Position numbers and translations under genes: made by a program | The notes under the pieces: model-generated | Database searches by the model: none | Told to the model about the DNA's origin: nothing | The model's input: only the letters and a program-made list of their open reading frames with translations | Assembly (NCBI RefSeq): GCF_900107645.1 | Contig: NZ_FNQN01000009.1 | Span: 1-64,000, forward strand | Reading direction: 5' to 3' | Length of the DNA: 64,000 nt | Source of the DNA: Desulfuromusa kysingii | GTDB lineage: Bacteria > Desulfobacterota > Desulfuromonadia > Desulfuromonadales > Geopsychrobacteraceae | Shown here: positions 1 to 64,000 of the stretch, in pieces | Layout of the letters: every line of letters begins with the position of its first letter | Position numbering within the stretch: the stretch's first letter is position 1

Positions 1-216
1 GTGATATTTATGGCAATAAACAAGCAAGGTAACAGGGTGCCCCTGCTGTGGGGTGCTGTTAATCTTTCGCCAGAAACTCGCCTTGATTCTTTTTCTCAAA
101 CTCCCGCATTGGGGACAACAGGTTTCTCTGTTGTAAACAACTTCCAATCGAGCAGGCCTGACGCTGATGACCTTTTTGATTGAAAAATCGACTAATCCTG
201 TTAATAATCTTTCCAT
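1..216 (-). CDS. ISL3-family transposase, N-terminal part (runs off left edge)
   Basis: A frame opens at ATG 216 on the minus strand behind an AAGGAG ribosome binding site (225-230) and stays open for 72 codons to the window edge. The protein begins MERLLTGLVDF and carries a zinc-ribbon-like CCPQCGS motif (residues 34-40), a basic stretch with FWRKI, then a GHPVTLLVYCH segment. This arrangement is typical of the N-terminal zinc finger of ISL3-family transposases. The rest, including the DDE catalytic domain, lies outside the window. A hairpin and a possible element end lie just upstream. Family assignment comes from motif recognition only. Confidence 0.72.
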   Translation of the reverse strand, partial: MERLLTGLVDFSIKKVISVRPARLEVVYNRETCCPQCGSLRKRIKASFWRKINSTPQQGHPVTLLVYCHKYH

Positions 217-260
217 AGATTGATCTCCTTTCTTTGGTTGGAAATTTGATCAATTTATGG

Positions 261-292
261 GGCATACCATAATTCTTTGGTATGCCTTTTTT
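261..292 (+). terminator. Terminator-like hairpin at the insertion-element end
   Basis: A perfect 9-bp inverted repeat, GGCATACCA and TGGTATGCC with an 8-nt loop, is followed by six T on the plus strand. It lies upstream of the transposase start and could stop transcription leaving the element, or form a structure in the transposase leader. Confidence 0.5.
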
Positions 293-310
293 CAGGTCAG
301 GATCTTTTTA

Positions 311-333
311 TCCCCCTTCTTTGAGGTAGAGCC
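311..333 (-). repeat. Possible terminal inverted repeat of the ISL3-type element
   Basis: Read on the transposase strand, the sequence beginning GGCTCTACCTCAAAG at 333 resembles the GGC/GGG-starting ends of ISL3-family elements and lies about 120 bp upstream of the transposase start. The other end is outside the window, so it cannot be paired. If this is the tip, the eight bases 334-341 (GATTAAGG) would be the target duplication. Confidence 0.3.
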
Positions 334-440
334 GATTAAGGGTTCTTCCGTTCTTTGAGTATGAGCTGAGCCTCGACAACACCATGGTGAATGAGTATTA
401 TGCCAACGTTTTTAATTGGCTTGATTTTCAATCTAGATAA
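333..440 (+). pseudogene. Possible 3' remnant of a gene cut by the insertion element
   Basis: From the proposed element end, one plus-strand frame reads through to TAA 438-440, giving a protein-like tail with FFEYELSLDN and NEYYANVFNWLDF. It has no start codon with a ribosome binding site. The protein is not recognised. The frame is open only from just before the proposed element boundary (TAG at 327-329), which fits a gene whose 5' part was separated by the insertion. It is short, so chance is possible. Confidence 0.22.
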
Positions 441-516
441 TGTGGCTGAATAGAATGTCACCCTGTTCGGAGTTTAACATGGGGGTTGCTCCTCCCGTTG
501 AGACTGAGGTTTGATC

Positions 517-1542
517 ATGAAGAAATTATCACTGGCAGAAGCTGTAGGGGAAACACTTGGTTACGATATTACCGAGGTGAAACGCAGCATGAATTACAAG
601 GGGGTCGCTTTTAAGCGTGGACATGTGATTCAGGAAGAGGATATCAGCGTCCTGCAAGGGCTTGGGAAAAATCATATTTATGTGTGCGAAGAATTTGAAA
701 CTGATGTCCATGAAGACACAGCTGCGACCACCCTTGCTCCTAAAATTGCTGGCGAAAATATCTCTTTTGAGGATCAGCCGCGTGAAGGTAAGATCAACTT
801 TTACGCACAAATCAGAGGAATTTTTAAAGTCGATTATGAGCGCTTGGCGCAGCTTAATCGCTTAGCCATCCCTTCATTGCCAACGATCCATAATAATTTT
901 CCCGTCGTGAAAGGGAAGCAGGTCGCGGCTTTCAGAATTATCCCGTTGACCTGTACCCGCCAAATGCTGGAGCAAATGCTGGAACAAGTCGAGCAACCAC
1001 TCATTTGCGTCAAACCTTATAAGATTAAGACCGCTGCTATTCTTGTGACCGGTAACGAAGTCCATAGCGGACGGATTACCGATGGTTTTACCCCGCTGCT
1101 GACCGCAAAGTTACAGCAATACGGAGTGACTGTGACCTATACGACTATCCTTCCTGACGTCAAGGCTGAAATCAGTCAAGCTGTAAAAAAAGCTGCAGAA
1201 AAGAGCGATCTGGTTTTGGTGACAGGGGGCAGTTCGGTGGATCCAGATGATGTCACTGTGACAGCGTTGCACGAGGCTGGAGTCCAGTTTGACGAGCAGG
1301 GCAATCCCATTCAACCGGGGAATAACCTGACCATTGGATATATTAATGCGATTCCGGTTTGCGCTGTCCCAGCTGCGGCACTGGTGTTTGAGAAAACCGC
1401 CCTCGATATTTTCTTACCGCGCATTCTCGCCGGTGAAACCATTAGTAAAGAAGAGATCGCTAAGTCGGGTCACGGTGGATTGTGTCACTTTTGTCCCAAG
1501 TGTCATTATCCCATTTGCCCCTTCGGATGGGGGGCTTCATGA
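517..1542 (+). CDS. MoeA-like molybdopterin-binding protein with Cys-rich tail
   Basis: This 341-residue cytoplasmic protein combines a MoeA-like N-terminal region with a MogA/MoaB-type molybdopterin-binding domain (TGNEVHSGRITDGF, then a DLVLVTGGSSVDPDD loop, about residues 175-245). The C-terminus is unusual: HGGLCHFCPKCHYPICPFGW holds four cysteines and two histidines that could bind a metal. ATG 517 is chosen because GAGGT sits seven bases upstream; TTG 511 is also in frame. It overlaps moeA by 4 nt, so both are probably translated together. Likely role: molybdenum or tungsten insertion into molybdopterin, or cofactor transfer. The exact step is not known from sequence. Confidence 0.85.
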   Translation: MKKLSLAEAVGETLGYDITEVKRSMNYKGVAFKRGHVIQEEDISVLQGLGKNHIYVCEEFETDVHEDTAATTLAPKIAGENISFEDQPREGKINFYAQIRGIFKVDYERLAQLNRLAIPSLPTIHNNFPVVKGKQVAAFRIIPLTCTRQMLEQMLEQVEQPLICVKPYKIKTAAILVTGNEVHSGRITDGFTPLLTAKLQQYGVTVTYTTILPDVKAEISQAVKKAAEKSDLVLVTGGSSVDPDDVTVTALHEAGVQFDEQGNPIQPGNNLTIGYINAIPVCAVPAAALVFEKTALDIFLPRILAGETISKEEIAKSGHGGLCHFCPKCHYPICPFGWGAS

Positions 1543-2750
1543 TGCCTGAAAAACGACCGCTGCCATTGCCAGACGCCCAACAGGTCTTGATTGATGCCGT
1601 GATCCCTGTCGGAACTGAGATGATCAACAGCGTTGCCGCCCTTGGGCGGGTTTTGGCTGAAGATATTTTCACGCCACATCCGTTTCCCGATACTCGCAGA
1701 AGTGCTGTTGACGGATTTGCTGTCAACCAACCGGGGCTTAGCCACTACCAAATAGTTGAAACTCTGGGCGCTGGAGAGTTACCGCAACTGGATTTGACCG
1801 CTGGACAAGCCGCTGCGGTGATGACGGGAGCCACTGTGCCCGAAGGTGGTGTCGCCGTTATCCGGGTTGAGGACACCGGTGTCACCGATAATCTTCTTGA
1901 GCTTAAAGCCGATGTCGCAGTCGGTGAAAATATTAATCGGATTGGCGAAGAGATGGCGGCAGAAACCCGTATTCTCTCCGCTGGAACCCGGTTGACCCCG
2001 GTTCAACATAGTGTCCTCTGTTGCTCCGGGATTGCACAGGTGAAAGTTTATCGATTGCCGGTCGTTGGCATCCTGATCACCGGTGATGAAGTTTTACAGG
2101 TGGGGCAACCTCACCGCGTTGGCAGCGTTTATGACAGTAACCGCCATTTTCTTAGCGGTTGTCTGGCACAGTTAGGTGTCCCGTATAAAGTCCTTGGTCC
2201 TGTCAACGATGATGCTGACACGATTCGTCAAAGTCTCGAACAATTGGCGAAAGAGTGCGATCTGGTGATCTCTTCCGGCGGTGTCTCCATGGGCAAATAC
2301 GACTTCATCCGGCCGCTCCTCCATTCCAATGGTTTTGAGGTGTTGGTGAACCGCACGGGGATCAAACCAGGACGACCGCTGATCGTTGCTCAGCGAGACG
2401 CCACCCTGTTTTTCGGCATGCCCGGCTATCCGGCTGCCTTCTTGGTCAACTTCTTCTATTATCTGCTGCCGACGGTGAAACGGTTGATGGGGGTGGATGA
2501 TGTCATGCCTAAAGTTCGTCCTGCCGTCCTTGCAACTCCGCTTAAAGGGCGAAAAGGGCGCTGGGATGTTATTCGCGTGCAGTTGGATAACTATTCCGGT
2601 CCGGAGACAGTGCATAAACTCGCCAGTCAGATGACGTCTCATTATCTCAACTTCGGCTCATGTGATGGACTGGTGTTGCTCGGAGACGAGATCGACCAAC
2701 GGCAAGCGGGTGAGAGCGTTGAGCTTTTAGAATTTAGCGCGCAGTTTTAA
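1539..2750 (+). CDS. moeA: Molybdopterin molybdenumtransferase MoeA
   Basis: MoeA inserts molybdate into adenylylated molybdopterin in the cytoplasm. At 403 residues it is near the usual length of about 400-410. Visible motifs are the DGFAV region near the N-terminus, MTGATVPEGGVAVIRVEDT, ITGDEV, SSGGVSMGKYDF of the MogA-like domain, GIKPGRPL, and a C-terminal domain IV. ATG 1539 is chosen: it overlaps the previous stop (ATGATG junction) and has GGGGGG upstream. It forms a two-gene cofactor unit with the preceding MoeA-like gene, useful to an anaerobe with molybdo- or tungsto-enzymes. Confidence 0.95.
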   Translation: MMPEKRPLPLPDAQQVLIDAVIPVGTEMINSVAALGRVLAEDIFTPHPFPDTRRSAVDGFAVNQPGLSHYQIVETLGAGELPQLDLTAGQAAAVMTGATVPEGGVAVIRVEDTGVTDNLLELKADVAVGENINRIGEEMAAETRILSAGTRLTPVQHSVLCCSGIAQVKVYRLPVVGILITGDEVLQVGQPHRVGSVYDSNRHFLSGCLAQLGVPYKVLGPVNDDADTIRQSLEQLAKECDLVISSGGVSMGKYDFIRPLLHSNGFEVLVNRTGIKPGRPLIVAQRDATLFFGMPGYPAAFLVNFFYYLLPTVKRLMGVDDVMPKVRPAVLATPLKGRKGRWDVIRVQLDNYSGPETVHKLASQMTSHYLNFGSCDGLVLLGDEIDQRQAGESVELLEFSAQF

Positions 2751-2880
2751 ATTGATCTGCTGCGTCCTCTGAACCCGTTCGCAGCGAGAACCCGTACCCT
2801 CGCAAATCCATAGTTAATAATCGTCATGATGTCGTCAGTTGAAAATTCAGCTACGGTGAAATCGAAAGGAAAGGACACCC

Positions 2881-3918
2881 ATGCCTAACAATATGAGCGC
2901 AGAACCCATGAGCCCATCATCAATCCCCCGTATGGATGATATTTTTCAAAAGGCGGCAGAGTTTGTCCCTTTAACCCGCGAAGAGGGGATGCAGCTGATG
3001 CAGCTTCCCCTGCACAGCACCGACTGTTACCGGCTGATGGAGATTGCCAACCGCATGTCACGGGAACAGTTTGGCAATAAAGGGGAGAACCATCTGCATA
3101 TCGGTCTTAATGTTGAACCATGCCCCCTTGACTGTCTGTTCTGTAGCCTGACCCATAAGGCGGGAATTTTTACCGAGAAGATTGATTACTCCGATGAACA
3201 GATCATCGCCTGGGCGAAAGATGCATCTGCAAAGGGGAGTGACGCCATTAATCTGATGACCACCGGGACCTATCCCTTTTCCAAGCTGCTGCGGGTCGGC
3301 AAAGTCCTCAGTCAGGAAGTCTCGGTGCCGTTGATTGCCAATACCCGCGACATCAATCACGCCGAAGGTGAAGAGCTGCTCAAATCGGGGTTTACCGGCT
3401 TTTATCACGCTGTCCGTCTGGGGGAAGGGCGGGATACGCCGTTGAACCGGAACAAACGGATTGAAACCGTCAAAGTGCTGCGTGATGTCGGTCTGCTGTG
3501 GATGAATTGTGTTGAACCCGTAGGTCCTGAACATAGCGATGAAGAGATCATTGATTTGATGTTTCTTGCCCGTGATTATGGCGCGACCTATAGCGGTGTC
3601 ATGCGCAGGATCAACTTCCCCGGTTCACCTATGGCAAAATTTGGCATGATCAGCGAACTGGAGATGGCGCGGCTGGTTGCTGTCAGTCGTCTGATTATGG
3701 GGAACATCCCTAAAGCCCACTGCACCCATGAACCCCATACCGCCTCTTTAATGGCGGGAGCCAACCTGTTCTTTCCTGAAGTGGGTTCAAATCCGCGCGA
3801 CCGGCAAAGTGACACCGTTGGTGGCCGTGGTACCGGTGTTGAGCATTGTCAGCAGATTCACAAGGAGATGGATTATGATCCCTACCTCCCTTCAAATTGC
3901 TTCAAATCGACAAAGTAA
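2881..3918 (+). CDS. BioB/HydE-like radical SAM protein of unknown substrate
   Basis: This 345-residue protein has the radical SAM cluster motif as CPLDCLFC (Cys 81, 85, 88; CX3CX2C), which fits a 4Fe-4S cluster and SAM binding. The overall pattern (NRMSREQFGN, LMTTGTYPF, NCVEPVGPEHSDEE, GSPMAKFGMIS) is that of the biotin synthase/HydE group. No other biotin or hydrogenase maturation gene is adjacent, so it should not be called BioB. AAAGGAAAGG precedes ATG 2881. It is followed by a long AT-rich gap and appears to be a single-gene unit. Proximity to moeA may hint at cofactor chemistry, but that is weak. Confidence 0.85.
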   Translation: MPNNMSAEPMSPSSIPRMDDIFQKAAEFVPLTREEGMQLMQLPLHSTDCYRLMEIANRMSREQFGNKGENHLHIGLNVEPCPLDCLFCSLTHKAGIFTEKIDYSDEQIIAWAKDASAKGSDAINLMTTGTYPFSKLLRVGKVLSQEVSVPLIANTRDINHAEGEELLKSGFTGFYHAVRLGEGRDTPLNRNKRIETVKVLRDVGLLWMNCVEPVGPEHSDEEIIDLMFLARDYGATYSGVMRRINFPGSPMAKFGMISELEMARLVAVSRLIMGNIPKAHCTHEPHTASLMAGANLFFPEVGSNPRDRQSDTVGGRGTGVEHCQQIHKEMDYDPYLPSNCFKSTK

Positions 3919-3933
3919 AACTGCCGCATAATG

Positions 3934-3962
3934 ACTTAGGTGACAAAAAATGTCACCTAAGT
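3934..3962. repeat. Perfect 12-bp inverted repeat downstream of the radical SAM gene
   Basis: ACTTAGGTGACA and TGTCACCTAAGT are perfect reverse complements separated by five A. There is no T-run after it, so it is not a classical intrinsic terminator, though it may protect a transcript end. It contains TGACA/TGTCA half sites related to those in the adjacent 3963-3977 palindrome. Confidence 0.6.
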
Positions 3963-3977
3963 TGTCAAAAATTGACA
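3963..3977. promoter_or_regulatory. TGTCA-N5-TGACA palindrome, operator-like
   Basis: The palindrome TGTCA-AAAAT-TGACA overlaps a TTGACA -35-like hexamer (3972-3977). The same half sites with the same five-base spacer occur at 50789-50803, again overlapping TTGACA. This fits a site for a dimeric regulator, but no regulator is identified and only two sites were found by eye. The rest of 3978-4206 is AT-rich with no gene recognised. Confidence 0.3.
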
Positions 3978-4206
3978 GTTGATCATGAATAACTATTTAT
4001 TTTTATCGGGTTTGCAGCCCTTGGCGCAGTATTAGAATAACATTAATAATGAAAATTTACTTTTGCTGTGCATATTGCTGCTCGTTGCATTCGAGCTAAA
4101 ATGATCTTTTATCAAGAGGTTATGATTTATTGATTGGTGTTAATAAGGATTGGATATATGCTAAAACAACAATAAATGATTGATTTCATCTTTTTGTCAG
4201 CGACTT

Positions 4207-4222
4207 TGGCATGCTGATTGTA
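4207..4222 (+). promoter_or_regulatory. Sigma-54-type promoter of pilA
   Basis: TGGCATG-CTGA-TTGTA matches the -24/-12 consensus (TGGCACG-N4-TTGCA) at all but two of the twelve fixed bases, with correct spacing. It lies about 90 bp upstream of the pilA start, giving a leader of roughly 80 nt. Geobacter-type pilA genes are known to be RpoN/PilR dependent, which supports the call. The PilS/PilR pair is not in the window. Confidence 0.75.
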
Positions 4223-4311
4223 TTGTACTCAGTTAGATTTGAAACAATGTCCACATATAGCATCAGTCGAATATGTTGGCTGATGGATCCTCACAGAAAA
4301 GGAGATTTAGA

Positions 4312-4530
4312 ATGTTAAAAATGTTCCGTAAAGGGAATCAAAAAGGTTTCACCCTGATCGAGCTTTTGATCGTTGTTGCGATCATCGGTATTCTGGCCGC
4401 CATTGCTATCCCTCAGTTTGCCTCATACCGTGAGCGTGGTTTTAACGCACAGGCTATGAGTGATGTTCGGAATGAAAGAACAGATCTTGAAGGATATTAT
4501 GCAACATGGTTTAGCTACCCTGAAGAATAA
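4312..4530 (+). CDS. pilA: Type IV major pilin PilA, short Geobacter-type (PilA-N)
   Basis: The 72-residue prepilin has a 12-residue basic leader ending KG, cut before [22 protein letters not shown], the hydrophobic helix with Glu5. The mature form is only 60 residues, without the C-terminal globular domain of usual type IVa pilins, as in Geobacter sulfurreducens. Aromatics occupy positions 1, 24, 27, 32, 51 and 57, where that pilin also has them, plus extra Tyr50, Trp54 and Phe55. ATG 4312 follows GGAGATTTAG; the longer in-frame start at 4273 lacks a ribosome binding site. PilD (22879) should process it. Filament role (pilus, pseudopilus or conductive fibre) cannot be decided here. Confidence 0.95.
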
Positions 4531-4562
4531 AGCAGTTAAATTTTATAAAAGGAGTTTAAAAC

Positions 4563-4922
4563 ATGAAAAAAATAATTATTTTAATCGCAGTATGCATGAT
4601 CATTCCAAGTATTGGCATGGCAGCTGTAACTTTGGGTAGTGGAACTTCAATTTCTGATAATGGTGATAATCCAACTAATGAACTTTCTTTATCACCAGGT
4701 GTCTTTCTAAGTTATGATAGTGATGGTGATGATTCTTATGCCTTAACTGGTGCTAATAATAAGGGAAGTATGTGCTATGCAGTGATGTCTGGCGATCAAG
4801 GAGTTTATCAGCAAAGTATAGAAGTTGCTGATTCGTCGGATATTTCAGATACTAATATCATTGAGGCCGATGATTCTGTTGACTATCCTGACGATGATGA
4901 CTGGACACAAGTTGGCGGTTAG
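4563..4922 (+). CDS. Small secreted pilin partner, Spc/PilA-C-like
   Basis: This 119-residue protein has a signal peptide (MKKIIILIAVCMIIPSIGMA) and a mature region of about 99 residues with a SPGVFLSYD segment, a YALTGANNKGS segment and an acidic tail (DDSVDYPDDDDW). In Geobacter sulfurreducens the gene next to pilA encodes a similar small secreted protein needed for pilin stability (Spc, also called PilA-C), with a comparable 'vFLsYD ... YaL ... KG' layout. Position 30 bp after pilA, behind AAAAGGAG, and the following terminator make a two-gene unit. The match is from recollection and position, not alignment. Confidence 0.7.
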   Translation: MKKIIILIAVCMIIPSIGMAAVTLGSGTSISDNGDNPTNELSLSPGVFLSYDSDGDDSYALTGANNKGSMCYAVMSGDQGVYQQSIEVADSSDISDTNIIEADDSVDYPDDDDWTQVGG

Positions 4923-4951
4923 AGCTATTTGTTAGTTCTTTAAAGCTTATT

Positions 4952-4981
4952 AAAAGCCTCCTCTTTTGAGGGGGTTTTTTT
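4952..4981 (+). terminator. Intrinsic terminator of the pilA unit
   Basis: CCTCCTC and GAGGGGG pair with one T-G wobble around a TTTT loop, and seven T follow. It separates the pilin pair from the export operon, so the latter may be expressed partly by read-through. Confidence 0.75.
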
Positions 4982-4999
4982 GATTCTGGATGACATAAT

Positions 5000-5752
5000 A
5001 TGATACAGGTGTCTCAACTTCAAAAAACTTACATGAGTGGTGTTAGAAGAAAACCGACCAACGCTTTAGTTCATGTGTCTTTGCATGTTGAGTGTGGTGA
5101 AATATTTGGTATCATTGGCCCCAACGGTGCAGGGAAAAGTACTTTACTGAAAAGTTTACTCAGTTTAGTTCGTCCAAATTCTGGCACTATCAAATTGAAT
5201 GGTTTTTTTCCCAGCGATCTACGTTGCCGCCAGTCTCTGGGGTACTTACCGGAAAACCCCTGCCTTTATGATAATCTGAGTGTCAATGATCACCTTATTT
5301 TTATTGCCCGTACCGCAAACCTTAAAAACCCGTTGGCGCAACAGCGGATACCAGAGGTTTTGGCGATGGTCGGCCTTGATCATGTCAGGCACAAACAAAT
5401 CCGTACTTTTTCAAAAGGGATGGTGCAACGTGCCGCACTGGCATGCGCCTTATTCACTCAACCCGAAATCCTGATTCTTGATGAGCCGATGTCTGGTTTG
5501 GATCCTCTAGGACGTAAGATGGTGACGGATATTATCCGTGCTTATAACGATCAGGGGAATACAGTGCTCTTTTGCTCCCATGTTCTCACCGATGTCGAAC
5601 GTATTTGTGACCGAATTGCTATTATGGATAGAGGTCAACTTGCATTGACGATCACTCCACAGGAGTTGCTTGATATCACCCCTGACGTTAGAGGCGAGTC
5701 CCCGCTAGAAACATTATTTGTTCGCACTGTCGGAGCGGGAGGGCAGCAATGA
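5000..5752 (+). CDS. ABC-2 transporter ATP-binding protein
   Basis: This 250-residue nucleotide-binding domain has Walker A GPNGAGKST (about residue 39), signature FSKGMVQRAALA, Walker B ILILDEPMSGLDP and the switch His in LFCSHVLTDVE. It powers the permease encoded next, with which it overlaps by 4 nt. ATG 5000 has only a weak GGATGA upstream. In Geobacter sulfurreducens an ABC exporter locus linked to extracellular polysaccharide anchoring (xap) lies downstream of pilA; this operon occupies a similar place, which suggests export of surface material. Substrate unknown. Confidence 0.9.
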   Translation: MIQVSQLQKTYMSGVRRKPTNALVHVSLHVECGEIFGIIGPNGAGKSTLLKSLLSLVRPNSGTIKLNGFFPSDLRCRQSLGYLPENPCLYDNLSVNDHLIFIARTANLKNPLAQQRIPEVLAMVGLDHVRHKQIRTFSKGMVQRAALACALFTQPEILILDEPMSGLDPLGRKMVTDIIRAYNDQGNTVLFCSHVLTDVERICDRIAIMDRGQLALTITPQELLDITPDVRGESPLETLFVRTVGAGGQQ

Positions 5753-6561
5753 GAGGTGTATATGCCGTAGCATTATTAAGTTTTAAAGAAGGCTTACGCC
5801 ACCGGGTTCTGTACGGTGTCTTACTTGCTGCTTTACTGTTGATGGGCTGTACTGTTTTAGTCAGCGGTTTTTTCTTGCGCGATATCTCCAAAGTTATTCT
5901 CGATTTTTGTATGGCAACGGTCACTCTCGGCGGGTTAACGATTCCGTTTTTTTTAGCTATCCATCTTTTAGCGAAAGATATTGAACGGCGAACCATTTTT
6001 ACTCTGCTCACCCGGCCCATATCTCGTGGTCAGTATCTGATTGGTAAGTTTTTTGGATTATTCCTCATAACCGGCCTGATTATGTTGTTGCTTACCGGTG
6101 GTGTCTGGTTATGCTTGTGGGGTGGGGAATTTCTATTTGGGAGCCGTTTTTTTGTGACGGTTTCCTGGGTTAGCATTGTCGCCGCACTTTTTTTGTCATG
6201 GCTGTCTGTATTAATTCTTAATGCGTTTGTGGTTTTGTGGTCAACAGTGACAACAAGTTCATTTTTGGCAACATTATTGACGTTGTTCAGTTATGTGATT
6301 GGTCACTCTATCGACGATGTGGTGCGCTTTTTACAGGTTGAAGTGACAATGATCAAGATCTCCGATTCAATTCGTATGACCGTTGATGTGGTTAAATATC
6401 TATTTCCCAATTTGGCCGCTTTCGATCTTAAATCGGCAGCTGCACATGGCCTGTCTATCCCTTTTACTGATGTTCTGATTTTGACCACTTATGCCACTGC
6501 TTATATTGTGGTTCTTTTAGTTCTTTCGACCCTCTTTTTCAATCGACGAGACTTGGCGTGA
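5749..6561 (+). CDS. ABC-2 type permease
   Basis: This 270-residue membrane protein has about six hydrophobic segments and the cytoplasmic motif RTIFTLLTRPISRGQYLIGKF typical of ABC-2 permeases. The ATG overlaps the ATPase stop, and its own stop overlaps the next GTG start, so it is translationally coupled on both sides. It should form the membrane channel of the exporter with the 5000-5752 ATPase. Confidence 0.88.
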   Translation: MRGVYAVALLSFKEGLRHRVLYGVLLAALLLMGCTVLVSGFFLRDISKVILDFCMATVTLGGLTIPFFLAIHLLAKDIERRTIFTLLTRPISRGQYLIGKFFGLFLITGLIMLLLTGGVWLCLWGGEFLFGSRFFVTVSWVSIVAALFLSWLSVLILNAFVVLWSTVTTSSFLATLLTLFSYVIGHSIDDVVRFLQVEVTMIKISDSIRMTVDVVKYLFPNLAAFDLKSAAAHGLSIPFTDVLILTTYATAYIVVLLVLSTLFFNRRDLA

Positions 6562-7412
6562 AAAAAACAGGATTGTCAATTGTTATTCTTGTTGGTTGTT
6601 TCAGTATCGTTGTTTGGTTAAACGCTGCTGTACACGATGTGCGCAGCAAGCAGATATCGGCAGAAATGAGTGATATAGGTCGGGTTCCTGCATCGGTTTT
6701 AGTCGCTTCCAGCCTCGAATTTAAAGGGGCGATGGCCAACATGATGTTCCTGAATGCGTCAAACTTTATTGGCCGTAAGCTGATGGAACAATCGAAAACG
6801 CTACCGGAAGAATGGCATCAGTTTTACTTGTTACTTGATCGTATCACCACATTAGACGGCAGCTTTTTGGATCCCTATGTTTTTGCCGAGATGATGCTGG
6901 CGTGGCAGGCTCAAATGTATGATGAAGCGAATATGCTGCTGGAAAAAGGGATCAAGGCGCGTCCTGATGATTGGCGGTTGCCCTATTATATTGGCTTTAA
7001 TCATTTCTTTTTTAAAAAAGATTTTGTCCAAGGTGCTAATTACATCAAGCAAGCCGCCGCTATTGATGGCAGCCCCCCTTATTTTCCTAATTTGGCTTCT
7101 CGGCTAGCTTTTTATGGTTCGCGCTCAAAAACGGCATTACTCTTTTTAGAAGAAATGTTGGTACAAAATAAACAAATCAAAATGAGTTCAGAACTGGAAA
7201 AGCGATTAGTGGCGTTACAGGGGGCGGCACAGCTTGAAGATGCTGCATTTTTGTTTATGCAGCAACAGGGAAGAAAAGCGACAAGTATCGACGAGTTGGT
7301 TCAGAATGGCTTCGTTGAAAGTATCCCAACAGAGCCTTATGGTGGGCAGTGGCGTTTACACCCGAATGGACGTGTCGATAGTAGCTCAAATTTTATTACG
7401 GTCGAAAAGTGA
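6558..7412 (+). CDS. Membrane-anchored TPR-like protein of the export operon
   Basis: This 284-residue protein starts at a GTG overlapping the previous stop. Residues 5-25 form one hydrophobic segment, probably a membrane anchor. The middle (FDDANMLLEKGI-like helix pairs, GANYIKQAAAIDGSPPY) reads as degenerate TPR repeats. The last 40 residues (ELVQNGFVESIPTEPYGGQW, then GRVDSSS) resemble the C-terminal strand pattern of type II secretion pseudopilin-like proteins. It has no catalytic motif. The overlaps on both sides place it in the same export operon; a scaffold role is an inference. Confidence 0.75.
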   Translation: MKKTGLSIVILVGCFSIVVWLNAAVHDVRSKQISAEMSDIGRVPASVLVASSLEFKGAMANMMFLNASNFIGRKLMEQSKTLPEEWHQFYLLLDRITTLDGSFLDPYVFAEMMLAWQAQMYDEANMLLEKGIKARPDDWRLPYYIGFNHFFFKKDFVQGANYIKQAAAIDGSPPYFPNLASRLAFYGSRSKTALLFLEEMLVQNKQIKMSSELEKRLVALQGAAQLEDAAFLFMQQQGRKATSIDELVQNGFVESIPTEPYGGQWRLHPNGRVDSSSNFITVEK

Positions 7413-9115
7413 TTTTCCGGGGGATTTTGATAGCGTTGTTGTTTTGCGCTTTAGCGCTTATGACGTTTGGCGTTGTTATTGATGGTGAGCTGATTACGGT
7501 CGATGACCCCGATCAAATGCAACGGATTGAAAAACGTACGAGTTGGAACCTGGAAAAAACGTTTATCAGAAAAAACACCACAGGTCTTTACTATCGTCCT
7601 TTGAATACCCTTTCATTTACTGCCGATAAGCTATTATGGGATGCTGATACGCGTGTGATGCATCTGGAGAATATTGGTTTTCATACCTTAAACGCCCTGC
7701 TGGTTTTATTGCTAACCCAGTCTCTGCTTATTGCGCATCGATACCGCTGGCACTTTTCGGTCCTGGGTGGGTTGCTTTTTCTTTGTCACCCGCTCACCGC
7801 AGAATCGGTTAATTGGCTCTCTGGTCGTACCGATATCCTGGCGGCAACGTTTGTGTTCAGTAGTGCCTTGTGTTTAATGCAGTTTCGTATCAATAGACGT
7901 TTCCGCTGGTTGTTGCCTGCCATCTTTTTTGCTGGGATGGGGGTTTTAGCAAAAGAAACCTCTGTTGCCTTTTTAGCCGGTTTTGGCTTTTTGTTATGGG
8001 CGCAACAGAACCCAACGGGATTGAACTATAAAAAAGTTATCCAACGTCTTTTTATTCTGCTGGGTTTACTGAGCGTTGCTGGCGGTACGGCTTGGTTTCT
8101 AATGGTTCAAATGCGTGAATTGATTTTGAAGGGAGATTCTTCACGTATTGGTCTCACTCTGCGGATTATTGATAGTGATTGGTTCTATTCATTCTTTGTT
8201 TGTCTACGTGCTTTGGGTTTCTATTTTAAGAAGATTTTTCTCCCGCTACCATTAAATTTTGCCATTATCGAAGTTGATCCTCTTTATGAATTGCTTGCGA
8301 TTTCCTTGTTGCTTTTGCTGGTCTATTTGTTCATAAAGCGTTCCATCGTCTCGGGCTATCTACTTACGGCTGCGGCTTTAGTTTCACCCGCTTTTGTCAT
8401 AGCTTTTAATCAGATTGCATGGACCCCGTACGCTGAGCGTTATGTGTATATTTCCTTGGGTTTTGTGTTGCCTGTGGTTGTGGTGTGTTTATCAACCGCA
8501 AAGTTAGCGCCACGATTTATATTCGCTATTTGCCTGCTATTGCTGGGGACCTCGTTTGCTATTTCTTTGCACCGCAGTTGGCAATGGTCGACGAACGAAT
8601 CACTTTGGGCCGATACGGTCAAAAAAAGTCCTTTAAGTGAAAAGGCGTGGAACAATTATGGTGTCGCCTTGGTGGAACAAGGCCGAATTGATGAAGCTGA
8701 AAAATGTTTTAGTGTCGCCGCATCAAAATATAGGTTTGGTTATCACGACAAGTACGATATCAATATGGCCGTGGCGATGATGGAACGACAAGATTATGAT
8801 TACGCTAGACTCAAACTGTTGGATGTGATCAAGCAGTCAAAAGGGAATTCGAACCGGGCTGTCAATGTGTTTTTGGAATTATCGGAAGAGGAATCGCTTG
8901 ATCGCACAACCATTATCCAAGAACTACGAACCTTTTTGTTGCAATTAGCGACCGATACGACGACTGCCGCTTACTATTACCAACTTGGTCGTTTAGAAAA
9001 AAATGAACACAACAAGGAGCTTTCGCAGCGTTATTTTACCCAGGCTTATCATCTTGCCGCTGAATCGGACCCTATCCGTAACAAGGCAGATAAGGAATTG
9101 ACTGAAGGCTTTTAA
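7409..9115 (+). CDS. TMTC-like multipass membrane protein with C-terminal TPRs
   Basis: This 568-residue protein has roughly ten membrane segments, then a soluble C-terminus with TPR-like repeats (about residues 400-568, e.g. AWNNYGVALVEQGRIDEAEKC). Around residue 132 it has NWLSGRTDILA, a motif shared by bacterial TPR proteins related to eukaryotic TMTC O-mannosyltransferases. Such GT-C-fold proteins take lipid-linked sugars as donors outside the membrane. The GTG start overlaps the upstream stop. Likely glycosylation or glycan assembly on the outer face of the inner membrane; the sugar and acceptor are unknown. Confidence 0.75.
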   Translation: MIFRGILIALLFCALALMTFGVVIDGELITVDDPDQMQRIEKRTSWNLEKTFIRKNTTGLYYRPLNTLSFTADKLLWDADTRVMHLENIGFHTLNALLVLLLTQSLLIAHRYRWHFSVLGGLLFLCHPLTAESVNWLSGRTDILAATFVFSSALCLMQFRINRRFRWLLPAIFFAGMGVLAKETSVAFLAGFGFLLWAQQNPTGLNYKKVIQRLFILLGLLSVAGGTAWFLMVQMRELILKGDSSRIGLTLRIIDSDWFYSFFVCLRALGFYFKKIFLPLPLNFAIIEVDPLYELLAISLLLLLVYLFIKRSIVSGYLLTAAALVSPAFVIAFNQIAWTPYAERYVYISLGFVLPVVVVCLSTAKLAPRFIFAICLLLLGTSFAISLHRSWQWSTNESLWADTVKKSPLSEKAWNNYGVALVEQGRIDEAEKCFSVAASKYRFGYHDKYDINMAVAMMERQDYDYARLKLLDVIKQSKGNSNRAVNVFLELSEEESLDRTTIIQELRTFLLQLATDTTTAAYYYQLGRLEKNEHNKELSQRYFTQAYHLAAESDPIRNKADKELTEGF

Positions 9116-9173
9116 CTGTCAGACTTATGTTTGATTGGTCGGGATTTGCTATCTTAAAACGGGACAGGATTTG

Positions 9174-10019
9174 ATGGATTACCATGCATATTTAAAACTG
9201 CTCCGACCCCATCAATGGCTGAAAAACCTGATGCTATTGTTCCCGCCGTTTTTAGCGGGTAAGATATTCAGCGTTGCTATCTGGCAGCAAATTCTCTTTT
9301 CTTTTGTCGCATTTTCTTTGGCTGCCAGTGCGACCTATGTATTTAACGATATTATTGATCGCCACGCCGATAAACTCCATCCGAAAAAGTGTTTAAGGCC
9401 GTTACCTGCAGGTACAATCACTGTCGCTCAAGCCTATTCATTAGCGCTGTTTTTAACCGTTATTGCGATTTCTTTAGGTTTAATCTGGGCGCAATCTGTG
9501 TTGGTCTGGCTGCTAGCCTATATCCTGTTGTCATTACTATATACCTTGGTGCTAAAAAATATTCTGCTGCTAGATCTCCTGACTATCGCGGCATTTTTTT
9601 TGCTCCGTCTACAAGCAGGTGGTGCTGCCAGTCACGTTAACGTTAGTGTGTGGTTGTTTTTGTCGGTGCTTTTGCTAGCATTTTATTTAAGTGCCGGTAA
9701 GCGCCTTGGTGAAATCAAGATGTTGGGAGCCAACGCGCACCACCACCGTAGTTCTTTAGCCGCTTATACGCCGCGATTTCTTAGTCTTGTATTATATGTG
9801 ACCTCAGTTACGGTTTTACTGACTTACAGCATTTACTGTTATACCCACGACAGTCTGTTTTACACGATACCGCTATGTGCCTATGGATTGTTCCGCTATA
9901 TTTACCGCGTTCAACACGGTGGAGACGGTGACCCGACAGCAGCGTTATTGAAAGATCCCCGTTTGCTGATTGTGGGCCTGTGCTGGGTGTTAATGGTTGG
10001 TGTTGATATCTATTTTTGA
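9174..10019 (+). CDS. UbiA-family prenyltransferase (DPPR-synthase-like)
   Basis: This 281-residue polytopic protein carries the UbiA Asp motif NDIIDRHADKLHPKK (about residues 58-72) and the second conserved loop LSAGKRLGEI. In this subfamily the closest known activity is transfer of phosphoribose to polyprenyl phosphate, which makes a lipid-linked pentose donor. That fits a neighbouring GT-C-like protein that would use such donors. ATG 9174 follows GGGACAGGA; the upstream in-frame TTG at 9135 is less likely. Confidence 0.82.
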   Translation: MDYHAYLKLLRPHQWLKNLMLLFPPFLAGKIFSVAIWQQILFSFVAFSLAASATYVFNDIIDRHADKLHPKKCLRPLPAGTITVAQAYSLALFLTVIAISLGLIWAQSVLVWLLAYILLSLLYTLVLKNILLLDLLTIAAFFLLRLQAGGAASHVNVSVWLFLSVLLLAFYLSAGKRLGEIKMLGANAHHHRSSLAAYTPRFLSLVLYVTSVTVLLTYSIYCYTHDSLFYTIPLCAYGLFRYIYRVQHGGDGDPTAALLKDPRLLIVGLCWVLMVGVDIYF

Positions 10020-10040
10020 TCCATTACTTAAGGCGGCAAT

Positions 10041-11795
10041 TTGAAGTCAGCTAGCTCGATAAAAACATATTGGGACAATATTTTATTTTTACAGGTCTAT
10101 CGCCTGTGTTCTCCAGCGTTGCGGAAGCGATTTCACCTCTTATGTGTGGCGATGTTGCTGCTAGCTGTTGGAGAAACAGCGGTAGTGGGGCTCATTGCTT
10201 TTTATGCGGCGGCGGTGTCAGATCCACAGGCAACCTTTAACCTTGCAACATTAGAAACATTGCGCTCATTTTCTGTGTTGGCACCAATTCTCTCTTCTCC
10301 TAAACAGATGATTGGTTGTCTGAGTGTTCTTGTTATTATCGCTGTGCCCTTAAAAAATGCTTTTCGTGGTTTTATAACCTACCGTTCGGCTCGCTATGGT
10401 GCGGTATTGGAAGCATATTTTGGGCAACAGATATTGTCCGGTATTTTAGCGCGTGATTATCGCTGGCACGTGCAACAAAATAGTGCCGATTTGGTGAATC
10501 TGGCGAACTGGCGTCATCACTTGGGGCGCTTTTTTGTTAATCCTTACTTAAAAGTGATCTGTGAATTGAGCATGCTAATGGTGTTGCTAGCCGGGTTATT
10601 GTTGGTGCAACCGTTGGTTTCATTGTTGTTTATTGGTGCTCAGGGTGGGGCGGGCTTCTTGGTCTACCGTGGATTGCGCCGTGGGTTAGATCGCAGTGCC
10701 ACTGGTTGCCGTTCGTGCGATATCGACATGAATCGTCAGATCACGCGTTCAATTCACGGGGTCAAGGATGTCAAAATCACGGCGAGCGCACCGTTTTTTG
10801 TGCGCAAATTTGTCCTGTCGGCACAACGTTTTGCCCAGATGTTCGGTTCGCAGCAATTTTGGCGCGAATCACCGCTGCTGGTTTTAGAATCAATTGGCTT
10901 TGTCCTAATAGCTGGGGCAATATTGCTGATGTTGTTTGGCCTCGGTTATTCGCCGCTCCAGACCACGGGGACGACGGCTCTGCTGGCGGTGACGGCGTGG
11001 CGCACTTTGCCAGCGTTTAATCGGGTGGTTGCCTCACTGGCGGGTATCCGCACCGCGCGTCCTTATGTCATCTCCTTACTAGAGGAACTGAATTCTCGTG
11101 CCCAGTCACATCGGAGTGCGGGTGTGCCTGTACTGGCAATGCCTTTTAATCGACACGTTGTTTTTGATCAGGTCAGTTTTGCTTATACTCCGCAGCAACC
11201 AGTGTTGGAAAATTTCAACCTGACTCTTAAAAAAGGGCAGTCACTTGGTATTATGGGGCCTTCAGGTTGCGGTAAAAGCACCATGGTTGATTTGATGTGT
11301 GGGTTACTGCAACCGCAAAGTGGTACGATTAGTGTCGATGGGGTTGTCTTGACAGAGGATAATCTGCCGTCGTGGCGGCAAAACATCGGTTATGTTCCAC
11401 AAACACCATATATTTTTGACGGCACCTTGGCGGAAAATGTCGCCTTTGGTCTTGAAGCACAGGAGATTGACCTGGAAAGAGTGGCTTCAGCCTGCGCAAT
11501 GGCCAGAATAGATTTCCTCGATCAGTTACCACAGAAGTTTGCTACCCAAATTGGAGAACGGGGCATCCGTTTATCCGGCGGACAGCGCCAGCGGGTGGCG
11601 ATAGCCCGTGCTCTGTATCGTCAACCGCAGTTGCTTATTTTTGATGAAGCAACCAGCGCTCTAGATGAAGATACAGATGCTGAAATTCGACAGTTGCTCT
11701 TGAGTTTAAAGGGAAAGCAGACGTTAATTGTTGTTTCCCATCGGCCATCTACCGTGGCTGATTGCGATATGCTGCTGAAATTAGGTCAAGGTTAG
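10041..11795 (+). CDS. ABC exporter, fused membrane and ATPase domains (MsbA/PglK-like)
   Basis: This 584-residue half-transporter has a six-helix membrane domain (about 1-330) and a C-terminal ATPase with Walker A GPSGCGKST, Q-loop YVPQTPYIF, signature LSGGQRQRVAIARAL and Walker B LLIFDEATSALDE. It likely works as a homodimer flipping a lipid or lipid-linked glycan. The start is TTG 10041, eight bases after AAGG. It is the last clear gene of the export operon; no terminator follows and the next 550 bp are irregular. Confidence 0.9.
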   Translation: MKSASSIKTYWDNILFLQVYRLCSPALRKRFHLLCVAMLLLAVGETAVVGLIAFYAAAVSDPQATFNLATLETLRSFSVLAPILSSPKQMIGCLSVLVIIAVPLKNAFRGFITYRSARYGAVLEAYFGQQILSGILARDYRWHVQQNSADLVNLANWRHHLGRFFVNPYLKVICELSMLMVLLAGLLLVQPLVSLLFIGAQGGAGFLVYRGLRRGLDRSATGCRSCDIDMNRQITRSIHGVKDVKITASAPFFVRKFVLSAQRFAQMFGSQQFWRESPLLVLESIGFVLIAGAILLMLFGLGYSPLQTTGTTALLAVTAWRTLPAFNRVVASLAGIRTARPYVISLLEELNSRAQSHRSAGVPVLAMPFNRHVVFDQVSFAYTPQQPVLENFNLTLKKGQSLGIMGPSGCGKSTMVDLMCGLLQPQSGTISVDGVVLTEDNLPSWRQNIGYVPQTPYIFDGTLAENVAFGLEAQEIDLERVASACAMARIDFLDQLPQKFATQIGERGIRLSGGQRQRVAIARALYRQPQLLIFDEATSALDEDTDAEIRQLLLSLKGKQTLIVVSHRPSTVADCDMLLKLGQG

Positions 11796-12345
11796 TTTTA
11801 TATGTAACAGTTGCGTGGGCAGTAACGATTCTTCTCCCTAGCAAGTTCAGTCAATATTTGATGATTCTTTGCCGGGAATAAAATTGGTCCGGCTGAGTGT
11901 CCTTAAACACCAACGTATCTGATGTGTATTGTGTCTAGGTGCTTGTCTAAAAGAGGTGTCGTCTATGAGCCAAGGGGAAAACGACCAACAGGATGGACGA
12001 AATATGATGATGGTTCAAAAATATGTCAGTTCTGTTCTGGGTGGTCAATCTGACGTTGCTGCTCCGTATGCGGGAAGAGTATGAAGCAGATAGCTCTCTT
12101 TCTTTCAAGGCACTTGCTGAAGATCCATCTTTTTTGTTCCAGATCAGCCAATACTTATCTTGAAACCATTGATGAGATTATTGATAATATGAACCTGACG
12201 TCAATTGTAGCTTTTCATTCTCAGCAGAGCATGGCTGTGCAGGTGCAGACATTGTTGAATGAGCAATAGGTGAAGGGCTTAGTTATTTAATAGTGCCCCG
12301 CATTTCACTGTTTTTACATAGAGGATTACGCAAGGAGATTGTCTT
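11796..12345. other. Gene-poor stretch with small unassigned ORFs
   Basis: No recognisable gene fills this 550-bp stretch. A 39-codon plus-strand frame starts at ATG 11965 behind AGAGGTG and ends at 12084 (MSQGENDQQDGRN...). It overlaps a frame 12023-12163 (MREEYEADSSLSFKAL) and another 12081-12269 ending MAVQVQTLLNEQ. Three short, protein-like, mutually overlapping frames suggest a decayed gene with frameshifts, but I cannot name a parent family. Nothing else is seen from 11796 to 11960. Confidence 0.35.
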
Positions 12346-12582
12346 ATGCTAACGGAATTGATGAAATGCGAACAGCAGGCAAAAAAAATGCCATTGCAGG
12401 AAAGAGCATTATTGATCAGACATCTTATTGAAGGGTTAGATGATCTTGATGAACAAAACCTGCAACATTTATGGATGCAGGAAGCTTCAAGGCGATTTCA
12501 GGAATTCAAGGATGGTAAGATAACCGCGAGATCAAGTCGTGATGTGTTTCGTGAAGTTCGTAAAAAAATAAAGACAATTTAA
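12346..12582 (+). CDS. Putative addiction-module antitoxin
   Basis: This 78-residue acidic/basic mixed helical protein (CEQQAKKMPLQERALLIRHL, LDEQNLQHLWMQEASRR, then FREVRKK) fits the small addiction-module component family often found before RelE/ParE toxins. AAGGAG stands nine bases before ATG 12346. Its stop overlaps the ATG of the toxin frame, the usual toxin-antitoxin arrangement. Since the toxin frame is interrupted, the antitoxin may be an orphan. Confidence 0.75.
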   Translation: MLTELMKCEQQAKKMPLQERALLIRHLIEGLDDLDEQNLQHLWMQEASRRFQEFKDGKITARSSRDVFREVRKKIKTI

Positions 12583-12863
12583 TGCAGGTTGCACCAGCAG
12601 AAATAGAGATGTTCGAAGCTGCGGCATAGTACGAATTGCAAGTTTCAACACTTGGCGAAAATTTCCTTGATATCATTGAAAGCGCTATTGATGGAATAAT
12701 GGATCATCATGAAACGTCCCCGGTAATTGAAAATGGGATTCGAAAGCTGGTGGTGCGTCGTTTTCCTTTTTCGATACTCTATCAAGTTTTTAAAAAAGAA
12801 ATTATTGTTGTCGCAATTATGCATAATAAGCAAAAACCACGATATTGGGTAGATCGTCTATGA
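12582..12863 (+). pseudogene. RelE/ParE-type toxin with in-frame amber codon
   Basis: The ATG overlaps the antitoxin stop and the frame reads MQVAPAEIEMFEAAA, then TAG at 12627-12629, then YELQVSTLGENFLDIIE and on to RKLVVRRFPFSILYQVF and NKQKPRYWVDRL, the typical RelE/ParE body. The stop falls in the conserved EAA-x-YE helix, where a residue such as Trp, Glu or Gln is expected. Every other position is in one frame, so this looks like a single recent nonsense mutation. A TTG at 12636 could restart translation but would drop the first helix. Confidence 0.8.
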
Positions 12864-13015
12864 CGTTACTCACTTTAAAATGTTCCTGTCCTTCTTGTTT
12901 GTTGCTGGCAGTGAATAAAATCAACAATGCCACCCAGGTGGCTATACCTGTGATCAAATCTGCATTATGCGCAACAAATACAGGGCAAGATGTGGGTGAC
13001 ATACGAAGTTTTTAA
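12860..13015 (+). CDS. Small ORF after the toxin, not recognised
   Basis: A 51-codon frame begins at an ATG overlapping the toxin stop (ATGA). It encodes a protein with KCSCPSCLLLAV near the start (three cysteines) and a second hydrophobic part, VAIPVIKSALCATN. The same DNA has a minus-strand frame (12817-13002) of similar quality and a GCCACC-CA-GGTGGC palindrome near 12930. It could be a repeat fragment, not a gene. I do not recognise it. Confidence 0.25.
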   Translation: MTLLTLKCSCPSCLLLAVNKINNATQVAIPVIKSALCATNTGQDVGDIRSF

Positions 13016-13117
13016 ATAAATCTGTCCCCTTTTTCTCTTGTTTAGTTCCTGTTTGTAAAAAATCAGGTTGTTTTTGGGGGTGCTTTTGTTATTTCAATGA
13101 TATTGGAAGGGTGGAGC

Positions 13118-13939
13118 ATGACAATTAATCTATACAAGGAAATATGTCAAAAAAATAGTGGTGAAAATTATCTTATCGACAAATACATTTATCGAAAAAT
13201 ATCAATTTATGGGACGATGTTAGCTATAAAGTTTAAGGTTTCTCCGAACACGGTAACATCATTGAGCTTGCTTGCTGCCCTCGGAAGCCTTTTTTTTATA
13301 GTGCAGAATATCCCTGGTGCATTATTGACGGGCGCTCTGTTGGTGTTTTTGTATCACTACCTCGATCATGTTGATGGGGAATTGGCACGTTACTACATTC
13401 ATAGTGGCCAAATGATCCCAAATATGAAAGGGCAATATTTTGATGTTTTGTGTCACTCATTTTCAGATAATTTGATGTTTTTATGTCTGTCATTTGCTCT
13501 ATATCTTCAATTTGGTCATGCTTATATTCTTTTTTTGGGAGTAATTGCGATGGTTGGTTCAAGCGGTTTCCCAGAAGCAGTAGCAGCAAAACTCCTGTGT
13601 GCAAAAATTATCAACAATAAAAATTTATTAAATGACGAACAGATACAATCAGGCCTGTGGTTGATTGAAAAGAAGAAAAACCAGATCGTCGCAGTGAATG
13701 CTCCGTTTTTTTCTAAAATTAAATTTTTTAAAATAATATCGGAGATATTGGGTTATCCAGGTGTTTTGTCAGCGATAATGTTAGTTTGCATTTTAGATGC
13801 TATATTTGGTGTTCAATCATTATTGGGGTATCAGTTTGATTTCCGTTTATTGTTTTTGATTTTATCTGGATTGTTTAGGTTGATAGTTCTTCCTCTTCGT
13901 TCATACCGGTGGATGAAGAGGTTTGAGGCTATCCATTAA
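13118..13939 (+). CDS. CDP-alcohol phosphatidyltransferase family protein (divergent motif)
   Basis: This 273-residue membrane protein has about six hydrophobic segments. The family motif is present in altered form: DHVDGELAR (residues 83-91), then 13 residues before G105, with D109 kept but the last Asp replaced by His113. The canonical pattern is DX2DGX2ARX8GX3DX3D. These enzymes transfer a substituted phosphate from a CDP-alcohol to a hydroxyl acceptor. ATG 13118 has GGAAGGG eight bases upstream. As the first gene of the phosphonate operon it may use a CMP-phosphonate donor. This is an inference; the altered motif may change activity. Confidence 0.8.
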   Translation: MTINLYKEICQKNSGENYLIDKYIYRKISIYGTMLAIKFKVSPNTVTSLSLLAALGSLFFIVQNIPGALLTGALLVFLYHYLDHVDGELARYYIHSGQMIPNMKGQYFDVLCHSFSDNLMFLCLSFALYLQFGHAYILFLGVIAMVGSSGFPEAVAAKLLCAKIINNKNLLNDEQIQSGLWLIEKKKNQIVAVNAPFFSKIKFFKIISEILGYPGVLSAIMLVCILDAIFGVQSLLGYQFDFRLLFLILSGLFRLIVLPLRSYRWMKRFEAIH

Positions 13940-14008
13940 GTTAAATTTTAGGTTTCAAACACTGCTTTTGCCAATTATTGGTTATTTTTTTAAAGGATAA
14001 AGACTGCA

Positions 14009-15298
14009 ATGAAGAAAGTTTATGTGGGAATGAGTGCCGACTTGGTTCATCCAGGGCACATGAATATTTTAAAGGCAGCATCATCGCTTGGTGATGTTGT
14101 GGTTGGACTTCTTACCGATAAGGCAATAGCAAGCTATAAAAGATTGCCTTACATGACCTATGATCAGCGGAAAGTTGTGATTGAGAACATAAAAGGTGTT
14201 TCGGAGGTGATTCCTCAAGAGACTCTGGATTACAGGCCAAATCTTGAGCGTATAAAACCAGATGTTGTCGTCCATGGTGATGACTGGAAAAGCGGTACTC
14301 AGGCAAAGACAAGGCAGCAGGTTATTGATGCACTAGCAACGTGGGGAGGGGAACTCGTTGAGGTAGCGTATACCGAGGGTATTTCATCGACCTATCTGAA
14401 TAAATCATTAAGGGAGATAGGTACTACCCCGGACATTAGAAGATCTCGGTTGAAACGGTTGATAGATACAAAGTCTATTGTTCGAATAATGGAAGCTCAT
14501 AATGCTTTAAGTGGCTTAATTGTAGAAAATGTAATGTGCGAAAGTGGTGTGGAATATGATGGTATGTGGAGTAGTTCTTTAACTGACTCTACCTCGAAAG
14601 GGAAGCCAGACATCGAGGCCGTAGATGTGAGCACAAGGGTAACTACAATAAATGAAATTTTCGAAGTAACAACCAAACCGATGATCTACGATGCTGATAC
14701 TGGAGGCATTCCAGAGCATTTTGCTTTTACCGTTAGAACTCTGGAACGAACAGGGATCAGTGCTGTAATTATTGAAGATAAAACAGGTTTAAAAAAGAAT
14801 TCACTATTTGGTAATGACGTTACTCAAACCCAAGACTCCATAGAGAATTTCTGTCAAAAAATTCAAGCGGGCAAAAAATCACAGATAACCGAAGATTTTA
14901 TGGTTATAGCTAGAATTGAAAGTTTGATTCTTGAACAGGGGATGGATGATGCTATTGCCAGGGCGAAAGCCTATGTAGAAGCAGGAGCCGATGGGATAAT
15001 GATACATTCACGCCTGAAGTCACCAGATGAAATCCTGGAATTCTGCAGATTGTTCAGATCCTATCACGATACTGTGCCAATAGTAGTTGTGCCAACAAGT
15101 TACAATCAAGTAACCGCAAATGAGCTTTGTCGTGCTGGGGTTAACGTTATTATTTATGCCAATCACATGTTGAGGGCCGCTTATCCCGGTATGCTGAATG
15201 TAGCCAAATCAATTCTTGAAAATGATAGAAGTTTAGAGGCTGAGCAATCTTTGTTGTCAATAAAGGAAATTCTTGAACTTATACCGGGGACAAAGTGA
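14009..15298 (+). CDS. Cytidylyltransferase-phosphoenolpyruvate mutase fusion
   Basis: This 429-residue protein joins two domains. Residues 1-135 are a cytidylyltransferase with HPGH (14-17) and the ISSTYL motif (125-130), as in enzymes that activate phosphonates or phosphoalcohols with CTP. Residues 150-429 are a PEP mutase with DADTGG (228-233) and the diagnostic [10 protein letters not shown] (256-265; EDKX5NS), which separates mutase from isocitrate-lyase relatives. The mutase makes the C-P bond by converting PEP to phosphonopyruvate; the first domain would later make a CMP-phosphonate. It overlaps the decarboxylase start. Usual PepM alone is about 300 residues, so the fusion is the notable feature. 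Confidence 0.93.
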
Positions 15299-16431
15299 TG
15301 AAAATCAGTGCAGCGGATTTGGGCAATGAACTAAAGAGCTTAGGCTTTGAATTTTACTGTGGTGTTCCCTGCAGTTTTTTGAATAACCTTATTAATTACG
15401 CCATCAATGAGTGTGATTACGTTATGAGCAATAATGAGGGTGATGCTGTTGCTATCTGCGCAGGAGCCTATCTGGCTGGTAAGAAATCTGTTGTTTTAAT
15501 GCAAAATAGCGGGTTAACAAACGCCACATCGCCACTGACCTCTTTAAATTATTCTTTTAAATTACCTGTACTTGGTTTTGTTAGCTTGCGAGGTGAACCC
15601 AGATTAAATGATGAACCGCAGCATGAGTTGATGGGAACCATCACTGAGAAAATGCTCGAGTTGATGCAGGTTAAATGGGAATACCTGTCAAATGATATAG
15701 CTGAGGTTAAATGCCAAATAGCAAGGGCGAATGAGTCCATTGAAAACAAAGAATCTTTTTTCTTTATTGTAAAGAAAGGGGTACTGGGAGCAGTTGAACT
15801 AAAACCGCAACAATTAAATAAAAATACCAATAAATTTTTAAAAGTTAAATCAGAAGATGATGAATTAGCAATGCGCTTAAATGTCATTGAAACTATAACT
15901 GCGACTAAAGCAGATGATACTGTAATATTGGCAACAACGGGGAAGACTGGTAGAGAGCTTTATGAAGTAGAGGATTCCCAGAATAATCTATATATGGTTG
16001 GCAGTATGGGAAGTATCAGTTCAATTGGGCTTGGAATTGCTCTGAACAGCAATATGAAAACAATCGCAGTTGATGGTGATGGCGCTCTCCTGATGAGAAT
16101 GGGAAATCTGGCTACGAATGCATATTACTCGCCCGCTAACCTGCTCCATGTTTTAATCGATAACAATATGCACGATTCTACCGGGGGGCAATTTACTGTT
16201 TCTAGCAATGTCGACTTTGTGCAGATAGCAGCAAGTACTGGTTATGAAAACAGTATTTATGTCCATTCGTTGGACGAATTAAAGAAAACAATTATCGGTT
16301 GGTACCGGAACCCTGTTTTGACTTTTATCTATATCAAGGTAAGAAATGGAACCAAAGAAAACCTTGGTCGTCCGAAAATTAAACCATATGAAGTTAAAGA
16401 ACGGTTGATGGAGTTCATCCGTGAAAGATAG
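15298..16431 (+). CDS. Phosphonopyruvate decarboxylase
   Basis: This 377-residue thiamine-diphosphate enzyme has an N-terminal pyrimidine-binding part (FYCGVPCSFLNNLIN, NNEGDAVAICAGAYLAGK, LMQNSGL) and a C-terminal pyrophosphate-binding motif GDGALLMRMG ending with IDNN. It decarboxylates phosphonopyruvate to phosphonoacetaldehyde, the step that makes the mutase reaction run forward. ATG 15298 shares a base with the previous stop; GTG 15295 is the alternative. It overlaps the dehydrogenase start by 11 nt. Close relatives include sulfopyruvate decarboxylase, but the neighbouring mutase settles the substrate. Confidence 0.93.
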   Translation: MKISAADLGNELKSLGFEFYCGVPCSFLNNLINYAINECDYVMSNNEGDAVAICAGAYLAGKKSVVLMQNSGLTNATSPLTSLNYSFKLPVLGFVSLRGEPRLNDEPQHELMGTITEKMLELMQVKWEYLSNDIAEVKCQIARANESIENKESFFFIVKKGVLGAVELKPQQLNKNTNKFLKVKSEDDELAMRLNVIETITATKADDTVILATTGKTGRELYEVEDSQNNLYMVGSMGSISSIGLGIALNSNMKTIAVDGDGALLMRMGNLATNAYYSPANLLHVLIDNNMHDSTGGQFTVSSNVDFVQIAASTGYENSIYVHSLDELKKTIIGWYRNPVLTFIYIKVRNGTKENLGRPKIKPYEVKERLMEFIRER

Positions 16432-17494
16432 CTTTGCTTATCATATGCCAACTAAGATCGTATACGGAATAAATTCTATTTGCGATATTGATCAATATAT
16501 TAATGGCAGAAAAACTTTGTTGGTTACTTCAAGAGGGGCTTTGTCTCGTGGTCTTGTAGCGCAGATACTTTCATTGACATGTGCTGTTATTCACGTTGTC
16601 TCAGATATAAATTCTCATCCTGAGTTTGTAGACCTTGAAAAAAATTACAATAGTTTAAATAATGTAGACTTTGAATTAATTTTGGCCGTCGGTGGTGGTA
16701 GTGTCCTCGATGCAGCAAAGTTCATATCCGTATATAGTAGCGAAAAAAACTCAACTTTTGTAACTAAATTAACAAAAGGGGTGATTCCTCATCAAGAGTA
16801 CCATCTTAAACCAATCATTTCAGTTCCAACAACGGCTGGAACCGGAAGTGAAATAACTCCATGGGCTACAATTTGGGATATGGATGAAAGGAAGAAGTAT
16901 TCTTTACATTTGCCGGAACTTTTTAGCGAAATGGCTATTTATGATCCCGCGTTGACATTGACATCTCCTGAAAATATTACCATTCAGACAGGTTTGGATA
17001 CCATCTCCCATGCCCTTGAATCAATCTGGAACAAGAACGCAAGCCCAATTACTGTTGATTATGCCATAAAGGCAGCCAGACTGGTTTTAGAATATCTTCC
17101 GAAACTGGTTAATGATTTGGATGAGATTCACTATCGGGATAAGTTAATGCAAGCATGTATGTATTCAGGTCTTGCTTTTTCCAACACCCAAACAGCACTG
17201 GCACATGCTATCAGTTACCATGTTACTGCGAACAAGGGGGTAGATCATGGGATCGCTTGCAGTTTTACATTGCCATTGTTGATTGATAACGTAATAGGTC
17301 GCTATGAATTTATAGATAATGCCTTGGAAGAAATTTTTGGAGAGCTTTCATCTCAGAAAATGAGAAATTTGTTATCGTCATTAAATATTTCAACAAAATT
17401 TTCAGATTACAAAATTGACGATGACGAACTTTGTAAAATAAAGTTGTTACTAGAAAACAATCAAAGAGCAAGTAATAGTTTGGTAAGTTTATGA
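16421..17494 (+). CDS. Iron-type alcohol dehydrogenase, likely phosphonoacetaldehyde reductase
   Basis: This 357-residue group III alcohol dehydrogenase shows the nucleotide-binding GGGSVLDAAKF, the GTGSEITPWAT segment and metal ligands within GLDTISHALESIW, LAHAISYH and DHGIACS. In phosphonate pathways an enzyme of this class (PhpC type) reduces phosphonoacetaldehyde to 2-hydroxyethylphosphonate. The GTG start lies inside the end of the decarboxylase gene. There is no aminotransferase nearby, so 2-hydroxyethylphosphonate, not 2-aminoethylphosphonate, is the expected product; this is inference. Confidence 0.88.
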   Translation: MKDSFAYHMPTKIVYGINSICDIDQYINGRKTLLVTSRGALSRGLVAQILSLTCAVIHVVSDINSHPEFVDLEKNYNSLNNVDFELILAVGGGSVLDAAKFISVYSSEKNSTFVTKLTKGVIPHQEYHLKPIISVPTTAGTGSEITPWATIWDMDERKKYSLHLPELFSEMAIYDPALTLTSPENITIQTGLDTISHALESIWNKNASPITVDYAIKAARLVLEYLPKLVNDLDEIHYRDKLMQACMYSGLAFSNTQTALAHAISYHVTANKGVDHGIACSFTLPLLIDNVIGRYEFIDNALEEIFGELSSQKMRNLLSSLNISTKFSDYKIDDDELCKIKLLLENNQRASNSLVSL

Positions 17495-17649
17495 TGCAAC
17501 TATATTATTGTGTGGTGGTTAATTTAAAAAAGAATCGACTGGCAAATTGCAGTAAATTATTGGCCTCAGCTAGTTTCCTACAATTACAGTATTTTCAAAA
17601 GTTTACGGCCTTGCAATCAAGTTGTTCAAGCATTTGGAGTTCGATTTAA
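17491..17649 (+). CDS. Small ORF coupled within the phosphonate operon, not recognised
   Basis: A 52-codon frame starts at an ATG overlapping the dehydrogenase stop and ends two bases before the ATG of the next phosphatidyltransferase. The product starts MMQLYYCVVVNLKKNRLANC and ends in a Ser/Cys-rich tail. It has no known motif. The exact fit between two genes suggests either a coupling leader or the 5' remnant of a lost operon gene. It could also be chance. Confidence 0.3.
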   Translation: MMQLYYCVVVNLKKNRLANCSKLLASASFLQLQYFQKFTALQSSCSSIWSSI

Positions 17650-17651
17650 CG

Positions 17652-18377
17652 ATGGAGTTTTCCAGAGGTTATATTTCTAGTACTGATGTTGTATCAAAAC
17701 TGTCATTAAGAACTTGGTGGGGATTGCTGTTGGTGCTGCCTCTGAGTGTTAAACTCACCAGATTTATCGTCAATCGCACTTCGTGGTCACCAAATACAAT
17801 TACTGTTGTTGGGATAGGACTGCGTTTGTCTACAGCGGCTTTGTTTTTATGGGCGACGCCACTGTCTTTGATTATTGGTGCGCTTACTTATATTGCAGCT
17901 TATGTGTGTGATTGTACTGATGGTACAGTGGCGCGTTTGACAGGGAAAACTTCTGAATTTGGTCGTTATCTCGATCATGTTGCCGACCTTTTGGGCGATA
18001 TCCTGATCCTGTTGGTTCTCGCTTCGGCGCAGAATCTTATTTCTATGCCGTGGATATGGGCAATGGTGTTTATGCATGTAGTGGAATGCTATATCAGCTA
18101 TATGACTGGTTTTGCTTTAAAACAGCATCATGGTGAAATGGGAAACTTTGTTTTGTTTCGTTGGTTTAACCTTTATCGTCAGTGGTGGTTCAGGCGTAAT
18201 CTTAAATCTTTTCTCTCTTTTTCCGATTATACCGCATTGGTATTTGTGTTGTTTCCATTGTTGGGACTTCCTGCGCTTGGGTTGATTATTGGTTTCTGGC
18301 TACTGTTGGTTGTGGTGTTATACACGGTTTTATCAACTTTTGTGTCGTTGCATACATCGGTAAAACAGTTCCCGTAA
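17652..18377 (+). CDS. CDP-alcohol phosphatidyltransferase family protein
   Basis: This 241-residue polytopic enzyme has a perfect family motif: DCTDGTVAR (87-95), eight residues, then GRYLDHVAD (104-112), i.e. DX2DGX2ARX8GX3DX3D, which binds two divalent metals and the cytidine nucleotide. It would transfer a head group from a CDP- or CMP-activated donor to an acceptor alcohol in the membrane. ATG 17652 is chosen, with GGAG at 17636-17639; an upstream TTG at 17622 is possible. Its place at the end of the phosphonate operon suggests it installs the phosphonate, perhaps on diacylglycerol or a glycan lipid. Confidence 0.87.
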   Translation: MEFSRGYISSTDVVSKLSLRTWWGLLLVLPLSVKLTRFIVNRTSWSPNTITVVGIGLRLSTAALFLWATPLSLIIGALTYIAAYVCDCTDGTVARLTGKTSEFGRYLDHVADLLGDILILLVLASAQNLISMPWIWAMVFMHVVECYISYMTGFALKQHHGEMGNFVLFRWFNLYRQWWFRRNLKSFLSFSDYTALVFVLFPLLGLPALGLIIGFWLLLVVVLYTVLSTFVSLHTSVKQFP

Positions 18378-18436
18378 AATTTTTGTGATAGTTGTGCGGC
18401 GTATGGTAATCATTTAATAAAATCATCAAGATATAT

Positions 18437-18997
18437 ATGGACATTCTATTAATTGATTATCCAGCTCTAGCCCGCAAACTACTTACGCTAAAAGAATAAG
18501 CTGGGGGCAGGTGTTTACTGTTTACTTTTGCTGAATCTTTTGATGCTGCACAGATTATGCAATATATGCGACAGTTTTCCACTTATGAAGTAATTAACAA
18601 AAGTCCTGAGCGGTTGGATCTTTTGATCAACGGGGTTAAGGTGACTTTTTTTAATGCTAAATGGTCATTTCTGCGCCCAGAATAATTACAACCATTGAAT
18701 GTCGCGAGTTTGTCGGCGATTGCGGTCATGAAAATTAATGTATTGTTTGTCCGCGCAAAATATCGTGATTATTATGATCTGTATTGTCTGGCGAAACGCG
18801 GGATGGGGTTGAGGGCTATGTTTGATTGTACCCTGCCAATTGTTGATGGTTTAACCTTTAAGTTGTTCAGTGTTGCATTACTGTATATTGATGATATTGA
18901 TGACGATACGATTGCACACCTTGAACCTGAAGAAATTGTTGATAAAAAAGAGATCAGGTCTTTTTTTGAAAATCAGCTTAAAGCAGAATTGTTATAA
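18437..18997 (+). pseudogene. Decayed AbiEii/DUF1814-like nucleotidyltransferase
   Basis: A single frame of 186 codons from ATG 18437 has ochre stops at 18497-18499 and 18683-18685. Its second half (ATYRDYYDLY-like RAKYRDYYDLYCLAKRG, KLFSVALLYIDDIDDD, HLEPEEIV) matches the C-terminal part of AbiEii/AbiGii-toxin-like nucleotidyltransferases. The first half jumps from AGGR straight to LFTFAE, so the usual catalytic stretch between the GG motif and the DFDLF motif seems deleted. Two stops plus a deletion make it non-functional. It marks old mobile or defence DNA at the island edge. Confidence 0.75.
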
Positions 18998-19051
18998 GGA
19001 CGTTGTGTCGCTGTTATGAAGTTCCAATTGTACCGTTTTTGAAAGTTCCCT

Positions 19052-20137
19052 TTGAATAAAATCTCTTTTTTGAAAAAAATAGATTCAGCTGTCGGGCCGC
19101 TTCTGGCGCGCCTGTTTCCTCAGTGCCCAATGCCTGCGAATAGCTTAACTGATATCCAGCAGATTCTGTTTATTCGCCCCGGTGGAATAGGTGATGCGGT
19201 GTTGCTAATTCCGGCAATACAAGTGCTCCGTTTGCGTTATCCGCACGCCAAAATTGAGGTACTCGCCGAAAAACGTAATGCTGTGATATTTGAGTTGTGT
19301 CCTCAGGTTGATAAGATTTTTTGTTATGATCGCTGGCGTGACTGGAAACGTTTGTTTTGTAGCAGTTACGATCTGATTATCGATACTGAACAATGGCACT
19401 ATTTATCTGCTGTGATTGCCCGTCTTCTTCGCGCACCCGTTCGGCTTGGTTTTGCGACCAATGCCCGATCTAAGTTGTTTACCCATCCCGTTTCTTATTC
19501 ACATGATGACTATGAAGTGTTCAGCTTTTATCACCTGCTTCATCCGTTGGGGACAGTTTGTAGTCGTGAGTTGAATTCCCCTTTTTTAACTGTTCCTGAA
19601 GCAGTGAAATCTGCAACTGAACTGCTTGATTCTGTGTCCGAGGGGTATGTTGTTCTTTTTCCGGGAGCAAGTATTCAGGAGCGTCGCTGGGGAGAGCGAA
19701 AATTTGTGGCATTAGCTGAGAAGATTGCAGCGCTCGGCTTCCCACTTGTTATTGTCGGGGGTGATGATGATTTGACTGTTGGTGAAGCTGTTGAGAAAAA
19801 CGTTGTGTCGGCAAAGAATATGGCAGGGAAAACTTCTTTATTGGAAACGGCATCAATCCTGAGAGGCGCCACTCTTTTGATCAGCGGTGATTCTGGCGTT
19901 TTACATATGGCTGTCGGCTTGGGAATCCGGACGGTTTCATTGTTTGGACCGGGAATCGCAAAGAAATGGGCTCCATCTGGGCATCGACACACAGTTATAA
20001 ATCATCATTTACCCTGTTCCCCCTGCACTCGATTTGGTACCACACCTCCATGTCCGATAGGGGCTAAATGTCTTCAAGATATGACTGTTGATGAAGTTTT
20101 CACTGCCGCTGAAACTTTGCTGCATAGCCATGCATAA
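19052..20137 (+). CDS. Glycosyltransferase family 9 (heptosyltransferase-like)
   Basis: This 361-residue cytoplasmic enzyme has the GT9 N-terminal RPGGIGDAVLLIPAI (about 38-52), a central VVLFPGAS and the sugar-nucleotide site SGDSGVLHMAVGLG followed by LFGP. GT9 enzymes add heptose from ADP-heptose to the lipopolysaccharide core. A Cys-rich segment near the end (CSPCTRFGTTPPCPIGAKC) is common in this group. The start is uncertain: TTG 19052 has no clear ribosome binding site and a later ATG at 19130 exists. The gmhA-hldE-gmhB genes next door supply its donor. Confidence 0.88.
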   Translation: MNKISFLKKIDSAVGPLLARLFPQCPMPANSLTDIQQILFIRPGGIGDAVLLIPAIQVLRLRYPHAKIEVLAEKRNAVIFELCPQVDKIFCYDRWRDWKRLFCSSYDLIIDTEQWHYLSAVIARLLRAPVRLGFATNARSKLFTHPVSYSHDDYEVFSFYHLLHPLGTVCSRELNSPFLTVPEAVKSATELLDSVSEGYVVLFPGASIQERRWGERKFVALAEKIAALGFPLVIVGGDDDLTVGEAVEKNVVSAKNMAGKTSLLETASILRGATLLISGDSGVLHMAVGLGIRTVSLFGPGIAKKWAPSGHRHTVINHHLPCSPCTRFGTTPPCPIGAKCLQDMTVDEVFTAAETLLHSHA

Positions 20138-20234
20138 ATTGTTAATGACTCTCTATTTGAAAAATGTTAAATGTATCCAATGTCTGTGGGTACCGATTGT
20201 TGTTTGTTAAGTTTTTTCATCTACGAGGTCTTTC

Positions 20235-20819
20235 ATGCTAGGTCGGATTCATCAAAGTTTTGTTCGACATCGTCAAGTTGTAGATCTTGTTTCTGAGCAG
20301 CTTTCTTCTGCAATAGCGGAGAGTGTTGACGTTATTGTCAATGCCATTCAAACTGAAAAGAAAATTTTTGTCATGGGAAACGGGGGCTCTGCGGCTGATG
20401 CTCAGCACTTCGTCGCGGAATTGATAGGACGCTTCAAAGTTGAACGGCGACCTTTACCGGCTATTTCATTGGTTGATAATATTGCGACTCTAACCGCTAT
20501 CAGTAATGATTATGGCTTTGATAAGGTTTTTAGTCGGCAGATTGAAGCCTTGGCAAGGCCGGGTGATGTTGTTTTTGGAATTTCCACGAGTGGTTCCTCT
20601 GAAAATGTTTTGTCAGCTCTGAAGCTAGCGTCGAAAAAAGGCTGCATAACCTTTGGTTTGTTGGGCCGTGATGGAGGGGCGATCGGCTTGTTTGTGGATC
20701 ATCCTTTGATTGTGGCAGATGACGACACGGCACGCATTCAGGAAGCACATATCACCATAATTCATATTTTGTGTGAACTCATTGAAAAAAAATTATACCC
20801 CTCAGGTGCAAACGTATGA
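20235..20819 (+). CDS. gmhA: Phosphoheptose isomerase
   Basis: GmhA converts sedoheptulose 7-phosphate to D-glycero-D-manno-heptose 7-phosphate. The 194-residue SIS-domain protein has GNGGSAADAQHFVAELIGRF (about 49-68), FGISTSGSSENVL and the C-terminal AHITIIHILCELIE, as in the family, and normal length. GAGG lies eight bases before ATG 20235. Its stop overlaps the hldE start (ATGA). Confidence 0.95.
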   Translation: MLGRIHQSFVRHRQVVDLVSEQLSSAIAESVDVIVNAIQTEKKIFVMGNGGSAADAQHFVAELIGRFKVERRPLPAISLVDNIATLTAISNDYGFDKVFSRQIEALARPGDVVFGISTSGSSENVLSALKLASKKGCITFGLLGRDGGAIGLFVDHPLIVADDDTARIQEAHITIIHILCELIEKKLYPSGANV

Positions 20820-22285
20820 ACCTTCTCGATGTCGAACAACTGGTTCATAACCTTTCCGATTTGAAATTTCTGGTTATTGGTGATCTTCTTTTAGATAAGT
20901 ACTTGTTTGGGGATTCTCAACGGATTTCACCTGAAGCTCCGATTCCTGTTGTGGATATCCTAAGAGAAGAGGTTCGTTTAGGTGGTGCTGGAAATGTCGC
21001 CAATAATCTTGCTGTTCTTGGTTGTGGCGTTGAAGTTGTATCAGTTGTTGGAACCGATCCTGAGGGGATGCAACTGAAAGGGTTGTTGCAGCGACAGGGG
21101 ATACGAGGTGATGGTGTCCTTTGTGTTTCTGCGAGAGTTACCCCATGTAAGACACGTATTCTGGCGAGTAACCAACAAATGTTAAGGTTGGACCGGGAGG
21201 AGTGCTTTGCCATCGCGCCGTCCCAAGAAACTCAATTGCTCGACTTTGTTCGTCAGGTTGTCCCCAACGTCGATGTTGTTGTCATCTCTGACTATCAGAA
21301 AGGTGTACTCACTGATCATCTTCTGGGAAGACTGATTGAATGTTGTGCTTCTGCCGATTGTCCGGTGATCGCTGACCCTAAAGGAGATGATTTCTCTCGT
21401 TATCAGGGGGTGTCTCTGCTGACACCAAATCATAAAGAGGTCGAACTGGCTTCAGCGACAAAAATTAATAGCCCTGAAGTGTTGATATCCGTCGGCCAAT
21501 CACTACAACAAAAACTGAACCTGGGGGCGTTGTTAGTTACCCGGGGTAAGGATGGAATGAGTTTGTTTGTATCTGACCAGCCGCCAGACCATTTACCGAC
21601 AGAGGCAAGGGATATCTATGATGTCACTGGGGCTGGGGATACGGTTCTGGCCTTTTGTGCAGTAGGGCTGGCAAATGGTTTTTCTGTCCTTAAATCTGCA
21701 ATGCTCGCTAATATCGCTGCGGGCATTGTCGTCGGTAAAGTGGGGACATCAACCGTAAGTGCTGCCGAAGTCCTGATGGCGGCCATAGATCGAGATCAAT
21801 CTGGTAGCGGGAAGGTTCTTTTTCCGGAGCAGTTGGATATTGTTATCGCTGGTCATCGACAGGCGGGAAAAACAATCGTTTTTACCAATGGTTGTTTTGA
21901 TTTATTGCATGCAGGACATATCAAATATTTACAGCGGGCCAGAGAGCTGGGAGATCTTCTCGTTCTGGGTTTGAATTCTGATGCATCCATTCGTCGTCTG
22001 AAAGGAGAGACCCGCCCCCTTTTATGCCAGACAGAAAGAGCGCAGATACTCGCAGCGCTGGATTGCGTCGATTATGTCACTGTTTTTGCGGAAGATACTC
22101 CTTTGGAATTAATTCGTCTTGTTAAACCGGACGTCCTTGCAAAAGGGGGGGACTATTCCCCTGAGCAAGTGGTTGGTCGGGAATATGTAGAAAGTTATGG
22201 GGGGACGTTGGTGTTGGTGGAGTTTCAAAAGGGGAAATCGACAACCAACATTATTGAAGAGGTGTTAACACGCTATCGTGACTAA
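20816..22285 (+). CDS. hldE: Bifunctional heptose kinase/adenylyltransferase
   Basis: The 489-residue protein has an N-terminal PfkB-type kinase (LGGAGNVANNLAVLG about 50-64; DVTGAGDTVLAF near 275) that phosphorylates heptose 7-phosphate at C1, and a C-terminal nucleotidyltransferase (FTNGCFDLLHAGHIKYL near 355, ending KGKSTTNIIEEV) that makes ADP-heptose. This full-length fusion is the usual form in Proteobacteria. It overlaps gmhA by 4 nt and gmhB by 8 nt. Confidence 0.96.
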   Translation: MNLLDVEQLVHNLSDLKFLVIGDLLLDKYLFGDSQRISPEAPIPVVDILREEVRLGGAGNVANNLAVLGCGVEVVSVVGTDPEGMQLKGLLQRQGIRGDGVLCVSARVTPCKTRILASNQQMLRLDREECFAIAPSQETQLLDFVRQVVPNVDVVVISDYQKGVLTDHLLGRLIECCASADCPVIADPKGDDFSRYQGVSLLTPNHKEVELASATKINSPEVLISVGQSLQQKLNLGALLVTRGKDGMSLFVSDQPPDHLPTEARDIYDVTGAGDTVLAFCAVGLANGFSVLKSAMLANIAAGIVVGKVGTSTVSAAEVLMAAIDRDQSGSGKVLFPEQLDIVIAGHRQAGKTIVFTNGCFDLLHAGHIKYLQRARELGDLLVLGLNSDASIRRLKGETRPLLCQTERAQILAALDCVDYVTVFAEDTPLELIRLVKPDVLAKGGDYSPEQVVGREYVESYGGTLVLVEFQKGKSTTNIIEEVLTRYRD

Positions 22286-22850
22286 AAAATATAAGGCGAT
22301 TTTTCTTGACCGAGATGGAACTATTAATGTTGATAAAGGTTATCTGTATCGCTGTGACGAATTTAGCTTTTTGCCTGGTGTGCCACAAGCCCTGAAACGT
22401 TTGCAGGATGCTGGCTACCTTCTGGTCGTTGTCACCAATCAGTCCGGAGTTGCCAGAGGCTATTACCAAATGTCCGATGTCGAAACTTTGCACCGGTATA
22501 TGCAGGAACAATTGCTGGGTTTTGGCGTGATGCTTGCTGGTGTTTATGTTTGTCCACATCATCCTGAAGGAGTCGTGGAGCGTTTTTCCTGTGATTGTGA
22601 TTGTCGCAAGGGAAAGCCTGGGATGCTACTGAATGCCGCTCAAGATTTGAACATCAATTTGCCTCAATCGTTCATGGTCGGAGATAAAATATCTGATTTG
22701 GAAGCAGGACATCGAGCAGGTTGTTGTCCCCTTTTGCTTATTGATAAGACTGCCAATAAAGAGAGTCTCAATTTTCCGGACTCTTGTGAAGCTGTATTTG
22801 AAAATTTAGAACAAGTGGCCGATTATGTTTTAAATTTTAACAGCATATAA
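22278..22850 (+). CDS. gmhB: Heptose-1,7-bisphosphate 7-phosphatase
   Basis: GmhB removes the 7-phosphate between the two HldE steps. The 190-residue HAD enzyme shows DRDGTINVD (11-19), VVTNQSGVARGYY, the zinc-binding region CPHHPEG...CDCDCRKGKPGM and VGDKISDLEAG. The GTG start lies within the end of hldE, so translation is coupled. With gmhA and hldE the route to ADP-heptose is complete except the final epimerase (HldD), not seen here. Confidence 0.94.
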   Translation: MTKKYKAIFLDRDGTINVDKGYLYRCDEFSFLPGVPQALKRLQDAGYLLVVVTNQSGVARGYYQMSDVETLHRYMQEQLLGFGVMLAGVYVCPHHPEGVVERFSCDCDCRKGKPGMLLNAAQDLNINLPQSFMVGDKISDLEAGHRAGCCPLLLIDKTANKESLNFPDSCEAVFENLEQVADYVLNFNSI

Positions 22851-22878
22851 CCATGATTGATATTTATGGATAAATACG

Positions 22879-23658
22879 ATGCCATTTGAATTTTACTTTT
22901 TTCTCAGCTCTGCTTTTATTCTCGGTGCCGTAATTGGCTCTTTTCTCAATGTCTGCATTTACCGTATCCCTGCTGGCAAGTCGATCGTCTCTCCACCTTC
23001 AGCCTGTCCTCATTGTGGCCACCGAATTAAATGGTTTCAGAATATCCCCATCGTCAGTTATCTGTTTTTGGGGGGCAAGTGTGCCTCTTGTAAGACCGCT
23101 ATTTCATTCCGTTATCCCGCGATTGAAGCCTTGACGGGTTTGCTGTTTGTTCTTAATTTATATTATTTTGGTTTTAGTCTGGCGACTTTGATTTACTGGG
23201 TTTTTCTCGCCGCTTTAGTGACTATCTCTTTTATTGATCTGGATCACCAAATTATTCCGGATGTCATCAGCCTCCCTGGAATTATTGTTGGCTTTGTCTG
23301 CTCTTTTTTTATCCCTTGGCTCCCCTGGTTGGATTCCCTTTTAGGTATTGTTCTTGGCGGTGGGATTTTGTTGGCGATTGCATGGATTTACGAGAGAGTC
23401 GCTAAAAGGGAAGGGATGGGAGGCGGAGATATCAAGCTACTGGCAATGCTTGGGGCTTTTCTGGGTTGGAAAGCTATCCTCCCTGTGGTTTTTATCGCAT
23501 CACTGTTTGGTTCTTTAGTTGGCGTCCCGCTAATGTTGTTGCAAAAGGGGGATACGAAACTGGCAATCCCGTTTGGACCCTTCCTGGCTTTTGCCGCAAT
23601 TGTCTACTTGTTTTGGGGGCAAGAGCTGATTTTCTGGTATCTGAATTTGTTCCATTAA
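22879..23658 (+). CDS. pilD: Prepilin peptidase PilD
   Basis: This 259-residue inner-membrane aspartyl protease cleaves the prepilin leader and N-methylates Phe1. Visible are the N-terminal GSFLNVCIYRIP, the zinc-binding cysteine pairs ACPHCG and KCASCK (methylase domain), and the catalytic aspartates in DLDHQIIPD and MGGGDIKLLAMLG. It should process PilA at 4312. Only a weak GGATAA precedes ATG 22879. It stands ahead of the XRE gene and pilM. Confidence 0.95.
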   Translation: MPFEFYFFLSSAFILGAVIGSFLNVCIYRIPAGKSIVSPPSACPHCGHRIKWFQNIPIVSYLFLGGKCASCKTAISFRYPAIEALTGLLFVLNLYYFGFSLATLIYWVFLAALVTISFIDLDHQIIPDVISLPGIIVGFVCSFFIPWLPWLDSLLGIVLGGGILLAIAWIYERVAKREGMGGGDIKLLAMLGAFLGWKAILPVVFIASLFGSLVGVPLMLLQKGDTKLAIPFGPFLAFAAIVYLFWGQELIFWYLNLFH

Positions 23659-23702
23659 ATTAAGTTTTTTTGAATTTATTTATTGGTTTAATCTAAAACT
23701 CC

Positions 23703-23730
23703 TTGACAATGATGCTCATTGACCTATAAT
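23703..23730 (+). promoter_or_regulatory. Sigma-70-type promoter before the XRE gene and pilMNOPQ
   Basis: TTGACA (23703-23708) and TATAAT (23725-23730) are exact consensus hexamers with a 16-bp spacer, about 40 bp upstream of the XRE start. It likely drives the small regulator and the pil genes that follow. Confidence 0.75.
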
Positions 23731-23772
23731 TACGCACAATTTGATTGTATTTGCTGTTATGAGGCTAGGTGG

Positions 23773-23967
23773 ATGGTTAATCACGTCAGGGATATTCGGG
23801 AATCATTGTTGATGAGTAAGGCTGAGTTGGCTCGTAAAGCCGATGTTTCACCTCTGACGATCACACGCATCGAGCGAGGCCATCCCTGTCGTATGGAAAC
23901 TATGCGTAAAATTATCTTGGCTCTCGGCTATAAACTGGCTGATAAATCCAAGGTATTCCCGGAATAG
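23773..23967 (+). CDS. Small XRE-family DNA-binding protein
   Basis: The 64-residue protein is almost only a Cro/CI-type helix-turn-helix (IRESLLMSKAELARKADVSP, then LTITRIERGH and METMRKIILALGY). ATG 23773 is chosen, preceded by AGGTGG; upstream in-frame starts lie within the promoter region. It sits between a strong promoter and pilM, so it may regulate the pil operon or itself. No operator was identified. Confidence 0.8.
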   Translation: MVNHVRDIRESLLMSKAELARKADVSPLTITRIERGHPCRMETMRKIILALGYKLADKSKVFPE

Positions 23968-24026
23968 ACACTTCTCGGTTGATGCGTACGACTGTTTTTT
24001 TGCACTCTATTCGGACTGGATAAGAC

Positions 24027-25085
24027 ATGTTCGCCTCGAAAAAAGATATTGTTGGTATTGATGTTGGCTCAAGTGCAGTGAAAATTGTTCGCCTGCGAGA
24101 GTCTCGTGGTACTTATCATCTGGAAAATATCGGCATTATGCCGCTGGCTTCAGAGACGATTGTCGATAATACAATAATGGACTCAACAGCAATCGTTGAT
24201 TCTGTCAGCAATCTTCTGAAAGCAATGAAAGTCAAAACCAAGCGGGTGGCAACATCTGTTTCTGGCCATTCGGTTATTATCCGTAAGATCAGCTTACCTC
24301 TTATGTCTGAAGCAGAACTTGAGGCTTCAATACAATGGGAAGCGGAGCAATACATCCCTTTTGATATCTCTGAAGTCAATATCGATTTTCAGATCTTAGG
24401 TCCTGATGCCAGGGATCCTTCGCAGATGAACGTTATGCTGGTCGCGGCAAAGAAAGATTTTGTTGATGACTACACGTCAATTTTTGTTGAGGCGGGGCTC
24501 GAGCCAATTGTCATGGATATCGATTGTTTTGCCGTTGAGAACATGTTTGACTACAATTATGGCTTTGTTGATAACGAGGTTGTTGCCCTGATTGATTTAG
24601 GTGCAAGTGCTACCAGCGTTAGTGTGTTGCGAGGCGATACTTCTATTTTTACGAGAGATATTCAGACAGGCGGCAATCTTATCAGTGAAGAATTGCAGAA
24701 GCGTCTTGGAGTCAGCGCCGAAGAGGCTGAACGTGCAAAGCTTGGGGATCGGAATATCGCTGACGTTGATCCTGATTCCGTTGATGAAATTCTGGTAGAT
24801 GCGGTTGAAAATTTAGTCCAGGAGGTACAGCGCTCTCTGGATTTCTTTTCTGCGACTTCAAGCGATGACCAAGTCTCTAAAATTTATTTAACAGGTGGCG
24901 TCTCAAATTCAGTTAAGGTTAAGGACGCTTTGGAAGAACGTCTAGGTATACCGATTGACAGGGTTGATCCTTTCCGGAACGTTAAAATCAATGAGAAGGA
25001 ATTTGATTCAGAATACCTCGAAGCAATTGGTCCGATGTTTTCTGTAGCTGCAGGGTTGGCGATGAGGAAGGTGGGTGACAAATGA
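24027..25085 (+). CDS. pilM: Type IV pilus assembly protein PilM
   Basis: This 352-residue actin-fold cytoplasmic protein binds the PilN N-terminus and links the alignment complex to the assembly machinery. It has VGIDVGSSAVKIV (9-21), EAELEASIQWEAEQYIPF, ALIDLGASATSVSV and a late YLTGGVSNSVKV, the usual ATPase-fold blocks. It overlaps pilN by 4 nt. Confidence 0.95.
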   Translation: MFASKKDIVGIDVGSSAVKIVRLRESRGTYHLENIGIMPLASETIVDNTIMDSTAIVDSVSNLLKAMKVKTKRVATSVSGHSVIIRKISLPLMSEAELEASIQWEAEQYIPFDISEVNIDFQILGPDARDPSQMNVMLVAAKKDFVDDYTSIFVEAGLEPIVMDIDCFAVENMFDYNYGFVDNEVVALIDLGASATSVSVLRGDTSIFTRDIQTGGNLISEELQKRLGVSAEEAERAKLGDRNIADVDPDSVDEILVDAVENLVQEVQRSLDFFSATSSDDQVSKIYLTGGVSNSVKVKDALEERLGIPIDRVDPFRNVKINEKEFDSEYLEAIGPMFSVAAGLAMRKVGDK

Positions 25086-25633
25086 TTCGAATTAACCTGC
25101 TGCCAGTCAGAGCTGCGCAGAAAAAAGAGAAGTTGCGCTCACAGGTTTCTATTTTTGTGCTTTGCATGATTCTGGTTTGTATTGCCTGTGGAGCATTGTA
25201 CGTACAGAAGATGTTAGCTGTCCGTGATGTTAGGGATGAAATTGCGTTAATTGATAAGCAGAACAAGGCTTTGACGAAGAAGATTGGCCAGGTTCGTGAT
25301 TTTGAAAAGAAGCAGGCCGAGCTTGAGAACAAGCTTGAGATCTTGAAAAAATTAAAAGATGGAAAGTCGGGGCCTGTCCACCTTTTGGATGAACTGAGTG
25401 CTGCGTTACCCGAAAAACTTTGGTTGACAAAATTCTCTGAAAAAAGTGGTCAAATTAATTTGTCTGGTGTTGCTGACAATGAGAATACTGTTGCCGAGTT
25501 TATGCGCAACCTTGATGCGTCACCGTATTATAAGAATATAGAACTGTCAGTGACTGAACAGACTAAGGCTGGTGAAAGAAAGATGCAAAAATTCACCTTG
25601 AATTGTAGCGTTGAAACACCACCCTCTGAATAA
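25082..25633 (+). CDS. pilN: Type IV pilus assembly protein PilN
   Basis: The 183-residue bitopic inner-membrane protein begins with the conserved MIRINLLPVR that docks into PilM. A membrane helix follows (about residues 22-42), then a coiled coil (IALIDKQNKALTKKIGQV) and a ferredoxin-like periplasmic fold. It overlaps pilM and is 16 bp before pilO. Confidence 0.95.
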   Translation: MIRINLLPVRAAQKKEKLRSQVSIFVLCMILVCIACGALYVQKMLAVRDVRDEIALIDKQNKALTKKIGQVRDFEKKQAELENKLEILKKLKDGKSGPVHLLDELSAALPEKLWLTKFSEKSGQINLSGVADNENTVAEFMRNLDASPYYKNIELSVTEQTKAGERKMQKFTLNCSVETPPSE

Positions 25634-25649
25634 ATAGGATTTTTAAACG

Positions 25650-26258
25650 ATGAATGCACAAGTCGAAAAAGTCTTAAATCTCCCTTCGTATCAACGAACG
25701 CTGATCGTTCTGTTGATCATGGCGGTCTTGGCAGCAGCTTTCTATTTTGTCATGTATAAACCGCAACTCGATCAGTATTCAAGCTTGATAAGTAAGCGTG
25801 ATTCTGCCCAGACTAAATTGCAGAAGAACCAAAAAATTGCCAATAATCTCGATGTCTATCGTGCTGAATATGAGAAGATGCAAATAAAGCTTAATAAGGC
25901 GTTAGGTGAGTTGCCATTGCAAAAAGAGATACCTAGTTTACTAACAAATATTGGCGAGTTGGCAAAAGAAAAGGGTCTGGATATCTTGCGTTTCAAACCC
26001 TCGGGAGAAAAGAGTCAGGGTTTTTATGCTGATGTTCCGGTGGCTTTGAAACTCACAGGGTCTTTTCATCAAGCGGCGGCTTTTTTTGATGCCGTCAGCA
26101 AGATGGAACGAATAGTTAATGTTCAGAATTTAACTCTCGGTGGAGCAAAAGATATTGATGGTAAGACCTCATTATCTGTTGATTGTAATGCTTTAACGTT
26201 CCGCTTTGTTGAGAACTATGTTGAGCCGAAGGGCAAGAAAGGTGGTAAAAGGAAATGA
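25650..26258 (+). CDS. pilO: Type IV pilus assembly protein PilO
   Basis: The 202-residue bitopic protein has one membrane helix (about 18-36), a coiled coil, and the typical LPLQKEIPSLLTNIGELAKE and FFDAVSKMERIVNVQNL segments. It pairs with PilN in the periplasm to form the alignment subcomplex. A basic KGKKGGKRK tail ends the protein. It overlaps pilP by 4 nt. Confidence 0.94.
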   Translation: MNAQVEKVLNLPSYQRTLIVLLIMAVLAAAFYFVMYKPQLDQYSSLISKRDSAQTKLQKNQKIANNLDVYRAEYEKMQIKLNKALGELPLQKEIPSLLTNIGELAKEKGLDILRFKPSGEKSQGFYADVPVALKLTGSFHQAAAFFDAVSKMERIVNVQNLTLGGAKDIDGKTSLSVDCNALTFRFVENYVEPKGKKGGKRK

Positions 26259-26803
26259 GAACAACATTCCTTAAATCAATTCCTCTCCTGTCGGTTTTTT
26301 TGTTGTTCTGCTGGTGCTCAATCCCAGCGGTCGCTCAAGAAAACCCCGCTCAAGCCGAGATGGCAAAGATTTCAGAGCTTTCAGCAACTTCTGCCCAAGA
26401 GTCTCAATTTACTTATAGCCCTAAAGGGCGTAGGGATCCTTTCAAACCGTTAATTCAAGAGAAGCAGAAAATTGCAGGTAAAGTTAGTACTCGTCCTGAG
26501 AAAATCAAGGGACCACTGGAAAAGTATGAACTCAGTCAGTATCGACTTATCGCGATGATGGTTGTGAGTGGTACGCCGCGGGCAATGGTCAAAGCCCCTG
26601 ACGGTAAAAGCTACACGGTCAAGGTTGGCGAATATATCGGTATGAACGACGGTATTGTGAAAAATATTGAAACAAAAAATATTGATATTGATGAAAATGG
26701 GATGCGGATTGAAAAGAGTCCTGACCGTATCGTCGTTGAAGAGGTGAGTGTTGACAGTGACACCGGAAAAGAAACAAGAGAACACCGATACATCGTCATG
26801 TAG
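26255..26803 (+). CDS. pilP: Type IV pilus assembly protein PilP
   Basis: The 182-residue protein has an N-terminal signal-like segment with a possible lipobox-like LLFCWCS, then the low-complexity linker and the conserved RRDPFKPLI and LEKYELSQYRLIAMMV blocks of PilP. It connects the PilNO complex with the secretin PilQ. The cysteine position does not form a perfect lipobox, so lipid modification is uncertain. Confidence 0.93.
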   Translation: MRTTFLKSIPLLSVFLLFCWCSIPAVAQENPAQAEMAKISELSATSAQESQFTYSPKGRRDPFKPLIQEKQKIAGKVSTRPEKIKGPLEKYELSQYRLIAMMVVSGTPRAMVKAPDGKSYTVKVGEYIGMNDGIVKNIETKNIDIDENGMRIEKSPDRIVVEEVSVDSDTGKETREHRYIVM

Positions 26804-26863
26804 GTTAAATTTCTATCAAATTGTGAAGCGTAGTTGTGTTCGAATGACTTTTAGGGGAATGAT

Positions 26864-28972
26864 ATGAGAAGAAGCGTTGTGCTCCTCAGTATGTTACTAA
26901 TGTTTTTATCAGTTGCTTTAGTGTCTCCACTCTGTGCCGCCGATTCATTTTCTAAGGTTTCGGTTGCCGAGAAAAAGGTGCAATTAACAGCAACGGCCGG
27001 AATTGAGCAAATTCGGTATTTTACTTTAGATTCTCCTAAAAGACTTGTTGTCGATCTCTATGGCGTTTTGCCAGGACAGCATGATGAGAATCTTGAACTG
27101 AATAATGGTTTTAAGTTGCTCCGTGTCGGTCTTCTGGATAACAAAACCCGCTTTGTATTTGATGTGACGGGTGCAGTTTTCCCAACTTATAACGTGATGA
27201 CAGACAGTAATCAGGTCACAGTCACTTGGGAACATTCTCAGGCTGCGGTTGCAGATGCACTTGCAGAACCTGCAACTGTAGGAAGTGCCAAGATCACTGC
27301 AATTGACTTCGCTTCTGAAGAGGGTCAATCGCGGGTGTATATTCACCTTCAGGGAACTTCAGATGTCTCTGACCTGGTTCAAGATGGCAATAAAATCGTT
27401 TTCGCATTCAAAAAGACGACATTGCCACGTTCTTTACGACGTGTCTTTGATACCTTGGCTTTCCCCAGTGCAATTCATTCGGTCACTCCATATTTAGTTG
27501 ATGAGAGCGGCCAACCTGAGACTCGTTTTGTTGTCTTCTTGAAAGGTGATGTCCCTTATCGTCTCGACAAAAGTGCTTCAGGGTATACCTTCTCGGTTGA
27601 TGATCAACGTTATGCTCAAGCAGCGATGGTCGTCACGGGGACTCTGCCTGTTTCTGCTGCAGGTAATGTTGTTACCTCACAACAACAATCAGCTGTTCTA
27701 CCGGCAATGACTGATGTTTCATCTGGACCATCTCCTGCGCCTTTAGCTGTCCCGGTTATCGAGCAAGTCGGTTCTCAAGGGAAGAGGTATTCAGGAGAAA
27801 AAACTTCACTTGTTTTTGATAATGCAGAAGTTCGTGACATTCTGAGGCTTATTGCTGAAATCAGCGATCTGAATATTATTGCTTCCGATGAAGTTAAAGG
27901 GAATGTGACTCTTCGTTTGATTGACGTCCCCTGGGACCAATCACTCGAGCTAATCCTTGATGTTACCGGTCTCGGTATGGTTCAAGAAGGTAATGTTGTC
28001 CGTGTTCTGCCGATAGAAAAAATTCGTTCAATGCGTGAAGCAGAGTTAACAGCTGTTCGGTCTCAAGAAAAACTTGAGCCTGTTGTGACAGAGGTTGTCA
28101 CGGTCAGCTATGCTGATTTAAAGAGTGTTTCTGGACCCGTCAGAGAGTTATTAAGTGACCGTGGAACGATTACAGATGATAGTCGCAACAAGCTTTTAAT
28201 TATTACCGATGTCCCTCAGCGAATTAAAAAAGCAAAAGAATTGATAAAAATTTTGGATACACCAGAACGGCAAGTTATGATAGAGGCTCGCATTGTTGAA
28301 GTGAACTCTGAATATTCTAGATCATTAGGTGTCAATTGGGGGTTTTCATCGGACTTTGAAGATTCTAACCTCAATAGTATGGCATTATCTGCAGGCGGTG
28401 ATTTTATTGTTGGTACCACTTTAGCTTCTGTTGGTGGTGTTGGTGCTGGTTTCACTTTCGGTGATTTTGGTCTCGATAGTACTGTTCTAGATTTAAGACT
28501 TTCAGCGCTGGAAGGTGCAAGTAAGGCTAAGGTTATTTCAACGCCACGTGTCACGACACTAAATGGTCAAGAAGCAACAATAAGTCAAGGGACAGAAGTT
28601 CCGTATCAGACAGTTGAAGATGGTGAAGTGAATATAGAGTTTAAAGAGGTTGTTTTAGAGCTGGCTGTTACTCCAGTTATAAACCCTGATGGTAGCGTTA
28701 TTTTAACCATTGATGCAAAAAATGATTCTTTAGTTCCTGATGGTGAAGGTGCTCTTTATAAGAAGACTGCCAATACTAAGGTTTTGGTACAAGATGGTGA
28801 AACTACAGTATTAGGCGGAATATTTATTGAGAGTATAGGTGACGCAGATTCAGGAGTTCCTTTTTTAAAGAATATTCCTGTTCTTGGCTCGATCTTTAAA
28901 AGTACTTCAAAAACATCAACAAAAAATGAACTCTTGATTTTTGTCACACCCAGAATTATGCAAAATAACTAA
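26864..28972 (+). CDS. pilQ: Type IV pilus secretin PilQ
   Basis: The 702-residue outer-membrane secretin has a signal peptide (first ~27 residues), AMIN-type domains (about 35-250), STN/N0 (LVFDNAEVRDILRLIAE near 310), an N1 domain, and the C-terminal secretin pore with VEVNSEYSRSLGVNWGF, ATISQGTEVPYQTVEDG and LLIFVTPRIM at the end. It forms the pilus exit channel. ATG 26864 follows AGGGGAATGAT. A strong terminator follows it. Confidence 0.96.
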   Translation: MRRSVVLLSMLLMFLSVALVSPLCAADSFSKVSVAEKKVQLTATAGIEQIRYFTLDSPKRLVVDLYGVLPGQHDENLELNNGFKLLRVGLLDNKTRFVFDVTGAVFPTYNVMTDSNQVTVTWEHSQAAVADALAEPATVGSAKITAIDFASEEGQSRVYIHLQGTSDVSDLVQDGNKIVFAFKKTTLPRSLRRVFDTLAFPSAIHSVTPYLVDESGQPETRFVVFLKGDVPYRLDKSASGYTFSVDDQRYAQAAMVVTGTLPVSAAGNVVTSQQQSAVLPAMTDVSSGPSPAPLAVPVIEQVGSQGKRYSGEKTSLVFDNAEVRDILRLIAEISDLNIIASDEVKGNVTLRLIDVPWDQSLELILDVTGLGMVQEGNVVRVLPIEKIRSMREAELTAVRSQEKLEPVVTEVVTVSYADLKSVSGPVRELLSDRGTITDDSRNKLLIITDVPQRIKKAKELIKILDTPERQVMIEARIVEVNSEYSRSLGVNWGFSSDFEDSNLNSMALSAGGDFIVGTTLASVGGVGAGFTFGDFGLDSTVLDLRLSALEGASKAKVISTPRVTTLNGQEATISQGTEVPYQTVEDGEVNIEFKEVVLELAVTPVINPDGSVILTIDAKNDSLVPDGEGALYKKTANTKVLVQDGETTVLGGIFIESIGDADSGVPFLKNIPVLGSIFKSTSKTSTKNELLIFVTPRIMQNN

Positions 28973-28994
28973 GGCTATGAGTCAACATCCTGAA

Positions 28995-29021
28995 GGGGCA
29001 GGGAAACCTGCCCCTTTTTTT
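28995..29021 (+). terminator. Intrinsic terminator of the pilMNOPQ operon
   Basis: GGGGCAGG and CCTGCCCC pair perfectly around a GAAA tetraloop, followed by seven T. It ends 14 bp before the aroB start, so aroB depends on read-through or a promoter inside this gap. Confidence 0.93.
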
Positions 29022-29034
29022 CTATGGGTAATCA

Positions 29035-30111
29035 ATGTTGCATGAAATAAAAGTATCGCTCGCAGATCGAAGTTATCCATTATTTATAGGTTCTAATCAT
29101 TTATCTAGTCTGGGATCAGAGCTTAAGAAAATAAACTTTCCCCCAAATATTGCGATTATTTCAAATCCGACCGTTGATGTGCTATATGGTCAAGCTGTTT
29201 TCGATTCACTTGTCTCCTCTGGTTATCATCCTGTGCGGTTTAATGTTGCTGATGGTGAAGAATATAAATCTCTACCAACTTTAGAATTGATCTATAATTT
29301 TCTTCTTGAAAATCATTTTGATCGTGGTTGTGGTCTGATTGCACTCGGCGGTGGTGTTGTTGGTGATATGGCTGGCTTTGCTGCGGCTACATTTCTGCGT
29401 GGTATCCCTTATGTCCAAATCCCGACAACGTTACTATCACAAGTAGATAGCTCTGTCGGTGGCAAAACTGCTGTTAACCACCCCTTAGGGAAGAATTTGA
29501 TAGGGGCTTTTTATCAGCCTGAGCTGGTGTTGATTGATATTGACGTTTTAAAGACATTGGATCCAAGAGAGGTTTCTGCCGGTCTAGCTGAAGTTGTCAA
29601 GTATGGTGTTATTCATGATGCTGATTTCTTTAAATGGATGGAAGATAATGTTGATAAGCTAACTGGACGTGATCCAGAAGCTCTTATCTATGCCATTAAG
29701 AAATCATGTCAGATTAAATCTGATATCGTTGCTGTGGATGAAAGAGAAGGGTCTATTAGGGCTTTTTTGAACTTTGGTCATACCTTCGGTCATGCGATTG
29801 AAAATTTATCCGGATATGGACAATGGAAACATGGTGAAGCTGTTGCTGCTGGGATGGTTGTCGCCGCCAAGATTTCTGTTAAACAAGGTCTTTGCTCTCA
29901 AGAGCATGTTGATCGTATTCGCTCTCTCTTGCAGTCTCTTGGTCTTCCAACGGATCCCCCAGAATTTTCATTGGATGAATATATCGTGTCAATGCAAAGG
30001 GATAAAAAGGTTAAGCAGGGGCATCTTACTTTGGTTTTGAATCGTGGTATTGGTGAAGTTGTCTTACATAAGGTCGATGATATCGCGTCGGTTTTTTCGT
30101 CTATCCTTTAA
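29035..30111 (+). CDS. aroB: 3-dehydroquinate synthase
   Basis: AroB closes the ring in the second shikimate step, using NAD and a divalent metal. The 358-residue protein has DGEEYKSL, ALGGGVVGDMAGFAAATFLRG (about 100-120), PTTLLSQVDSSVGGKTAVN, GLAEVVKYG and FNFGHTFGHAIE-type LNFGHTFGHAIEN with the metal histidines. AroQ lies three genes downstream. Confidence 0.96.
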   Translation: MLHEIKVSLADRSYPLFIGSNHLSSLGSELKKINFPPNIAIISNPTVDVLYGQAVFDSLVSSGYHPVRFNVADGEEYKSLPTLELIYNFLLENHFDRGCGLIALGGGVVGDMAGFAAATFLRGIPYVQIPTTLLSQVDSSVGGKTAVNHPLGKNLIGAFYQPELVLIDIDVLKTLDPREVSAGLAEVVKYGVIHDADFFKWMEDNVDKLTGRDPEALIYAIKKSCQIKSDIVAVDEREGSIRAFLNFGHTFGHAIENLSGYGQWKHGEAVAAGMVVAAKISVKQGLCSQEHVDRIRSLLQSLGLPTDPPEFSLDEYIVSMQRDKKVKQGHLTLVLNRGIGEVVLHKVDDIASVFSSIL

Positions 30112-30128
30112 GTTTGTACGGAGGACAT

Positions 30129-30965
30129 ATGACAGATCAAAATAAGCAGAGTTTGCTTCTTGGTAAAATTGCTGCTTACACAGAAATACTTGTGAAAGAT
30201 TCAAATTCGACAATTTTTGTCTCTTTGGCCGAAACCTACCGAAAGATGGGGATGTTTGATGATGCTCGCCAGATCATCGCTAAAGGGTTAACCCTGCATC
30301 CGGAATTTAGTCCTGCATATATCGTGTTGGCTCGAACTCTTTGTCAACTTGAAGATTACAGTGGCTCTGTCCAGGCTTTTGAGCAGGCTCTTGATCTTGA
30401 CGCTGAAAGTTTGGCAGCTTTAGTCGGGTATGCACGGGTCCGAATTTTACTAGGTGAAGAAGATGCTGCACGGGAATTGCTTCTCAGGGCGCGAAACTTA
30501 ACTCCGGCTGACCCAATTATCAATAAATTATTGCTCTCTCTTCCCGACGTCACTGTGACTGATGAGGAAGATAATGTTGACGCAGTAGAGAGTCAAGATG
30601 ATTCAGTTAGTGATTCCTCCACTCTTGTCTCTTCAACCCTGGCTGATTTATATTTAGCTCAAGGTCTCACCGAAAAGGCTCTTGATCTATACCAACGGTT
30701 ATCTGTTCGTCATCCTGATGACCTGTCAGTCCGTCGAAAAATTAAAGAGTTAGAGAAAAAAATTGAAGAAGACCGCAGCTTTCTTGCGATCCAGGAGGAT
30801 GTTCAGCCGCTCGCACCAAGTTCCGCGATCGACACGCCAGAGGTGCACGATGGTGCCGAAGAACAGGTTGCTGAACCTGAAATTAAAGAAGACGTGCTTC
30901 AGCAAGCGATAAAAACATTTGATCAATGGCTAGCCAATATCGAACGGAGAAGAGGGCATGTTTAA
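30129..30965 (+). CDS. Tetratricopeptide repeat protein
   Basis: The 278-residue soluble protein has TPR helices at residues 25-125 (SLAETYRKMGMFDDARQI, VLARTLCQLEDYSGSVQAFE) and another pair at about 170-205 (LADLYLAQGLTEKALDLYQ), then an acidic linker and a short C-terminal helix. ATG 30129 has a perfect GGAGG. It overlaps the Roadblock gene by 8 nt; the two may form a complex. Function unknown. Confidence 0.85.
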   Translation: MTDQNKQSLLLGKIAAYTEILVKDSNSTIFVSLAETYRKMGMFDDARQIIAKGLTLHPEFSPAYIVLARTLCQLEDYSGSVQAFEQALDLDAESLAALVGYARVRILLGEEDAARELLLRARNLTPADPIINKLLLSLPDVTVTDEEDNVDAVESQDDSVSDSSTLVSSTLADLYLAQGLTEKALDLYQRLSVRHPDDLSVRRKIKELEKKIEEDRSFLAIQEDVQPLAPSSAIDTPEVHDGAEEQVAEPEIKEDVLQQAIKTFDQWLANIERRRGHV

Positions 30966-31317
30966 AAAGATTCTGGAAACGATAGTTGATAATTGTTCTG
31001 GCGGGGTTGGTGCCGTTTTGATGGGATATGACGGGATCAGCATTGATCAATATGTTATTGCAGAGAATCCCCTCGATTTGAATCTGGTGGGCATAGAATA
31101 TTCTAATGTTATCAAAGAGGTAGCGAGTGCAGCTGAAATTTTGAACATTGGCGACTTACAGGAACTTTCGATCAAGACAGATCATTATTATGTGATTATT
31201 CATGCGTTAACCGATGATTATTTTGTCGCTTTGCTGGTCGACCGTTGTGGAAATTATGGTCAAGGACGCTATCTTCTTATGCGGGAATCTCACGCTTTGC
31301 GAGCTGGGTTGGAGTAG
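30958..31317 (+). CDS. Roadblock/LC7-domain protein (MglB-like)
   Basis: The 119-residue protein fits the Roadblock/LC7 fold ([51 protein letters not shown]). Members regulate small Ras-like GTPases such as MglA, often in polarity or motility. No GTPase lies beside it. Its overlap with the TPR gene and place after the pilus operon make a polarity link plausible, but unproven. Confidence 0.85.
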
Positions 31318-31321
31318 CGAT

Positions 31322-31765
31322 ATGCAGCTTATGGTGCTGAATGGACCCAATTTGAACTTATTGGGGAGCCGTGAGCCCCAAGTATATGGACATACAACCC
31401 TTGCGCAAATCATGCAGGCTTTAATTGATGAGGCTGCTCCGCTTGGTTACACTATCGTCCCTTATCAATCCAATCACGAAGGTGATTTGGTTGATAAGGT
31501 TCAATTAGCCAAACATGAAAAATACTCTGGTATTATCATCAACCCCGGGGGGTATACTCATACAAGCGTCGCTTTACGGGACGCTATCAGCGCAGTAGAT
31601 CTCCCAACTGTTGAGGTTCATCTGTCAAACATCCATGCGCGGGAAGAATTTCGTCATTTTTCCTATATTGCCCCTGTAGCTCTGGGTCAGATTACTGGTT
31701 TTGGTGCTATGGGCTATAGCCTTGCGTTACGCGCGTTAACTGCATATCTCGATAACAGGATCTAA
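31322..31765 (+). CDS. aroQ: 3-dehydroquinate dehydratase, type II
   Basis: The 147-residue enzyme dehydrates 3-dehydroquinate. It shows [17 protein letters not shown] with the catalytic Arg/Tyr loop, [46 protein letters not shown] and a C-terminal [14 protein letters not shown] 31322 with GGAG upstream is chosen; longer in-frame starts would overlap the preceding gene and lack family support. Confidence 0.96.
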
Positions 31766-31766
31766 T

Positions 31767-32843
31767 GTGTCTGGTTTTGATAATCGCTGTATTCGAGATA
31801 TTTTTGCTTTAGAAAAGCTCGATGCCATCATAATTTTTGGTTTACCTAATATTCGCTATCTCTCTGGATTTACCGGGACCGATGGCGTTTTTTTTCTTGC
31901 CGCCAACAGGTCCGTTTTTTTTACCGATTCTCGCTACATCTCTCAGGCTGAAAAACAGGTCAAAGCTGACCAAATTAAGTGTTATCGGAATAAACTCAAA
32001 ACTGTTGCCGATCAGCTTCTCTCAAGTGGTTGTAAGAGGGTAGGGATTGATGCTGAAGTCGTCAGTGTTGCTCTGTTCGAGGAGCTAAAGAGGTATGTGG
32101 GGGATTCTGTCCAATGGTGTCTACTTGGATCCCAGCTACAACCACTGCGTGGAGTTAAAACCGATGCTGAGATTGTTTCCCTTAAAAAGGCTGCATATTT
32201 AAACTCTCAGGCTTTTGCATCAGTTCTCCCTCTGTTTCGGCCCGGGGTTACAGAACTGGAGATTTCACAAGAGCTTGAATTTTCCTTAAAACGCCTTGGA
32301 GGCGAGGCTAACGCTTTTGATTTTATTGTTGCTTCGGGGATTCGAGGTGCATTGCCTCACGGTGTTGCGAGCGACAAAAGGCTGCAGGCCGGGGAACTTG
32401 TTACTATTGACTTTGGAACCAGAGTTAATGGCTATCACTCTGATGAGACGGTGACTCTTGCCATTGGCGAGGTCGATAGAAATCTTCGACAAATTTTTGA
32501 TATTGTGTTAGAAGCACATGATTCAGCTCTCGAAGCGATCCGCCCAGGCATGCTAATCAGTGAATTAGATGCTGTCGCTCGAAATTATATTGCAAGTCAA
32601 GGATATGGTGATTATTTTGGGCACGCTTTGGGACACGGGGTGGGGTTGGAAATTCATGAGTTTCCTGCAGTTTCATCCCGTTCGGACCAACGTCTGCTTG
32701 CTGGAATGGTGATTACAATTGAACCAGGTATCTATATTTCAGGGACTGGTGGTGTTAGAATTGAGGATACTGTTGTCGTCACTGACTGTGGTTTTGAAAA
32801 ATTGACCTTAATTCCTAAGCAATTTAAACAAATAAATGTATAA
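31767..32843 (+). CDS. M24-family Xaa-Pro peptidase
   Basis: The 358-residue cytoplasmic metallopeptidase has a creatinase-like N-terminal domain (RYLSGFTGTDGVFFL) and a pita-bread catalytic domain with VTIDFGTRVNGYHSDETVT, HALGHGVGLEIHEFP, TIEPGIYI and GVRIEDTVVV, which hold the five metal ligands (D, D, H, E, E). GTG 31767 lies just after the aroQ stop. It likely recycles Xaa-Pro dipeptides. Confidence 0.92.
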   Translation: MSGFDNRCIRDIFALEKLDAIIIFGLPNIRYLSGFTGTDGVFFLAANRSVFFTDSRYISQAEKQVKADQIKCYRNKLKTVADQLLSSGCKRVGIDAEVVSVALFEELKRYVGDSVQWCLLGSQLQPLRGVKTDAEIVSLKKAAYLNSQAFASVLPLFRPGVTELEISQELEFSLKRLGGEANAFDFIVASGIRGALPHGVASDKRLQAGELVTIDFGTRVNGYHSDETVTLAIGEVDRNLRQIFDIVLEAHDSALEAIRPGMLISELDAVARNYIASQGYGDYFGHALGHGVGLEIHEFPAVSSRSDQRLLAGMVITIEPGIYISGTGGVRIEDTVVVTDCGFEKLTLIPKQFKQINV

Positions 32844-32864
32844 AAGTTTTTCTGGAGGACAATC

Positions 32865-33326
32865 ATGGAACTGAAGGATCTAAAGAGTTTAATCAAATTA
32901 GTGACTGATACCGATATTACTGAATTCAATATGGAGAATCAGGAAGATAAAATTCATATAAAACGGGGTGCTGATAAGGAGTATATTCAGGTCACCGCTC
33001 CGGTTGCCCCTGTTACTGCCGCAACTCCAGCAGTGCAAACCGTTGCTGCTGCTACAAGTACTGATTCTCCTGCCGTTGATGATCGGTATGATTCTGTTTC
33101 TTCTCCAATGGTCGGGACCGTTTATCGCAAACCTTCACCCGATGCAGCTCCTTTTGTAGAAGTTGGAGATATCGTCGACGCTGGACAAACCTTGTGCCTC
33201 GTTGAAGCAATGAAACTCTTTAATGAAATCGAAGCTGAGTTTAAATGTAAGATTATCGAAATCGTTAAGGATGATGCGACCCCGGTTGAATTTGGTGAAA
33301 CTCTTTTCCTTGTTGAGCGGTTGTAG
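32865..33326 (+). CDS. accB: Acetyl-CoA carboxylase biotin carboxyl carrier protein
   Basis: The 153-residue carrier has an N-terminal helical region, an Ala/Pro/Thr-rich linker (about 45-75) and a C-terminal biotinyl domain with SPMVGTVYR and the biotinylated Lys in VEAMKLFNEIE. GGAGG precedes ATG 32865. It carries CO2 from AccC to the carboxyltransferase and is followed by accC. Confidence 0.96.
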   Translation: MELKDLKSLIKLVTDTDITEFNMENQEDKIHIKRGADKEYIQVTAPVAPVTAATPAVQTVAAATSTDSPAVDDRYDSVSSPMVGTVYRKPSPDAAPFVEVGDIVDAGQTLCLVEAMKLFNEIEAEFKCKIIEIVKDDATPVEFGETLFLVERL

Positions 33327-33412
33327 GTATTTTTTAAGCTGGGACATAGATCGATGTGCGTGATGACAGAGATTGTTCCACAATTTAGAATTGCTCTTTT
33401 CAGGAGTTAAAA

Positions 33413-34750
33413 ATGTTTCATAAAATCCTCATAGCTAACCGCGGTGAAATTGCCTTGCGGATTATCCGTGCTTGCAAAGAGATGGGTATAAAGTCAGTCG
33501 CAGTCCATTCAGATGTTGATCATGATGCCCTGCATGTAAGCCTTGCAGATGAGAGTATCTGTATCGGTCCCGCAGCTAGTGCTGATAGCTATCTCAACAT
33601 GAAAGCGATCATTAGCGCTGCTGAAATTGCTGATGCGGATGCTATTCATCCCGGTTATGGTTTTCTTTCGGAAAACGCAGAATTTGCAGAAATATGTGAG
33701 CAATGCGGCATCACTTTTATTGGTCCTACTGCTGATAATATGCGGCGCATGGGCGATAAAATCAGCGCCCGGCAAACAGTGACTGCTGCTGGTGTGCCAA
33801 TTTTACCTGGAACAAATCAGAGTATTGAGACGATTGAAGAAGCGCAGAAGATTGCAAATGATATAGGTTATCCCATCATTATTAAAGCTTCTGCCGGTGG
33901 TGGTGGGCGTGGAATGAAGATTGTCCATTCACCCGCTTCTTTGGCCAATTCCCTTGCAACTGCTCGCACCGAAGCACAGGCTGGTTTTGGTAAGGCCGAT
34001 GTTTATATTGAGAAATTCTGTCAACATCCTCGCCACGTTGAAATTCAGATTCTTGGCGACAAACATGGCAACGTTATCCATTTAGGTGAGCGTGACTGTT
34101 CTATTCAAAGGCGTCATCAAAAATTGATTGAAGAGGCTCCTTGTCCGGTTCTAACACCTGAACTGCGGGAAAAAATGGGAGCCTGTGCTGTTGCTGCCGC
34201 CAAGGCGGTTAATTATGCGAGCGCAGGAACCGTTGAATATTTACTGGATAGTGATGGCAGTTTTTATTTCATGGAGATGAATACCAGAATTCAAGTTGAA
34301 CATCCTGTGACTGAAATGGTCACTGGAGTTGATATTGTTAAAGAGCAGATCAATTCTGCGGCTGGATTACCACTGCGTTACAAACAGGAAGATATCAAGA
34401 TCACTGGACATGCGATTGAGTGTCGGATTAATGCCGAAGATCCTGAAAAATTTACCCCGTTTCCTGGTAAAATTACGGGCTATCATACTCCCGGAGGGAT
34501 GGGGATCCGTATTGAAAGTGCAATGTATGATCAATACACCGTATTGCCCAATTATGATTCCATGATCGGCAAACTGATTGTCCATGCGGAAACCCGCGAA
34601 CAAGCAATACAGAAAATGGCGTGCGCTCTGGATGAATATATTATTCAAGGAATCAAGACAACGATCCCATTCCACCAGAAGATGATGGCCAATAAACAGT
34701 TTAATGATGGCAATTTTGACACAAACTTCTTAGAGCGGGTCAAGGTTTAG
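33413..34750 (+). CDS. accC: Acetyl-CoA carboxylase biotin carboxylase
   Basis: The 445-residue ATP-grasp enzyme carboxylates biotin on AccB. It shows [34 protein letters not shown], the Gly-rich [11 protein letters not shown] loop, and [14 protein letters not shown] of the active site. Normal length. AGGAG precedes the ATG and a terminator follows. Confidence 0.97.
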
Positions 34751-34777
34751 CCTAGCATTCCGCAACATGACTCATTC

Positions 34778-34813
34778 ACAACAGACGAGATATTTCTCGT
34801 CTGTTGTTTTTTT
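34778..34813 (+). terminator. Intrinsic terminator after accC
   Basis: A perfect 13-bp stem (ACAACAGACGAGA with TCTCGTCTGTTGT), a TATT loop and six to seven T close the accBC unit 15 bp before mqnA. Confidence 0.95.
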
Positions 34814-34827
34814 AAGAGACTCTATTT

Positions 34828-35661
34828 ATGGACCAAGCTCCTGAGCTTACATTGGGCTATATTGCTTACTTGAATTGTGTCCCTTTCTTTCACCACCTTA
34901 AAGATAATGGTTTTCATGGGCGCTTTATAACTGGGGTGCCCTCGGCTTTGAATCAGATGTTGCAACAGGGGCAACTCGATGTCAGTCCTTCATCTTCATT
35001 TGAGTATGCAAGAAACTGGGAGAAATATCTGCTTCTCCCCGGTCATTCCATTTCTTCTGTGGGGAAAGTCGAAAGCGTCCTCCTCTTTTCCTCTGTTGGT
35101 TTGAGGCAATTGTCGGGTCATACGATTGCAATCACCGGTGAATCTGCCACATCAATCAATCTTTTGAGGGTTATTCTGCGTGAGTTCTACCAACTTCATG
35201 ATGTCGATGACAGGGTTCCCGAAGAGTCGATAGAGTTATTAATCGAAGCAGGTCAACCCGCATTGCTTATTGGCGATAGAGCGCTGCATTTAGCCTGTAA
35301 CCTACCTCCAGGGGTCCAGGTTTTTGATCTCGGTGACATCTGGTATCGGCACACGGGTTTGCCATTTGTTTTTGCTCTCTGGATGATCGATCGAAACGCA
35401 CTTGATCTGCATTCATCAGCATTGGCTGAACTCGGCGAGCAACTACTTCAGTCACGTCAGCAACTCATCGGCAATCCCTACTTACATGCCACTGTTATTG
35501 CAAAAAAAGTTGGCCTGAATACAGAGACTATCGTTGATTATTGGAATACAATTGATTATCGTCTTGAAAAAGAGCATTTGCGTGGGCTGCAGCTTTTCTT
35601 TCAATTATGTGAAAAATATCAACTTTTAGAAGGACAACCGGAACTAAACTTTCTTGACTAA
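34828..35661 (+). CDS. mqnA: Chorismate dehydratase MqnA (futalosine menaquinone route)
   Basis: The 277-residue protein has the MqnA pattern LGYIAYLNCVPFFHHL, GVPSALNQMLQQGQLDVSPSSSFEYA, then SVLLFSS and a late SPYLHAT-like NPYLHATVIAKKVGL. It removes water from chorismate to start the futalosine pathway. The other mqn genes are not in the window. Menaquinone would serve anaerobic respiration. Confidence 0.9.
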   Translation: MDQAPELTLGYIAYLNCVPFFHHLKDNGFHGRFITGVPSALNQMLQQGQLDVSPSSSFEYARNWEKYLLLPGHSISSVGKVESVLLFSSVGLRQLSGHTIAITGESATSINLLRVILREFYQLHDVDDRVPEESIELLIEAGQPALLIGDRALHLACNLPPGVQVFDLGDIWYRHTGLPFVFALWMIDRNALDLHSSALAELGEQLLQSRQQLIGNPYLHATVIAKKVGLNTETIVDYWNTIDYRLEKEHLRGLQLFFQLCEKYQLLEGQPELNFLD

Positions 35662-35721
35662 CCGCTCTGGATTGCATCTGTAATCAGAGCGCTGACAGTT
35701 AAAAACAGGAGCATATTGTCT

Positions 35722-36597
35722 ATGATTAAAAGCATGACCGGTTATGGCCGTGGCCACGCTCAAATTGATGGTTTATCATTTTCTGTAGAAATTAAAGCAG
35801 TTAATCACCGTTATGGTGACGTTAATATTAAATCTCCCCGTTTGCTTTCACCCTTGGAAACTGAAATTAAAAAACAGGTTCTGGCGGTTTTGAAACGGGG
35901 CAAGATTGATGTTTTTATCAGCCAAGAGCATGCCGACCAGCTTGCTATCAATCCTGTCGTTGATAAGCAGGTTGCAAGCGCATATATGGAAGCTTTTAAG
36001 AGCCTGAAGGAATATAGCGGTTTGGCTGGTGATATCAGCCTTGAATTTTTGGCGGCTCAAAAGGATGTTTTGGTTTTAAAAGATTTGGAGTTTGATCAGG
36101 ATACTCTGTGGAGCTGTCTGTCGCAGGCACTCCAGAGTGCTTTAACCGCGATTCAGGAAACGCGCCAAAAAGAGGGTCTTGCCACGCAGGTTGATATGGA
36201 GGAGCGATTATCTCTTTTGGCAGAATCAATTGTTGCGATCGAGAAGATAGCGGCACTGGTTCCCGTTGAATGGCAGAAGAAACTACAGGAACGGCTTGCT
36301 CGGCTTGAGGAAAATAGCGGTGACCCGCAACGCGTTGCTCAAGAAATTGCGATTTTTGCGGATCGTTGTGATATCAGCGAAGAAATTACCCGTTTCAATA
36401 GTCATCTGAGTCAGTTTCATGATCTGTTGAAGCAGCAGGACCCTGTCGGAAGACAGCTGGATTTTCTGGTTCAGGAATTAAACCGTGAAACCAACACCAT
36501 GGGTTCAAAGTCTAATGATGCTAACCTGACCCGCCATGTTGTCGCAGTCAAGGCTGAGCTGGAAAAAATACGTGAACAGGTGCAGAACATTGAATAA
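35722..36597 (+). CDS. YicC-family endoribonuclease
   Basis: The 291-residue protein begins with the family hallmark MIKSMTGYGRG and has EIKAVNHRYGDV, plus the C-terminal EEITRFNSHLSQFHDLL and LDFLVQELNRETNTMGSKS blocks. YicC/YloC proteins were recently shown to be endoribonucleases. ATG 35722 is chosen from the hallmark and GGAG. It overlaps gmk slightly, the usual yicC-gmk-rpoZ order. Confidence 0.93.
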   Translation: MIKSMTGYGRGHAQIDGLSFSVEIKAVNHRYGDVNIKSPRLLSPLETEIKKQVLAVLKRGKIDVFISQEHADQLAINPVVDKQVASAYMEAFKSLKEYSGLAGDISLEFLAAQKDVLVLKDLEFDQDTLWSCLSQALQSALTAIQETRQKEGLATQVDMEERLSLLAESIVAIEKIAALVPVEWQKKLQERLARLEENSGDPQRVAQEIAIFADRCDISEEITRFNSHLSQFHDLLKQQDPVGRQLDFLVQELNRETNTMGSKSNDANLTRHVVAVKAELEKIREQVQNIE

Positions 36598-37219
36598 TAA
36601 AAATAGCAAGGAAGGGGTGTTGTTTGTCGTGTCAGCCCCTTCTGGAGCAGGAAAAACCTCTTTATGTCGGGAATTGATTGACAGTATCCCTGATTTACGT
36701 CAATCTATATCGTTTACAACTCGGAACATCCGCGATGGCGAGCAGGATGGTGTGGATTACTTCTTCACCCAAACCGACTCTTTTCAGCGAATGATTGCAG
36801 AGCAACTTCTGGCAGAATATGCTGAAGTCCACGGTAATTATTATGGGACATCGTTGGAAACTCTGAATACTGCTGAAGCAGAAGGCGTTGACCTCCTGCT
36901 AGATATTGATTGTCAGGGAGCAGCCCAGCTTAAGAAAAACTATCGCAGAGGGGTTTTTATATTTATATTACCACCTGACTTTGCTGAACTGAAGAAACGG
37001 CTGTATAATCGTGGAACAGATCATGAGGATGTTATTCAGCGCCGTTTAGAAAATGCTGAACAAGAACTATTGCAGGCCCCATGGTACGACTACCTGGTGA
37101 TAAATGATGATTTCCAGTCAGCTAAAAAGAAGTTGATGGCTATTATTACCGCTGAGCGATGCCGTATGAGTCGAACAACATACCTCTTGAATAATTTTAC
37201 CGTAAAAGGAGATAAATAG
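36590..37219 (+). CDS. gmk: Guanylate kinase
   Basis: Gmk converts GMP to GDP. The protein has P-loop SAPSGAGKTSL, SFTTRNIRDGEQDGVDYFF, YAEVHGNYYGTSLE, DIDCQGAAQLKK and RRLENAEQEL. TTG 36590 gives 209 residues, close to the family length; longer in-frame starts within yicC are less likely. The start is not certain because the ribosome binding site is modest. It abuts rpoZ. Confidence 0.94.
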   Translation: MNNKNSKEGVLFVVSAPSGAGKTSLCRELIDSIPDLRQSISFTTRNIRDGEQDGVDYFFTQTDSFQRMIAEQLLAEYAEVHGNYYGTSLETLNTAEAEGVDLLLDIDCQGAAQLKKNYRRGVFIFILPPDFAELKKRLYNRGTDHEDVIQRRLENAEQELLQAPWYDYLVINDDFQSAKKKLMAIITAERCRMSRTTYLLNNFTVKGDK

Positions 37220-37426
37220 ATGGCACGTGTAACTGTAGAAGATTGTCTTGATGTGATTCCAAACCGGTTTCTTCTGGCAATGGTGGCCGCAAAGAGGGCA
37301 AAGCAACTCTATAAGGGGGCCGAACCTTTGATCGAAAATAAGTCTGGTAATAAAAAGATCGTTGTCGCTCTACGTGAAATTGCTGCGCATAAGATTGAGT
37401 TTAAAATTCCCACAAAAAGACGTTAA
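37220..37426 (+). CDS. rpoZ: RNA polymerase omega subunit
   Basis: The 68-residue protein begins [20 protein letters not shown] and has [18 protein letters not shown], matching omega. It helps fold and assemble the beta' subunit and forms part of the ppGpp site 1 in many Proteobacteria; the rel gene follows. It starts directly at the gmk stop, behind AAAGGAG. Confidence 0.95.
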
Positions 37427-37432
37427 CTAACA

Positions 37433-37467
37433 GGCCCTCTCCGCTGCTGATTCGGTGGCGGAAGGGC
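37433..37467 (+). terminator. Hairpin between rpoZ and rel
   Basis: GCCCT..CCGC and GCGG..AGGGC form a stem with a two-base internal bulge and a 14-base loop. There is no T-run, so it may weaken, not stop, read-through into rel. Confidence 0.35.
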
Positions 37468-37528
37468 GTTTGCTTGATCTGCCCGTCAGAGTGTAGGATC
37501 AAACATCCTGTTTCTTACGGACTCCTTT

Positions 37529-39685
37529 ATGATCACAATTAATGATATCTATGAACAACTAAAAAGCTATTATCCGCAAGCGGATCAGGGGCTCCTGGTC
37601 AGCGCTTGTGAATTTTGTCAACGTGCTCACCATGGTCAGGTCTCTGATGATGGTCGTGACTCCCTACAACACTCCCTTGAAATTGCTTCTATCCTTATCC
37701 GCTTAAAAGTCGATGAAACCACCATCATTGTTGGGATTTTATACGATTCTCTGTCTTCTGGCCTGGTGACGAAAGAGGAATTGTTGTCCACCTTTGGACA
37801 AGCGGTTGTTTCTTTGATTGAAACCGGCACTAAAATCAGCAGTATTCCATATCGTCAAAGTAATCAACAGCACGTTGAGAACTTTCGTAAAATGTTTGTT
37901 TCCATGGCTCGTGATCTGCGCGTTATTCTTGTTTATTTGGCTGTTCGCTTGAATGATATGCGTAATATCAGGCACTTCAAGGGGTCGGAACAGTTGAGCC
38001 GTTCTCGGGAAACTCTGGAAATCTATGCCCCTTTGGCTAATCGATTGGGGATCAGTTGGATTAAAAGTGAACTTGAGGATTTATCGTTGCAGATCCTTGA
38101 ACCCGAAGAATATGACGCTCTTTCTCGGCGGATCACTGCCCACAGGAAGGAACGGGGCGAATATGTCGCCAAGGTTCGGGAGCAAATTTGTGATCTGTTA
38201 CATCAAAATGATTTACAGGGTGAGGTGACTGGCAGATTCAAACATTTTTATTCCGTCTATCGCAAGATGCAACGGACTGGTGTTGGCTTGGATCAGATCT
38301 ATGACCTGACTGCGTTTCGGGTGTTGGTTGATTCCGTCCGGGAGTGTTATGAAGTTTTAGGGATGATTCACGCGACATGGAAACCGATACCAGGACGCTT
38401 CAAAGACTATATCGCTATGCCTAAAGCGAATATGTATCAATCATTGCACACAACCGTTATTGGCCCTTATGCTGAGCGGATGGAGGTGCAGATCCGTACT
38501 CGCGAAATGCATCGAATTGCTGAGGAGGGTGTCGCCGCGCACTGGAAGTATAAGGAAGGTGGCGCTATCCCGGTTACCGGACGAGATGACCAACGGTTTA
38601 ATTGGCTCCGTCAAGTCCTTGAATGGCAGCGAGACGTGAGTACCGAGTGGAATGCCTCAGATACCACTTTTATCGATCTTTTCCCCGAAGAGGTTTATGT
38701 TTTTACGCCGAACGGTGAAGTTAAGGAATTGCCCCAAGGCTCCTGTCCGATCGATTTCGCCTATGCTGTGCATACAGATGTCGGGATGCAATGTGTTGGT
38801 GCCCGCATCAATGGTAAGCTGTGTCCGCTGAAAACTCAGCTCCAGAATGGCGATATCGTTGATGTCCTGACATCGGCACACCAGACACCAAGTAAAGATT
38901 GGTTGGCTTTTGTTAAAACCTCGAAAGCACGTAATAAAATCCGTCATTGGATTAAAGCAGAACAACGGGAGAAGAGTATTGAGATCGGGCGTGAGCTACT
39001 TGAAAAAGAGCTGCGTAAGCATAAGTACAGCTTGAAGAGAGCTTTGTCGCTGGATGGCTTTGCTCAAGCGGTGAACGAATTAGGCTTTAAGGCAGCTGAG
39101 GATATTTTTGCCTCAATTGGCTACGGTAAGCTGTCCCCTGGTCAGATTGTCTCTCATGTCCTGCCGAAAGAAGAGCAGATCAAACAACCTGTAAAAGCTG
39201 GTGCTCTCGGGAAGGTTTTAGAAAAGTTTGGACGTCACAAATCGCAAAGTGCCATTTTAATTGGTGGAATTGATAATGTGATGGTCAGGTTTGCAAATTG
39301 TTGTAACCCCCTTCCGGGAGAACCTGTTATTGGCTTCATCACTCGGGGACGAGGGTTGGCTGTGCATGCAAAGAATTGTCCTCAGGTTCTCGCAAGTGAT
39401 CCAGAGCGTAGGATTGATGTTGAATGGGATATGCATCGCAAAACTACACGACCGGTCAAAATCCGAATCATTTGCTCCGATCAAAAAGGGATGCTTGTTG
39501 GGATTTCCGGTGCTATCGCCGATGCCGATGCAAATATTATTAGCGCCAGCGTCCATTCGCGTGGTGATAAAAAAGGGTCCAATTTGTTTGAAATTGATGT
39601 TGAAAATCTTGAGCATCTAAACCGCGTCATTCGTGAAATAAAGAAAGTAAAGGGGGTTCTTCGAGTTGAGAGAGTCAGGAATTAA
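37529..39685 (+). CDS. RelA/SpoT homologue with degenerate hydrolase domain
   Basis: The 718-residue protein has the full long-RSH layout: HD domain (about 25-155), synthetase (about 215-345: RFKHFYSVYRKM, RFKDYIAMPKANMYQSLHTT, EVQIRTREMH), TGS (about 395-455), zinc-finger/RIS (CCNPLPGEPVIGF) and ACT. The HD site is broken: the usual LLHDVVED reads ILYDSLSSG (His to Tyr72, Glu-Asp to Ser-Ser 76-77) and the LADRLHN Asp is Val139. Synthetase residues (DLTAFR, YQSLH, EVQIRT) are kept. So it is likely a ppGpp synthetase without hydrolase activity, RelA-like. Another hydrolase is expected elsewhere. Confidence 0.9.
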   Translation: MITINDIYEQLKSYYPQADQGLLVSACEFCQRAHHGQVSDDGRDSLQHSLEIASILIRLKVDETTIIVGILYDSLSSGLVTKEELLSTFGQAVVSLIETGTKISSIPYRQSNQQHVENFRKMFVSMARDLRVILVYLAVRLNDMRNIRHFKGSEQLSRSRETLEIYAPLANRLGISWIKSELEDLSLQILEPEEYDALSRRITAHRKERGEYVAKVREQICDLLHQNDLQGEVTGRFKHFYSVYRKMQRTGVGLDQIYDLTAFRVLVDSVRECYEVLGMIHATWKPIPGRFKDYIAMPKANMYQSLHTTVIGPYAERMEVQIRTREMHRIAEEGVAAHWKYKEGGAIPVTGRDDQRFNWLRQVLEWQRDVSTEWNASDTTFIDLFPEEVYVFTPNGEVKELPQGSCPIDFAYAVHTDVGMQCVGARINGKLCPLKTQLQNGDIVDVLTSAHQTPSKDWLAFVKTSKARNKIRHWIKAEQREKSIEIGRELLEKELRKHKYSLKRALSLDGFAQAVNELGFKAAEDIFASIGYGKLSPGQIVSHVLPKEEQIKQPVKAGALGKVLEKFGRHKSQSAILIGGIDNVMVRFANCCNPLPGEPVIGFITRGRGLAVHAKNCPQVLASDPERRIDVEWDMHRKTTRPVKIRIICSDQKGMLVGISGAIADADANIISASVHSRGDKKGSNLFEIDVENLEHLNRVIREIKKVKGVLRVERVRN

Positions 39686-39726
39686 CCCTTTAAACAATAG
39701 CAAATAATTTAATTGTGGAGAGCATT

Positions 39727-40107
39727 ATGAACTTAGTGAAAATTGATACAGCAAAAGCTCCAGCAGCAATCGGGCCTTATTCTCAAGCAATCAAGGCTGG
39801 AGGGTTTCTGTATTGTTCGGGGCAGATTCCTCTTATCCCGTCAACAGGTGATTTGATCTCTGGAGGCATTGAGGAGCAGACAAAGCAGTCACTGAATAAC
39901 TTACAGAATGTTTTGATAGAGGCTGGAGTTGACTTTAATGCCGTCGTAAAGACGACGATTTATTTAACAGACCTCAGCGATTTTGCTACAGTCAATGAAA
40001 TCTATGCTGATTATTGTGGTGAGGTTGCACCGGCAAGAGTCACTGTTCAGGTCGCGGCCCTTCCCAAAGGAGCTTTGATTGAAATAGATGCTATCGCCTG
40101 TGCTTAA
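39727..40107 (+). CDS. ridA: RidA-family enamine/imine deaminase
   Basis: The 126-residue YjgF/YER057c/UK114 protein has APAAIGPYSQAIKAGGFLYCSGQIPL, EAGVDFNAVVKTTIYLTDL, and the catalytic Arg in APARVTVQVAALPKGALIEIDAIA. It detoxifies 2-aminoacrylate-type intermediates. ATG 39727 after GGAGAG is chosen over GTG 39715. Confidence 0.95.
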   Translation: MNLVKIDTAKAPAAIGPYSQAIKAGGFLYCSGQIPLIPSTGDLISGGIEEQTKQSLNNLQNVLIEAGVDFNAVVKTTIYLTDLSDFATVNEIYADYCGEVAPARVTVQVAALPKGALIEIDAIACA

Positions 40108-40138
40108 CACCTTTGCAATTGGGTACAATTGAAACGAC

Positions 40139-40171
40139 AAAAAGGGATGGTCTTTGTGACCATCCCTTTTT
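40139..40171. terminator. Bidirectional terminator between ridA and rpmB
   Basis: AAAGGGATGGTC and GACCATCCCTTT pair perfectly around TTTGT, with A-tract on the left and T-tract on the right, so it can work for ridA on plus and rpmB on minus. Confidence 0.92.
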
Positions 40172-40198
40172 GTTTTAAATTTTGGGTTAACCCTTAAC

Positions 40199-40390
40199 TC
40201 AAACGACTTTCTGTACTTTCCCTGAACGGATACAGCGAGTACAAACCTTGATCGTTTTTACCGAGCCATTTTGCATGGCACGTACTTTTTGCAGGTTTGG
40301 ATTCCACACAGTACGGGTTTTATTGTGTGCATGACTGACGTTGTTTCCAGTCACGGGCTTTTTGCCGCAGATTTCACATTGTTTAGACAT
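40199..40390 (-). CDS. rpmB: 50S ribosomal protein L28
   Basis: The 63-residue protein begins [20 protein letters not shown] and has [11 protein letters not shown], then [10 protein letters not shown]. The CXXC pairs mark the zinc-binding (C+) form of L28. AGGAGGA precedes the ATG. Confidence 0.96.
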
Positions 40391-40463
40391 TTCGTCATTC
40401 CTCCTGAAAGTTTCGAACGCGCATTACTAGCACATATTATTTATAGATGCAAATCTTTTCAGG

Positions 40464-40919
40464 TTATTTAGCAGGTAAATTGTCGTTGCTAAAAACCTTT
40501 ATCCCGTTTTTTTTGAGTATCGCTGTCGTGATACCGATCCCCTCGACCTGTTTTTCATGTAAATAAATGCTCTCAGACCCGCAAGAAGGACTACGCTGTT
40601 GTAAAATTGCAAGTTTGCAATTTGTCATCTCCGCAATCTTCAGAGATTCACGGGCACCATGCAGAAAGGTGGCTGTGAGATCATCGTTATGTTCATTAAT
40701 GAGCTTACCGTTACCAGCCAGGACAGAGGCACCATCACCGCAACTGAACCAGCATTTGGGCCGTGGCGTTGGAAGACCCGCCAATTGTTCCGGGCAAATC
40801 GGGATCGGGGTGTAGTGATGGCTCTCGATAAAATCAACCACGGCTTGGCAATAGTTGTCAGTCGCATCGTAGCGTGTGTTTAACCCCAGCAGACAACTGC
40901 TGACGAGGATTGGGCGCAT
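40464..40919 (-). CDS. DUF523 family protein
   Basis: The 151-residue protein begins MRPILVSSCLLGLNTRYDA and has CPEQLAGLPTPRP and LQQRSPSCGSESIY, the cysteine motifs of DUF523. Its biochemical role is unknown to me. ATG 40919 is preceded by AGGAG at the ideal distance; the upstream GTG 40937 overlaps the purN stop. It shares the purMN transcript. Confidence 0.88.
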   Translation of the reverse strand: MRPILVSSCLLGLNTRYDATDNYCQAVVDFIESHHYTPIPICPEQLAGLPTPRPKCWFSCGDGASVLAGNGKLINEHNDDLTATFLHGARESLKIAEMTNCKLAILQQRSPSCGSESIYLHEKQVEGIGITTAILKKNGIKVFSNDNLPAK

Positions 40920-40933
40920 GAATATAGCTCCTG

Positions 40934-41599
40934 TCACTTGTTTAGCGCAGGGTTGATGAGAGCGGAGGTGGCACAGCGACTCTTGTCAATGTAGACTCGT
41001 CTCCCTTCGATCCTGACACGACCTTCCGCAATCCATTGAATGGCTTGCGGATAGATTTGATGCTCCTGTTGCAGAATTCTGGCGGCAAGCGTCTCTTCAC
41101 TATCATCAGGACAGATAGGCACGACGGCTTGAGCAATGATCGGGCCTGTGTCAACTCCGGAATCAACAAAGTGAACCGTGCACCCGGTAAATTTAGCCCC
41201 ATATTCAATTGCCTTGCGCTGCACATGAAGCCCTGGAAATGAAGGGAGCAAAGCTGGATGAATATTGATAATTCTTTGTGGAAATGCATCCAGAAATATT
41301 TCTGAGATGATCCGCATAAAACCGGCCAAGACAATCAATTCAGCTCCGGCATCTTTTAACGTGGTCACGACCGTCTGGTCAAACTCTTCCCGGCTGGCAA
41401 AGACTCTGTGATCGATACAAGCCGTGTTGATACCGGCCCGTTGGGCACGTTGAAGTGCTCCTGCCTCTGGATTGTTGCTGAGAACCAGACAAATATGCGC
41501 GTCCAAAAGCCCTTTTTGGCTCAGGTCAATGATGGATTGCAGGTTCGTTCCACCGCCTGATGCAAGAATAGCTATACGGAGTTTTTTCTTTAATGTCAT
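40934..41599 (-). CDS. purN: Phosphoribosylglycinamide formyltransferase
   Basis: The 221-residue enzyme adds the formyl group from 10-formyl-THF to GAR. It has ILASGGGTNLQSIID, LAGFMRIIS, INIHPALLPSFPGLH with the catalytic Asn/His, and TVHFVDSGVDTGPIIAQ with the catalytic Asp. It lies 26 bp after purM. Confidence 0.96.
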   Translation of the reverse strand: MTLKKKLRIAILASGGGTNLQSIIDLSQKGLLDAHICLVLSNNPEAGALQRAQRAGINTACIDHRVFASREEFDQTVVTTLKDAGAELIVLAGFMRIISEIFLDAFPQRIINIHPALLPSFPGLHVQRKAIEYGAKFTGCTVHFVDSGVDTGPIIAQAVVPICPDDSEETLAARILQQEHQIYPQAIQWIAEGRVRIEGRRVYIDKSRCATSALINPALNK

Positions 41600-41625
41600 T
41601 GGTTTCTACACTTGTACGGGGTTAA

Positions 41626-42669
41626 CTAAACAAGCTCAACAACCGGAGCGTCTGCTGGGGCAATTTCTCCAATTAGGCAAGCTTCCTCACCCAAGCCAGC
41701 AAGTCGACCAATAACATCATCAGCTTCAGCAGGAGAGACAATCAATGCCATGCCAATCCCATAGTTGAAGGTTCGGTACATCTCCTCTTCGGGGATATGA
41801 CCACCTTCACGTATGAGTTCGAAAACGGCCGGTTTTTCCCAGCTGTCTCTTTTGATGATGGCCTTGCACTGTTGAGGTAGAACCCGAGGGATGTTTTCGA
41901 GCAGTCCACCACCAGTAATATGAGCGATCCCTTTAATGTTAAAATCACGAATCAGGTTGAGGATGCTTTTTACATAAATTTTGGTTGGCGTTAGCAACGC
42001 TTGTCCCAGAGTTTGATCCAGTCCGTCTGGTTGAGAGGCCATATCCAGTTGCATTTTTTCGATGAGAATTCTGCGAGCCAGAGAAAATCCGTTGGAATGG
42101 AGTCCACTCGATGAAATGCCGATGATGAGATCACCCTTGGTGATGGACGACCCATCAATGATCTTGTCGTTGTCAACAATACCAACCGAAAAACCCGCCA
42201 AGTCATATTCACCACCTGAGTACATCCCTGGCATTTCGGCGGTCTCCCCACCGAGAAGCGCACAGTTTGCCTGTTTGCAACCCTCGACAATCCCTTTGAC
42301 AACTTCAACGGCTTTTTCTGGTGATAATTTTGCTGTCGCCAGGTAGTCAAGGAAGAACAATGGCTCAGCGCCCTGCACAATAATATCATTGACGCACATG
42401 GCAACCAGATCAATCCCGATGGAATCATGTTGATCCAGCATGAAAGCTAATTTTAACTTGGTCCCCACGCCATCAGTCGCAGCAACTAAGGTTGGACGCT
42501 TATATTTGTTGCTATTGAGGGAAAACAGTCCGCCAAAGCCACCAATGTCAGCAAGGACTTCGGGACGCGATGTCTGCTTTACCAAGGGTTTGATCAGGTT
42601 AACAAAATGGTTTCCAGCGTCAATATCAACACCAGCTTCTTTATAGGTGATGGGTTTGTTCTCGTCCAA
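41626..42669 (-). CDS. purM: Phosphoribosylformylglycinamidine cyclo-ligase
   Basis: The 347-residue AIR synthetase has [60 protein letters not shown] and [18 protein letters not shown]. The start is TTG 42669 with AAGGAG eight bases upstream. It leads a purM-purN-DUF523 unit. Confidence 0.96.
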
Positions 42670-42700
42670 TTATAGACTCCTTGGTTGGTAAAAGAGCGGC

Positions 42701-42729
42701 ATTAAAGCACTCAGGTCATGGCTTGTCAA
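42701..42729 (-). promoter_or_regulatory. Sigma-70-type promoter of purMN
   Basis: On the minus strand, TTGACA (42724-42729), a 17-bp spacer and TTTAAT (42701-42706) lie about 30 bp upstream of the purM start. The remaining divergent gap up to rimI has no other clear element. Confidence 0.7.
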
Positions 42730-42866
42730 TGTCGGAGGGGATTGTTCCCTCGATTCGACTCAATATCTGATCTTTCACTGTATTGGTTGGCTTGAATATG
42801 CTAATTTCAGCAGCAAACAACCAAAGTGCTTAATTTTATCACAATTCTAGGCTGGCTGAACAAAAA

Positions 42867-43313
42867 ATGGCAATTAAAAGTCATGTTATCAGGTTAATAT
42901 CAGCGGCGGACCTTGATGCGGTTTTGCTGGTAGAGAAGGACTGTTATTCACACCCCTGGTCGCAGCGACAGTTTGAGCAGGAGTTGGAAAACCCCGTTGC
43001 CTCGATCCTCGTCTATGAGGTTGCTGGGGAGATTGCCGGTTTTATCTGTTACTGGCTCGTGGTTGATGAAATGCAGATACTCAATCTGGCAACTGCTTCA
43101 AATTATCGCCGTCAGGGATTTGCTTTGCTGTTACTGCAAGAGGCCTTGGCCCGCTGTGCGAAAGTTGGATTGGCTTCTGCTTGGTTGGAAGTCAGGTCCG
43201 GAAATGATAGCGCTATCGCGCTCTATCAGCGGTGTGGGTTTGAGCTCAATAGCATGCGGAAATCCTACTATCGTGACGGCGAAGATGCTCTCGTTATGGT
43301 TAAAACTTTTTAA
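42867..43313 (+). CDS. rimI: Ribosomal-protein-alanine acetyltransferase
   Basis: The 148-residue GNAT enzyme has EKDCYSHPWSQRQFEQEL, MQILNLATASNYRRQGFALLLL (acetyl-CoA binding loop) and WLEVRSGNDSAIALYQRCGF, then RKSYYRDGEDALVM. It acetylates the N-terminus of ribosomal protein S18. The ribosome binding site is weak. Confidence 0.9.
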   Translation: MAIKSHVIRLISAADLDAVLLVEKDCYSHPWSQRQFEQELENPVASILVYEVAGEIAGFICYWLVVDEMQILNLATASNYRRQGFALLLLQEALARCAKVGLASAWLEVRSGNDSAIALYQRCGFELNSMRKSYYRDGEDALVMVKTF

Positions 43314-43337
43314 ATTTAAAAATCAGGAGATGGGCCA

Positions 43338-44192
43338 ATGAACAACATCAAGACAATCGTCTTATCGAATCAGGAGATCTCTCCCGGTTACTTCCGCATG
43401 AAAATTTTAGCTCCGGGATACAATAAACTGGCCTCTCCGGGGCAATTTGTGATGTTTCGGGTTCAAAGGTCGTTACCGCCATTGTTGCGACGTCCTTTCG
43501 GGATTTTCAGGATGGGTTTTATGCCTGCAGATTGTGATAATATGCCCCCGAAAGAATTTATTGAGCTTATCTATAAAGTTGTGGGCAGCGGTACCGAAAT
43601 TATGCAGGGACTGCATCAGGGTGATCCCGTTGAACTACTGGGACCTCTAGGTCAGGGGTTTGATCTCGGCGAACCGGACGAAGAAAAAATTCTTGTTGGC
43701 GGTGGTATTGGTCTTGTTCCGCTTTACATGTTGGCAGAAAAAATGGTCGATAACTCCAATGTCTCACTCTTGATGGGAGGGCGTACCCGGGATGATATTA
43801 TTACCGTGACTGAATTTGAACGTTTGGGCGTTGGAACCTATGTCTCAACTGAGGATGGGAGTCTGGGTGAAGAGGGATTGGTTACGCGGGTGTTAGAGCG
43901 GAAGCTTGAAAAATCACCACATGCGACTGTTTTTGCTTGTGGCCCCATGCCGATGATTGCAGCGGTGCAAAAAATTTGTCTGCAATACGACACCCCATTG
44001 CAGGTCTCTCTTGAAGCTCTGATGGCTTGTGGTGTTGGTGCGTGCCTTGGATGTGTTGTTAAGGGGGCCGGGCATACCGATGTGGATCCGCATTATTTGT
44101 GTACTTGTACTCGCGGACCTGTTTTTAAGGCTGAAGAGCTTGATTGGGACAAGGATGAGATGACGGTGAGAACGAGTGGAGGCTGTCGATGA
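43338..44192 (+). CDS. pyrK: Dihydroorotate dehydrogenase electron-transfer subunit
   Basis: The 284-residue flavoprotein has an FAD-binding barrel (LLRRPFGIFRM), NAD domain (ILVGGGIGLVPLYMLAE, FACGPMPMIAAV) and a 2Fe-2S loop (CGVGACLGC...CTC). It passes electrons from PyrD to NAD or another acceptor. AGGAG precedes the ATG; it overlaps pyrD by 4 nt. Confidence 0.93.
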   Translation: MNNIKTIVLSNQEISPGYFRMKILAPGYNKLASPGQFVMFRVQRSLPPLLRRPFGIFRMGFMPADCDNMPPKEFIELIYKVVGSGTEIMQGLHQGDPVELLGPLGQGFDLGEPDEEKILVGGGIGLVPLYMLAEKMVDNSNVSLLMGGRTRDDIITVTEFERLGVGTYVSTEDGSLGEEGLVTRVLERKLEKSPHATVFACGPMPMIAAVQKICLQYDTPLQVSLEALMACGVGACLGCVVKGAGHTDVDPHYLCTCTRGPVFKAEELDWDKDEMTVRTSGGCR

Positions 44193-45124
44193 TGTCAGAT
44201 GATAAAATTATACAGCCGAGTTTGGCGGTAGAGATTGCAGGGCTGAAATTAAAAAACCCGGTGATGCCAGCATCTGGAACTTTTGGCTATGGTGAAGAGT
44301 ATTCCCGTTATCTTGATTTGAACCAGCTTGGGGCGGTTGTGACCAAGGGGATGTCGCTGCATCCGAAAGCGGGGAATAATGTCCCCCGTATCTGCGAGAC
44401 GGTCAGTGGTATGCTCAATGCTATTGGTTTGCAGAATGTTGGTGTTGACGCTTTTCTGGAAGAAAAGATGCCGTTTTTGCAACGCTATGATTGCCCGGTT
44501 ATTGTTAATTTTTTTGGTAATACGCAAGATGAATATGGTGAGGTTGCGGCCCGCTTGGATGATGTTCCGGGTGTCGCCGCCTTGGAGATGAATATCTCTT
44601 GCCCCAATGTTAAACATGGAGGGATTATCTTCGGAACAGATCCCAAAGCCGCATTTGCTGCTATCTCTTTGGTTCGTAAACGAACGTCAAAGCCACTGAT
44701 TGTCAAACTCACCCCTAACGTGACCGATATTCAAGTGACCGCAAGAGCGGCTGAAGATGCTGGGGCGGATGCCTTAAGTCTGATTAATACCCTCACGGGG
44801 ATGGCCGTCGATGTTAAAACCCGCAAGCCACGACTGGCAAATGTGATCGGTGGTCTATCCGGTCCGGCTATCCGGCCGATTGCTGTCCGTTTGGTGCACC
44901 AGGTGGTTCAAGCCGTTCAGATCCCGGTGATCGGCATTGGCGGGATCTCTCGCGCAATGGACGCCTTGGAATTTTTGATCGTCGGGGCGAAAGCTGTTCA
45001 GGTTGGCACGGCTAATTTTGTTGATCCCAATGCCATGGCTACGATAATTCGCGGGCTGGAAGAGTTTTGCCGGGATGAGGGAGTCGCCGACATTAATGAT
45101 TTGATTGGGTCGCTGGAACTCTAG
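44189..45124 (+). CDS. pyrD: Dihydroorotate dehydrogenase, class 1B catalytic subunit
   Basis: The 311-residue FMN barrel has NPVMPASGTFGYGEEY, AIGLQNVGVDAF, EMNISCPNVKHGG with the catalytic Cys, KLTPNVTDI, and GIGGISRAMDALEFLIVGA. Class 1B enzymes work with PyrK, encoded just upstream, in a cytoplasmic complex for pyrimidine synthesis. Confidence 0.95.
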   Translation: MMSDDKIIQPSLAVEIAGLKLKNPVMPASGTFGYGEEYSRYLDLNQLGAVVTKGMSLHPKAGNNVPRICETVSGMLNAIGLQNVGVDAFLEEKMPFLQRYDCPVIVNFFGNTQDEYGEVAARLDDVPGVAALEMNISCPNVKHGGIIFGTDPKAAFAAISLVRKRTSKPLIVKLTPNVTDIQVTARAAEDAGADALSLINTLTGMAVDVKTRKPRLANVIGGLSGPAIRPIAVRLVHQVVQAVQIPVIGIGGISRAMDALEFLIVGAKAVQVGTANFVDPNAMATIIRGLEEFCRDEGVADINDLIGSLEL

Positions 45125-45173
45125 TTTTGTGGCTTTAATCGCCTTACCCTGTTTTCTGTGAGTTTCTGTTTAT

Positions 45174-47819
45174 ATGGATGTAATTGCTACCCACGTAAAT
45201 GCTGATTTTGATGCCTTGGGATCCATGATCGCGGCCAAGAGACTTTATCCGGACGCCGTTCTGGTTTTTCCTGGAGGGCAGGAGCGTGGGCTGCGCGATT
45301 TCTTGCTGCACAGTACTCTCTATGCCTACGGGATGAAAAAGATCAGTGATATTGAACTCTCGGAGGTCACCAGGTTGATCCTGGTTGATGTGCGCAGCGC
45401 GGCGCGGATTGGCAAATTTGCGGATATTGTCCATAATCCTAATCTTGAAATCCATATTTACGACCACCATCCGCTTGATGAACATACCATCCGCGGTCAG
45501 TTGGAATTTATCCAGGAGGTTGGCGCGACAACAACGATCATAACCCAGCTTTTCATAAAACGGGGGATCGTCCCAACAGCCGATGAAGCAACGATGATGA
45601 TGCTTGGATTATATGAGGATACCGGTCATCTACTTTTTTCTGGAACCACTCCCGAGGATTTTCAATCCGCCGCATTTTTGCTCCGCAATGGTGCTAATCT
45701 GAATACCGTAGCTGACTTTCTGGTCCGGGAGATGACGTCTGAACAGGTCGATCTGCTCAGTGAATTGTTGAAGTCCTGCGAAAAAATCGTTGTCAATGGT
45801 GTCGAAATTACGCTAGCTACGGCGACGGTCAATGACTATGTCGGTGATATCTCCAGTCTGGTACATAAGCTTCAAGATATTGAAAACCTTAACGTCTTGA
45901 TTGTTGCCGTGCGTATGGAAGATCAGATTTTCATGGTGGGACGTTCTCGTGTGCCTGAAATGCATGTTGGCGAGTTGTTTCAGGAATTTGGCGGCGGGGG
46001 GCATGCTTTTGCCGCATCGGCCACCGTCCGCGATATGCCGCTGGCGCAGTTACTTGATCGGATGGAGCGATTGATCCGGCAACATGTGCGCTCCCATTTT
46101 CAGGCCAGCGATCTGATGTCGTCACCGGTCAAAGTTCTCACTAGCAACTCTACGGTAGGGGCCGCTCGGGAGTTGATGACGCGGTTCAGCTTTAACGCGA
46201 TTCCCATTGTAGATGACCTGCAACATGTGGTCGGCATTATAACCCGTCAGGTGGTAGAAAAAGCAGCCCACCACAAACTCTTGAAGATGAACGTCAGTGA
46301 AATGATGAATACCGATTTTCAGGTGGTACCATCAACTGCTTCGTTGCTTGAGTTACAGCAGGGGATTATGGAACACAATCAACGCTGTGTCCCTGTTGTT
46401 GATTCAGGAACTCTCGTCGGGGTCATCACTCGCACCGACTTGCTCCGTTATATGTTGGGAGATCGGCAGCTTTCTACAGCAGCAACTAAAGATTTACCCG
46501 GGCGCAGTGGGATGCAATTGAAACGGAAAAATCTGCGACAGTTAATCTCCACCCATCTGCCTGGGTCGGTTAAGGAAATTCTCGCCGAATTCGGAGCGGT
46601 TGCCGATCAACTTGGAATGCAGGCTTACCTCGTCGGTGGATTTGTCCGCGATCTATTGCTGCGTCAGCAAAATCTTGATGTTGATATTGTGGTTGAAGGT
46701 GATGGGATTGCTTTTGCGGAGGCATTTGCAAAAACCACTACGTGCCGGGTGCGGACACACGAAAAATTTGGCACCGCTGTTATCGTCTTCCCCGATGGAT
46801 TCAAGATTGATATCGCTTCTGCCCGCCTTGAGTATTATGACAAGCCTGCAGCTTTGCCGCAGGTCGAGCATGCATCAATTCGCCACGATCTCTATCGTCG
46901 AGATTTTACCATTAACACGTTGACGATTTCTTTAAACCCAGACCATTTCGGACAGATGCTTGATTTCTTTGGTGGCCAACGTGATCTGAAGGATAAGGCT
47001 ATCCGGGTATTGCACAACCTCAGCTTTATTGAGGATCCGACCCGTTTATTCAGAGCTGTCCGTTTTGAACAACGGCTAGGTTTTAAAATCGGTAAGCAGA
47101 CCGAACGTCTGATGCGCAGTGCGGTGCAGCTAAGGTCAGTCAAGCAAATTTCCGGGTTGAGAATTTTACATGAGCTTAAACAAATCCTTGATGAGTCGCG
47201 GGTTGTTGCTGCCTTGGGGCGTCTGGATCAGTTTGATCTGTTAACGTTTATCGATGCTAAATTGCACTTCGACCAGAGTACCGCCAGCTTGTTTGTTGCG
47301 GCCGAACGCGCTAGCAGTTGGTTTGATCTGTTATATACTGGTGAAGCCTATCGGCGCTGGTTGTTATATCTTTTTTGTCTTTTTGATAACCTGTCTAACA
47401 AGGGGGCGGCTAAGGTCAGTCGATGGCTTGGCATGTCACCAGCAGATCATACTTTAGTCCTGGAACAGTTACCGAAAGCAAAAATGTTACTCAAGCGGCT
47501 CAGACATCGGTCGAGCAAGTTGCCTCATCCGCAAAACAGTGAAATCTATTTTTGGTTTGATGGCCTGGCAATCGAGATCATTCTTTATTTGATGGCCTGT
47601 AGTGATCAGGAAAATTTACGCCGCTGGCTATCATTGTATACGACCGAATTACGTAAAGAAAAAATAATATTGAATGGGGATGATCTTATCACTCTGGGTT
47701 TTAAGCCCGGACGCTCTTTTCAGGAGATTTTCATTGCTTTGCTGAAGGCCCGTTTAAATCAAGAAATACAGACGCGGGACGACGAGATTGGATTTGTAAA
47801 AGCAAACTTTCAAGTATAA
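45174..47819 (+). CDS. DHH-CBS-tRNA nucleotidyltransferase fusion (A-adding type)
   Basis: The 881-residue protein has a DHH domain (VNADFDALGSM near 8-18; DHHPLDEH near 96-103), DHHA1 (GGGGHAFAASATV near 275), a pair of CBS domains (about 315-430), and a class II nucleotidyltransferase head (YLVGGFVRDLLL near 485, then LDVDIVVEGDG and the RRDFTINTL block) with RNA-binding helices after it. In lineages that split CCA addition, such fused proteins add the terminal A while another enzyme adds CC. A poly(A) polymerase role cannot be excluded. The partner CC-adding enzyme is not in the window. Confidence 0.88.
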   Translation: MDVIATHVNADFDALGSMIAAKRLYPDAVLVFPGGQERGLRDFLLHSTLYAYGMKKISDIELSEVTRLILVDVRSAARIGKFADIVHNPNLEIHIYDHHPLDEHTIRGQLEFIQEVGATTTIITQLFIKRGIVPTADEATMMMLGLYEDTGHLLFSGTTPEDFQSAAFLLRNGANLNTVADFLVREMTSEQVDLLSELLKSCEKIVVNGVEITLATATVNDYVGDISSLVHKLQDIENLNVLIVAVRMEDQIFMVGRSRVPEMHVGELFQEFGGGGHAFAASATVRDMPLAQLLDRMERLIRQHVRSHFQASDLMSSPVKVLTSNSTVGAARELMTRFSFNAIPIVDDLQHVVGIITRQVVEKAAHHKLLKMNVSEMMNTDFQVVPSTASLLELQQGIMEHNQRCVPVVDSGTLVGVITRTDLLRYMLGDRQLSTAATKDLPGRSGMQLKRKNLRQLISTHLPGSVKEILAEFGAVADQLGMQAYLVGGFVRDLLLRQQNLDVDIVVEGDGIAFAEAFAKTTTCRVRTHEKFGTAVIVFPDGFKIDIASARLEYYDKPAALPQVEHASIRHDLYRRDFTINTLTISLNPDHFGQMLDFFGGQRDLKDKAIRVLHNLSFIEDPTRLFRAVRFEQRLGFKIGKQTERLMRSAVQLRSVKQISGLRILHELKQILDESRVVAALGRLDQFDLLTFIDAKLHFDQSTASLFVAAERASSWFDLLYTGEAYRRWLLYLFCLFDNLSNKGAAKVSRWLGMSPADHTLVLEQLPKAKMLLKRLRHRSSKLPHPQNSEIYFWFDGLAIEIILYLMACSDQENLRRWLSLYTTELRKEKIILNGDDLITLGFKPGRSFQEIFIALLKARLNQEIQTRDDEIGFVKANFQV

Positions 47820-47968
47820 TTATAGTGCCTTTGGTTGACCCCTATAGACATGTCGAATAGGATGTCTTGTTTGTTTTAGTTTTTCTCTTTTGTGTCTGGA
47901 CTTGTTGAGAGAATCCTGTTGTTTTGGATCTCAATCGGTTCAGCTACTATGTTGGAAGCTCACACATA

Positions 47969-48655
47969 ATGGAAGTAATCATTTCCAAAATCGCAATCAT
48001 GCTTGTCCCTGCTCTGTTAGCCATTATTCTGCATGAGGTTGCGCATGGTTACATGGCCGAACGGTTTGGTGACCCAACCGCCCGGTTGTTGGGACGTTTG
48101 ACCTTAAATCCGTTTAAGCATCTTGATCCTATCGGTTCCATTGCCATCTTTATCTTCGGATTTGGCTGGGCGCGACCTGTCCCCGTCAACCCGGGGAATT
48201 TCCGCCGACCGCGTCGTGATATGATTTGGGTTGCGTTGGCGGGACCGGCAACAAACCTGTCCTTAGCCGTTTTTTCTGCGTTATTGCTGCGTGGACTCAG
48301 TCTGATTGACCAGACCTCATTTGGTGGCTGGTCAAGTTACACCCACTTTGTTGCCCCGGTCAAAATGATGGCAGGGTTCAGTCTCTATATTAATGTCCTT
48401 CTGGGGTTGTTTAATCTGATTCCTATACCCCCTTTGGACGGCGGAAGGATCCTTACCGGAATCCTCCCGGAACGCTATGCGAGCTTGATCGGTAAGCTAG
48501 AGCCGTTTGGGTTTGTGTTGATTTTACTCGTGGTTTTCTTTACTGATATCTGGTCGCTTATTCTCGGTCCCGTTATTAACACATTAGTTTTGTTTATGGC
48601 TGGTGATGAATTCCGCATGGTAGAGAAGGCCATGCATTTTCTGTTTAGTCGTTGA
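47969..48655 (+). CDS. Site-2-protease-type M50 metalloprotease
   Basis: The 228-residue membrane protein has the zinc motif HEVAH (HEXXH) in IILHEVAHGYMAERFGD and the second motif NLIPIPPLDGGRI with the Asp ligand, plus an intervening VALAGPATNLSLA. It belongs to the short soluble-domain-free S2P group that cleaves membrane substrates. ATG 47969 with GGAAG is chosen; TTG 47924 is possible. It precedes scpA by 7 bp. Confidence 0.88.
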   Translation: MEVIISKIAIMLVPALLAIILHEVAHGYMAERFGDPTARLLGRLTLNPFKHLDPIGSIAIFIFGFGWARPVPVNPGNFRRPRRDMIWVALAGPATNLSLAVFSALLLRGLSLIDQTSFGGWSSYTHFVAPVKMMAGFSLYINVLLGLFNLIPIPPLDGGRILTGILPERYASLIGKLEPFGFVLILLVVFFTDIWSLILGPVINTLVLFMAGDEFRMVEKAMHFLFSR

Positions 48656-48662
48656 TATCATC

Positions 48663-49427
48663 ATGGCGATAGAAATCCAGCTAGAAAATTTTTCTGGTCC
48701 ACTTGATCTCTTACTGCATTTGATTAAAAGTCATGAGATGGATATTTACGATATCCGTATTGTTGAAATCACCGAACAATATTTGTCCGTTATAGAACAA
48801 ATGCAATATCTCGATCTTGACGTCGCCGGGGAGTTCCTCCTTATGGCGGCGTCACTGATTCATATAAAATCAAGAATGTTGTTGCCTGTTAGCGATGAAG
48901 TTGGTGAAGAGGAAGAAGATCCCCGTGCTGAATTGGTTAAACGGCTTTTAGAGTATCAACGCTACAAAGATGCAGCAGAGGTATTTCAAGAACTCCCGCA
49001 GTTAAATCGGGATATCTTTACCGGACAGTTTCATTCTTCTGATGTGCTCATTGACGAAAGTGAAGAAGATGACGTTGTGGTGGGTCTTTATCAGCTGGCA
49101 GAAGCTTTTTACCAGTTGTTAAAAGAGAAACCACCTGAAGTCTTTCATGAAGTTATTCGTGAATCTCTTTCTGTTGCTGATTACATCGAGCGCATCGCTG
49201 AAAAATTGTTGGAGTATAAACGGCTTAGCTTCAGGGAGATTTTTTCTAAAAAACACACTCGGAGCGAATTGATCGTCACCTTCATTGCCACCTTGGAGAT
49301 GGTGAAAATGCATGTTTTGAACATTGAGCAAGTGGAAGATTTTAGCGAAATATGGTTGGTGTTAGTGGTTTCACCTGAACAATTATCAAAACTGACCCCG
49401 CAAAAGGATTTGCTCAGTTATGGATAA
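48663..49427 (+). CDS. scpA: Segregation and condensation protein A
   Basis: The 254-residue kleisin has FSGPLDLLLHLIKSHEMDIYDI, YLDLDVAGEFLLMAASLIHIKSRMLLP and a C-terminal winged helix (TFIATLEMVKMH). It bridges the SMC heads with ScpB for chromosome organisation. It overlaps scpB by 8 nt. Confidence 0.95.
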   Translation: MAIEIQLENFSGPLDLLLHLIKSHEMDIYDIRIVEITEQYLSVIEQMQYLDLDVAGEFLLMAASLIHIKSRMLLPVSDEVGEEEEDPRAELVKRLLEYQRYKDAAEVFQELPQLNRDIFTGQFHSSDVLIDESEEDDVVVGLYQLAEAFYQLLKEKPPEVFHEVIRESLSVADYIERIAEKLLEYKRLSFREIFSKKHTRSELIVTFIATLEMVKMHVLNIEQVEDFSEIWLVLVVSPEQLSKLTPQKDLLSYG

Positions 49428-49980
49428 TTTGCGAAGACTGGTTGAAGCCCTTATTTTTGCTGCTGATGCTCCCTTATCTGTTGACCGGTTGAGCGTCATT
49501 TTGGAACAACCAAAATCGGTTTTACGACCGATTATCGTCGAACTGCAACAACACTACACCTCTGCTGCTCATGGCTTTTATCTTGCCGAGGTTGCAGGGG
49601 GCTATCAGTTTCGAACCTGTGCTGAATTTGCGCCATCGCTGCGCAAATTGAACCGATCGCGTGCTTCCCGTTTTTCCCGGGCGGCACTTGAAACATTGGC
49701 GATTGTTGCTTATCGGCAACCTGCAACCCGTGCTGAAATTGAATATCTGCGCGGGGTTGATTCTGGCGGTGTGATGAAGACCCTCCTGGATAAAAATCTG
49801 CTGCGTATTCTCGGTAAGAAAGATATCCCCGGACGACCACTGATCTACGGGACCAGTCGACAATTCCTTGAACTTTTTGGTCTGCGTGATTTAAATGATC
49901 TGCCGACATTAAAAGAGTTTTCTGCCTTAGCTCCAGAATTGGCTGAGGCATATCCTTTAAACCCTGACCCGGTAGATTGA
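49420..49980 (+). CDS. scpB: Segregation and condensation protein B
   Basis: The 186-residue double winged-helix protein has VEALIFAADAPLSVDRL, GYQFRTCAEFAP, and LETLAIVAYRQPATRAEIEY followed by RGVDSGGVMKTLL and GRPLIYGTSRQFLELFGL. It binds ScpA. It is followed 4 bp later by the pseudouridine synthase. Confidence 0.96.
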   Translation: MDNLRRLVEALIFAADAPLSVDRLSVILEQPKSVLRPIIVELQQHYTSAAHGFYLAEVAGGYQFRTCAEFAPSLRKLNRSRASRFSRAALETLAIVAYRQPATRAEIEYLRGVDSGGVMKTLLDKNLLRILGKKDIPGRPLIYGTSRQFLELFGLRDLNDLPTLKEFSALAPELAEAYPLNPDPVD

Positions 49981-49984
49981 TTTT

Positions 49985-50695
49985 ATGGCTGAAAGATTAC
50001 AAAAATTAATAGCTAAGGCAGGTCTGGCATCGCGCAGACAGGCAGAGAAGTGGATTGAGGAAGGCAGAGTTAGCGTCAATGGCCATCCGGCTAAATTAGG
50101 TGACCGTGCAGACTTGAGTCATGATCAAGTTCAAGTTGATGGCAAAGATTTAGCCAAGGCGGAGGCGAAATTGACGATCTTGCTTAATAAGCCCCGTGGC
50201 TATGTCTCTACCCTTAAAGATCCTGAAGGGCGCCGGTTGGTCACAGATCTTCTCACTGATGTCCCGACCCGTCTTTTTCCTGTTGGTCGGCTTGATTACA
50301 ACACGGAAGGTTTATTGTTATTGACCAACGATGGGGATCTTGCTTACCGGATCAGTCATCCCAGTCACAATGTTGATAAGACATATTTAGTGAAAGTTCG
50401 TGGACTCTTGTCGGCAAAAATGGTGCAGCGGTTAGAGCAGGGGATTCACCTTGATGAAGGGGTGACGGCGCCGGCAAAGGTTGATAATATCCGCTCGGTT
50501 GGTTCTGGTTGCTGGTTTGAACTGACCATTCATGAGGGTCGCAATCGACAAGTCAGACGGATGTGCGAAGTGCTGGGATTAACCGTTGTCAGGCTCAAGA
50601 GGATTCGTTTGGATTCGCTTGATTTAGTGGGTGTTTCGACCGGACGTTACAGGGTCTTGTCTGCTGATGAAGTCCGAAAGTTGGAGAAAACTTAA
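49985..50695 (+). CDS. rluB: 23S rRNA pseudouridine synthase RluB type
   Basis: The 236-residue protein has an S4 RNA-binding domain (RLQKLIAKAGLASRRQAEKW) and a RsuA-type catalytic domain with the Asp in GRLDYNTEGLLLLTNDG and IHEGRNRQVRRMCEVLG. It is likely RluB (23S position near 2605), based on its scpB neighbourhood; other RsuA-family specificities are possible. Confidence 0.9.
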   Translation: MAERLQKLIAKAGLASRRQAEKWIEEGRVSVNGHPAKLGDRADLSHDQVQVDGKDLAKAEAKLTILLNKPRGYVSTLKDPEGRRLVTDLLTDVPTRLFPVGRLDYNTEGLLLLTNDGDLAYRISHPSHNVDKTYLVKVRGLLSAKMVQRLEQGIHLDEGVTAPAKVDNIRSVGSGCWFELTIHEGRNRQVRRMCEVLGLTVVRLKRIRLDSLDLVGVSTGRYRVLSADEVRKLEKT

Positions 50696-50788
50696 ATAAA
50701 CTATTATTCATTATTGTTCTTTGTTTTTAATGTGTGTTACTCTGTCTTGAGACAATTCTAATAAACTTATTGTTTATTCATAAGTCAG

Positions 50789-50803
50789 TGTCATTACTTG
50801 ACA
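50789..50803. promoter_or_regulatory. TGTCA-N5-TGACA palindrome over a -35-like hexamer
   Basis: TGTCA-TTACT-TGACA lies about 70 bp upstream of the TPR gene. Its right half is part of TTGACA (50798-50803), followed 18 bp later by the weak -10 TATCTT. The same palindrome and spacing occur at 3963-3977. It may be an operator for the TPR-ExeA unit. Confidence 0.32.
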
Positions 50804-50871
50804 CTTAATTGATATTTCGCGTATCTTTCAATACGAAATCTATGTAAATTAGTCAGCTTTAGGGGGCTTTT

Positions 50872-53001
50872 TTGGCAACGAACAAAGACAAACTGCTTGA
50901 GTCGGCGCAGAAAAATTTGAAAAAAAAGCAGGTAGCAAAGGCGATCAAGGATTACGCCAAGATTGTTGAGCTGGATCCTGCCGATGTCCGTTCAAGGCAA
51001 AAACTTGCTGAATTGTACGTACGAACGAACAAAAATACGGAAGCTTATGAACAATATGAGTCGATCGCTAAATATTTTTCCAGTAATGGCTTTTATCTGA
51101 AAGCGATTGCAATCTATAAACAGATGCAACGGCTTGATCCAAGTCAGGTGGCTTTATTTAATCGTCTTGCAGAGCTAAATGAAAAACAGGGTTTACTTGG
51201 TAATGCCATGACCGAGTATCGCAACCTGGTCGACCATTACGGTCGCAATGGGATGATTGCGGATGAGATAAAAACTCTGGAGAAGATGCGTGATCTCGAT
51301 CTGAACAACCTCAACGTTCGGGTTAAGCTTGCAGAAGTTTATGCCAATAACGATCGCAAGGATGAAGGTTATTCCGAGCTTGACTCCGTTCTGGAGATTT
51401 TGAGTGAAAGAGGTGACTTCGACAAGATCCTCAAACTCTATAAGATGTTCCTCCCCCTTTATCCAAAAAATAACAAACTCCAGATGGGGCTTGCCCTGGC
51501 TTTTTATGAAAAGGGCGATTATGGCCGCGGGGTGCAGATTCTCGAGAATTTGTTAAAGGAGAAACCCAGCGATCCTGATTTACTTCGTTTGCTGGGGCGT
51601 GGTTATTCTGACCTTAAAAAGTGGGCTAAATCCTGTGAGATTTATCAACAACTCTTGAGTATGGATCCCACCGATCTCGACACCAGAGAATCGCTGATTC
51701 AATGTGAAATTGATCGCAAACATTTTGATATTGCCCTGACTGAACTTGAAGATTGGAAGGACACCTTCTTCAAAGCTGACCGCTTAGATCGTCTCAAAGA
51801 CTTCTATGAAATTTTAAAAGGAGAACTGGCTGACAATAGAGTTGTCTTGCAGACTTTGGATTCAATCTACGAATTGACCGGAGAGGGAGATAAGCTCTTA
51901 GATATTATATCTGAACAACCGGATGAGCCTGAAGAGATGATCATTGAAGAGACCCTTTCTGATTCCTTGCTGGGATCAGCAGAGGAAGATATCTCCCTTA
52001 CTGATGATGTCTTCGAGCTCTCTGCGGAGACGGATGATCTAACCTTTGATATTGTCGAAGATGAAGCTGTCGATCTGCAGTTGGAATCTGCTCTGGACAG
52101 TAGTTTCACCGGAGAAGTTGCTGACTCTGATGCGGTCATCGAGCTGAATATTGATGACAACATCGATCTCAACCAACCGCAGAATGACGATGTTGACTTT
52201 TCTTTTGATATGGCCGAAGAAGAATCAGAAACATCGACACCAGTCGTTGAGCATAATCTGCAAGCGGACCTGGAGGAGGCAGAATTCTATCTCCAACAGG
52301 GGTTGTATGTTGAGGCAGAAAAACTGTGCCAGGCTATTCTCAAGTATGAGCCTGAATCAGCTGAATGTCGGCAGAAACTTGAAGAGATTGAAGGATTGCT
52401 CCACCGTGAGCAAGAGCCGTCAAGTGGGGAGCCGGTCGCAGCGGCGACAGATCTCGGGGCGGAGAGTTTTTCTGATATTGACTTTAACGCGGGGTTGGAT
52501 AGTCTGATCCCGGATGAAGCGACTGAGAAAAAGATCTTTAAGACCGATGTTGATGAGCAAATTGCTGCCGACGATCTCGAATCCCATTATAACCTTGGCA
52601 TTGCTTATCGGGAAATGGGTTTGCTTGATGATGCTATCAGTGAGTTTGAAAAGGCAGGGATCGAACCTTCCCGTTATGTCGACTGTCAAACCTTGAAGGG
52701 GTTGAGTTATTCGGATAAGGGTGACTATGAAAACGCAGAACTCATGTTTCAACAGGCGCTTGATTTCGCCCATCTTGAGGCGATTCAGAAGCTCAACCTT
52801 GGATATGAGCTCGGTTTGCTTTATGAGCGGGCAGAGCGGTCGAATGATGCTTTAATCAGCTATAAGAATGTTTTTTCACAGGATAGTAACTATCGTGATG
52901 TCCGGGATAAAATTTCTATTTTGAAAAAAACTCTTGGCATTACCGATGATGATTCCAGTGATGGGCCGAGCGGGGGTAATGAGCGAATCTCTTTCCTTTA
53001 A
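50872..53001 (+). CDS. Large tetratricopeptide repeat protein
   Basis: The 709-residue protein has TPR arrays at about 1-300 (AIKDYAKIVELDPADVRSRQ, AIAIYKQMQRLDPSQ, GVQILENLLKEKPSDPDLL) and 460-690, joined by a very acidic linker (about 365-455) rich in Asp, Glu and Ser. No signal peptide. It starts at TTG 50872 behind AGGGGG. It directly precedes the ExeA-like ATPase, with which it may work. FimV- or secretion-related scaffolding is a guess; no function is assigned. Confidence 0.85.
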   Translation: MATNKDKLLESAQKNLKKKQVAKAIKDYAKIVELDPADVRSRQKLAELYVRTNKNTEAYEQYESIAKYFSSNGFYLKAIAIYKQMQRLDPSQVALFNRLAELNEKQGLLGNAMTEYRNLVDHYGRNGMIADEIKTLEKMRDLDLNNLNVRVKLAEVYANNDRKDEGYSELDSVLEILSERGDFDKILKLYKMFLPLYPKNNKLQMGLALAFYEKGDYGRGVQILENLLKEKPSDPDLLRLLGRGYSDLKKWAKSCEIYQQLLSMDPTDLDTRESLIQCEIDRKHFDIALTELEDWKDTFFKADRLDRLKDFYEILKGELADNRVVLQTLDSIYELTGEGDKLLDIISEQPDEPEEMIIEETLSDSLLGSAEEDISLTDDVFELSAETDDLTFDIVEDEAVDLQLESALDSSFTGEVADSDAVIELNIDDNIDLNQPQNDDVDFSFDMAEEESETSTPVVEHNLQADLEEAEFYLQQGLYVEAEKLCQAILKYEPESAECRQKLEEIEGLLHREQEPSSGEPVAAATDLGAESFSDIDFNAGLDSLIPDEATEKKIFKTDVDEQIAADDLESHYNLGIAYREMGLLDDAISEFEKAGIEPSRYVDCQTLKGLSYSDKGDYENAELMFQQALDFAHLEAIQKLNLGYELGLLYERAERSNDALISYKNVFSQDSNYRDVRDKISILKKTLGITDDDSSDGPSGGNERISFL

Positions 53002-53031
53002 TAACACGTTTATTTTTTAGTTGGAGAGATT

Positions 53032-53949
53032 ATGGGGTATACAGATCATTTTAAGTTTGACCGGGAACCATTTTCAAACGCACCTAATGAAAAATTTTAT
53101 TTCGACAGTGATCAACATAACCAGGCCTTGTTGCGGCTGAAATATTCTGTCGATACAGATAAAGGACTCGCTGTCCTCGTTGGTGGAGTGGGAACAGGAA
53201 AGACCACACTAGCTCGGCGTATGTTGGATAACCTCCCTTACGATAAATATGAGTCGTCGCTTCTTGTGATGATTCATTCAGCAATCACTCCAGAATGGAT
53301 TATGTCCCGTATCTGTACACAGTTAGGGGTCAAAAATCCTGACATTAGCCCGCTGAAGATGTTGAAACAACTCTTTGAGCGCCTGCTGGAAATTGAAAAA
53401 GAGGGGCGTAAAGCTGTTGTCTTGATTGATGAAGCACAGATGCTACAAACCCGTGAGCTGATGGAGGAGTTCCGGGGGTTATTGAATCTTGAGATTCCTG
53501 ATAAGAAATTACTTAACATTATCTTTTTTGGTTTACCCGAACTCGACAATGTCATGAAGCTGGATGCTCCTCTGGCTCAACGTGTTGCGTTTAAATATAC
53601 GTTGACTCCCCTTTCTACCCAGGCCACTTTGGCGTACATCAATCACCGACTCCAGGTTGCTAAGTGCGAGGTCTCTCCTTTTCATGAAGATGCTTTGGCT
53701 CTGATCCATCAATTTTCAGGAGGGGTTCCCAGGTTGATCAATACGATTTGTGATAATGCTCTGTTTGAAACCTATCTCCGTCACGCTTCAGAAGTGTCGG
53801 CTGAAATCGTTAATAATGTTGCTGAAGATCTCGGGTTTGTGAGCGTTGGCTTAACTTTGGCACCAGAAGAGGTGTCATCATCTGAACCAGAGCCAGAAGA
53901 TGAGTTTGAGGATATTGAAGTGTTCTTTGAAGGTTTGGAAGAAAAATAA
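53032..53949 (+). CDS. ExeA/GspA-like AAA ATPase
   Basis: The 305-residue protein starts with the family signature YTDHFKFDREPFSNAPNEKF and has Walker A GGVGTGKTTLARRM (about 48-61), Walker B VVLIDEAQML and GGVPRLINTICDNAL. Relatives (ExeA, and ATPases of exopolysaccharide or pilus systems) help build envelope secretin complexes. Here there is no C-terminal peptidoglycan-binding domain or membrane segment, only an acidic tail. Paired with the TPR gene upstream. Confidence 0.87.
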   Translation: MGYTDHFKFDREPFSNAPNEKFYFDSDQHNQALLRLKYSVDTDKGLAVLVGGVGTGKTTLARRMLDNLPYDKYESSLLVMIHSAITPEWIMSRICTQLGVKNPDISPLKMLKQLFERLLEIEKEGRKAVVLIDEAQMLQTRELMEEFRGLLNLEIPDKKLLNIIFFGLPELDNVMKLDAPLAQRVAFKYTLTPLSTQATLAYINHRLQVAKCEVSPFHEDALALIHQFSGGVPRLINTICDNALFETYLRHASEVSAEIVNNVAEDLGFVSVGLTLAPEEVSSSEPEPEDEFEDIEVFFEGLEEK

Positions 53950-54042
53950 TTCAAGGATCAAGAGGGTTGTTTTGTTTCGATAGCGGTCGGGAATTATCTC
54001 GAGCGCTATCTTTTTATCCGTTGGAAAGTCATAATAGCTGCT

Positions 54043-55887
54043 ATGGAAACAAAAATACATGTTCTCCCTGAAGACTTATGTAATAAAATCGCTGCGGGTG
54101 AGGTGGTTGAGCGACCCTCCTCTGTAGTGAAAGAATTGCTCGAAAACTCCCTGGATTCAGGTGCATCAAATATCCTGATTGAGCTCGAAGCAGGGGGGAA
54201 ACGTCTCATCCGAGTGACAGATGATGGCTGTGGGATGAGCCGTCAGGATGCGTTCCTTTCATTTGAACGCCATGCAACCAGTAAAATCCGCACCGATGCA
54301 GATTTATTTGCTCTACATACGCTGGGGTTTCGCGGGGAAGCGATGGCTTCAATCGCCTCGGTGTCGCGTCTCCGTTTAAAAACATGTGCGAGCCAAGATG
54401 GTCTGGGGCAGCAGATCTATGTCGAAGGGGGGAAGATTAAAAGTGTGACTGAGGTTGGATTACCCCAGGGCACTGTTGTTGAGGTTCGAAACCTGTTCTT
54501 TAATTTACCCGCGCGTAAAAAATTTCTGCGTAAAGAGCAAACTGAACTGGGCCATGCCGCAGATGTCGTGACCAAACAAGCGATGGCAAATCCGACGGTC
54601 AGTATTCGCTTAAAACACAATGATCGTACGCTGCTTGATTTGCGTCGAGAAAAGGGGGTTCGAGAACGGGTTGCGGCTTTGCTGGGTCGGTCGGTGTTGA
54701 ATGATCTTCTTGCGGTGGAACAGCAGGCTGGAGATGACCTGCAACTCTCGGCGTTAATTTCTCAACCCCAGTTGACGCGCTCAGCTGCGTCACATATCTA
54801 CACCTTTATTAATGGTCGTTATATACGTGATCGGATTGTTCAGCATGCGGTTATGGACGGCTATCGTCACTTGCTAATGAAAGGGCGTTATCCTGTCGTT
54901 ATCCTGTTCTTGAAAATCGATCCAGCACAGGTCGATGTCAATGTCCACCCAACGAAGCATGAGGTTCGTTTCCGTGAGCAGTCCTTGGTTCACGATTTTA
55001 TCGCTAAGAGTTTGCAACAAGCGCTCAGCCCGGCAACATGGTTAACGCAACTCCCTGAGACCCCGGATCAAGTGCCACGGATGGGATTGCAAACTGAAGC
55101 ACCCGTACACCGGGATGATGAAGCAGTAAAAAATGATTCTGTCAGAGAAACGCATGGTCACTATGCACCACCCATCGCCAATATGGGCGACCCGTTACCA
55201 GAAGCGGACATCCCAGCGGTTAACTCTCCATTTGATGAACCAGTGCGGTCAACTATGGACACTGCAGCCGGTCAATATTCACTGCCGGGAAGTGAGGCTC
55301 AGGGCTTCTTTAGCGGTTTGCAGATCCTTGGTCAATATCATCAGAGTTACATCCTCTGTCAGGACCGGGCTGATCTGGTTTTAATCGATCAACATGCCGC
55401 TCACGAGCGCGTTGGTTTCGAAAAGTTACGCCACGCGTATGCCGCTGGCGAAATCCCAAGCCAGACGCTTCTGTTTCCCGAAGTCTTAGAGCTCGACTTT
55501 AACAGTGCGACGGCGCTGAACGATAATCAATCTGAACTTGAGAAACTCGGCTTTGAGGTTGAACCTTTTGGTGGTAAATCTTTTGCTCTTAAAGCTGTCC
55601 CATTGTTATTAGCGGACAGTAATGTCGCCGGACTGGTTGTCGATGTAGCCTTAGAGTTAGCCCGCATCGGGCGTACCGGTCAACTGCGTGAATCTATCGA
55701 TGATATCCTCATCATGATGGCTTGCCATAGTGTTATTCGCGCTAACCAGGCCCTTGAAACTGTAGAAATAAAGGCCTTGTTTCGCGCCCTCGATCAGATT
55801 GATTTTAAGGCGAACTGTCCTCATGGCAGGCCGGTCGTCCAGCGGATGACATTGTCTGAAGTGGAGCGTCTTTTCCGAAGAAAATAG
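54043..55887 (+). CDS. mutL: DNA mismatch repair protein MutL
   Basis: The 614-residue protein has the GHKL ATPase motifs NKIAAGEVVERPSSVVKELL, DDGCGMS, TLGFRGEAMASIASV, and VDVNVHPTKHEVRF. The C-terminal domain has DQHAAHERVGFEKL, which fits the metal-binding endonuclease motif DQHAX2EX4E, along with ACHSVIRANQAL and CPHGRP. So this MutL is probably a nicking endonuclease, as in bacteria lacking MutH. Confidence 0.96.
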   Translation: METKIHVLPEDLCNKIAAGEVVERPSSVVKELLENSLDSGASNILIELEAGGKRLIRVTDDGCGMSRQDAFLSFERHATSKIRTDADLFALHTLGFRGEAMASIASVSRLRLKTCASQDGLGQQIYVEGGKIKSVTEVGLPQGTVVEVRNLFFNLPARKKFLRKEQTELGHAADVVTKQAMANPTVSIRLKHNDRTLLDLRREKGVRERVAALLGRSVLNDLLAVEQQAGDDLQLSALISQPQLTRSAASHIYTFINGRYIRDRIVQHAVMDGYRHLLMKGRYPVVILFLKIDPAQVDVNVHPTKHEVRFREQSLVHDFIAKSLQQALSPATWLTQLPETPDQVPRMGLQTEAPVHRDDEAVKNDSVRETHGHYAPPIANMGDPLPEADIPAVNSPFDEPVRSTMDTAAGQYSLPGSEAQGFFSGLQILGQYHQSYILCQDRADLVLIDQHAAHERVGFEKLRHAYAAGEIPSQTLLFPEVLELDFNSATALNDNQSELEKLGFEVEPFGGKSFALKAVPLLLADSNVAGLVVDVALELARIGRTGQLRESIDDILIMMACHSVIRANQALETVEIKALFRALDQIDFKANCPHGRPVVQRMTLSEVERLFRRK

Positions 55888-56002
55888 TGGCCGTTGGTTT
55901 GTCTGGGCAACTTCCCCTGTGTCATGCTGCTCAGAAGTAATTTCTGGGGCATTTCCTGGTAACAAAAATACGGTATATTTCATCTGATGCGAGAGTTTGA
56001 AT

Positions 56003-56938
56003 ATGGTTGAAGCAGAATCTGAAAAAATATCCATCGTGGTTATTTGTGGTCCAACTGGCACAGGTAAAACGAGTTTGGCTCTTTCTCTTGTTGACAGGTT
56101 TCCTTTAGAAATTATTTCAGCAGATTCGCGGCAAGTTTATCGGTCTATGGATATCGGCACGGCAAAAGCAACCCTTCAGGAACAGGCTGTAGCCCCGCAT
56201 CACATGATCGACCTGATTGATCCTGATCAGGAGTTTTCAGTTGCCGAGTTTATTGATCAATCACGACCCTTGTTGGCAGATATCTCGGCCCGCAAGAAAA
56301 TTCCCTGTGTTGTCGGCGGTACCGGGCTCTATATCCGTGCATTGCTCAATGGGTTGGCCGATCTGCCTTCCGCGAACGGTGAGTTACGCAAGCAGTTGCT
56401 TGAAACCGAGGAAAAGGGGGGGAGGGGGACCCTTTTCTCTCAGTTAAAGGCGGTCGACCCTGAGTCGGCAACTCTGATACACTCCAATAACATTGTCAGG
56501 ATCGTCAGAGCACTCGAAGTCTTTTACCTGAGTGGTCAAAAAATGTCTGCGCTAAAAGCCGAGCACGGTTTTGCAGAGCAACCATATCGTGTTTTGAAAC
56601 TGGCTCCGGACTTTACTCGGTCGCAACTTTATGCACGCATTAACGACCGCACCGAACAGATGCTATCAGATGGTTTAGTTGATGAAGTCAGAGCGCTGGT
56701 TGAACGTTATTCATTAGATCTGAAAGCCTTGCAAACTCTCGGTTACAGAGAAGTGGTCCGATTTTTAAAAGCTGAAATCGGTGCCGAGCAGATGTTGGCT
56801 GATATTCAGAAATACACCCGCCAATATGCAAAAAGACAGCTGACCTGGTTTAGGAAAGAAGAGGATATTATTTGGGTTGATTCCTCAACGAAGTCTGATA
56901 TTGTAGTACAATCTATTGAAAATTTTTTACTTGAGTAA
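56003..56938 (+). CDS. miaA: tRNA dimethylallyltransferase
   Basis: The 311-residue enzyme prenylates A37 of tRNAs reading U-starting codons. It has P-loop CGPTGTGKTSLAL, SADSRQVYRSMDIGTAK, GGTGLYIRALLNGL and the C-terminal YTRQYAKRQLTWFR. ATG 56003 is chosen over TTG 55997. It is followed 10 bp later by hfq, the standard order. Confidence 0.96.
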   Translation: MVEAESEKISIVVICGPTGTGKTSLALSLVDRFPLEIISADSRQVYRSMDIGTAKATLQEQAVAPHHMIDLIDPDQEFSVAEFIDQSRPLLADISARKKIPCVVGGTGLYIRALLNGLADLPSANGELRKQLLETEEKGGRGTLFSQLKAVDPESATLIHSNNIVRIVRALEVFYLSGQKMSALKAEHGFAEQPYRVLKLAPDFTRSQLYARINDRTEQMLSDGLVDEVRALVERYSLDLKALQTLGYREVVRFLKAEIGAEQMLADIQKYTRQYAKRQLTWFRKEEDIIWVDSSTKSDIVVQSIENFLLE

Positions 56939-56948
56939 AGGAGAGGAC

Positions 56949-57182
56949 ATGCCTAAGTCACCATTTAATATCCAGGATCAGTACTTGAATCAGGCTCGAA
57001 AAGAGCGGGTAAAGGTTTCTCTTGTCATGATGACCGGGAATAAACTTGAAGGTTATATAAAATCCTTCGACAGCTTTTGTATTTTAGTCGAAAGCAGCGG
57101 AGATGTTTTAGTCTATAAACACGCTGTAAGTTCAATAACGTCTGTTGACGGAAATTTTCGTCTTCATGGGGGGCGTGATTAA
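56949..57182 (+). CDS. hfq: RNA chaperone Hfq
   Basis: The 77-residue protein has the Sm1 segment (FNIQDQYLNQARKERVKVS, then MTGNKLEGYIKSFDSFCILV) and Sm2 VYKHAVSSITS, close to the canonical YKHAIST. It forms a hexamer that pairs small RNAs and mRNAs. AAAGGAGAGG precedes the ATG; a terminator follows. Confidence 0.97.
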   Translation: MPKSPFNIQDQYLNQARKERVKVSLVMMTGNKLEGYIKSFDSFCILVESSGDVLVYKHAVSSITSVDGNFRLHGGRD

Positions 57183-57206
57183 ATTTATATTTTCTACGAG
57201 GGTTTT

Positions 57207-57245
57207 CATTGAGGGCGGTGCCGGTGGTGCCGCCCTCAATGCTTT
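57207..57245 (+). terminator. Intrinsic terminator after hfq
   Basis: CATTGAGGGCGG and CCGCCCTCAATG form a 12-bp stem with an 11-base loop, followed by CTTTT. A GC-rich stem and short T-run fit a terminator of the miaA-hfq unit. Confidence 0.85.
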
Positions 57246-57338
57246 TCTTCGCAGTTTTTCATATTCCATATAAATTTGCTATTTTAGGTTGGCTTTGTTT
57301 GTAACAGAAGTCGTTCAGTGTAAGAAAGAGAACATCGC

Positions 57339-58652
57339 ATGGTCAGGGTAGATTCGGTTGAATCAGGGAGTTATGCTGCAGAACTTGGGTTGCTTGCTGG
57401 TGATAGATTGCTTAGTATTAACGGACATGAGATTAGTGATATCGTCGACTATCATCAATGCCTAGAGCAGGATCATCTTCTGCTGGCGATTCTGCGAGAC
57501 GACGATGAGCTGTGGGAATTTGAACTGGAAAAAGATTCCCATGAAGACCTAGGGTTAGAGTTAGAGCATCCGCAACCGCGCCAATGTGGCAATCAGTGTA
57601 TGTTTTGTTTTGTCCATCAGTTACCTAAGGGGATGCGGCAGACCCTGTACGTCAAAGATGAAGATTACCGTTTTTCTTATCTCTACGGTTCTTATATCAC
57701 GCTGACAAATCTGACTGAAACTGATCTGCAGAGAATTATTCGTGATCAACTTTCCCCTCTATATATTTCTGTTCATGCGACAGAACATGCTTTGCGACAA
57801 AGATTGCTTGGGGCTCAGGTTCCAGAAATCTTACCGTTGTTACAACGGTTAACCCAGGAAGGGATTGAGCTCCATTGTCAAATTGTCTTATGTCCGGGTA
57901 TCAATGACGGGGCAGCATTACAACAAACAATAACCGAGCTCTCACAACTTTATCCGCGGATTATTTCTTTGGCTGTCGTTCCCGTCGGGTTGACGCAACA
58001 TCGTGAAAAATTGCCGCAATTAACGAAGATGACGCAGCCTGATGCCCTGTCCTGTTTGCAAATAATCCATCAGCAGCAACAGCTTTTTCTCCAGCGCCAT
58101 GGGCATCGCTTTGTGTTTGCTGCAGACGAATTTTATCTGTTAGCCAAAGCAGAACTTCCCTTGGCAGCAGATTATGAAGAATTCCCGCAGATTGAAGATG
58201 GTGTTGGTATGATTGCCCAATTTCGACAACAGGTAGAAGAGGTCTTGTTGGAAGTTGAACCCCTCGAATTGTCCAGAATTACCTTGGTCACCGGGTGTCT
58301 TTTTTACGACGAATTGCTTCATTTTGCTGAGCAAATTGGTTCTAAAGCAGATGTCATTGTCGATGTGATTGCGATCAGAAATAATTTTTTTGGCCTTGAT
58401 GTCACCGTAACTGGCCTTATTACTGGTGCTGATTTGTTAGATCAATTAAAAGGTGTGGACTTGGGGGCGGGGTTGCTGCTTCCAGATGTCATCTTTAAAG
58501 ATGGTGGTGAATTGCTGCTTGATGATTTAACTATTGAAGATATCAGAAGCGCTTTGCCCGTTCCAGTGTTGGCTGTCGAAAATTCTCCCTGGGGGATCTT
58601 TGATGGAATGGAAGCCTTGGCAGATGGTCCGATTGAAATTATCCATGTGTAA
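57339..58652 (+). CDS. PDZ-radical SAM protein, DUF512 family
   Basis: The 437-residue protein starts with a PDZ-like domain (ESGSYAAELGLLAGDRLLSI), then a radical SAM cluster motif CGNQCMFC (Cys 83, 87, 90; CX3CX2C) and the DUF512 block near the C-terminus (TLVTGCLFYD, NNFFGLDVTVTGLITG, LLPDVIFKDGG). The function of this conserved family is unknown to me. The ATG has AAAGAGA upstream. It is transcribed toward the lysine-decarboxylase-like gene. Confidence 0.88.
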   Translation: MVRVDSVESGSYAAELGLLAGDRLLSINGHEISDIVDYHQCLEQDHLLLAILRDDDELWEFELEKDSHEDLGLELEHPQPRQCGNQCMFCFVHQLPKGMRQTLYVKDEDYRFSYLYGSYITLTNLTETDLQRIIRDQLSPLYISVHATEHALRQRLLGAQVPEILPLLQRLTQEGIELHCQIVLCPGINDGAALQQTITELSQLYPRIISLAVVPVGLTQHREKLPQLTKMTQPDALSCLQIIHQQQQLFLQRHGHRFVFAADEFYLLAKAELPLAADYEEFPQIEDGVGMIAQFRQQVEEVLLEVEPLELSRITLVTGCLFYDELLHFAEQIGSKADVIVDVIAIRNNFFGLDVTVTGLITGADLLDQLKGVDLGAGLLLPDVIFKDGGELLLDDLTIEDIRSALPVPVLAVENSPWGIFDGMEALADGPIEIIHV

Positions 58653-58669
58653 TATTCTGGTTTGATGTC

Positions 58670-59152
58670 ATGCAAAAGAAAACAATCATAGGTGTAATCG
58701 GAGCGTCTGAGGCGTCACCTTGTGGTCTTAAATCTGCGTATCAGATTGGCCGACTCATTGCACGAAACGGTGGAGTCCTGGTTTGCGGTGGCCTTGGTGG
58801 AGTGATGGAGGCGGCATCTCGCGGTTGTGCTGAAGCGGGAGGAGACGTCATTGGTATTTTACCTGGCGATAGTTCCAGTGCCGCGAACCGCTATGTTTCA
58901 TTACCCATCGTTACCGGGATGGGGCACGCGCGTAATGTTATCATTGCGCAAACAGCTCAAGCTTTGATTGCTATTGAAGGGGGACATGGAACCTTATCAG
59001 AAATTGCCATTGCTTTAAAAATTGGAAGAACCGTTGTCCAACTCAATAGCTGGCCCCAAATTTCGACCACAACACCTCAAGCACAAACACCTGAACAGGC
59101 GATAGAGATGGTTTTTGCTGAGCTTCAGAAAGGTGAACTCATCAATGGATAA
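58670..59152 (+). CDS. LOG/TIGR00725-like nucleotide-binding protein
   Basis: The 160-residue Rossmann-type protein has IGVIGASEASPC, GGVLVCGGLGGVMEAASRG and AIEGGHGTLSEIA. The usual LOG motif PGGXGTXXE is seen as EGGHGTLSE, without the Pro, as in the TIGR00725 subgroup. Cytokinin-type phosphoribohydrolase activity is known for LOG proteins, but is not assured here. It overlaps the next gene by 8 nt. Confidence 0.85.
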   Translation: MQKKTIIGVIGASEASPCGLKSAYQIGRLIARNGGVLVCGGLGGVMEAASRGCAEAGGDVIGILPGDSSSAANRYVSLPIVTGMGHARNVIIAQTAQALIAIEGGHGTLSEIAIALKIGRTVVQLNSWPQISTTTPQAQTPEQAIEMVFAELQKGELING

Positions 59153-60209
59153 GCTGCAGTCTTCGACGGAAGATTCTAATTGTATCAACGCCCAGATTGA
59201 CGATAACTCTGTCGGTAACATGATTGAATGGATTCGGGGGCGAGGAAAAATTCTTATTATCTGTCACGATAATCCTGATCCAGACTCAATTGCATCTGCT
59301 GTTGCTCTGCGCCATCTGATCCTGATTAAAACCGGACAGGATGCAGTTTTATCTTACGGTGGCGTTATTGGTCGCAGTGAAAATCGTAAAATGGTGGAGT
59401 TACTGGAGATCTCTCTGGTGCCAATCTGTGAACTTAACCTTAGCCAGTTTGCAGTTATCTGTATGGTTGATACTCAGCCTGATGCCGGGAATAACTCTCT
59501 ACCCTCCGGACACCAAGTCCATCTGGTTATTGATCATCACCCTTCAAAAAAAGATCCAACGGATATTTTTTGGGTTGATGTGCGTGAAAATTATGGCGCT
59601 TCAGCCACTATCCTTTACGAATATCTGAATAGTCAAAAGGTCTCGATTAATACGAAACTTGCAACCAGCCTTTTTTATGCCATTAAGTCAGAAACTCAGG
59701 ACCTTGGTCGCGAGTGGTCAAAGGCTGACCGTGAAGCGTATTTAAAGCTGTTACCCATTTCCAATAATCAGATACTTTATGATATTATCCATCCCCCTGT
59801 GCCGCGAAATTATTTTTCAGCGTTTCACACTGCGATTGAAAATTCACGCGTTTTTGGTGAAATGCTGGTGTTTAATTTACATACGATTGATAACCCTGAT
59901 CTGGTTGCAGAACTTGCAGATTTTCTTTTGCGAGAACAGGGTATTCGCTACGTTTTTGGCATGGGCTGGTTTAACGGCACACAAATTTTATCGATGCGAT
60001 CTTTAAATCCAGAAGCGAAGCTTGGACTCGTCATCCAGCAAGTCATTGCCGGGATTGGTACTGCTGGCGGGCATGGGATGATCGCCGGTGGACAAGTCCG
60101 TGACATTGGTGAGGATCAGCACTCGCAATTGCAACTGGAGAAACTGCTAATCGCGCGCTTGTTTGAGGTCTTCAACGTGGAACCCTCGGTCGGTGAATCT
60201 CTTATTTGA
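59145..60209 (+). CDS. DHH-family phosphoesterase (NrnA-like)
   Basis: The 354-residue protein has DHH motifs CHDNPDPDSIASAVAL, MVDTQPD and LVIDHHPSKKDPTD, and the DHHA1 GGHGMIAGGQVRD near the end. Such proteins cleave nanoRNA, pAp or cyclic dinucleotide products. Substrate not fixed. ATG 59145 is chosen, after AAGGTGA within the previous gene. Confidence 0.85.
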   Translation: MDKLQSSTEDSNCINAQIDDNSVGNMIEWIRGRGKILIICHDNPDPDSIASAVALRHLILIKTGQDAVLSYGGVIGRSENRKMVELLEISLVPICELNLSQFAVICMVDTQPDAGNNSLPSGHQVHLVIDHHPSKKDPTDIFWVDVRENYGASATILYEYLNSQKVSINTKLATSLFYAIKSETQDLGREWSKADREAYLKLLPISNNQILYDIIHPPVPRNYFSAFHTAIENSRVFGEMLVFNLHTIDNPDLVAELADFLLREQGIRYVFGMGWFNGTQILSMRSLNPEAKLGLVIQQVIAGIGTAGGHGMIAGGQVRDIGEDQHSQLQLEKLLIARLFEVFNVEPSVGESLI

Positions 60210-60286
60210 ACCCTTTTTGGATAAACATTAAATTGATAGTGTCTTGCTGGATAAACGAGGTCCAGCTGGATTTGTAGGGAGTTTTC

Positions 60287-61381
60287 ATGCGTTACCTTGT
60301 TCTGCTTCTTTGTTTTTTTCTGCCCCTGAGCTCAGCGTTTGCCGCCGTTGATATCGGTTTGCGTGGTAAAGATCCTGTCCGCCTCGCAGATGTCTATCAG
60401 CAGGATGGTGTTCCTTATGTCGCGATTGAAGATGCTCTGGACGCTGTTAATTTGACGGGGCATTGGAACGCAATCTCACATAGTTTTTTAATCCGTTCGA
60501 AGTATGGGTGGGGAGAAATTTCTCCGGCGAGTGGCTATCTAAAACTTGGCGATGAATTTTATCCCTTGAAGGATAAGCCCCGTTTTATTGATGGTCGCCT
60601 TCGTGTAACTGATAGCTTTGTCTTAAACCAACTGGCACAACTAAGTGGTCAATCAGTCTATTTTCGCAACCTTGACCCCGATATTGATAACACTCCTGCA
60701 AAACAAGCCAGAGGAATAGAAAAGCTCTTTGCCTTTTTTTTGAATAAAAAAGCCAGTAAAAGCGCCTCAATACTTCGGTCTGTAGCGATCGATCCCGGAC
60801 ATGGTGGTTTGGATACCGGTATTATTGCTCCTTCAGGATTTAAAGAAAAGCAGTTGAATATGGATGTCGCAAACAAGCTGGCCAAGCAGTTGAAAATGAA
60901 GCTTGGCATCCCCATTTATCTCAGTCGTGACGGCGATTATGAAGTGACAATGGAGCAGCGATTACAGGCGGCTTCGAAAGAGGATGTCGATATCTGGTTG
61001 TTGTTGCATGCCCAAGCCTCTTTTTCTGCTGAATTAAGTGGTGTGAACTTGTTTATCCGACCAGAAGAAAAAGCCCCCGATGTTACCGAAGGTGCTGTGA
61101 CCGCAACAGTCACAAGTGACAGTATGCTTCTCGCCAATGATCTTGCCTTGAGTTTGCGTGAGAATTCGATCAAGGTTCGCGGTATCTATCCATCATCACG
61201 TTTATCTCTCGGCAGAGGGGATCTACCGACCGTACTGATTGAACTTGGATATTTGAGCAATCCGGAAGAGCTGCAACAACTGCAAAATCCCGATTATCAA
61301 AATCAAATAATACAAGCTCTATATACTGGAATTCACCGTTATGCCAAGAAATCCAAGGAGAAAACTAATGACATCAACTAA
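60287..61381 (+). CDS. N-acetylmuramoyl-L-alanine amidase (exported)
   Basis: The 364-residue protein has a signal peptide ([19 protein letters not shown]), an N-terminal copper-amine-oxidase-like/stalk region (about 30-130) and an Amidase_3 domain with [12 protein letters not shown], the Glu-containing [23 protein letters not shown] (usual form IHANA) and [13 protein letters not shown] with the catalytic Glu. It cuts the amide bond of peptidoglycan in the periplasm. It overlaps rph by 14 nt. Confidence 0.88.
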
Positions 61382-62108
61382 TGTGAAACGCTGTGATGGG
61401 CGCTTGGAGAACCAGTTGCGACCGTTCAGTTTTCAGCGCCAATTTACCAAATATGCAGAAGGTTCGGTTTTGGTTTGCTGTGGAGAAACCAAAGTTCTTT
61501 GTAACGCTTCAGTTGAGGAACGTGTTCCCCCGTTTATGCGCGGGCAGGGACGTGGATGGGTCACGGCAGAGTACAGTATGCTGCCGCGTGCAACCCATAC
61601 CCGTTCCATGCGTGAAGCGGCCAAGGGGAAGATTTCTGGCAGAACACAGGAAATTCAACGTCTGATTGGACGATCACTGCGGGCAGTGACCGATCTGGAA
61701 GCGATGGGTGAAATAACCGTCCAGATTGATTGTGACGTTCTGCAGGCCGATGGTGGCACTCGCACAGCGTCTATAACGGGTGCTTATATTGCTCTTTATG
61801 ATGCTCTCAATCATTTGGTGACAAAGGGGGTCTTGAATGAATTGCCGCTCAAAGATAGTGTCTCTGCTATCAGTGTCGGCATTGTCGCTGCCAACCCATT
61901 GTTGGATCTTGATTATCAGGAAGATTCAAATGCTGATGTCGATATGAACTTTGTCATCACTGGAACTGGTAAATTTGTTGAAGTGCAGGGAACAGCAGAA
62001 GAAGAGCCGTTCTCCCTCGAACAACTGGATGAGTTACGCAATCTGGCGCTGCAAGGGTGTCGAGAGCTGACCTCATTGCAACGACAATCACTGGATTTGG
62101 AATCATGA
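61368..62108 (+). CDS. rph: Ribonuclease PH
   Basis: The 246-residue phosphorolytic exoribonuclease trims tRNA 3' ends. It has [53 protein letters not shown] and [23 protein letters not shown] 61368 with AAGGAG is chosen; upstream in-frame starts lie within the amidase gene. It overlaps rdgB by 4 nt, a common pairing. Confidence 0.96.
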
Positions 62109-62701
62109 AGTTGTTGATTGCAACTGGAAATCAAGGAAAATTGAGGGAGATCCGCACCCTTTTGGACGATTCGGGCATTGAAATTGTGGGTCTTGATCAA
62201 TATGAAGAGGCTCCAGACGTTATTGAGGACGGCGCAACTTTTTTGGAGAATGCCCGTAAAAAAGCTGTGGAAATGGCTCAATTCAGCGGCTTACTCACTC
62301 TGGCAGATGATAGCGGTCTTAGCGTCAATGCTCTGGCTGGAGAACCAGGGGTATTTTCTGCGCGCTATGCCGGTGAACAATGTGATGACAAAGAAAATAA
62401 TCGGAAATTGCTGCGGGAAATGGATGCCATCTTAGATGAGCAAAGGCAAGCAGCGTTTCACTGTGTCATAGCTCTGGCTTGGCCAGATGGTCGTTGTCAG
62501 ACATACAGCGGGCAAGTTTCAGGTTTGATTATGCGTGGCGAACGTGGATCAGGTGGTTTCGGCTATGATCCGCTGTTTATGGTTCCAGAATATGGGAAAA
62601 CTATGGCAGAGCTACCTGCTAGCATAAAAAATCGAATCAGTCACCGGGGGATGGCATTGCGGAAAGTCATCCCATCACTAAAGCAGTTGGCAACCGAGTA
62701 A
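62105..62701 (+). CDS. rdgB: XTP/dITP pyrophosphatase
   Basis: The 198-residue house-cleaning enzyme removes non-canonical purine triphosphates. It has [50 protein letters not shown] and [15 protein letters not shown], as in the HAM1 family. ATG 62105 overlaps the rph stop. Confidence 0.95.
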
Positions 62702-62723
62702 CTCTGGCTTAATGGTTAATATC

Positions 62724-62752
62724 TTGACAGCTGGGTAGTCTGATGTTAAAAA
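62724..62752 (+). promoter_or_regulatory. Possible sigma-70-type promoter of ndk
   Basis: TTGACA (62724-62729), a 17-bp spacer and the weak -10 TAAAAA (62747-62752) lie about 40 bp upstream of the ndk start. A second -10-like TATAAC at 62765-62770 is not well spaced. Confidence 0.4.
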
Positions 62753-62790
62753 CCGCCTCGATTTATATAACACTATAAGGAGAAAATATT

Positions 62791-63204
62791 ATGGAGAGAA
62801 CATTTGCAATCATAAAACCGGATGCTTTTGCGGCAGGATCAGCCGGAAAAATTTTGGCACGGATTTATGCTGAAGGGTTTAAAGTTGTCGGCTTAAAAAA
62901 ACTCTATTTAAGTAAAGTTGAAGCTGAAGGTTTTTATGCCGTTCACAGCGAGCGCCCATTCTTTGGTGAATTGACAGATTTTATGAGTAGTGGTCCCTGT
63001 ATTGTTATGGCTCTTGAGGCTGAGAATGCAATCTCCAAGTGGCGTGATTTGATGGGTGCTACAAATCCTGCTGAAGCGGCTGAAGGGACTCTGCGGAAAG
63101 AGTTTGGTAGCAATATCGGTGAGAATGCAACTCACGGCTCTGATGCTCCAGAGACCGCAGCTTTTGAATTAGGATATTTCTTTAACGGTATGGAATTGCT
63201 TTAG
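62791..63204 (+). CDS. ndk: Nucleoside diphosphate kinase
   Basis: The 137-residue enzyme balances nucleoside triphosphates. It has [35 protein letters not shown], and the catalytic His in [20 protein letters not shown] ([13 protein letters not shown]). AAGGAG precedes the ATG. Confidence 0.97.
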
Positions 63205-63236
63205 ATTTCCGTCCCTACTTGTTGGTTTTAACAGCG

Positions 63237-63263
63237 CCCTGCAGACTCATTCTGCGGGGTTTT
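63237..63263 (+). terminator. Intrinsic terminator after ndk
   Basis: CCCTGCAGA pairs with TCTGCGGGG (one wobble) around CTCAT, followed by TTTT. It lies between ndk and the convergent transporter gene. Confidence 0.75.
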
Positions 63264-63309
63264 CTGTTTGAACCTGAAGTTCAGCTGTGCGGTGGTTGTC
63301 TCCATTTAA

Positions 63310-64000
63310 TCAGTGTTCCTGAAACCTTCTGGGCACTCTGCTTTTACCAATTTCACAATTCTCTACACCAGGACAATCTTCAACTGGGCAGGGCTCGATG
63401 TGGATAATCACATTGGCACCGGGAATCTCTTTTTCTATCTTTTTCTCCAGACTATCGGCGAGTGCATGCGCTTCAGCGACGCTCATGTCTTTGCAAACTT
63501 CCAAATGGAAATCCATGATTTTCAAAGATCCTGCGCGTCTGGTGCGTAAGCCGTGGTAGCCTGCTAATGGGCCGCTGTGGTTACTGATGAGCTGATGGAC
63601 CTGTTGCTGGATTTCATCGGGGAGTTCATGGTCGAGGATATCTGTCAAGCTCCGTTTAATCAGTTGTAATGCTTCATGGAGAATGTAAGAAGCCACGAGA
63701 ATTGATAACGCAGGGTCAAGCCAGGAGATATTAAACCAGCGGACCATCAGCAGTCCGGCCATCAGGCCAAGATTGCTGTAGATATCCATACGGAAATGGA
63801 GTGAATCCGCTTCCAGGGCTGAAGAGTCTGTCTCTTTGGCAACTTTACTTAAGTAGCTGGCGATAAACCAGGAGACGATGGCACTGAACGCCAAAACTCC
63901 AATACCCTGATCAATATTTTCAAGGGCGTTATTCTGGGATAAGCGGACGATAGACTCATAAATAATCCAGCCACCAGAACCACTGATGACCAATGCTTGA
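63310..64000 (-). CDS. Cation diffusion facilitator transporter, C-terminal part (runs off right edge)
   Basis: The frame is open from the right window edge to the stop at 63310, about 229 codons. It has the CDF membrane segments (GSGGWIIYESIVRL, ADSLHFRMDIYSNLGLMAGL with the HXXXD metal site, WLDPALSILVASYIL) and the cytoplasmic C-terminal domain (HGLRTRRAGSLKIMDFHLEV, ANVIIHIEPC). A CPVEDCPGVENC tail holds extra cysteines. The N-terminal helices lie outside the window. It exports Zn, Fe or similar divalent metals; the metal is not fixed. Confidence 0.88.
   Translation of the reverse strand, partial: QALVISGSGGWIIYESIVRLSQNNALENIDQGIGVLAFSAIVSWFIASYLSKVAKETDSSALEADSLHFRMDIYSNLGLMAGLLMVRWFNISWLDPALSILVASYILHEALQLIKRSLTDILDHELPDEIQQQVHQLISNHSGPLAGYHGLRTRRAGSLKIMDFHLEVCKDMSVAEAHALADSLEKKIEKEIPGANVIIHIEPCPVEDCPGVENCEIGKSRVPRRFQEH

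Follow-up and report, generated by a model that had tools for sequence, protein, structure and literature searches.

In the early fosfomycin pathway of Streptomyces, Fom1, Fom2 and FomC lead to CMP-activated 2-hydroxyethylphosphonate (HEP-CMP) (PMC6697681, PMC8158854; here and below, published work is described from excerpts of the papers cited). PEP mutases fused to a PF01467 domain make up 23.6% of the 1485 PEP mutases counted by Rice et al. in 2019 (PMC6697681). The phosphonyl tailoring clusters of that study provide a CMP-activated phosphonate for the cell surface, and the steps past C–P bond formation in surface phosphonate pathways are called enigmatic there; neither 'phosphatidyltransferase' nor 'CDP-alcohol' occurs as a term in its text (PMC6697681). 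The window (the whole 64-kb stretch of DNA that was analysed) resembles the fosfomycin pathway in having a fused cytidylyltransferase–PEP mutase, a decarboxylase and a predicted phosphonoacetaldehyde reductase, but differs from it in carrying membrane transferases and envelope genes. In this locus, the phosphate-alcohol genes of a cell-surface locus appear to have been swapped for those of an activated C–P compound. The reading as a whole (a CMP-HEP route, transfer by an enzyme of the cdp2 type and a modular island) is given a probability of about 0.58; its steps up to CMP-HEP are well predicted from sequence, while attachment to a lipid or sugar is what we infer.

Layout and origin of the locus

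The first-pass annotation had proposed a five-gene set in which two CDP-alcohol transferases flank a fusion, a decarboxylase and an iron-type dehydrogenase, and profile matches and open reading frames confirm all five. The features of the locus and its borders are the following.

9135..10019, + strand: UbiA-family polyprenyl-phosphate phosphoribosyltransferase-like gene (NF008978, 210.3 versus a cut-off of 207)
10041..11795, + strand: ABC exporter with membrane and ATPase parts fused (PF00005, 123 bits)
11796..13096, + strand: gene debris (antitoxin and ParE-like toxin remainder)
13118..13939, + strand: cdp1, divergent CDP-alcohol phosphotransferase (alternative in-frame ATG at 13097)
14009..15298, + strand: Fom1-like fusion of an N-terminal 2-HEP cytidylyltransferase domain and PEP mutase
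15295..16431, + strand: phosphonopyruvate decarboxylase, Fom2-like role (TIGR03297)
16421..17494, + strand: iron-containing alcohol dehydrogenase, predicted phosphonoacetaldehyde reductase, FomC-like role (PF00465)
17652..18377, + strand: cdp2, canonical CDP-alcohol phosphotransferase (PF01066; frame also open from a TTG at 17622)
18695..18997, + strand: fragment of an AbiEii nucleotidyltransferase gene, right border (PF08843, 25.2 bits over 43 residues)
19052..20137, + strand: heptosyltransferase-family gene (PF01075, 105 bits)

The UbiA-family gene is the left border of the locus, with homologues in L141, L142, L143, L154 and L159, and the exporter gene is the left edge of its variable part, with homologues at 48–65% identity in L139, L142, L143 and L154. 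In relatives, the right border is the heptosyltransferase-family gene, found near cdp2 in L139–L143 and L154. The envelope setting claimed earlier is supported by these exporter and heptosyltransferase genes. The fusion and decarboxylase genes overlap by 4 nt and the decarboxylase and dehydrogenase genes by 11 nt; cdp1 precedes the fusion by ~70 nt, and the gap between the dehydrogenase gene and cdp2 measures 127 nt (TTG start) or 157 nt (ATG start). A scan for promoters and terminators gave no excess over shuffled sequences (19 versus 23.3 and 5 versus 5.2 expected).

GC contents are 35% for cdp1, 41% for the fusion, 39% for the decarboxylase, 36% for the dehydrogenase and 41.5% for cdp2, as against 42–49% for the flanking genes (two on the left and five on the right). 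The earlier proposal that the AT-rich part was transferred gains support from its nearest relatives among the surveyed loci, which belong to Campylobacterota (the decarboxylase is 76% identical to its counterpart in Arcobacter sp. EP1, L078), and a horizontal origin of this part is thus supported. The debris on the left includes an addiction-module antitoxin gene at 12346–12582 (PF09720, 45 bits, over the cut-off) and, behind an in-frame stop, a ParE-like toxin remainder at 12636–12863 (PF05016, 21.4 bits, narrowly under the cut-off of 23). With such debris on both sides, and with the motif change in cdp1 described below, the operon could be an acquired and unexpressed one in decay, flanked by toxin–antitoxin and AbiEii fragments; this is very unlikely, however, given that all five reading frames are open and that the fusion motifs, the decarboxylase score and the cdp2 motif are intact.

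The predicted route to CMP-HEP

The fusion combines a cytidylyltransferase domain (approximately residues 1–137; PF01467, 53.4 bits) with a PEP mutase domain (approximately residues 148–429; PF13714, 200.7 bits) that passes TIGR02320 (421.6 versus an equivalog cut-off of 319.6). The motifs HPGH, ISSTYL and EDKx5NS are present, and the order of the domains, PF01467 with HxGH and ISST motifs ahead of PF13714, makes it a Fom1-type protein by sequence. Its first domain shares 65% identity (87/134 residues, 199 bits) with PDB 5x3d_A, an entry named phosphoenolpyruvate phosphomutase that is taken here to be the Fom1 cytidylyltransferase domain; in a comparison with TagD of genome G840, the 5x3d chain gives 194 bits (66% over 131 residues) and TagD 69 bits (40% over 95 residues). 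The decarboxylase passes TIGR03297 (396 versus an equivalog cut-off of 312.5). The dehydrogenase (PF00465, 114.4 bits) is 59–66% identical to the dehydrogenases of L028–L032, and its best NCBIfam match, TIGR03405 (PsrA), stays under the cut-off (351.5 versus 423.7); it is therefore predicted to be a phosphonate reductase by context and is not filed as PsrA.

Because of the identity with the Fom1 domain, the trio of fusion, decarboxylase and dehydrogenase is taken to make CMP-HEP, which is very likely on sequence grounds. The PEP mutase domain would form phosphonopyruvate, the decarboxylase would convert it into phosphonoacetaldehyde, the iron dehydrogenase would reduce the latter to HEP, and the first domain of the fusion would convert HEP into CMP-HEP.

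How often such a trio occurs, and beside which genes, was surveyed in 85 loci, leaving aside L009–L020, whose similarity lies mostly in the mutase domain (the site of L009 was looked at on its own, as L026), 29 viral contigs carrying the fusion, and plasmid loci. With profiles trained on the survey's own members, the trio is present in 70/85 loci. None of these 70 carries a 2-aminoethylphosphonate (AEP) transaminase, and the four loci with a transaminase have neither the trio nor the ISST motif. An aminoethylphosphonate product is rejected on this count and on the Fom1-like identity of the first domain, in agreement with the original claim of a CMP-activated hydroxyethyl, not aminoethyl, compound. 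The accompanying claim that an aminotransferase is lacking holds for the operon, with zero profile matches to AEP transaminase within the 64-kb window, but not for the genome, where a match lies elsewhere (TIGR03301, 514 bits versus 360.8); that stretch, with its transporter and HAD hydrolase, reads as catabolic.

As the trio consists of the same types of enzyme that lead to HEP-CMP in fosfomycin synthesis, the operon could also feed a small diffusible fosfomycin-like phosphonate, the transferases being chance neighbours. This is very improbable: no radical SAM, cobalamin or epoxidase domain was detected among the ten genes scanned (7409–20137), and the exporter and heptosyltransferase genes give the operon an envelope setting. 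Fosfomycin itself is rejected as the product on the same setting and on the lack of a Fom3 methylase or Fom4 epoxidase domain in those ten genes.

Two unlike CDP-alcohol phosphotransferases

A membrane CDP-alcohol phosphotransferase would then release CMP from CMP-HEP by transferring the phosphonyl group of HEP to a hydroxyl on an envelope acceptor bound to the membrane (a lipid or lipid-linked glycan). Of the two candidates, cdp2 would be the likelier transferring enzyme, and cdp1 a second transferase or inactive.

The cdp2 protein belongs to the family (PF01066, 53.7 bits versus a cut-off of 22) and has the complete signature D1xxD2GxxAR...GxxxD3xxxD4, in the form DCTDGTVAR-x8-GRYLDHVAD, with an extra His after D3 as in eukaryotic CHPT1/CEPT1; in CHPT1, this His is linked to activation of the diacylglycerol hydroxyl (PMC10182977). 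Residues D97, D100, D118, H119 and D122 (numbered from 17622) are invariant in six aligned sequences. Foldseek matched it to AF2299 at E = 1.5e-5. The structure models of both transferases were built from five-row alignments, and their low confidence (mean pLDDT 60 for cdp2 and 61 for cdp1) is the reason why only the fold class is used and active-site geometry is left aside.

Orthologues of cdp2 at 46–66% identity bring its count to 9/136 genomes of the order, own genome included, and a search of the class found it in 7/146 genomes, again with its own and with the distant G517 among them. It was not found in the 13 same-genus genomes listed, so that 'older in the lineage' refers here to presence in the order and not to inheritance in the genus. 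No match was found in viral contigs, and the plasmid search returned six records with weak matches. The idea that the flanking transferases were acquired as one set is thus rejected for cdp2, which has orthologues in eight other genomes of the order and no PEP mutase match in the stretches read around it there; cdp1 goes with the cassette.

What adjoins cdp2 in these eight genomes is a CDP-glycerol-type or probable CDP-ribitol-type synthase gene, beside it in seven and near it in one. A TagD-type gene over the TIGR01518 cut-off lies directly upstream in five (L140, L141, L142, L154 and L159). An IspD-SDR gene stands beside it in two, L139, where it passes NF001183, the model for ribitol-5-phosphate, as well as ispD, and L158, whose contig holds just the end of such a gene. 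L143 has a TagF-type gene immediately before cdp2 and, three genes upstream, a TagD-family gene that scores below the cut-off (93 bits). The own genome has no TIGR01518 match over the cut-off (the best are the fusion, 60 bits, and an HldE frame, 41 bits), and no IspD match over the cut-off besides what read as GlmU and, ahead of ispF, the housekeeping ispD. Since kin have synthases beside cdp2, the window has the cassette there and these two family searches found no other such synthase in the genome, cdp2 is probably older in the lineage than the AT-rich cassette and, by this gene pairing, the best candidate for using the new head group. The locus would thus be a head-group island of modular build, with the phosphonate cassette in place of the CDP-alcohol synthase that kin have beside cdp2.

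By ancestry, cdp2 may use another substrate, since in the tree it clusters with two IspD-SDR-partnered kin (96/95 support). Several points count against the preferred reading: this grouping, the enzyme making the CDP-alcohol of cdp2 possibly being of a type other than those searched for; the rarity of CDP-alcohol phosphotransferases beside the HEP trio; the 127–157 nt between cdp2 and the dehydrogenase gene, together with the same-genus genomes devoid of cdp2; and the dehydrogenase score under the TIGR03405 cut-off and the low-confidence models. As to rarity, a check for fusions beside CDP-alcohol transferases, suggested at the outset, did find L034 and L103 besides the window, but these are the only such loci among the 85 within 8 kb of the trio (in L065/L115, the distance is 9.5 kb).

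More frequent partners of the trio are LicD or TagF-type genes, matched within 8 kb in 50/70 loci when weak matches (down to ~22 bits) are included and in 27/70 at ≥100 bits; with stricter clustering, they occur in 30/85 loci, often ~2.2 kb past the fusion, at the site after the dehydrogenase gene. On a Segatella plasmid, PEP mutase, decarboxylase, reductase, CDP-glycerol glycerophosphotransferase and O-antigen genes follow in a row. CMP-HEP could accordingly be put on a surface polysaccharide by a LicD/TagF-type transferase encoded elsewhere, with cdp1 and cdp2 serving unrelated lipids or polyol phosphates, and the CDP-glycerol-type and IspD-SDR genes adjoining cdp2 in its kin also fit. This is unlikely, however, with no LicD/TagF-type match within the 64-kb window and no CDP-glycerol or IspD-SDR type synthase for cdp2 detected in the genome. 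That the transferases might work on ordinary CDP-alcohols, named originally as grounds for refutation, is for the same neighbours a live rival for cdp2, yet one for which no matching synthase was found in the genome.

The cdp1 protein is a variant. It enters the family narrowly (PF01066, 23.8 bits versus a cut-off of 22) and lacks the complete signature: in DHVDGELAR-x13-GQYFDVLCH, D4 is replaced by His (residue 113 from 13118) and, in alignments, the spacer is five residues longer. In a Foldseek search of the PDB with a poor model, ranks 1–15 are all CDP-alcohol phosphotransferases (best E = 5.1e-3), suggesting a relative by fold whose activity is uncertain. In PgsA1, D4 is a metal ligand and has been suggested as the catalytic base (PMC6506517), so its change to His may mean that activity is lost. 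No close homologue was found among 146 genomes of the class (three matches including its own, the other two local at 33–35%); kin at 28–34% identity occur in 4/20 genomes holding fusion loci. No homologue was found in 72,556 plasmids or in viral contigs, nor in the 298 genomes of the phylum of G527, a set without a genome known to match, whose empty result is uninformative.

In L103, the fusion is followed at ~50 nt, on the opposite strand, by the gene of a CDP-alcohol phosphotransferase whose D4 is likewise His and whose D3 is Glu; a plasmid search with this protein returned five records with weak matches. The other 23 distinct family members compared (18 outside and 5 inside fusion loci) have Asp at D4. 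D3 or D4 is changed in 3/7 members from Fom1-type fusion loci (cdp1, L103 11342 and L065) versus 0/18 elsewhere, in a small, non-random comparison of distinct genes (26 rows, in which L065 and L111 are the same gene), with a search pattern blind to proteins without D1, D2 or AR, and with two of the 18 (L026 and L116) in aminoethyl-type PEP mutase loci. Its position close to the fusion, its cassette-like low GC and the shared His in L103 would suit cdp1 as the dedicated CMP-phosphonate transferase of the cassette, cdp2 being a leftover of an earlier island. This is unlikely, as cdp1 and the L103 protein are just 22% identical over 135 residues and thus not clearly one subfamily, the D4 change may mean loss of activity, and L103 itself belongs to a metagenome bin that carries the label Nanoarchaeota. 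It is proposed that cdp1 travels with the cassette, co-acquired and modified, as a second transferase or an inactive one. A locus that in its relatives appears to transfer glycerol or ribitol phosphate would have been converted to phosphonate by exchange of its synthase for a CMP-HEP cassette, with the His-D4 variant beside two fusions maybe a dedicated CMP-phosphonate transferase; in this combined form, the proposal is tentative and somewhat short of even odds.

Comparison with described systems

A natural head-group swap by synthase replacement would, if true, yield 2-hydroxyethylphosphonate lipids or glycans: a hydrolysis-resistant head group would join the envelope decorations, and cassette swap would be a way in which bacteria exchange them. 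If an enzyme of the cdp2 type takes CMP-HEP, this enzyme and its close phosphate-alcohol kin would form a test set for the use of C–P donors.

In the worked examples of Rice et al., in contrast to the window, aminoethylphosphonate is activated by PntC (PF12804), beside LicD-like or glycosyltransferase genes (PMC6697681). The predicted phosphonolipid clusters of lichen Nostoc join PEP mutase, decarboxylase and CDP-alcohol phosphatidyltransferase as the window does (PMC5987646), an arrangement also seen in L116 (Burkholderia stagnalis) and L026. The Nostoc/Burkholderia clusters are of the aminoethyl type, with a transaminase and an NTP transferase, whereas the window, with no transaminase match, falls outside this type and combines the hydroxyethyl route with a Fom1-type fusion and a pair of CDP-alcohol phosphotransferases; by analogy, it may work like such a cluster with a different head group. 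CHPT1/CEPT1, the CDP-choline:diacylglycerol transferases, share with cdp2 the fold for CDP-alcohol donors and the His after D3, but the paired Glu of CHPT1 is Arg in cdp2 (PMC10182977). The TagD/IspD-SDR and CDP-alcohol phosphotransferase island of the order (L139–L143, L154, L158 and L159) has the same transferase and, in several cases, the same bordering genes; for it, a head group of glycerol phosphate or, probably, of ribitol phosphate is predicted, as against the phosphonate predicted for the window.

The operon and its predicted route to CMP-HEP

The genome (3.74 Mb in 27 contigs; the window is G000:C21:1-64000) carries five phosphonate-cassette and transferase genes in a row, all on the forward strand:

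13118-13939, +, cdp1, CDP-alcohol phosphotransferase, 35% GC (alternative in-frame ATG at 13097)
14009-15298, +, fusion of cytidylyltransferase and PEP mutase, 41% GC
15295-16431, +, phosphonopyruvate decarboxylase, 39% GC
16421-17494, +, iron-containing dehydrogenase, 36% GC
17652-18377, +, cdp2, CDP-alcohol phosphotransferase, 41.5% GC (frame open from TTG 17622)

The two genes to the left have 44-49% GC and the five to the right 42-47%. Gene debris lies on either side, namely an antitoxin with the remainder of a ParE-like toxin behind an in-frame stop (12346-12863) and an AbiEii fragment (18695-18997). The surrounding envelope locus, with heptose genes, also contains a UbiA-family gene (9135-10019) scoring 210.3 against a cut-off of 207 for the decaprenyl-phosphate phosphoribosyltransferase model.

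The first domain of the fusion matches PDB chain 5x3d_A at 199 bits (87 of 134 residues identical), as against 69 bits (40% over 95 residues) for the TagD of a relative (G840). The 5x3d record is named phosphoenolpyruvate phosphomutase and, from its length and name, we take it to be the Fom1 domain. The product of the first domain of Fom1 is CMP-activated 2-hydroxyethylphosphonate (CMP-HEP) (PMC6697681), reached from PEP via Fom1, Fom2 and FomC (PMC8158854). The dehydrogenase fails to reach the threshold set by the phosphonate-specific model, and its role is therefore assigned by context. CMP-HEP resembles a CDP-alcohol, but carbon replaces oxygen on the second phosphorus. Up to CMP-HEP the account of the first-pass annotation holds: the operon is real and its chemistry was well read.

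Distribution and origin of the cassette

Genome contigs were scanned with an alignment of five fusions, and the best 80 of 581 confirmed relatives were joined by the window itself and by four loci of a phylum search to give 85 loci, a non-random sample of the best matches to the window-type fusion, in which Pfam names were assigned through representatives. EDKx5NS is found in all 85 of these loci, HxGH in 79 and an ISST-like motif in 72; the trio of fusion, decarboxylase and dehydrogenase occurs in 70. Four of the 85 have a transaminase, but no locus with the trio does; in these four the ISST motif is missing and a PntC-like match is present. Of the 70 trio loci, 50 have a LicD/TagF-type match no further than 8 kb away (at least 100 bits in 27), and under stricter clustering 30 of the 85 loci carry genes of this kind; none is found across the window's 64 kb. 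Besides the window, only L034 (two copies, Stackebrandtia bin) and L103 (two copies, Nanoarchaeota bin) have a CDP-alcohol phosphotransferase within 8 kb; L065/L115 has one at 9.5 kb. Absences in this survey are unproven because many contigs stop shortly past the fusion.

Among these same loci (best 80 of 581 plus 5), the closest fusions (78-82%) are in Campylobacterota bins (L028-L032 and L067), the closest dehydrogenases (59-66%) in L028-L032, and the closest decarboxylase (76%) in an Arcobacter bin (L078) whose cluster carries a transaminase, the next decarboxylases reaching at most 48%. These matches give the cassette a mosaic, foreign look. The phylum search (395 genomes, 1e-20) matched the fusion in 17 genomes, nearly at full length in five including its own, and no other genome of the same class gave a match.

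Several further loci were encountered. PEP mutase or its fused domain is encoded by 29 viral contigs (L163-L191; e.g. L169 8001-10895), accompanied in 25, some of them near-duplicates, by two pieces of decarboxylase together with a short Fe-dehydrogenase; L169 (from a 139.8 kb contig) also encodes a dUTPase and a Holliday junction resolvase of phage families. From its gene content this looks like a phage-borne hydroxyethylphosphonate cassette, of which no report appeared among the papers that a literature search listed; a phage record collection gave two unannotated matches. Elsewhere in the window's own genome (L145 2301-10168; G000:C8 141-149 kb), a PhnW-type transaminase (514 bits) occurs with a HAD hydrolase, an ABC transporter and a class III aminotransferase; these genes probably serve to take up and degrade aminoethylphosphonate. 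In L025 (1823-4556; G353:C73), a fusion with an altered first-domain motif (HEGH, no ISST) precedes a protein in which a radical-SAM-like cysteine motif, recognized by eye, is fused to a second cytidylyltransferase-like domain. In L138 (8611-9917; G528:C179), on a different contig of the genome with the HEP locus L032, a tandem pair of CDP-alcohol phosphotransferase genes is accompanied by a gene of LicD type and by a small gene resembling a cytidylyltransferase.

Two transferases with separate histories

The first-pass annotation had both transferases act on the activated phosphonate; the direction was right, but they are not a single acquired set, and in this part cdp1 has to be assigned to the cassette and cdp2 to the island.

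cdp1 lies ~70 nt upstream of the fusion, and both are low in GC. The fourth Asp of its CDP-alcohol phosphotransferase motif (D4), a metal ligand and suggested base in PgsA1 (PMC6506517), is His. His at D4 recurs in L103, in a CDP-alcohol phosphotransferase that is encoded on the other strand ~50 nt downstream from the fusion and has Glu at the third Asp (D3); the L065 protein has Glu at D3 only, and in the remaining 22 distinct genes compared both positions are Asp. Since cdp1 and the L103 protein share 22% over 135 residues, their common His may reflect convergence or chance. Each of the two loci also holds a second, canonical CDP-alcohol phosphotransferase. L103 itself (9956-12022 and 15846-16514) combines the HEP trio, the two transferases (one E/H at D3/D4) and PntC-like genes on a contig labelled Nanoarchaeota, a bin label that may be wrong.

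cdp2 is present in nine of 136 genomes of the order, its own included, and no PEP mutase match was found in the stretches around it in the eight others. A TagD-type gene lies directly upstream of its kin in L140, L141, L142, L154 and L159 (181-194 bits against the TIGR01518 cut-off of 165). In L139 this place is taken by an IspD-SDR gene, which passes the D-ribitol-5-phosphate cytidylyltransferase and ispD models and, judging from its fused SDR domain, would make CDP-ribitol; in L158 the contig edge leaves only the end of such a gene beside the cdp2 kin. The gene directly upstream in L143 is of TagF type, and a TagD-family gene that scores 93 bits, short of the cut-off, lies three genes upstream. 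The tree joins the window's cdp2 to the two IspD-SDR-partnered proteins (96/95) and keeps it separate from those partnered with TagD. The window's genome has no TagD over the cut-off, and its PF01128 matches comprise, with names assigned by reading, an IspD with an IspF-like gene after it, a GlmU-like protein and a match that falls short of the cut-off.

The island borders recur in part among these loci: L140-L143 and L154 have a heptosyltransferase and a prepilin peptidase accompanied by pilus genes, L141-L143, L154 and L159 a UbiA gene, and L139, L142, L143 and L154 the exporter. The island is patchy, since cdp2 is absent from the 13 same-genus genomes listed and the exporter was found in two of 31 family genomes. 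These comparisons give cdp2 a history separate from that of the cassette. On the simplest account, the locus is a head-group island whose synthase gene next to cdp2 has given way to a CMP-HEP cassette.

Comparison with known systems

All four Asp of the motif and a His after D3 are invariant in six aligned cdp2 proteins. In the CHPT1 paper (PMC10182977), this His with a paired Glu is tied to activation of the diacylglycerol hydroxyl, and the two are said to be missing from most bacterial enzymes. cdp2 shares the His with CHPT1 but lacks the paired Glu; by analogy, the His hints at a lipid-like acceptor. Among the titles listed by the literature search, in which most subscription journals were not covered, there was no published hydroxyethyl type with a CDP-alcohol phosphotransferase. 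For lichen Nostoc, PepM, a CDP-alcohol phosphatidyltransferase and a transaminase have been proposed to make phosphonate lipids, with a Burkholderia cluster as comparison (PMC5987646), and arrangements of the Nostoc type are also present in L116 and L026.
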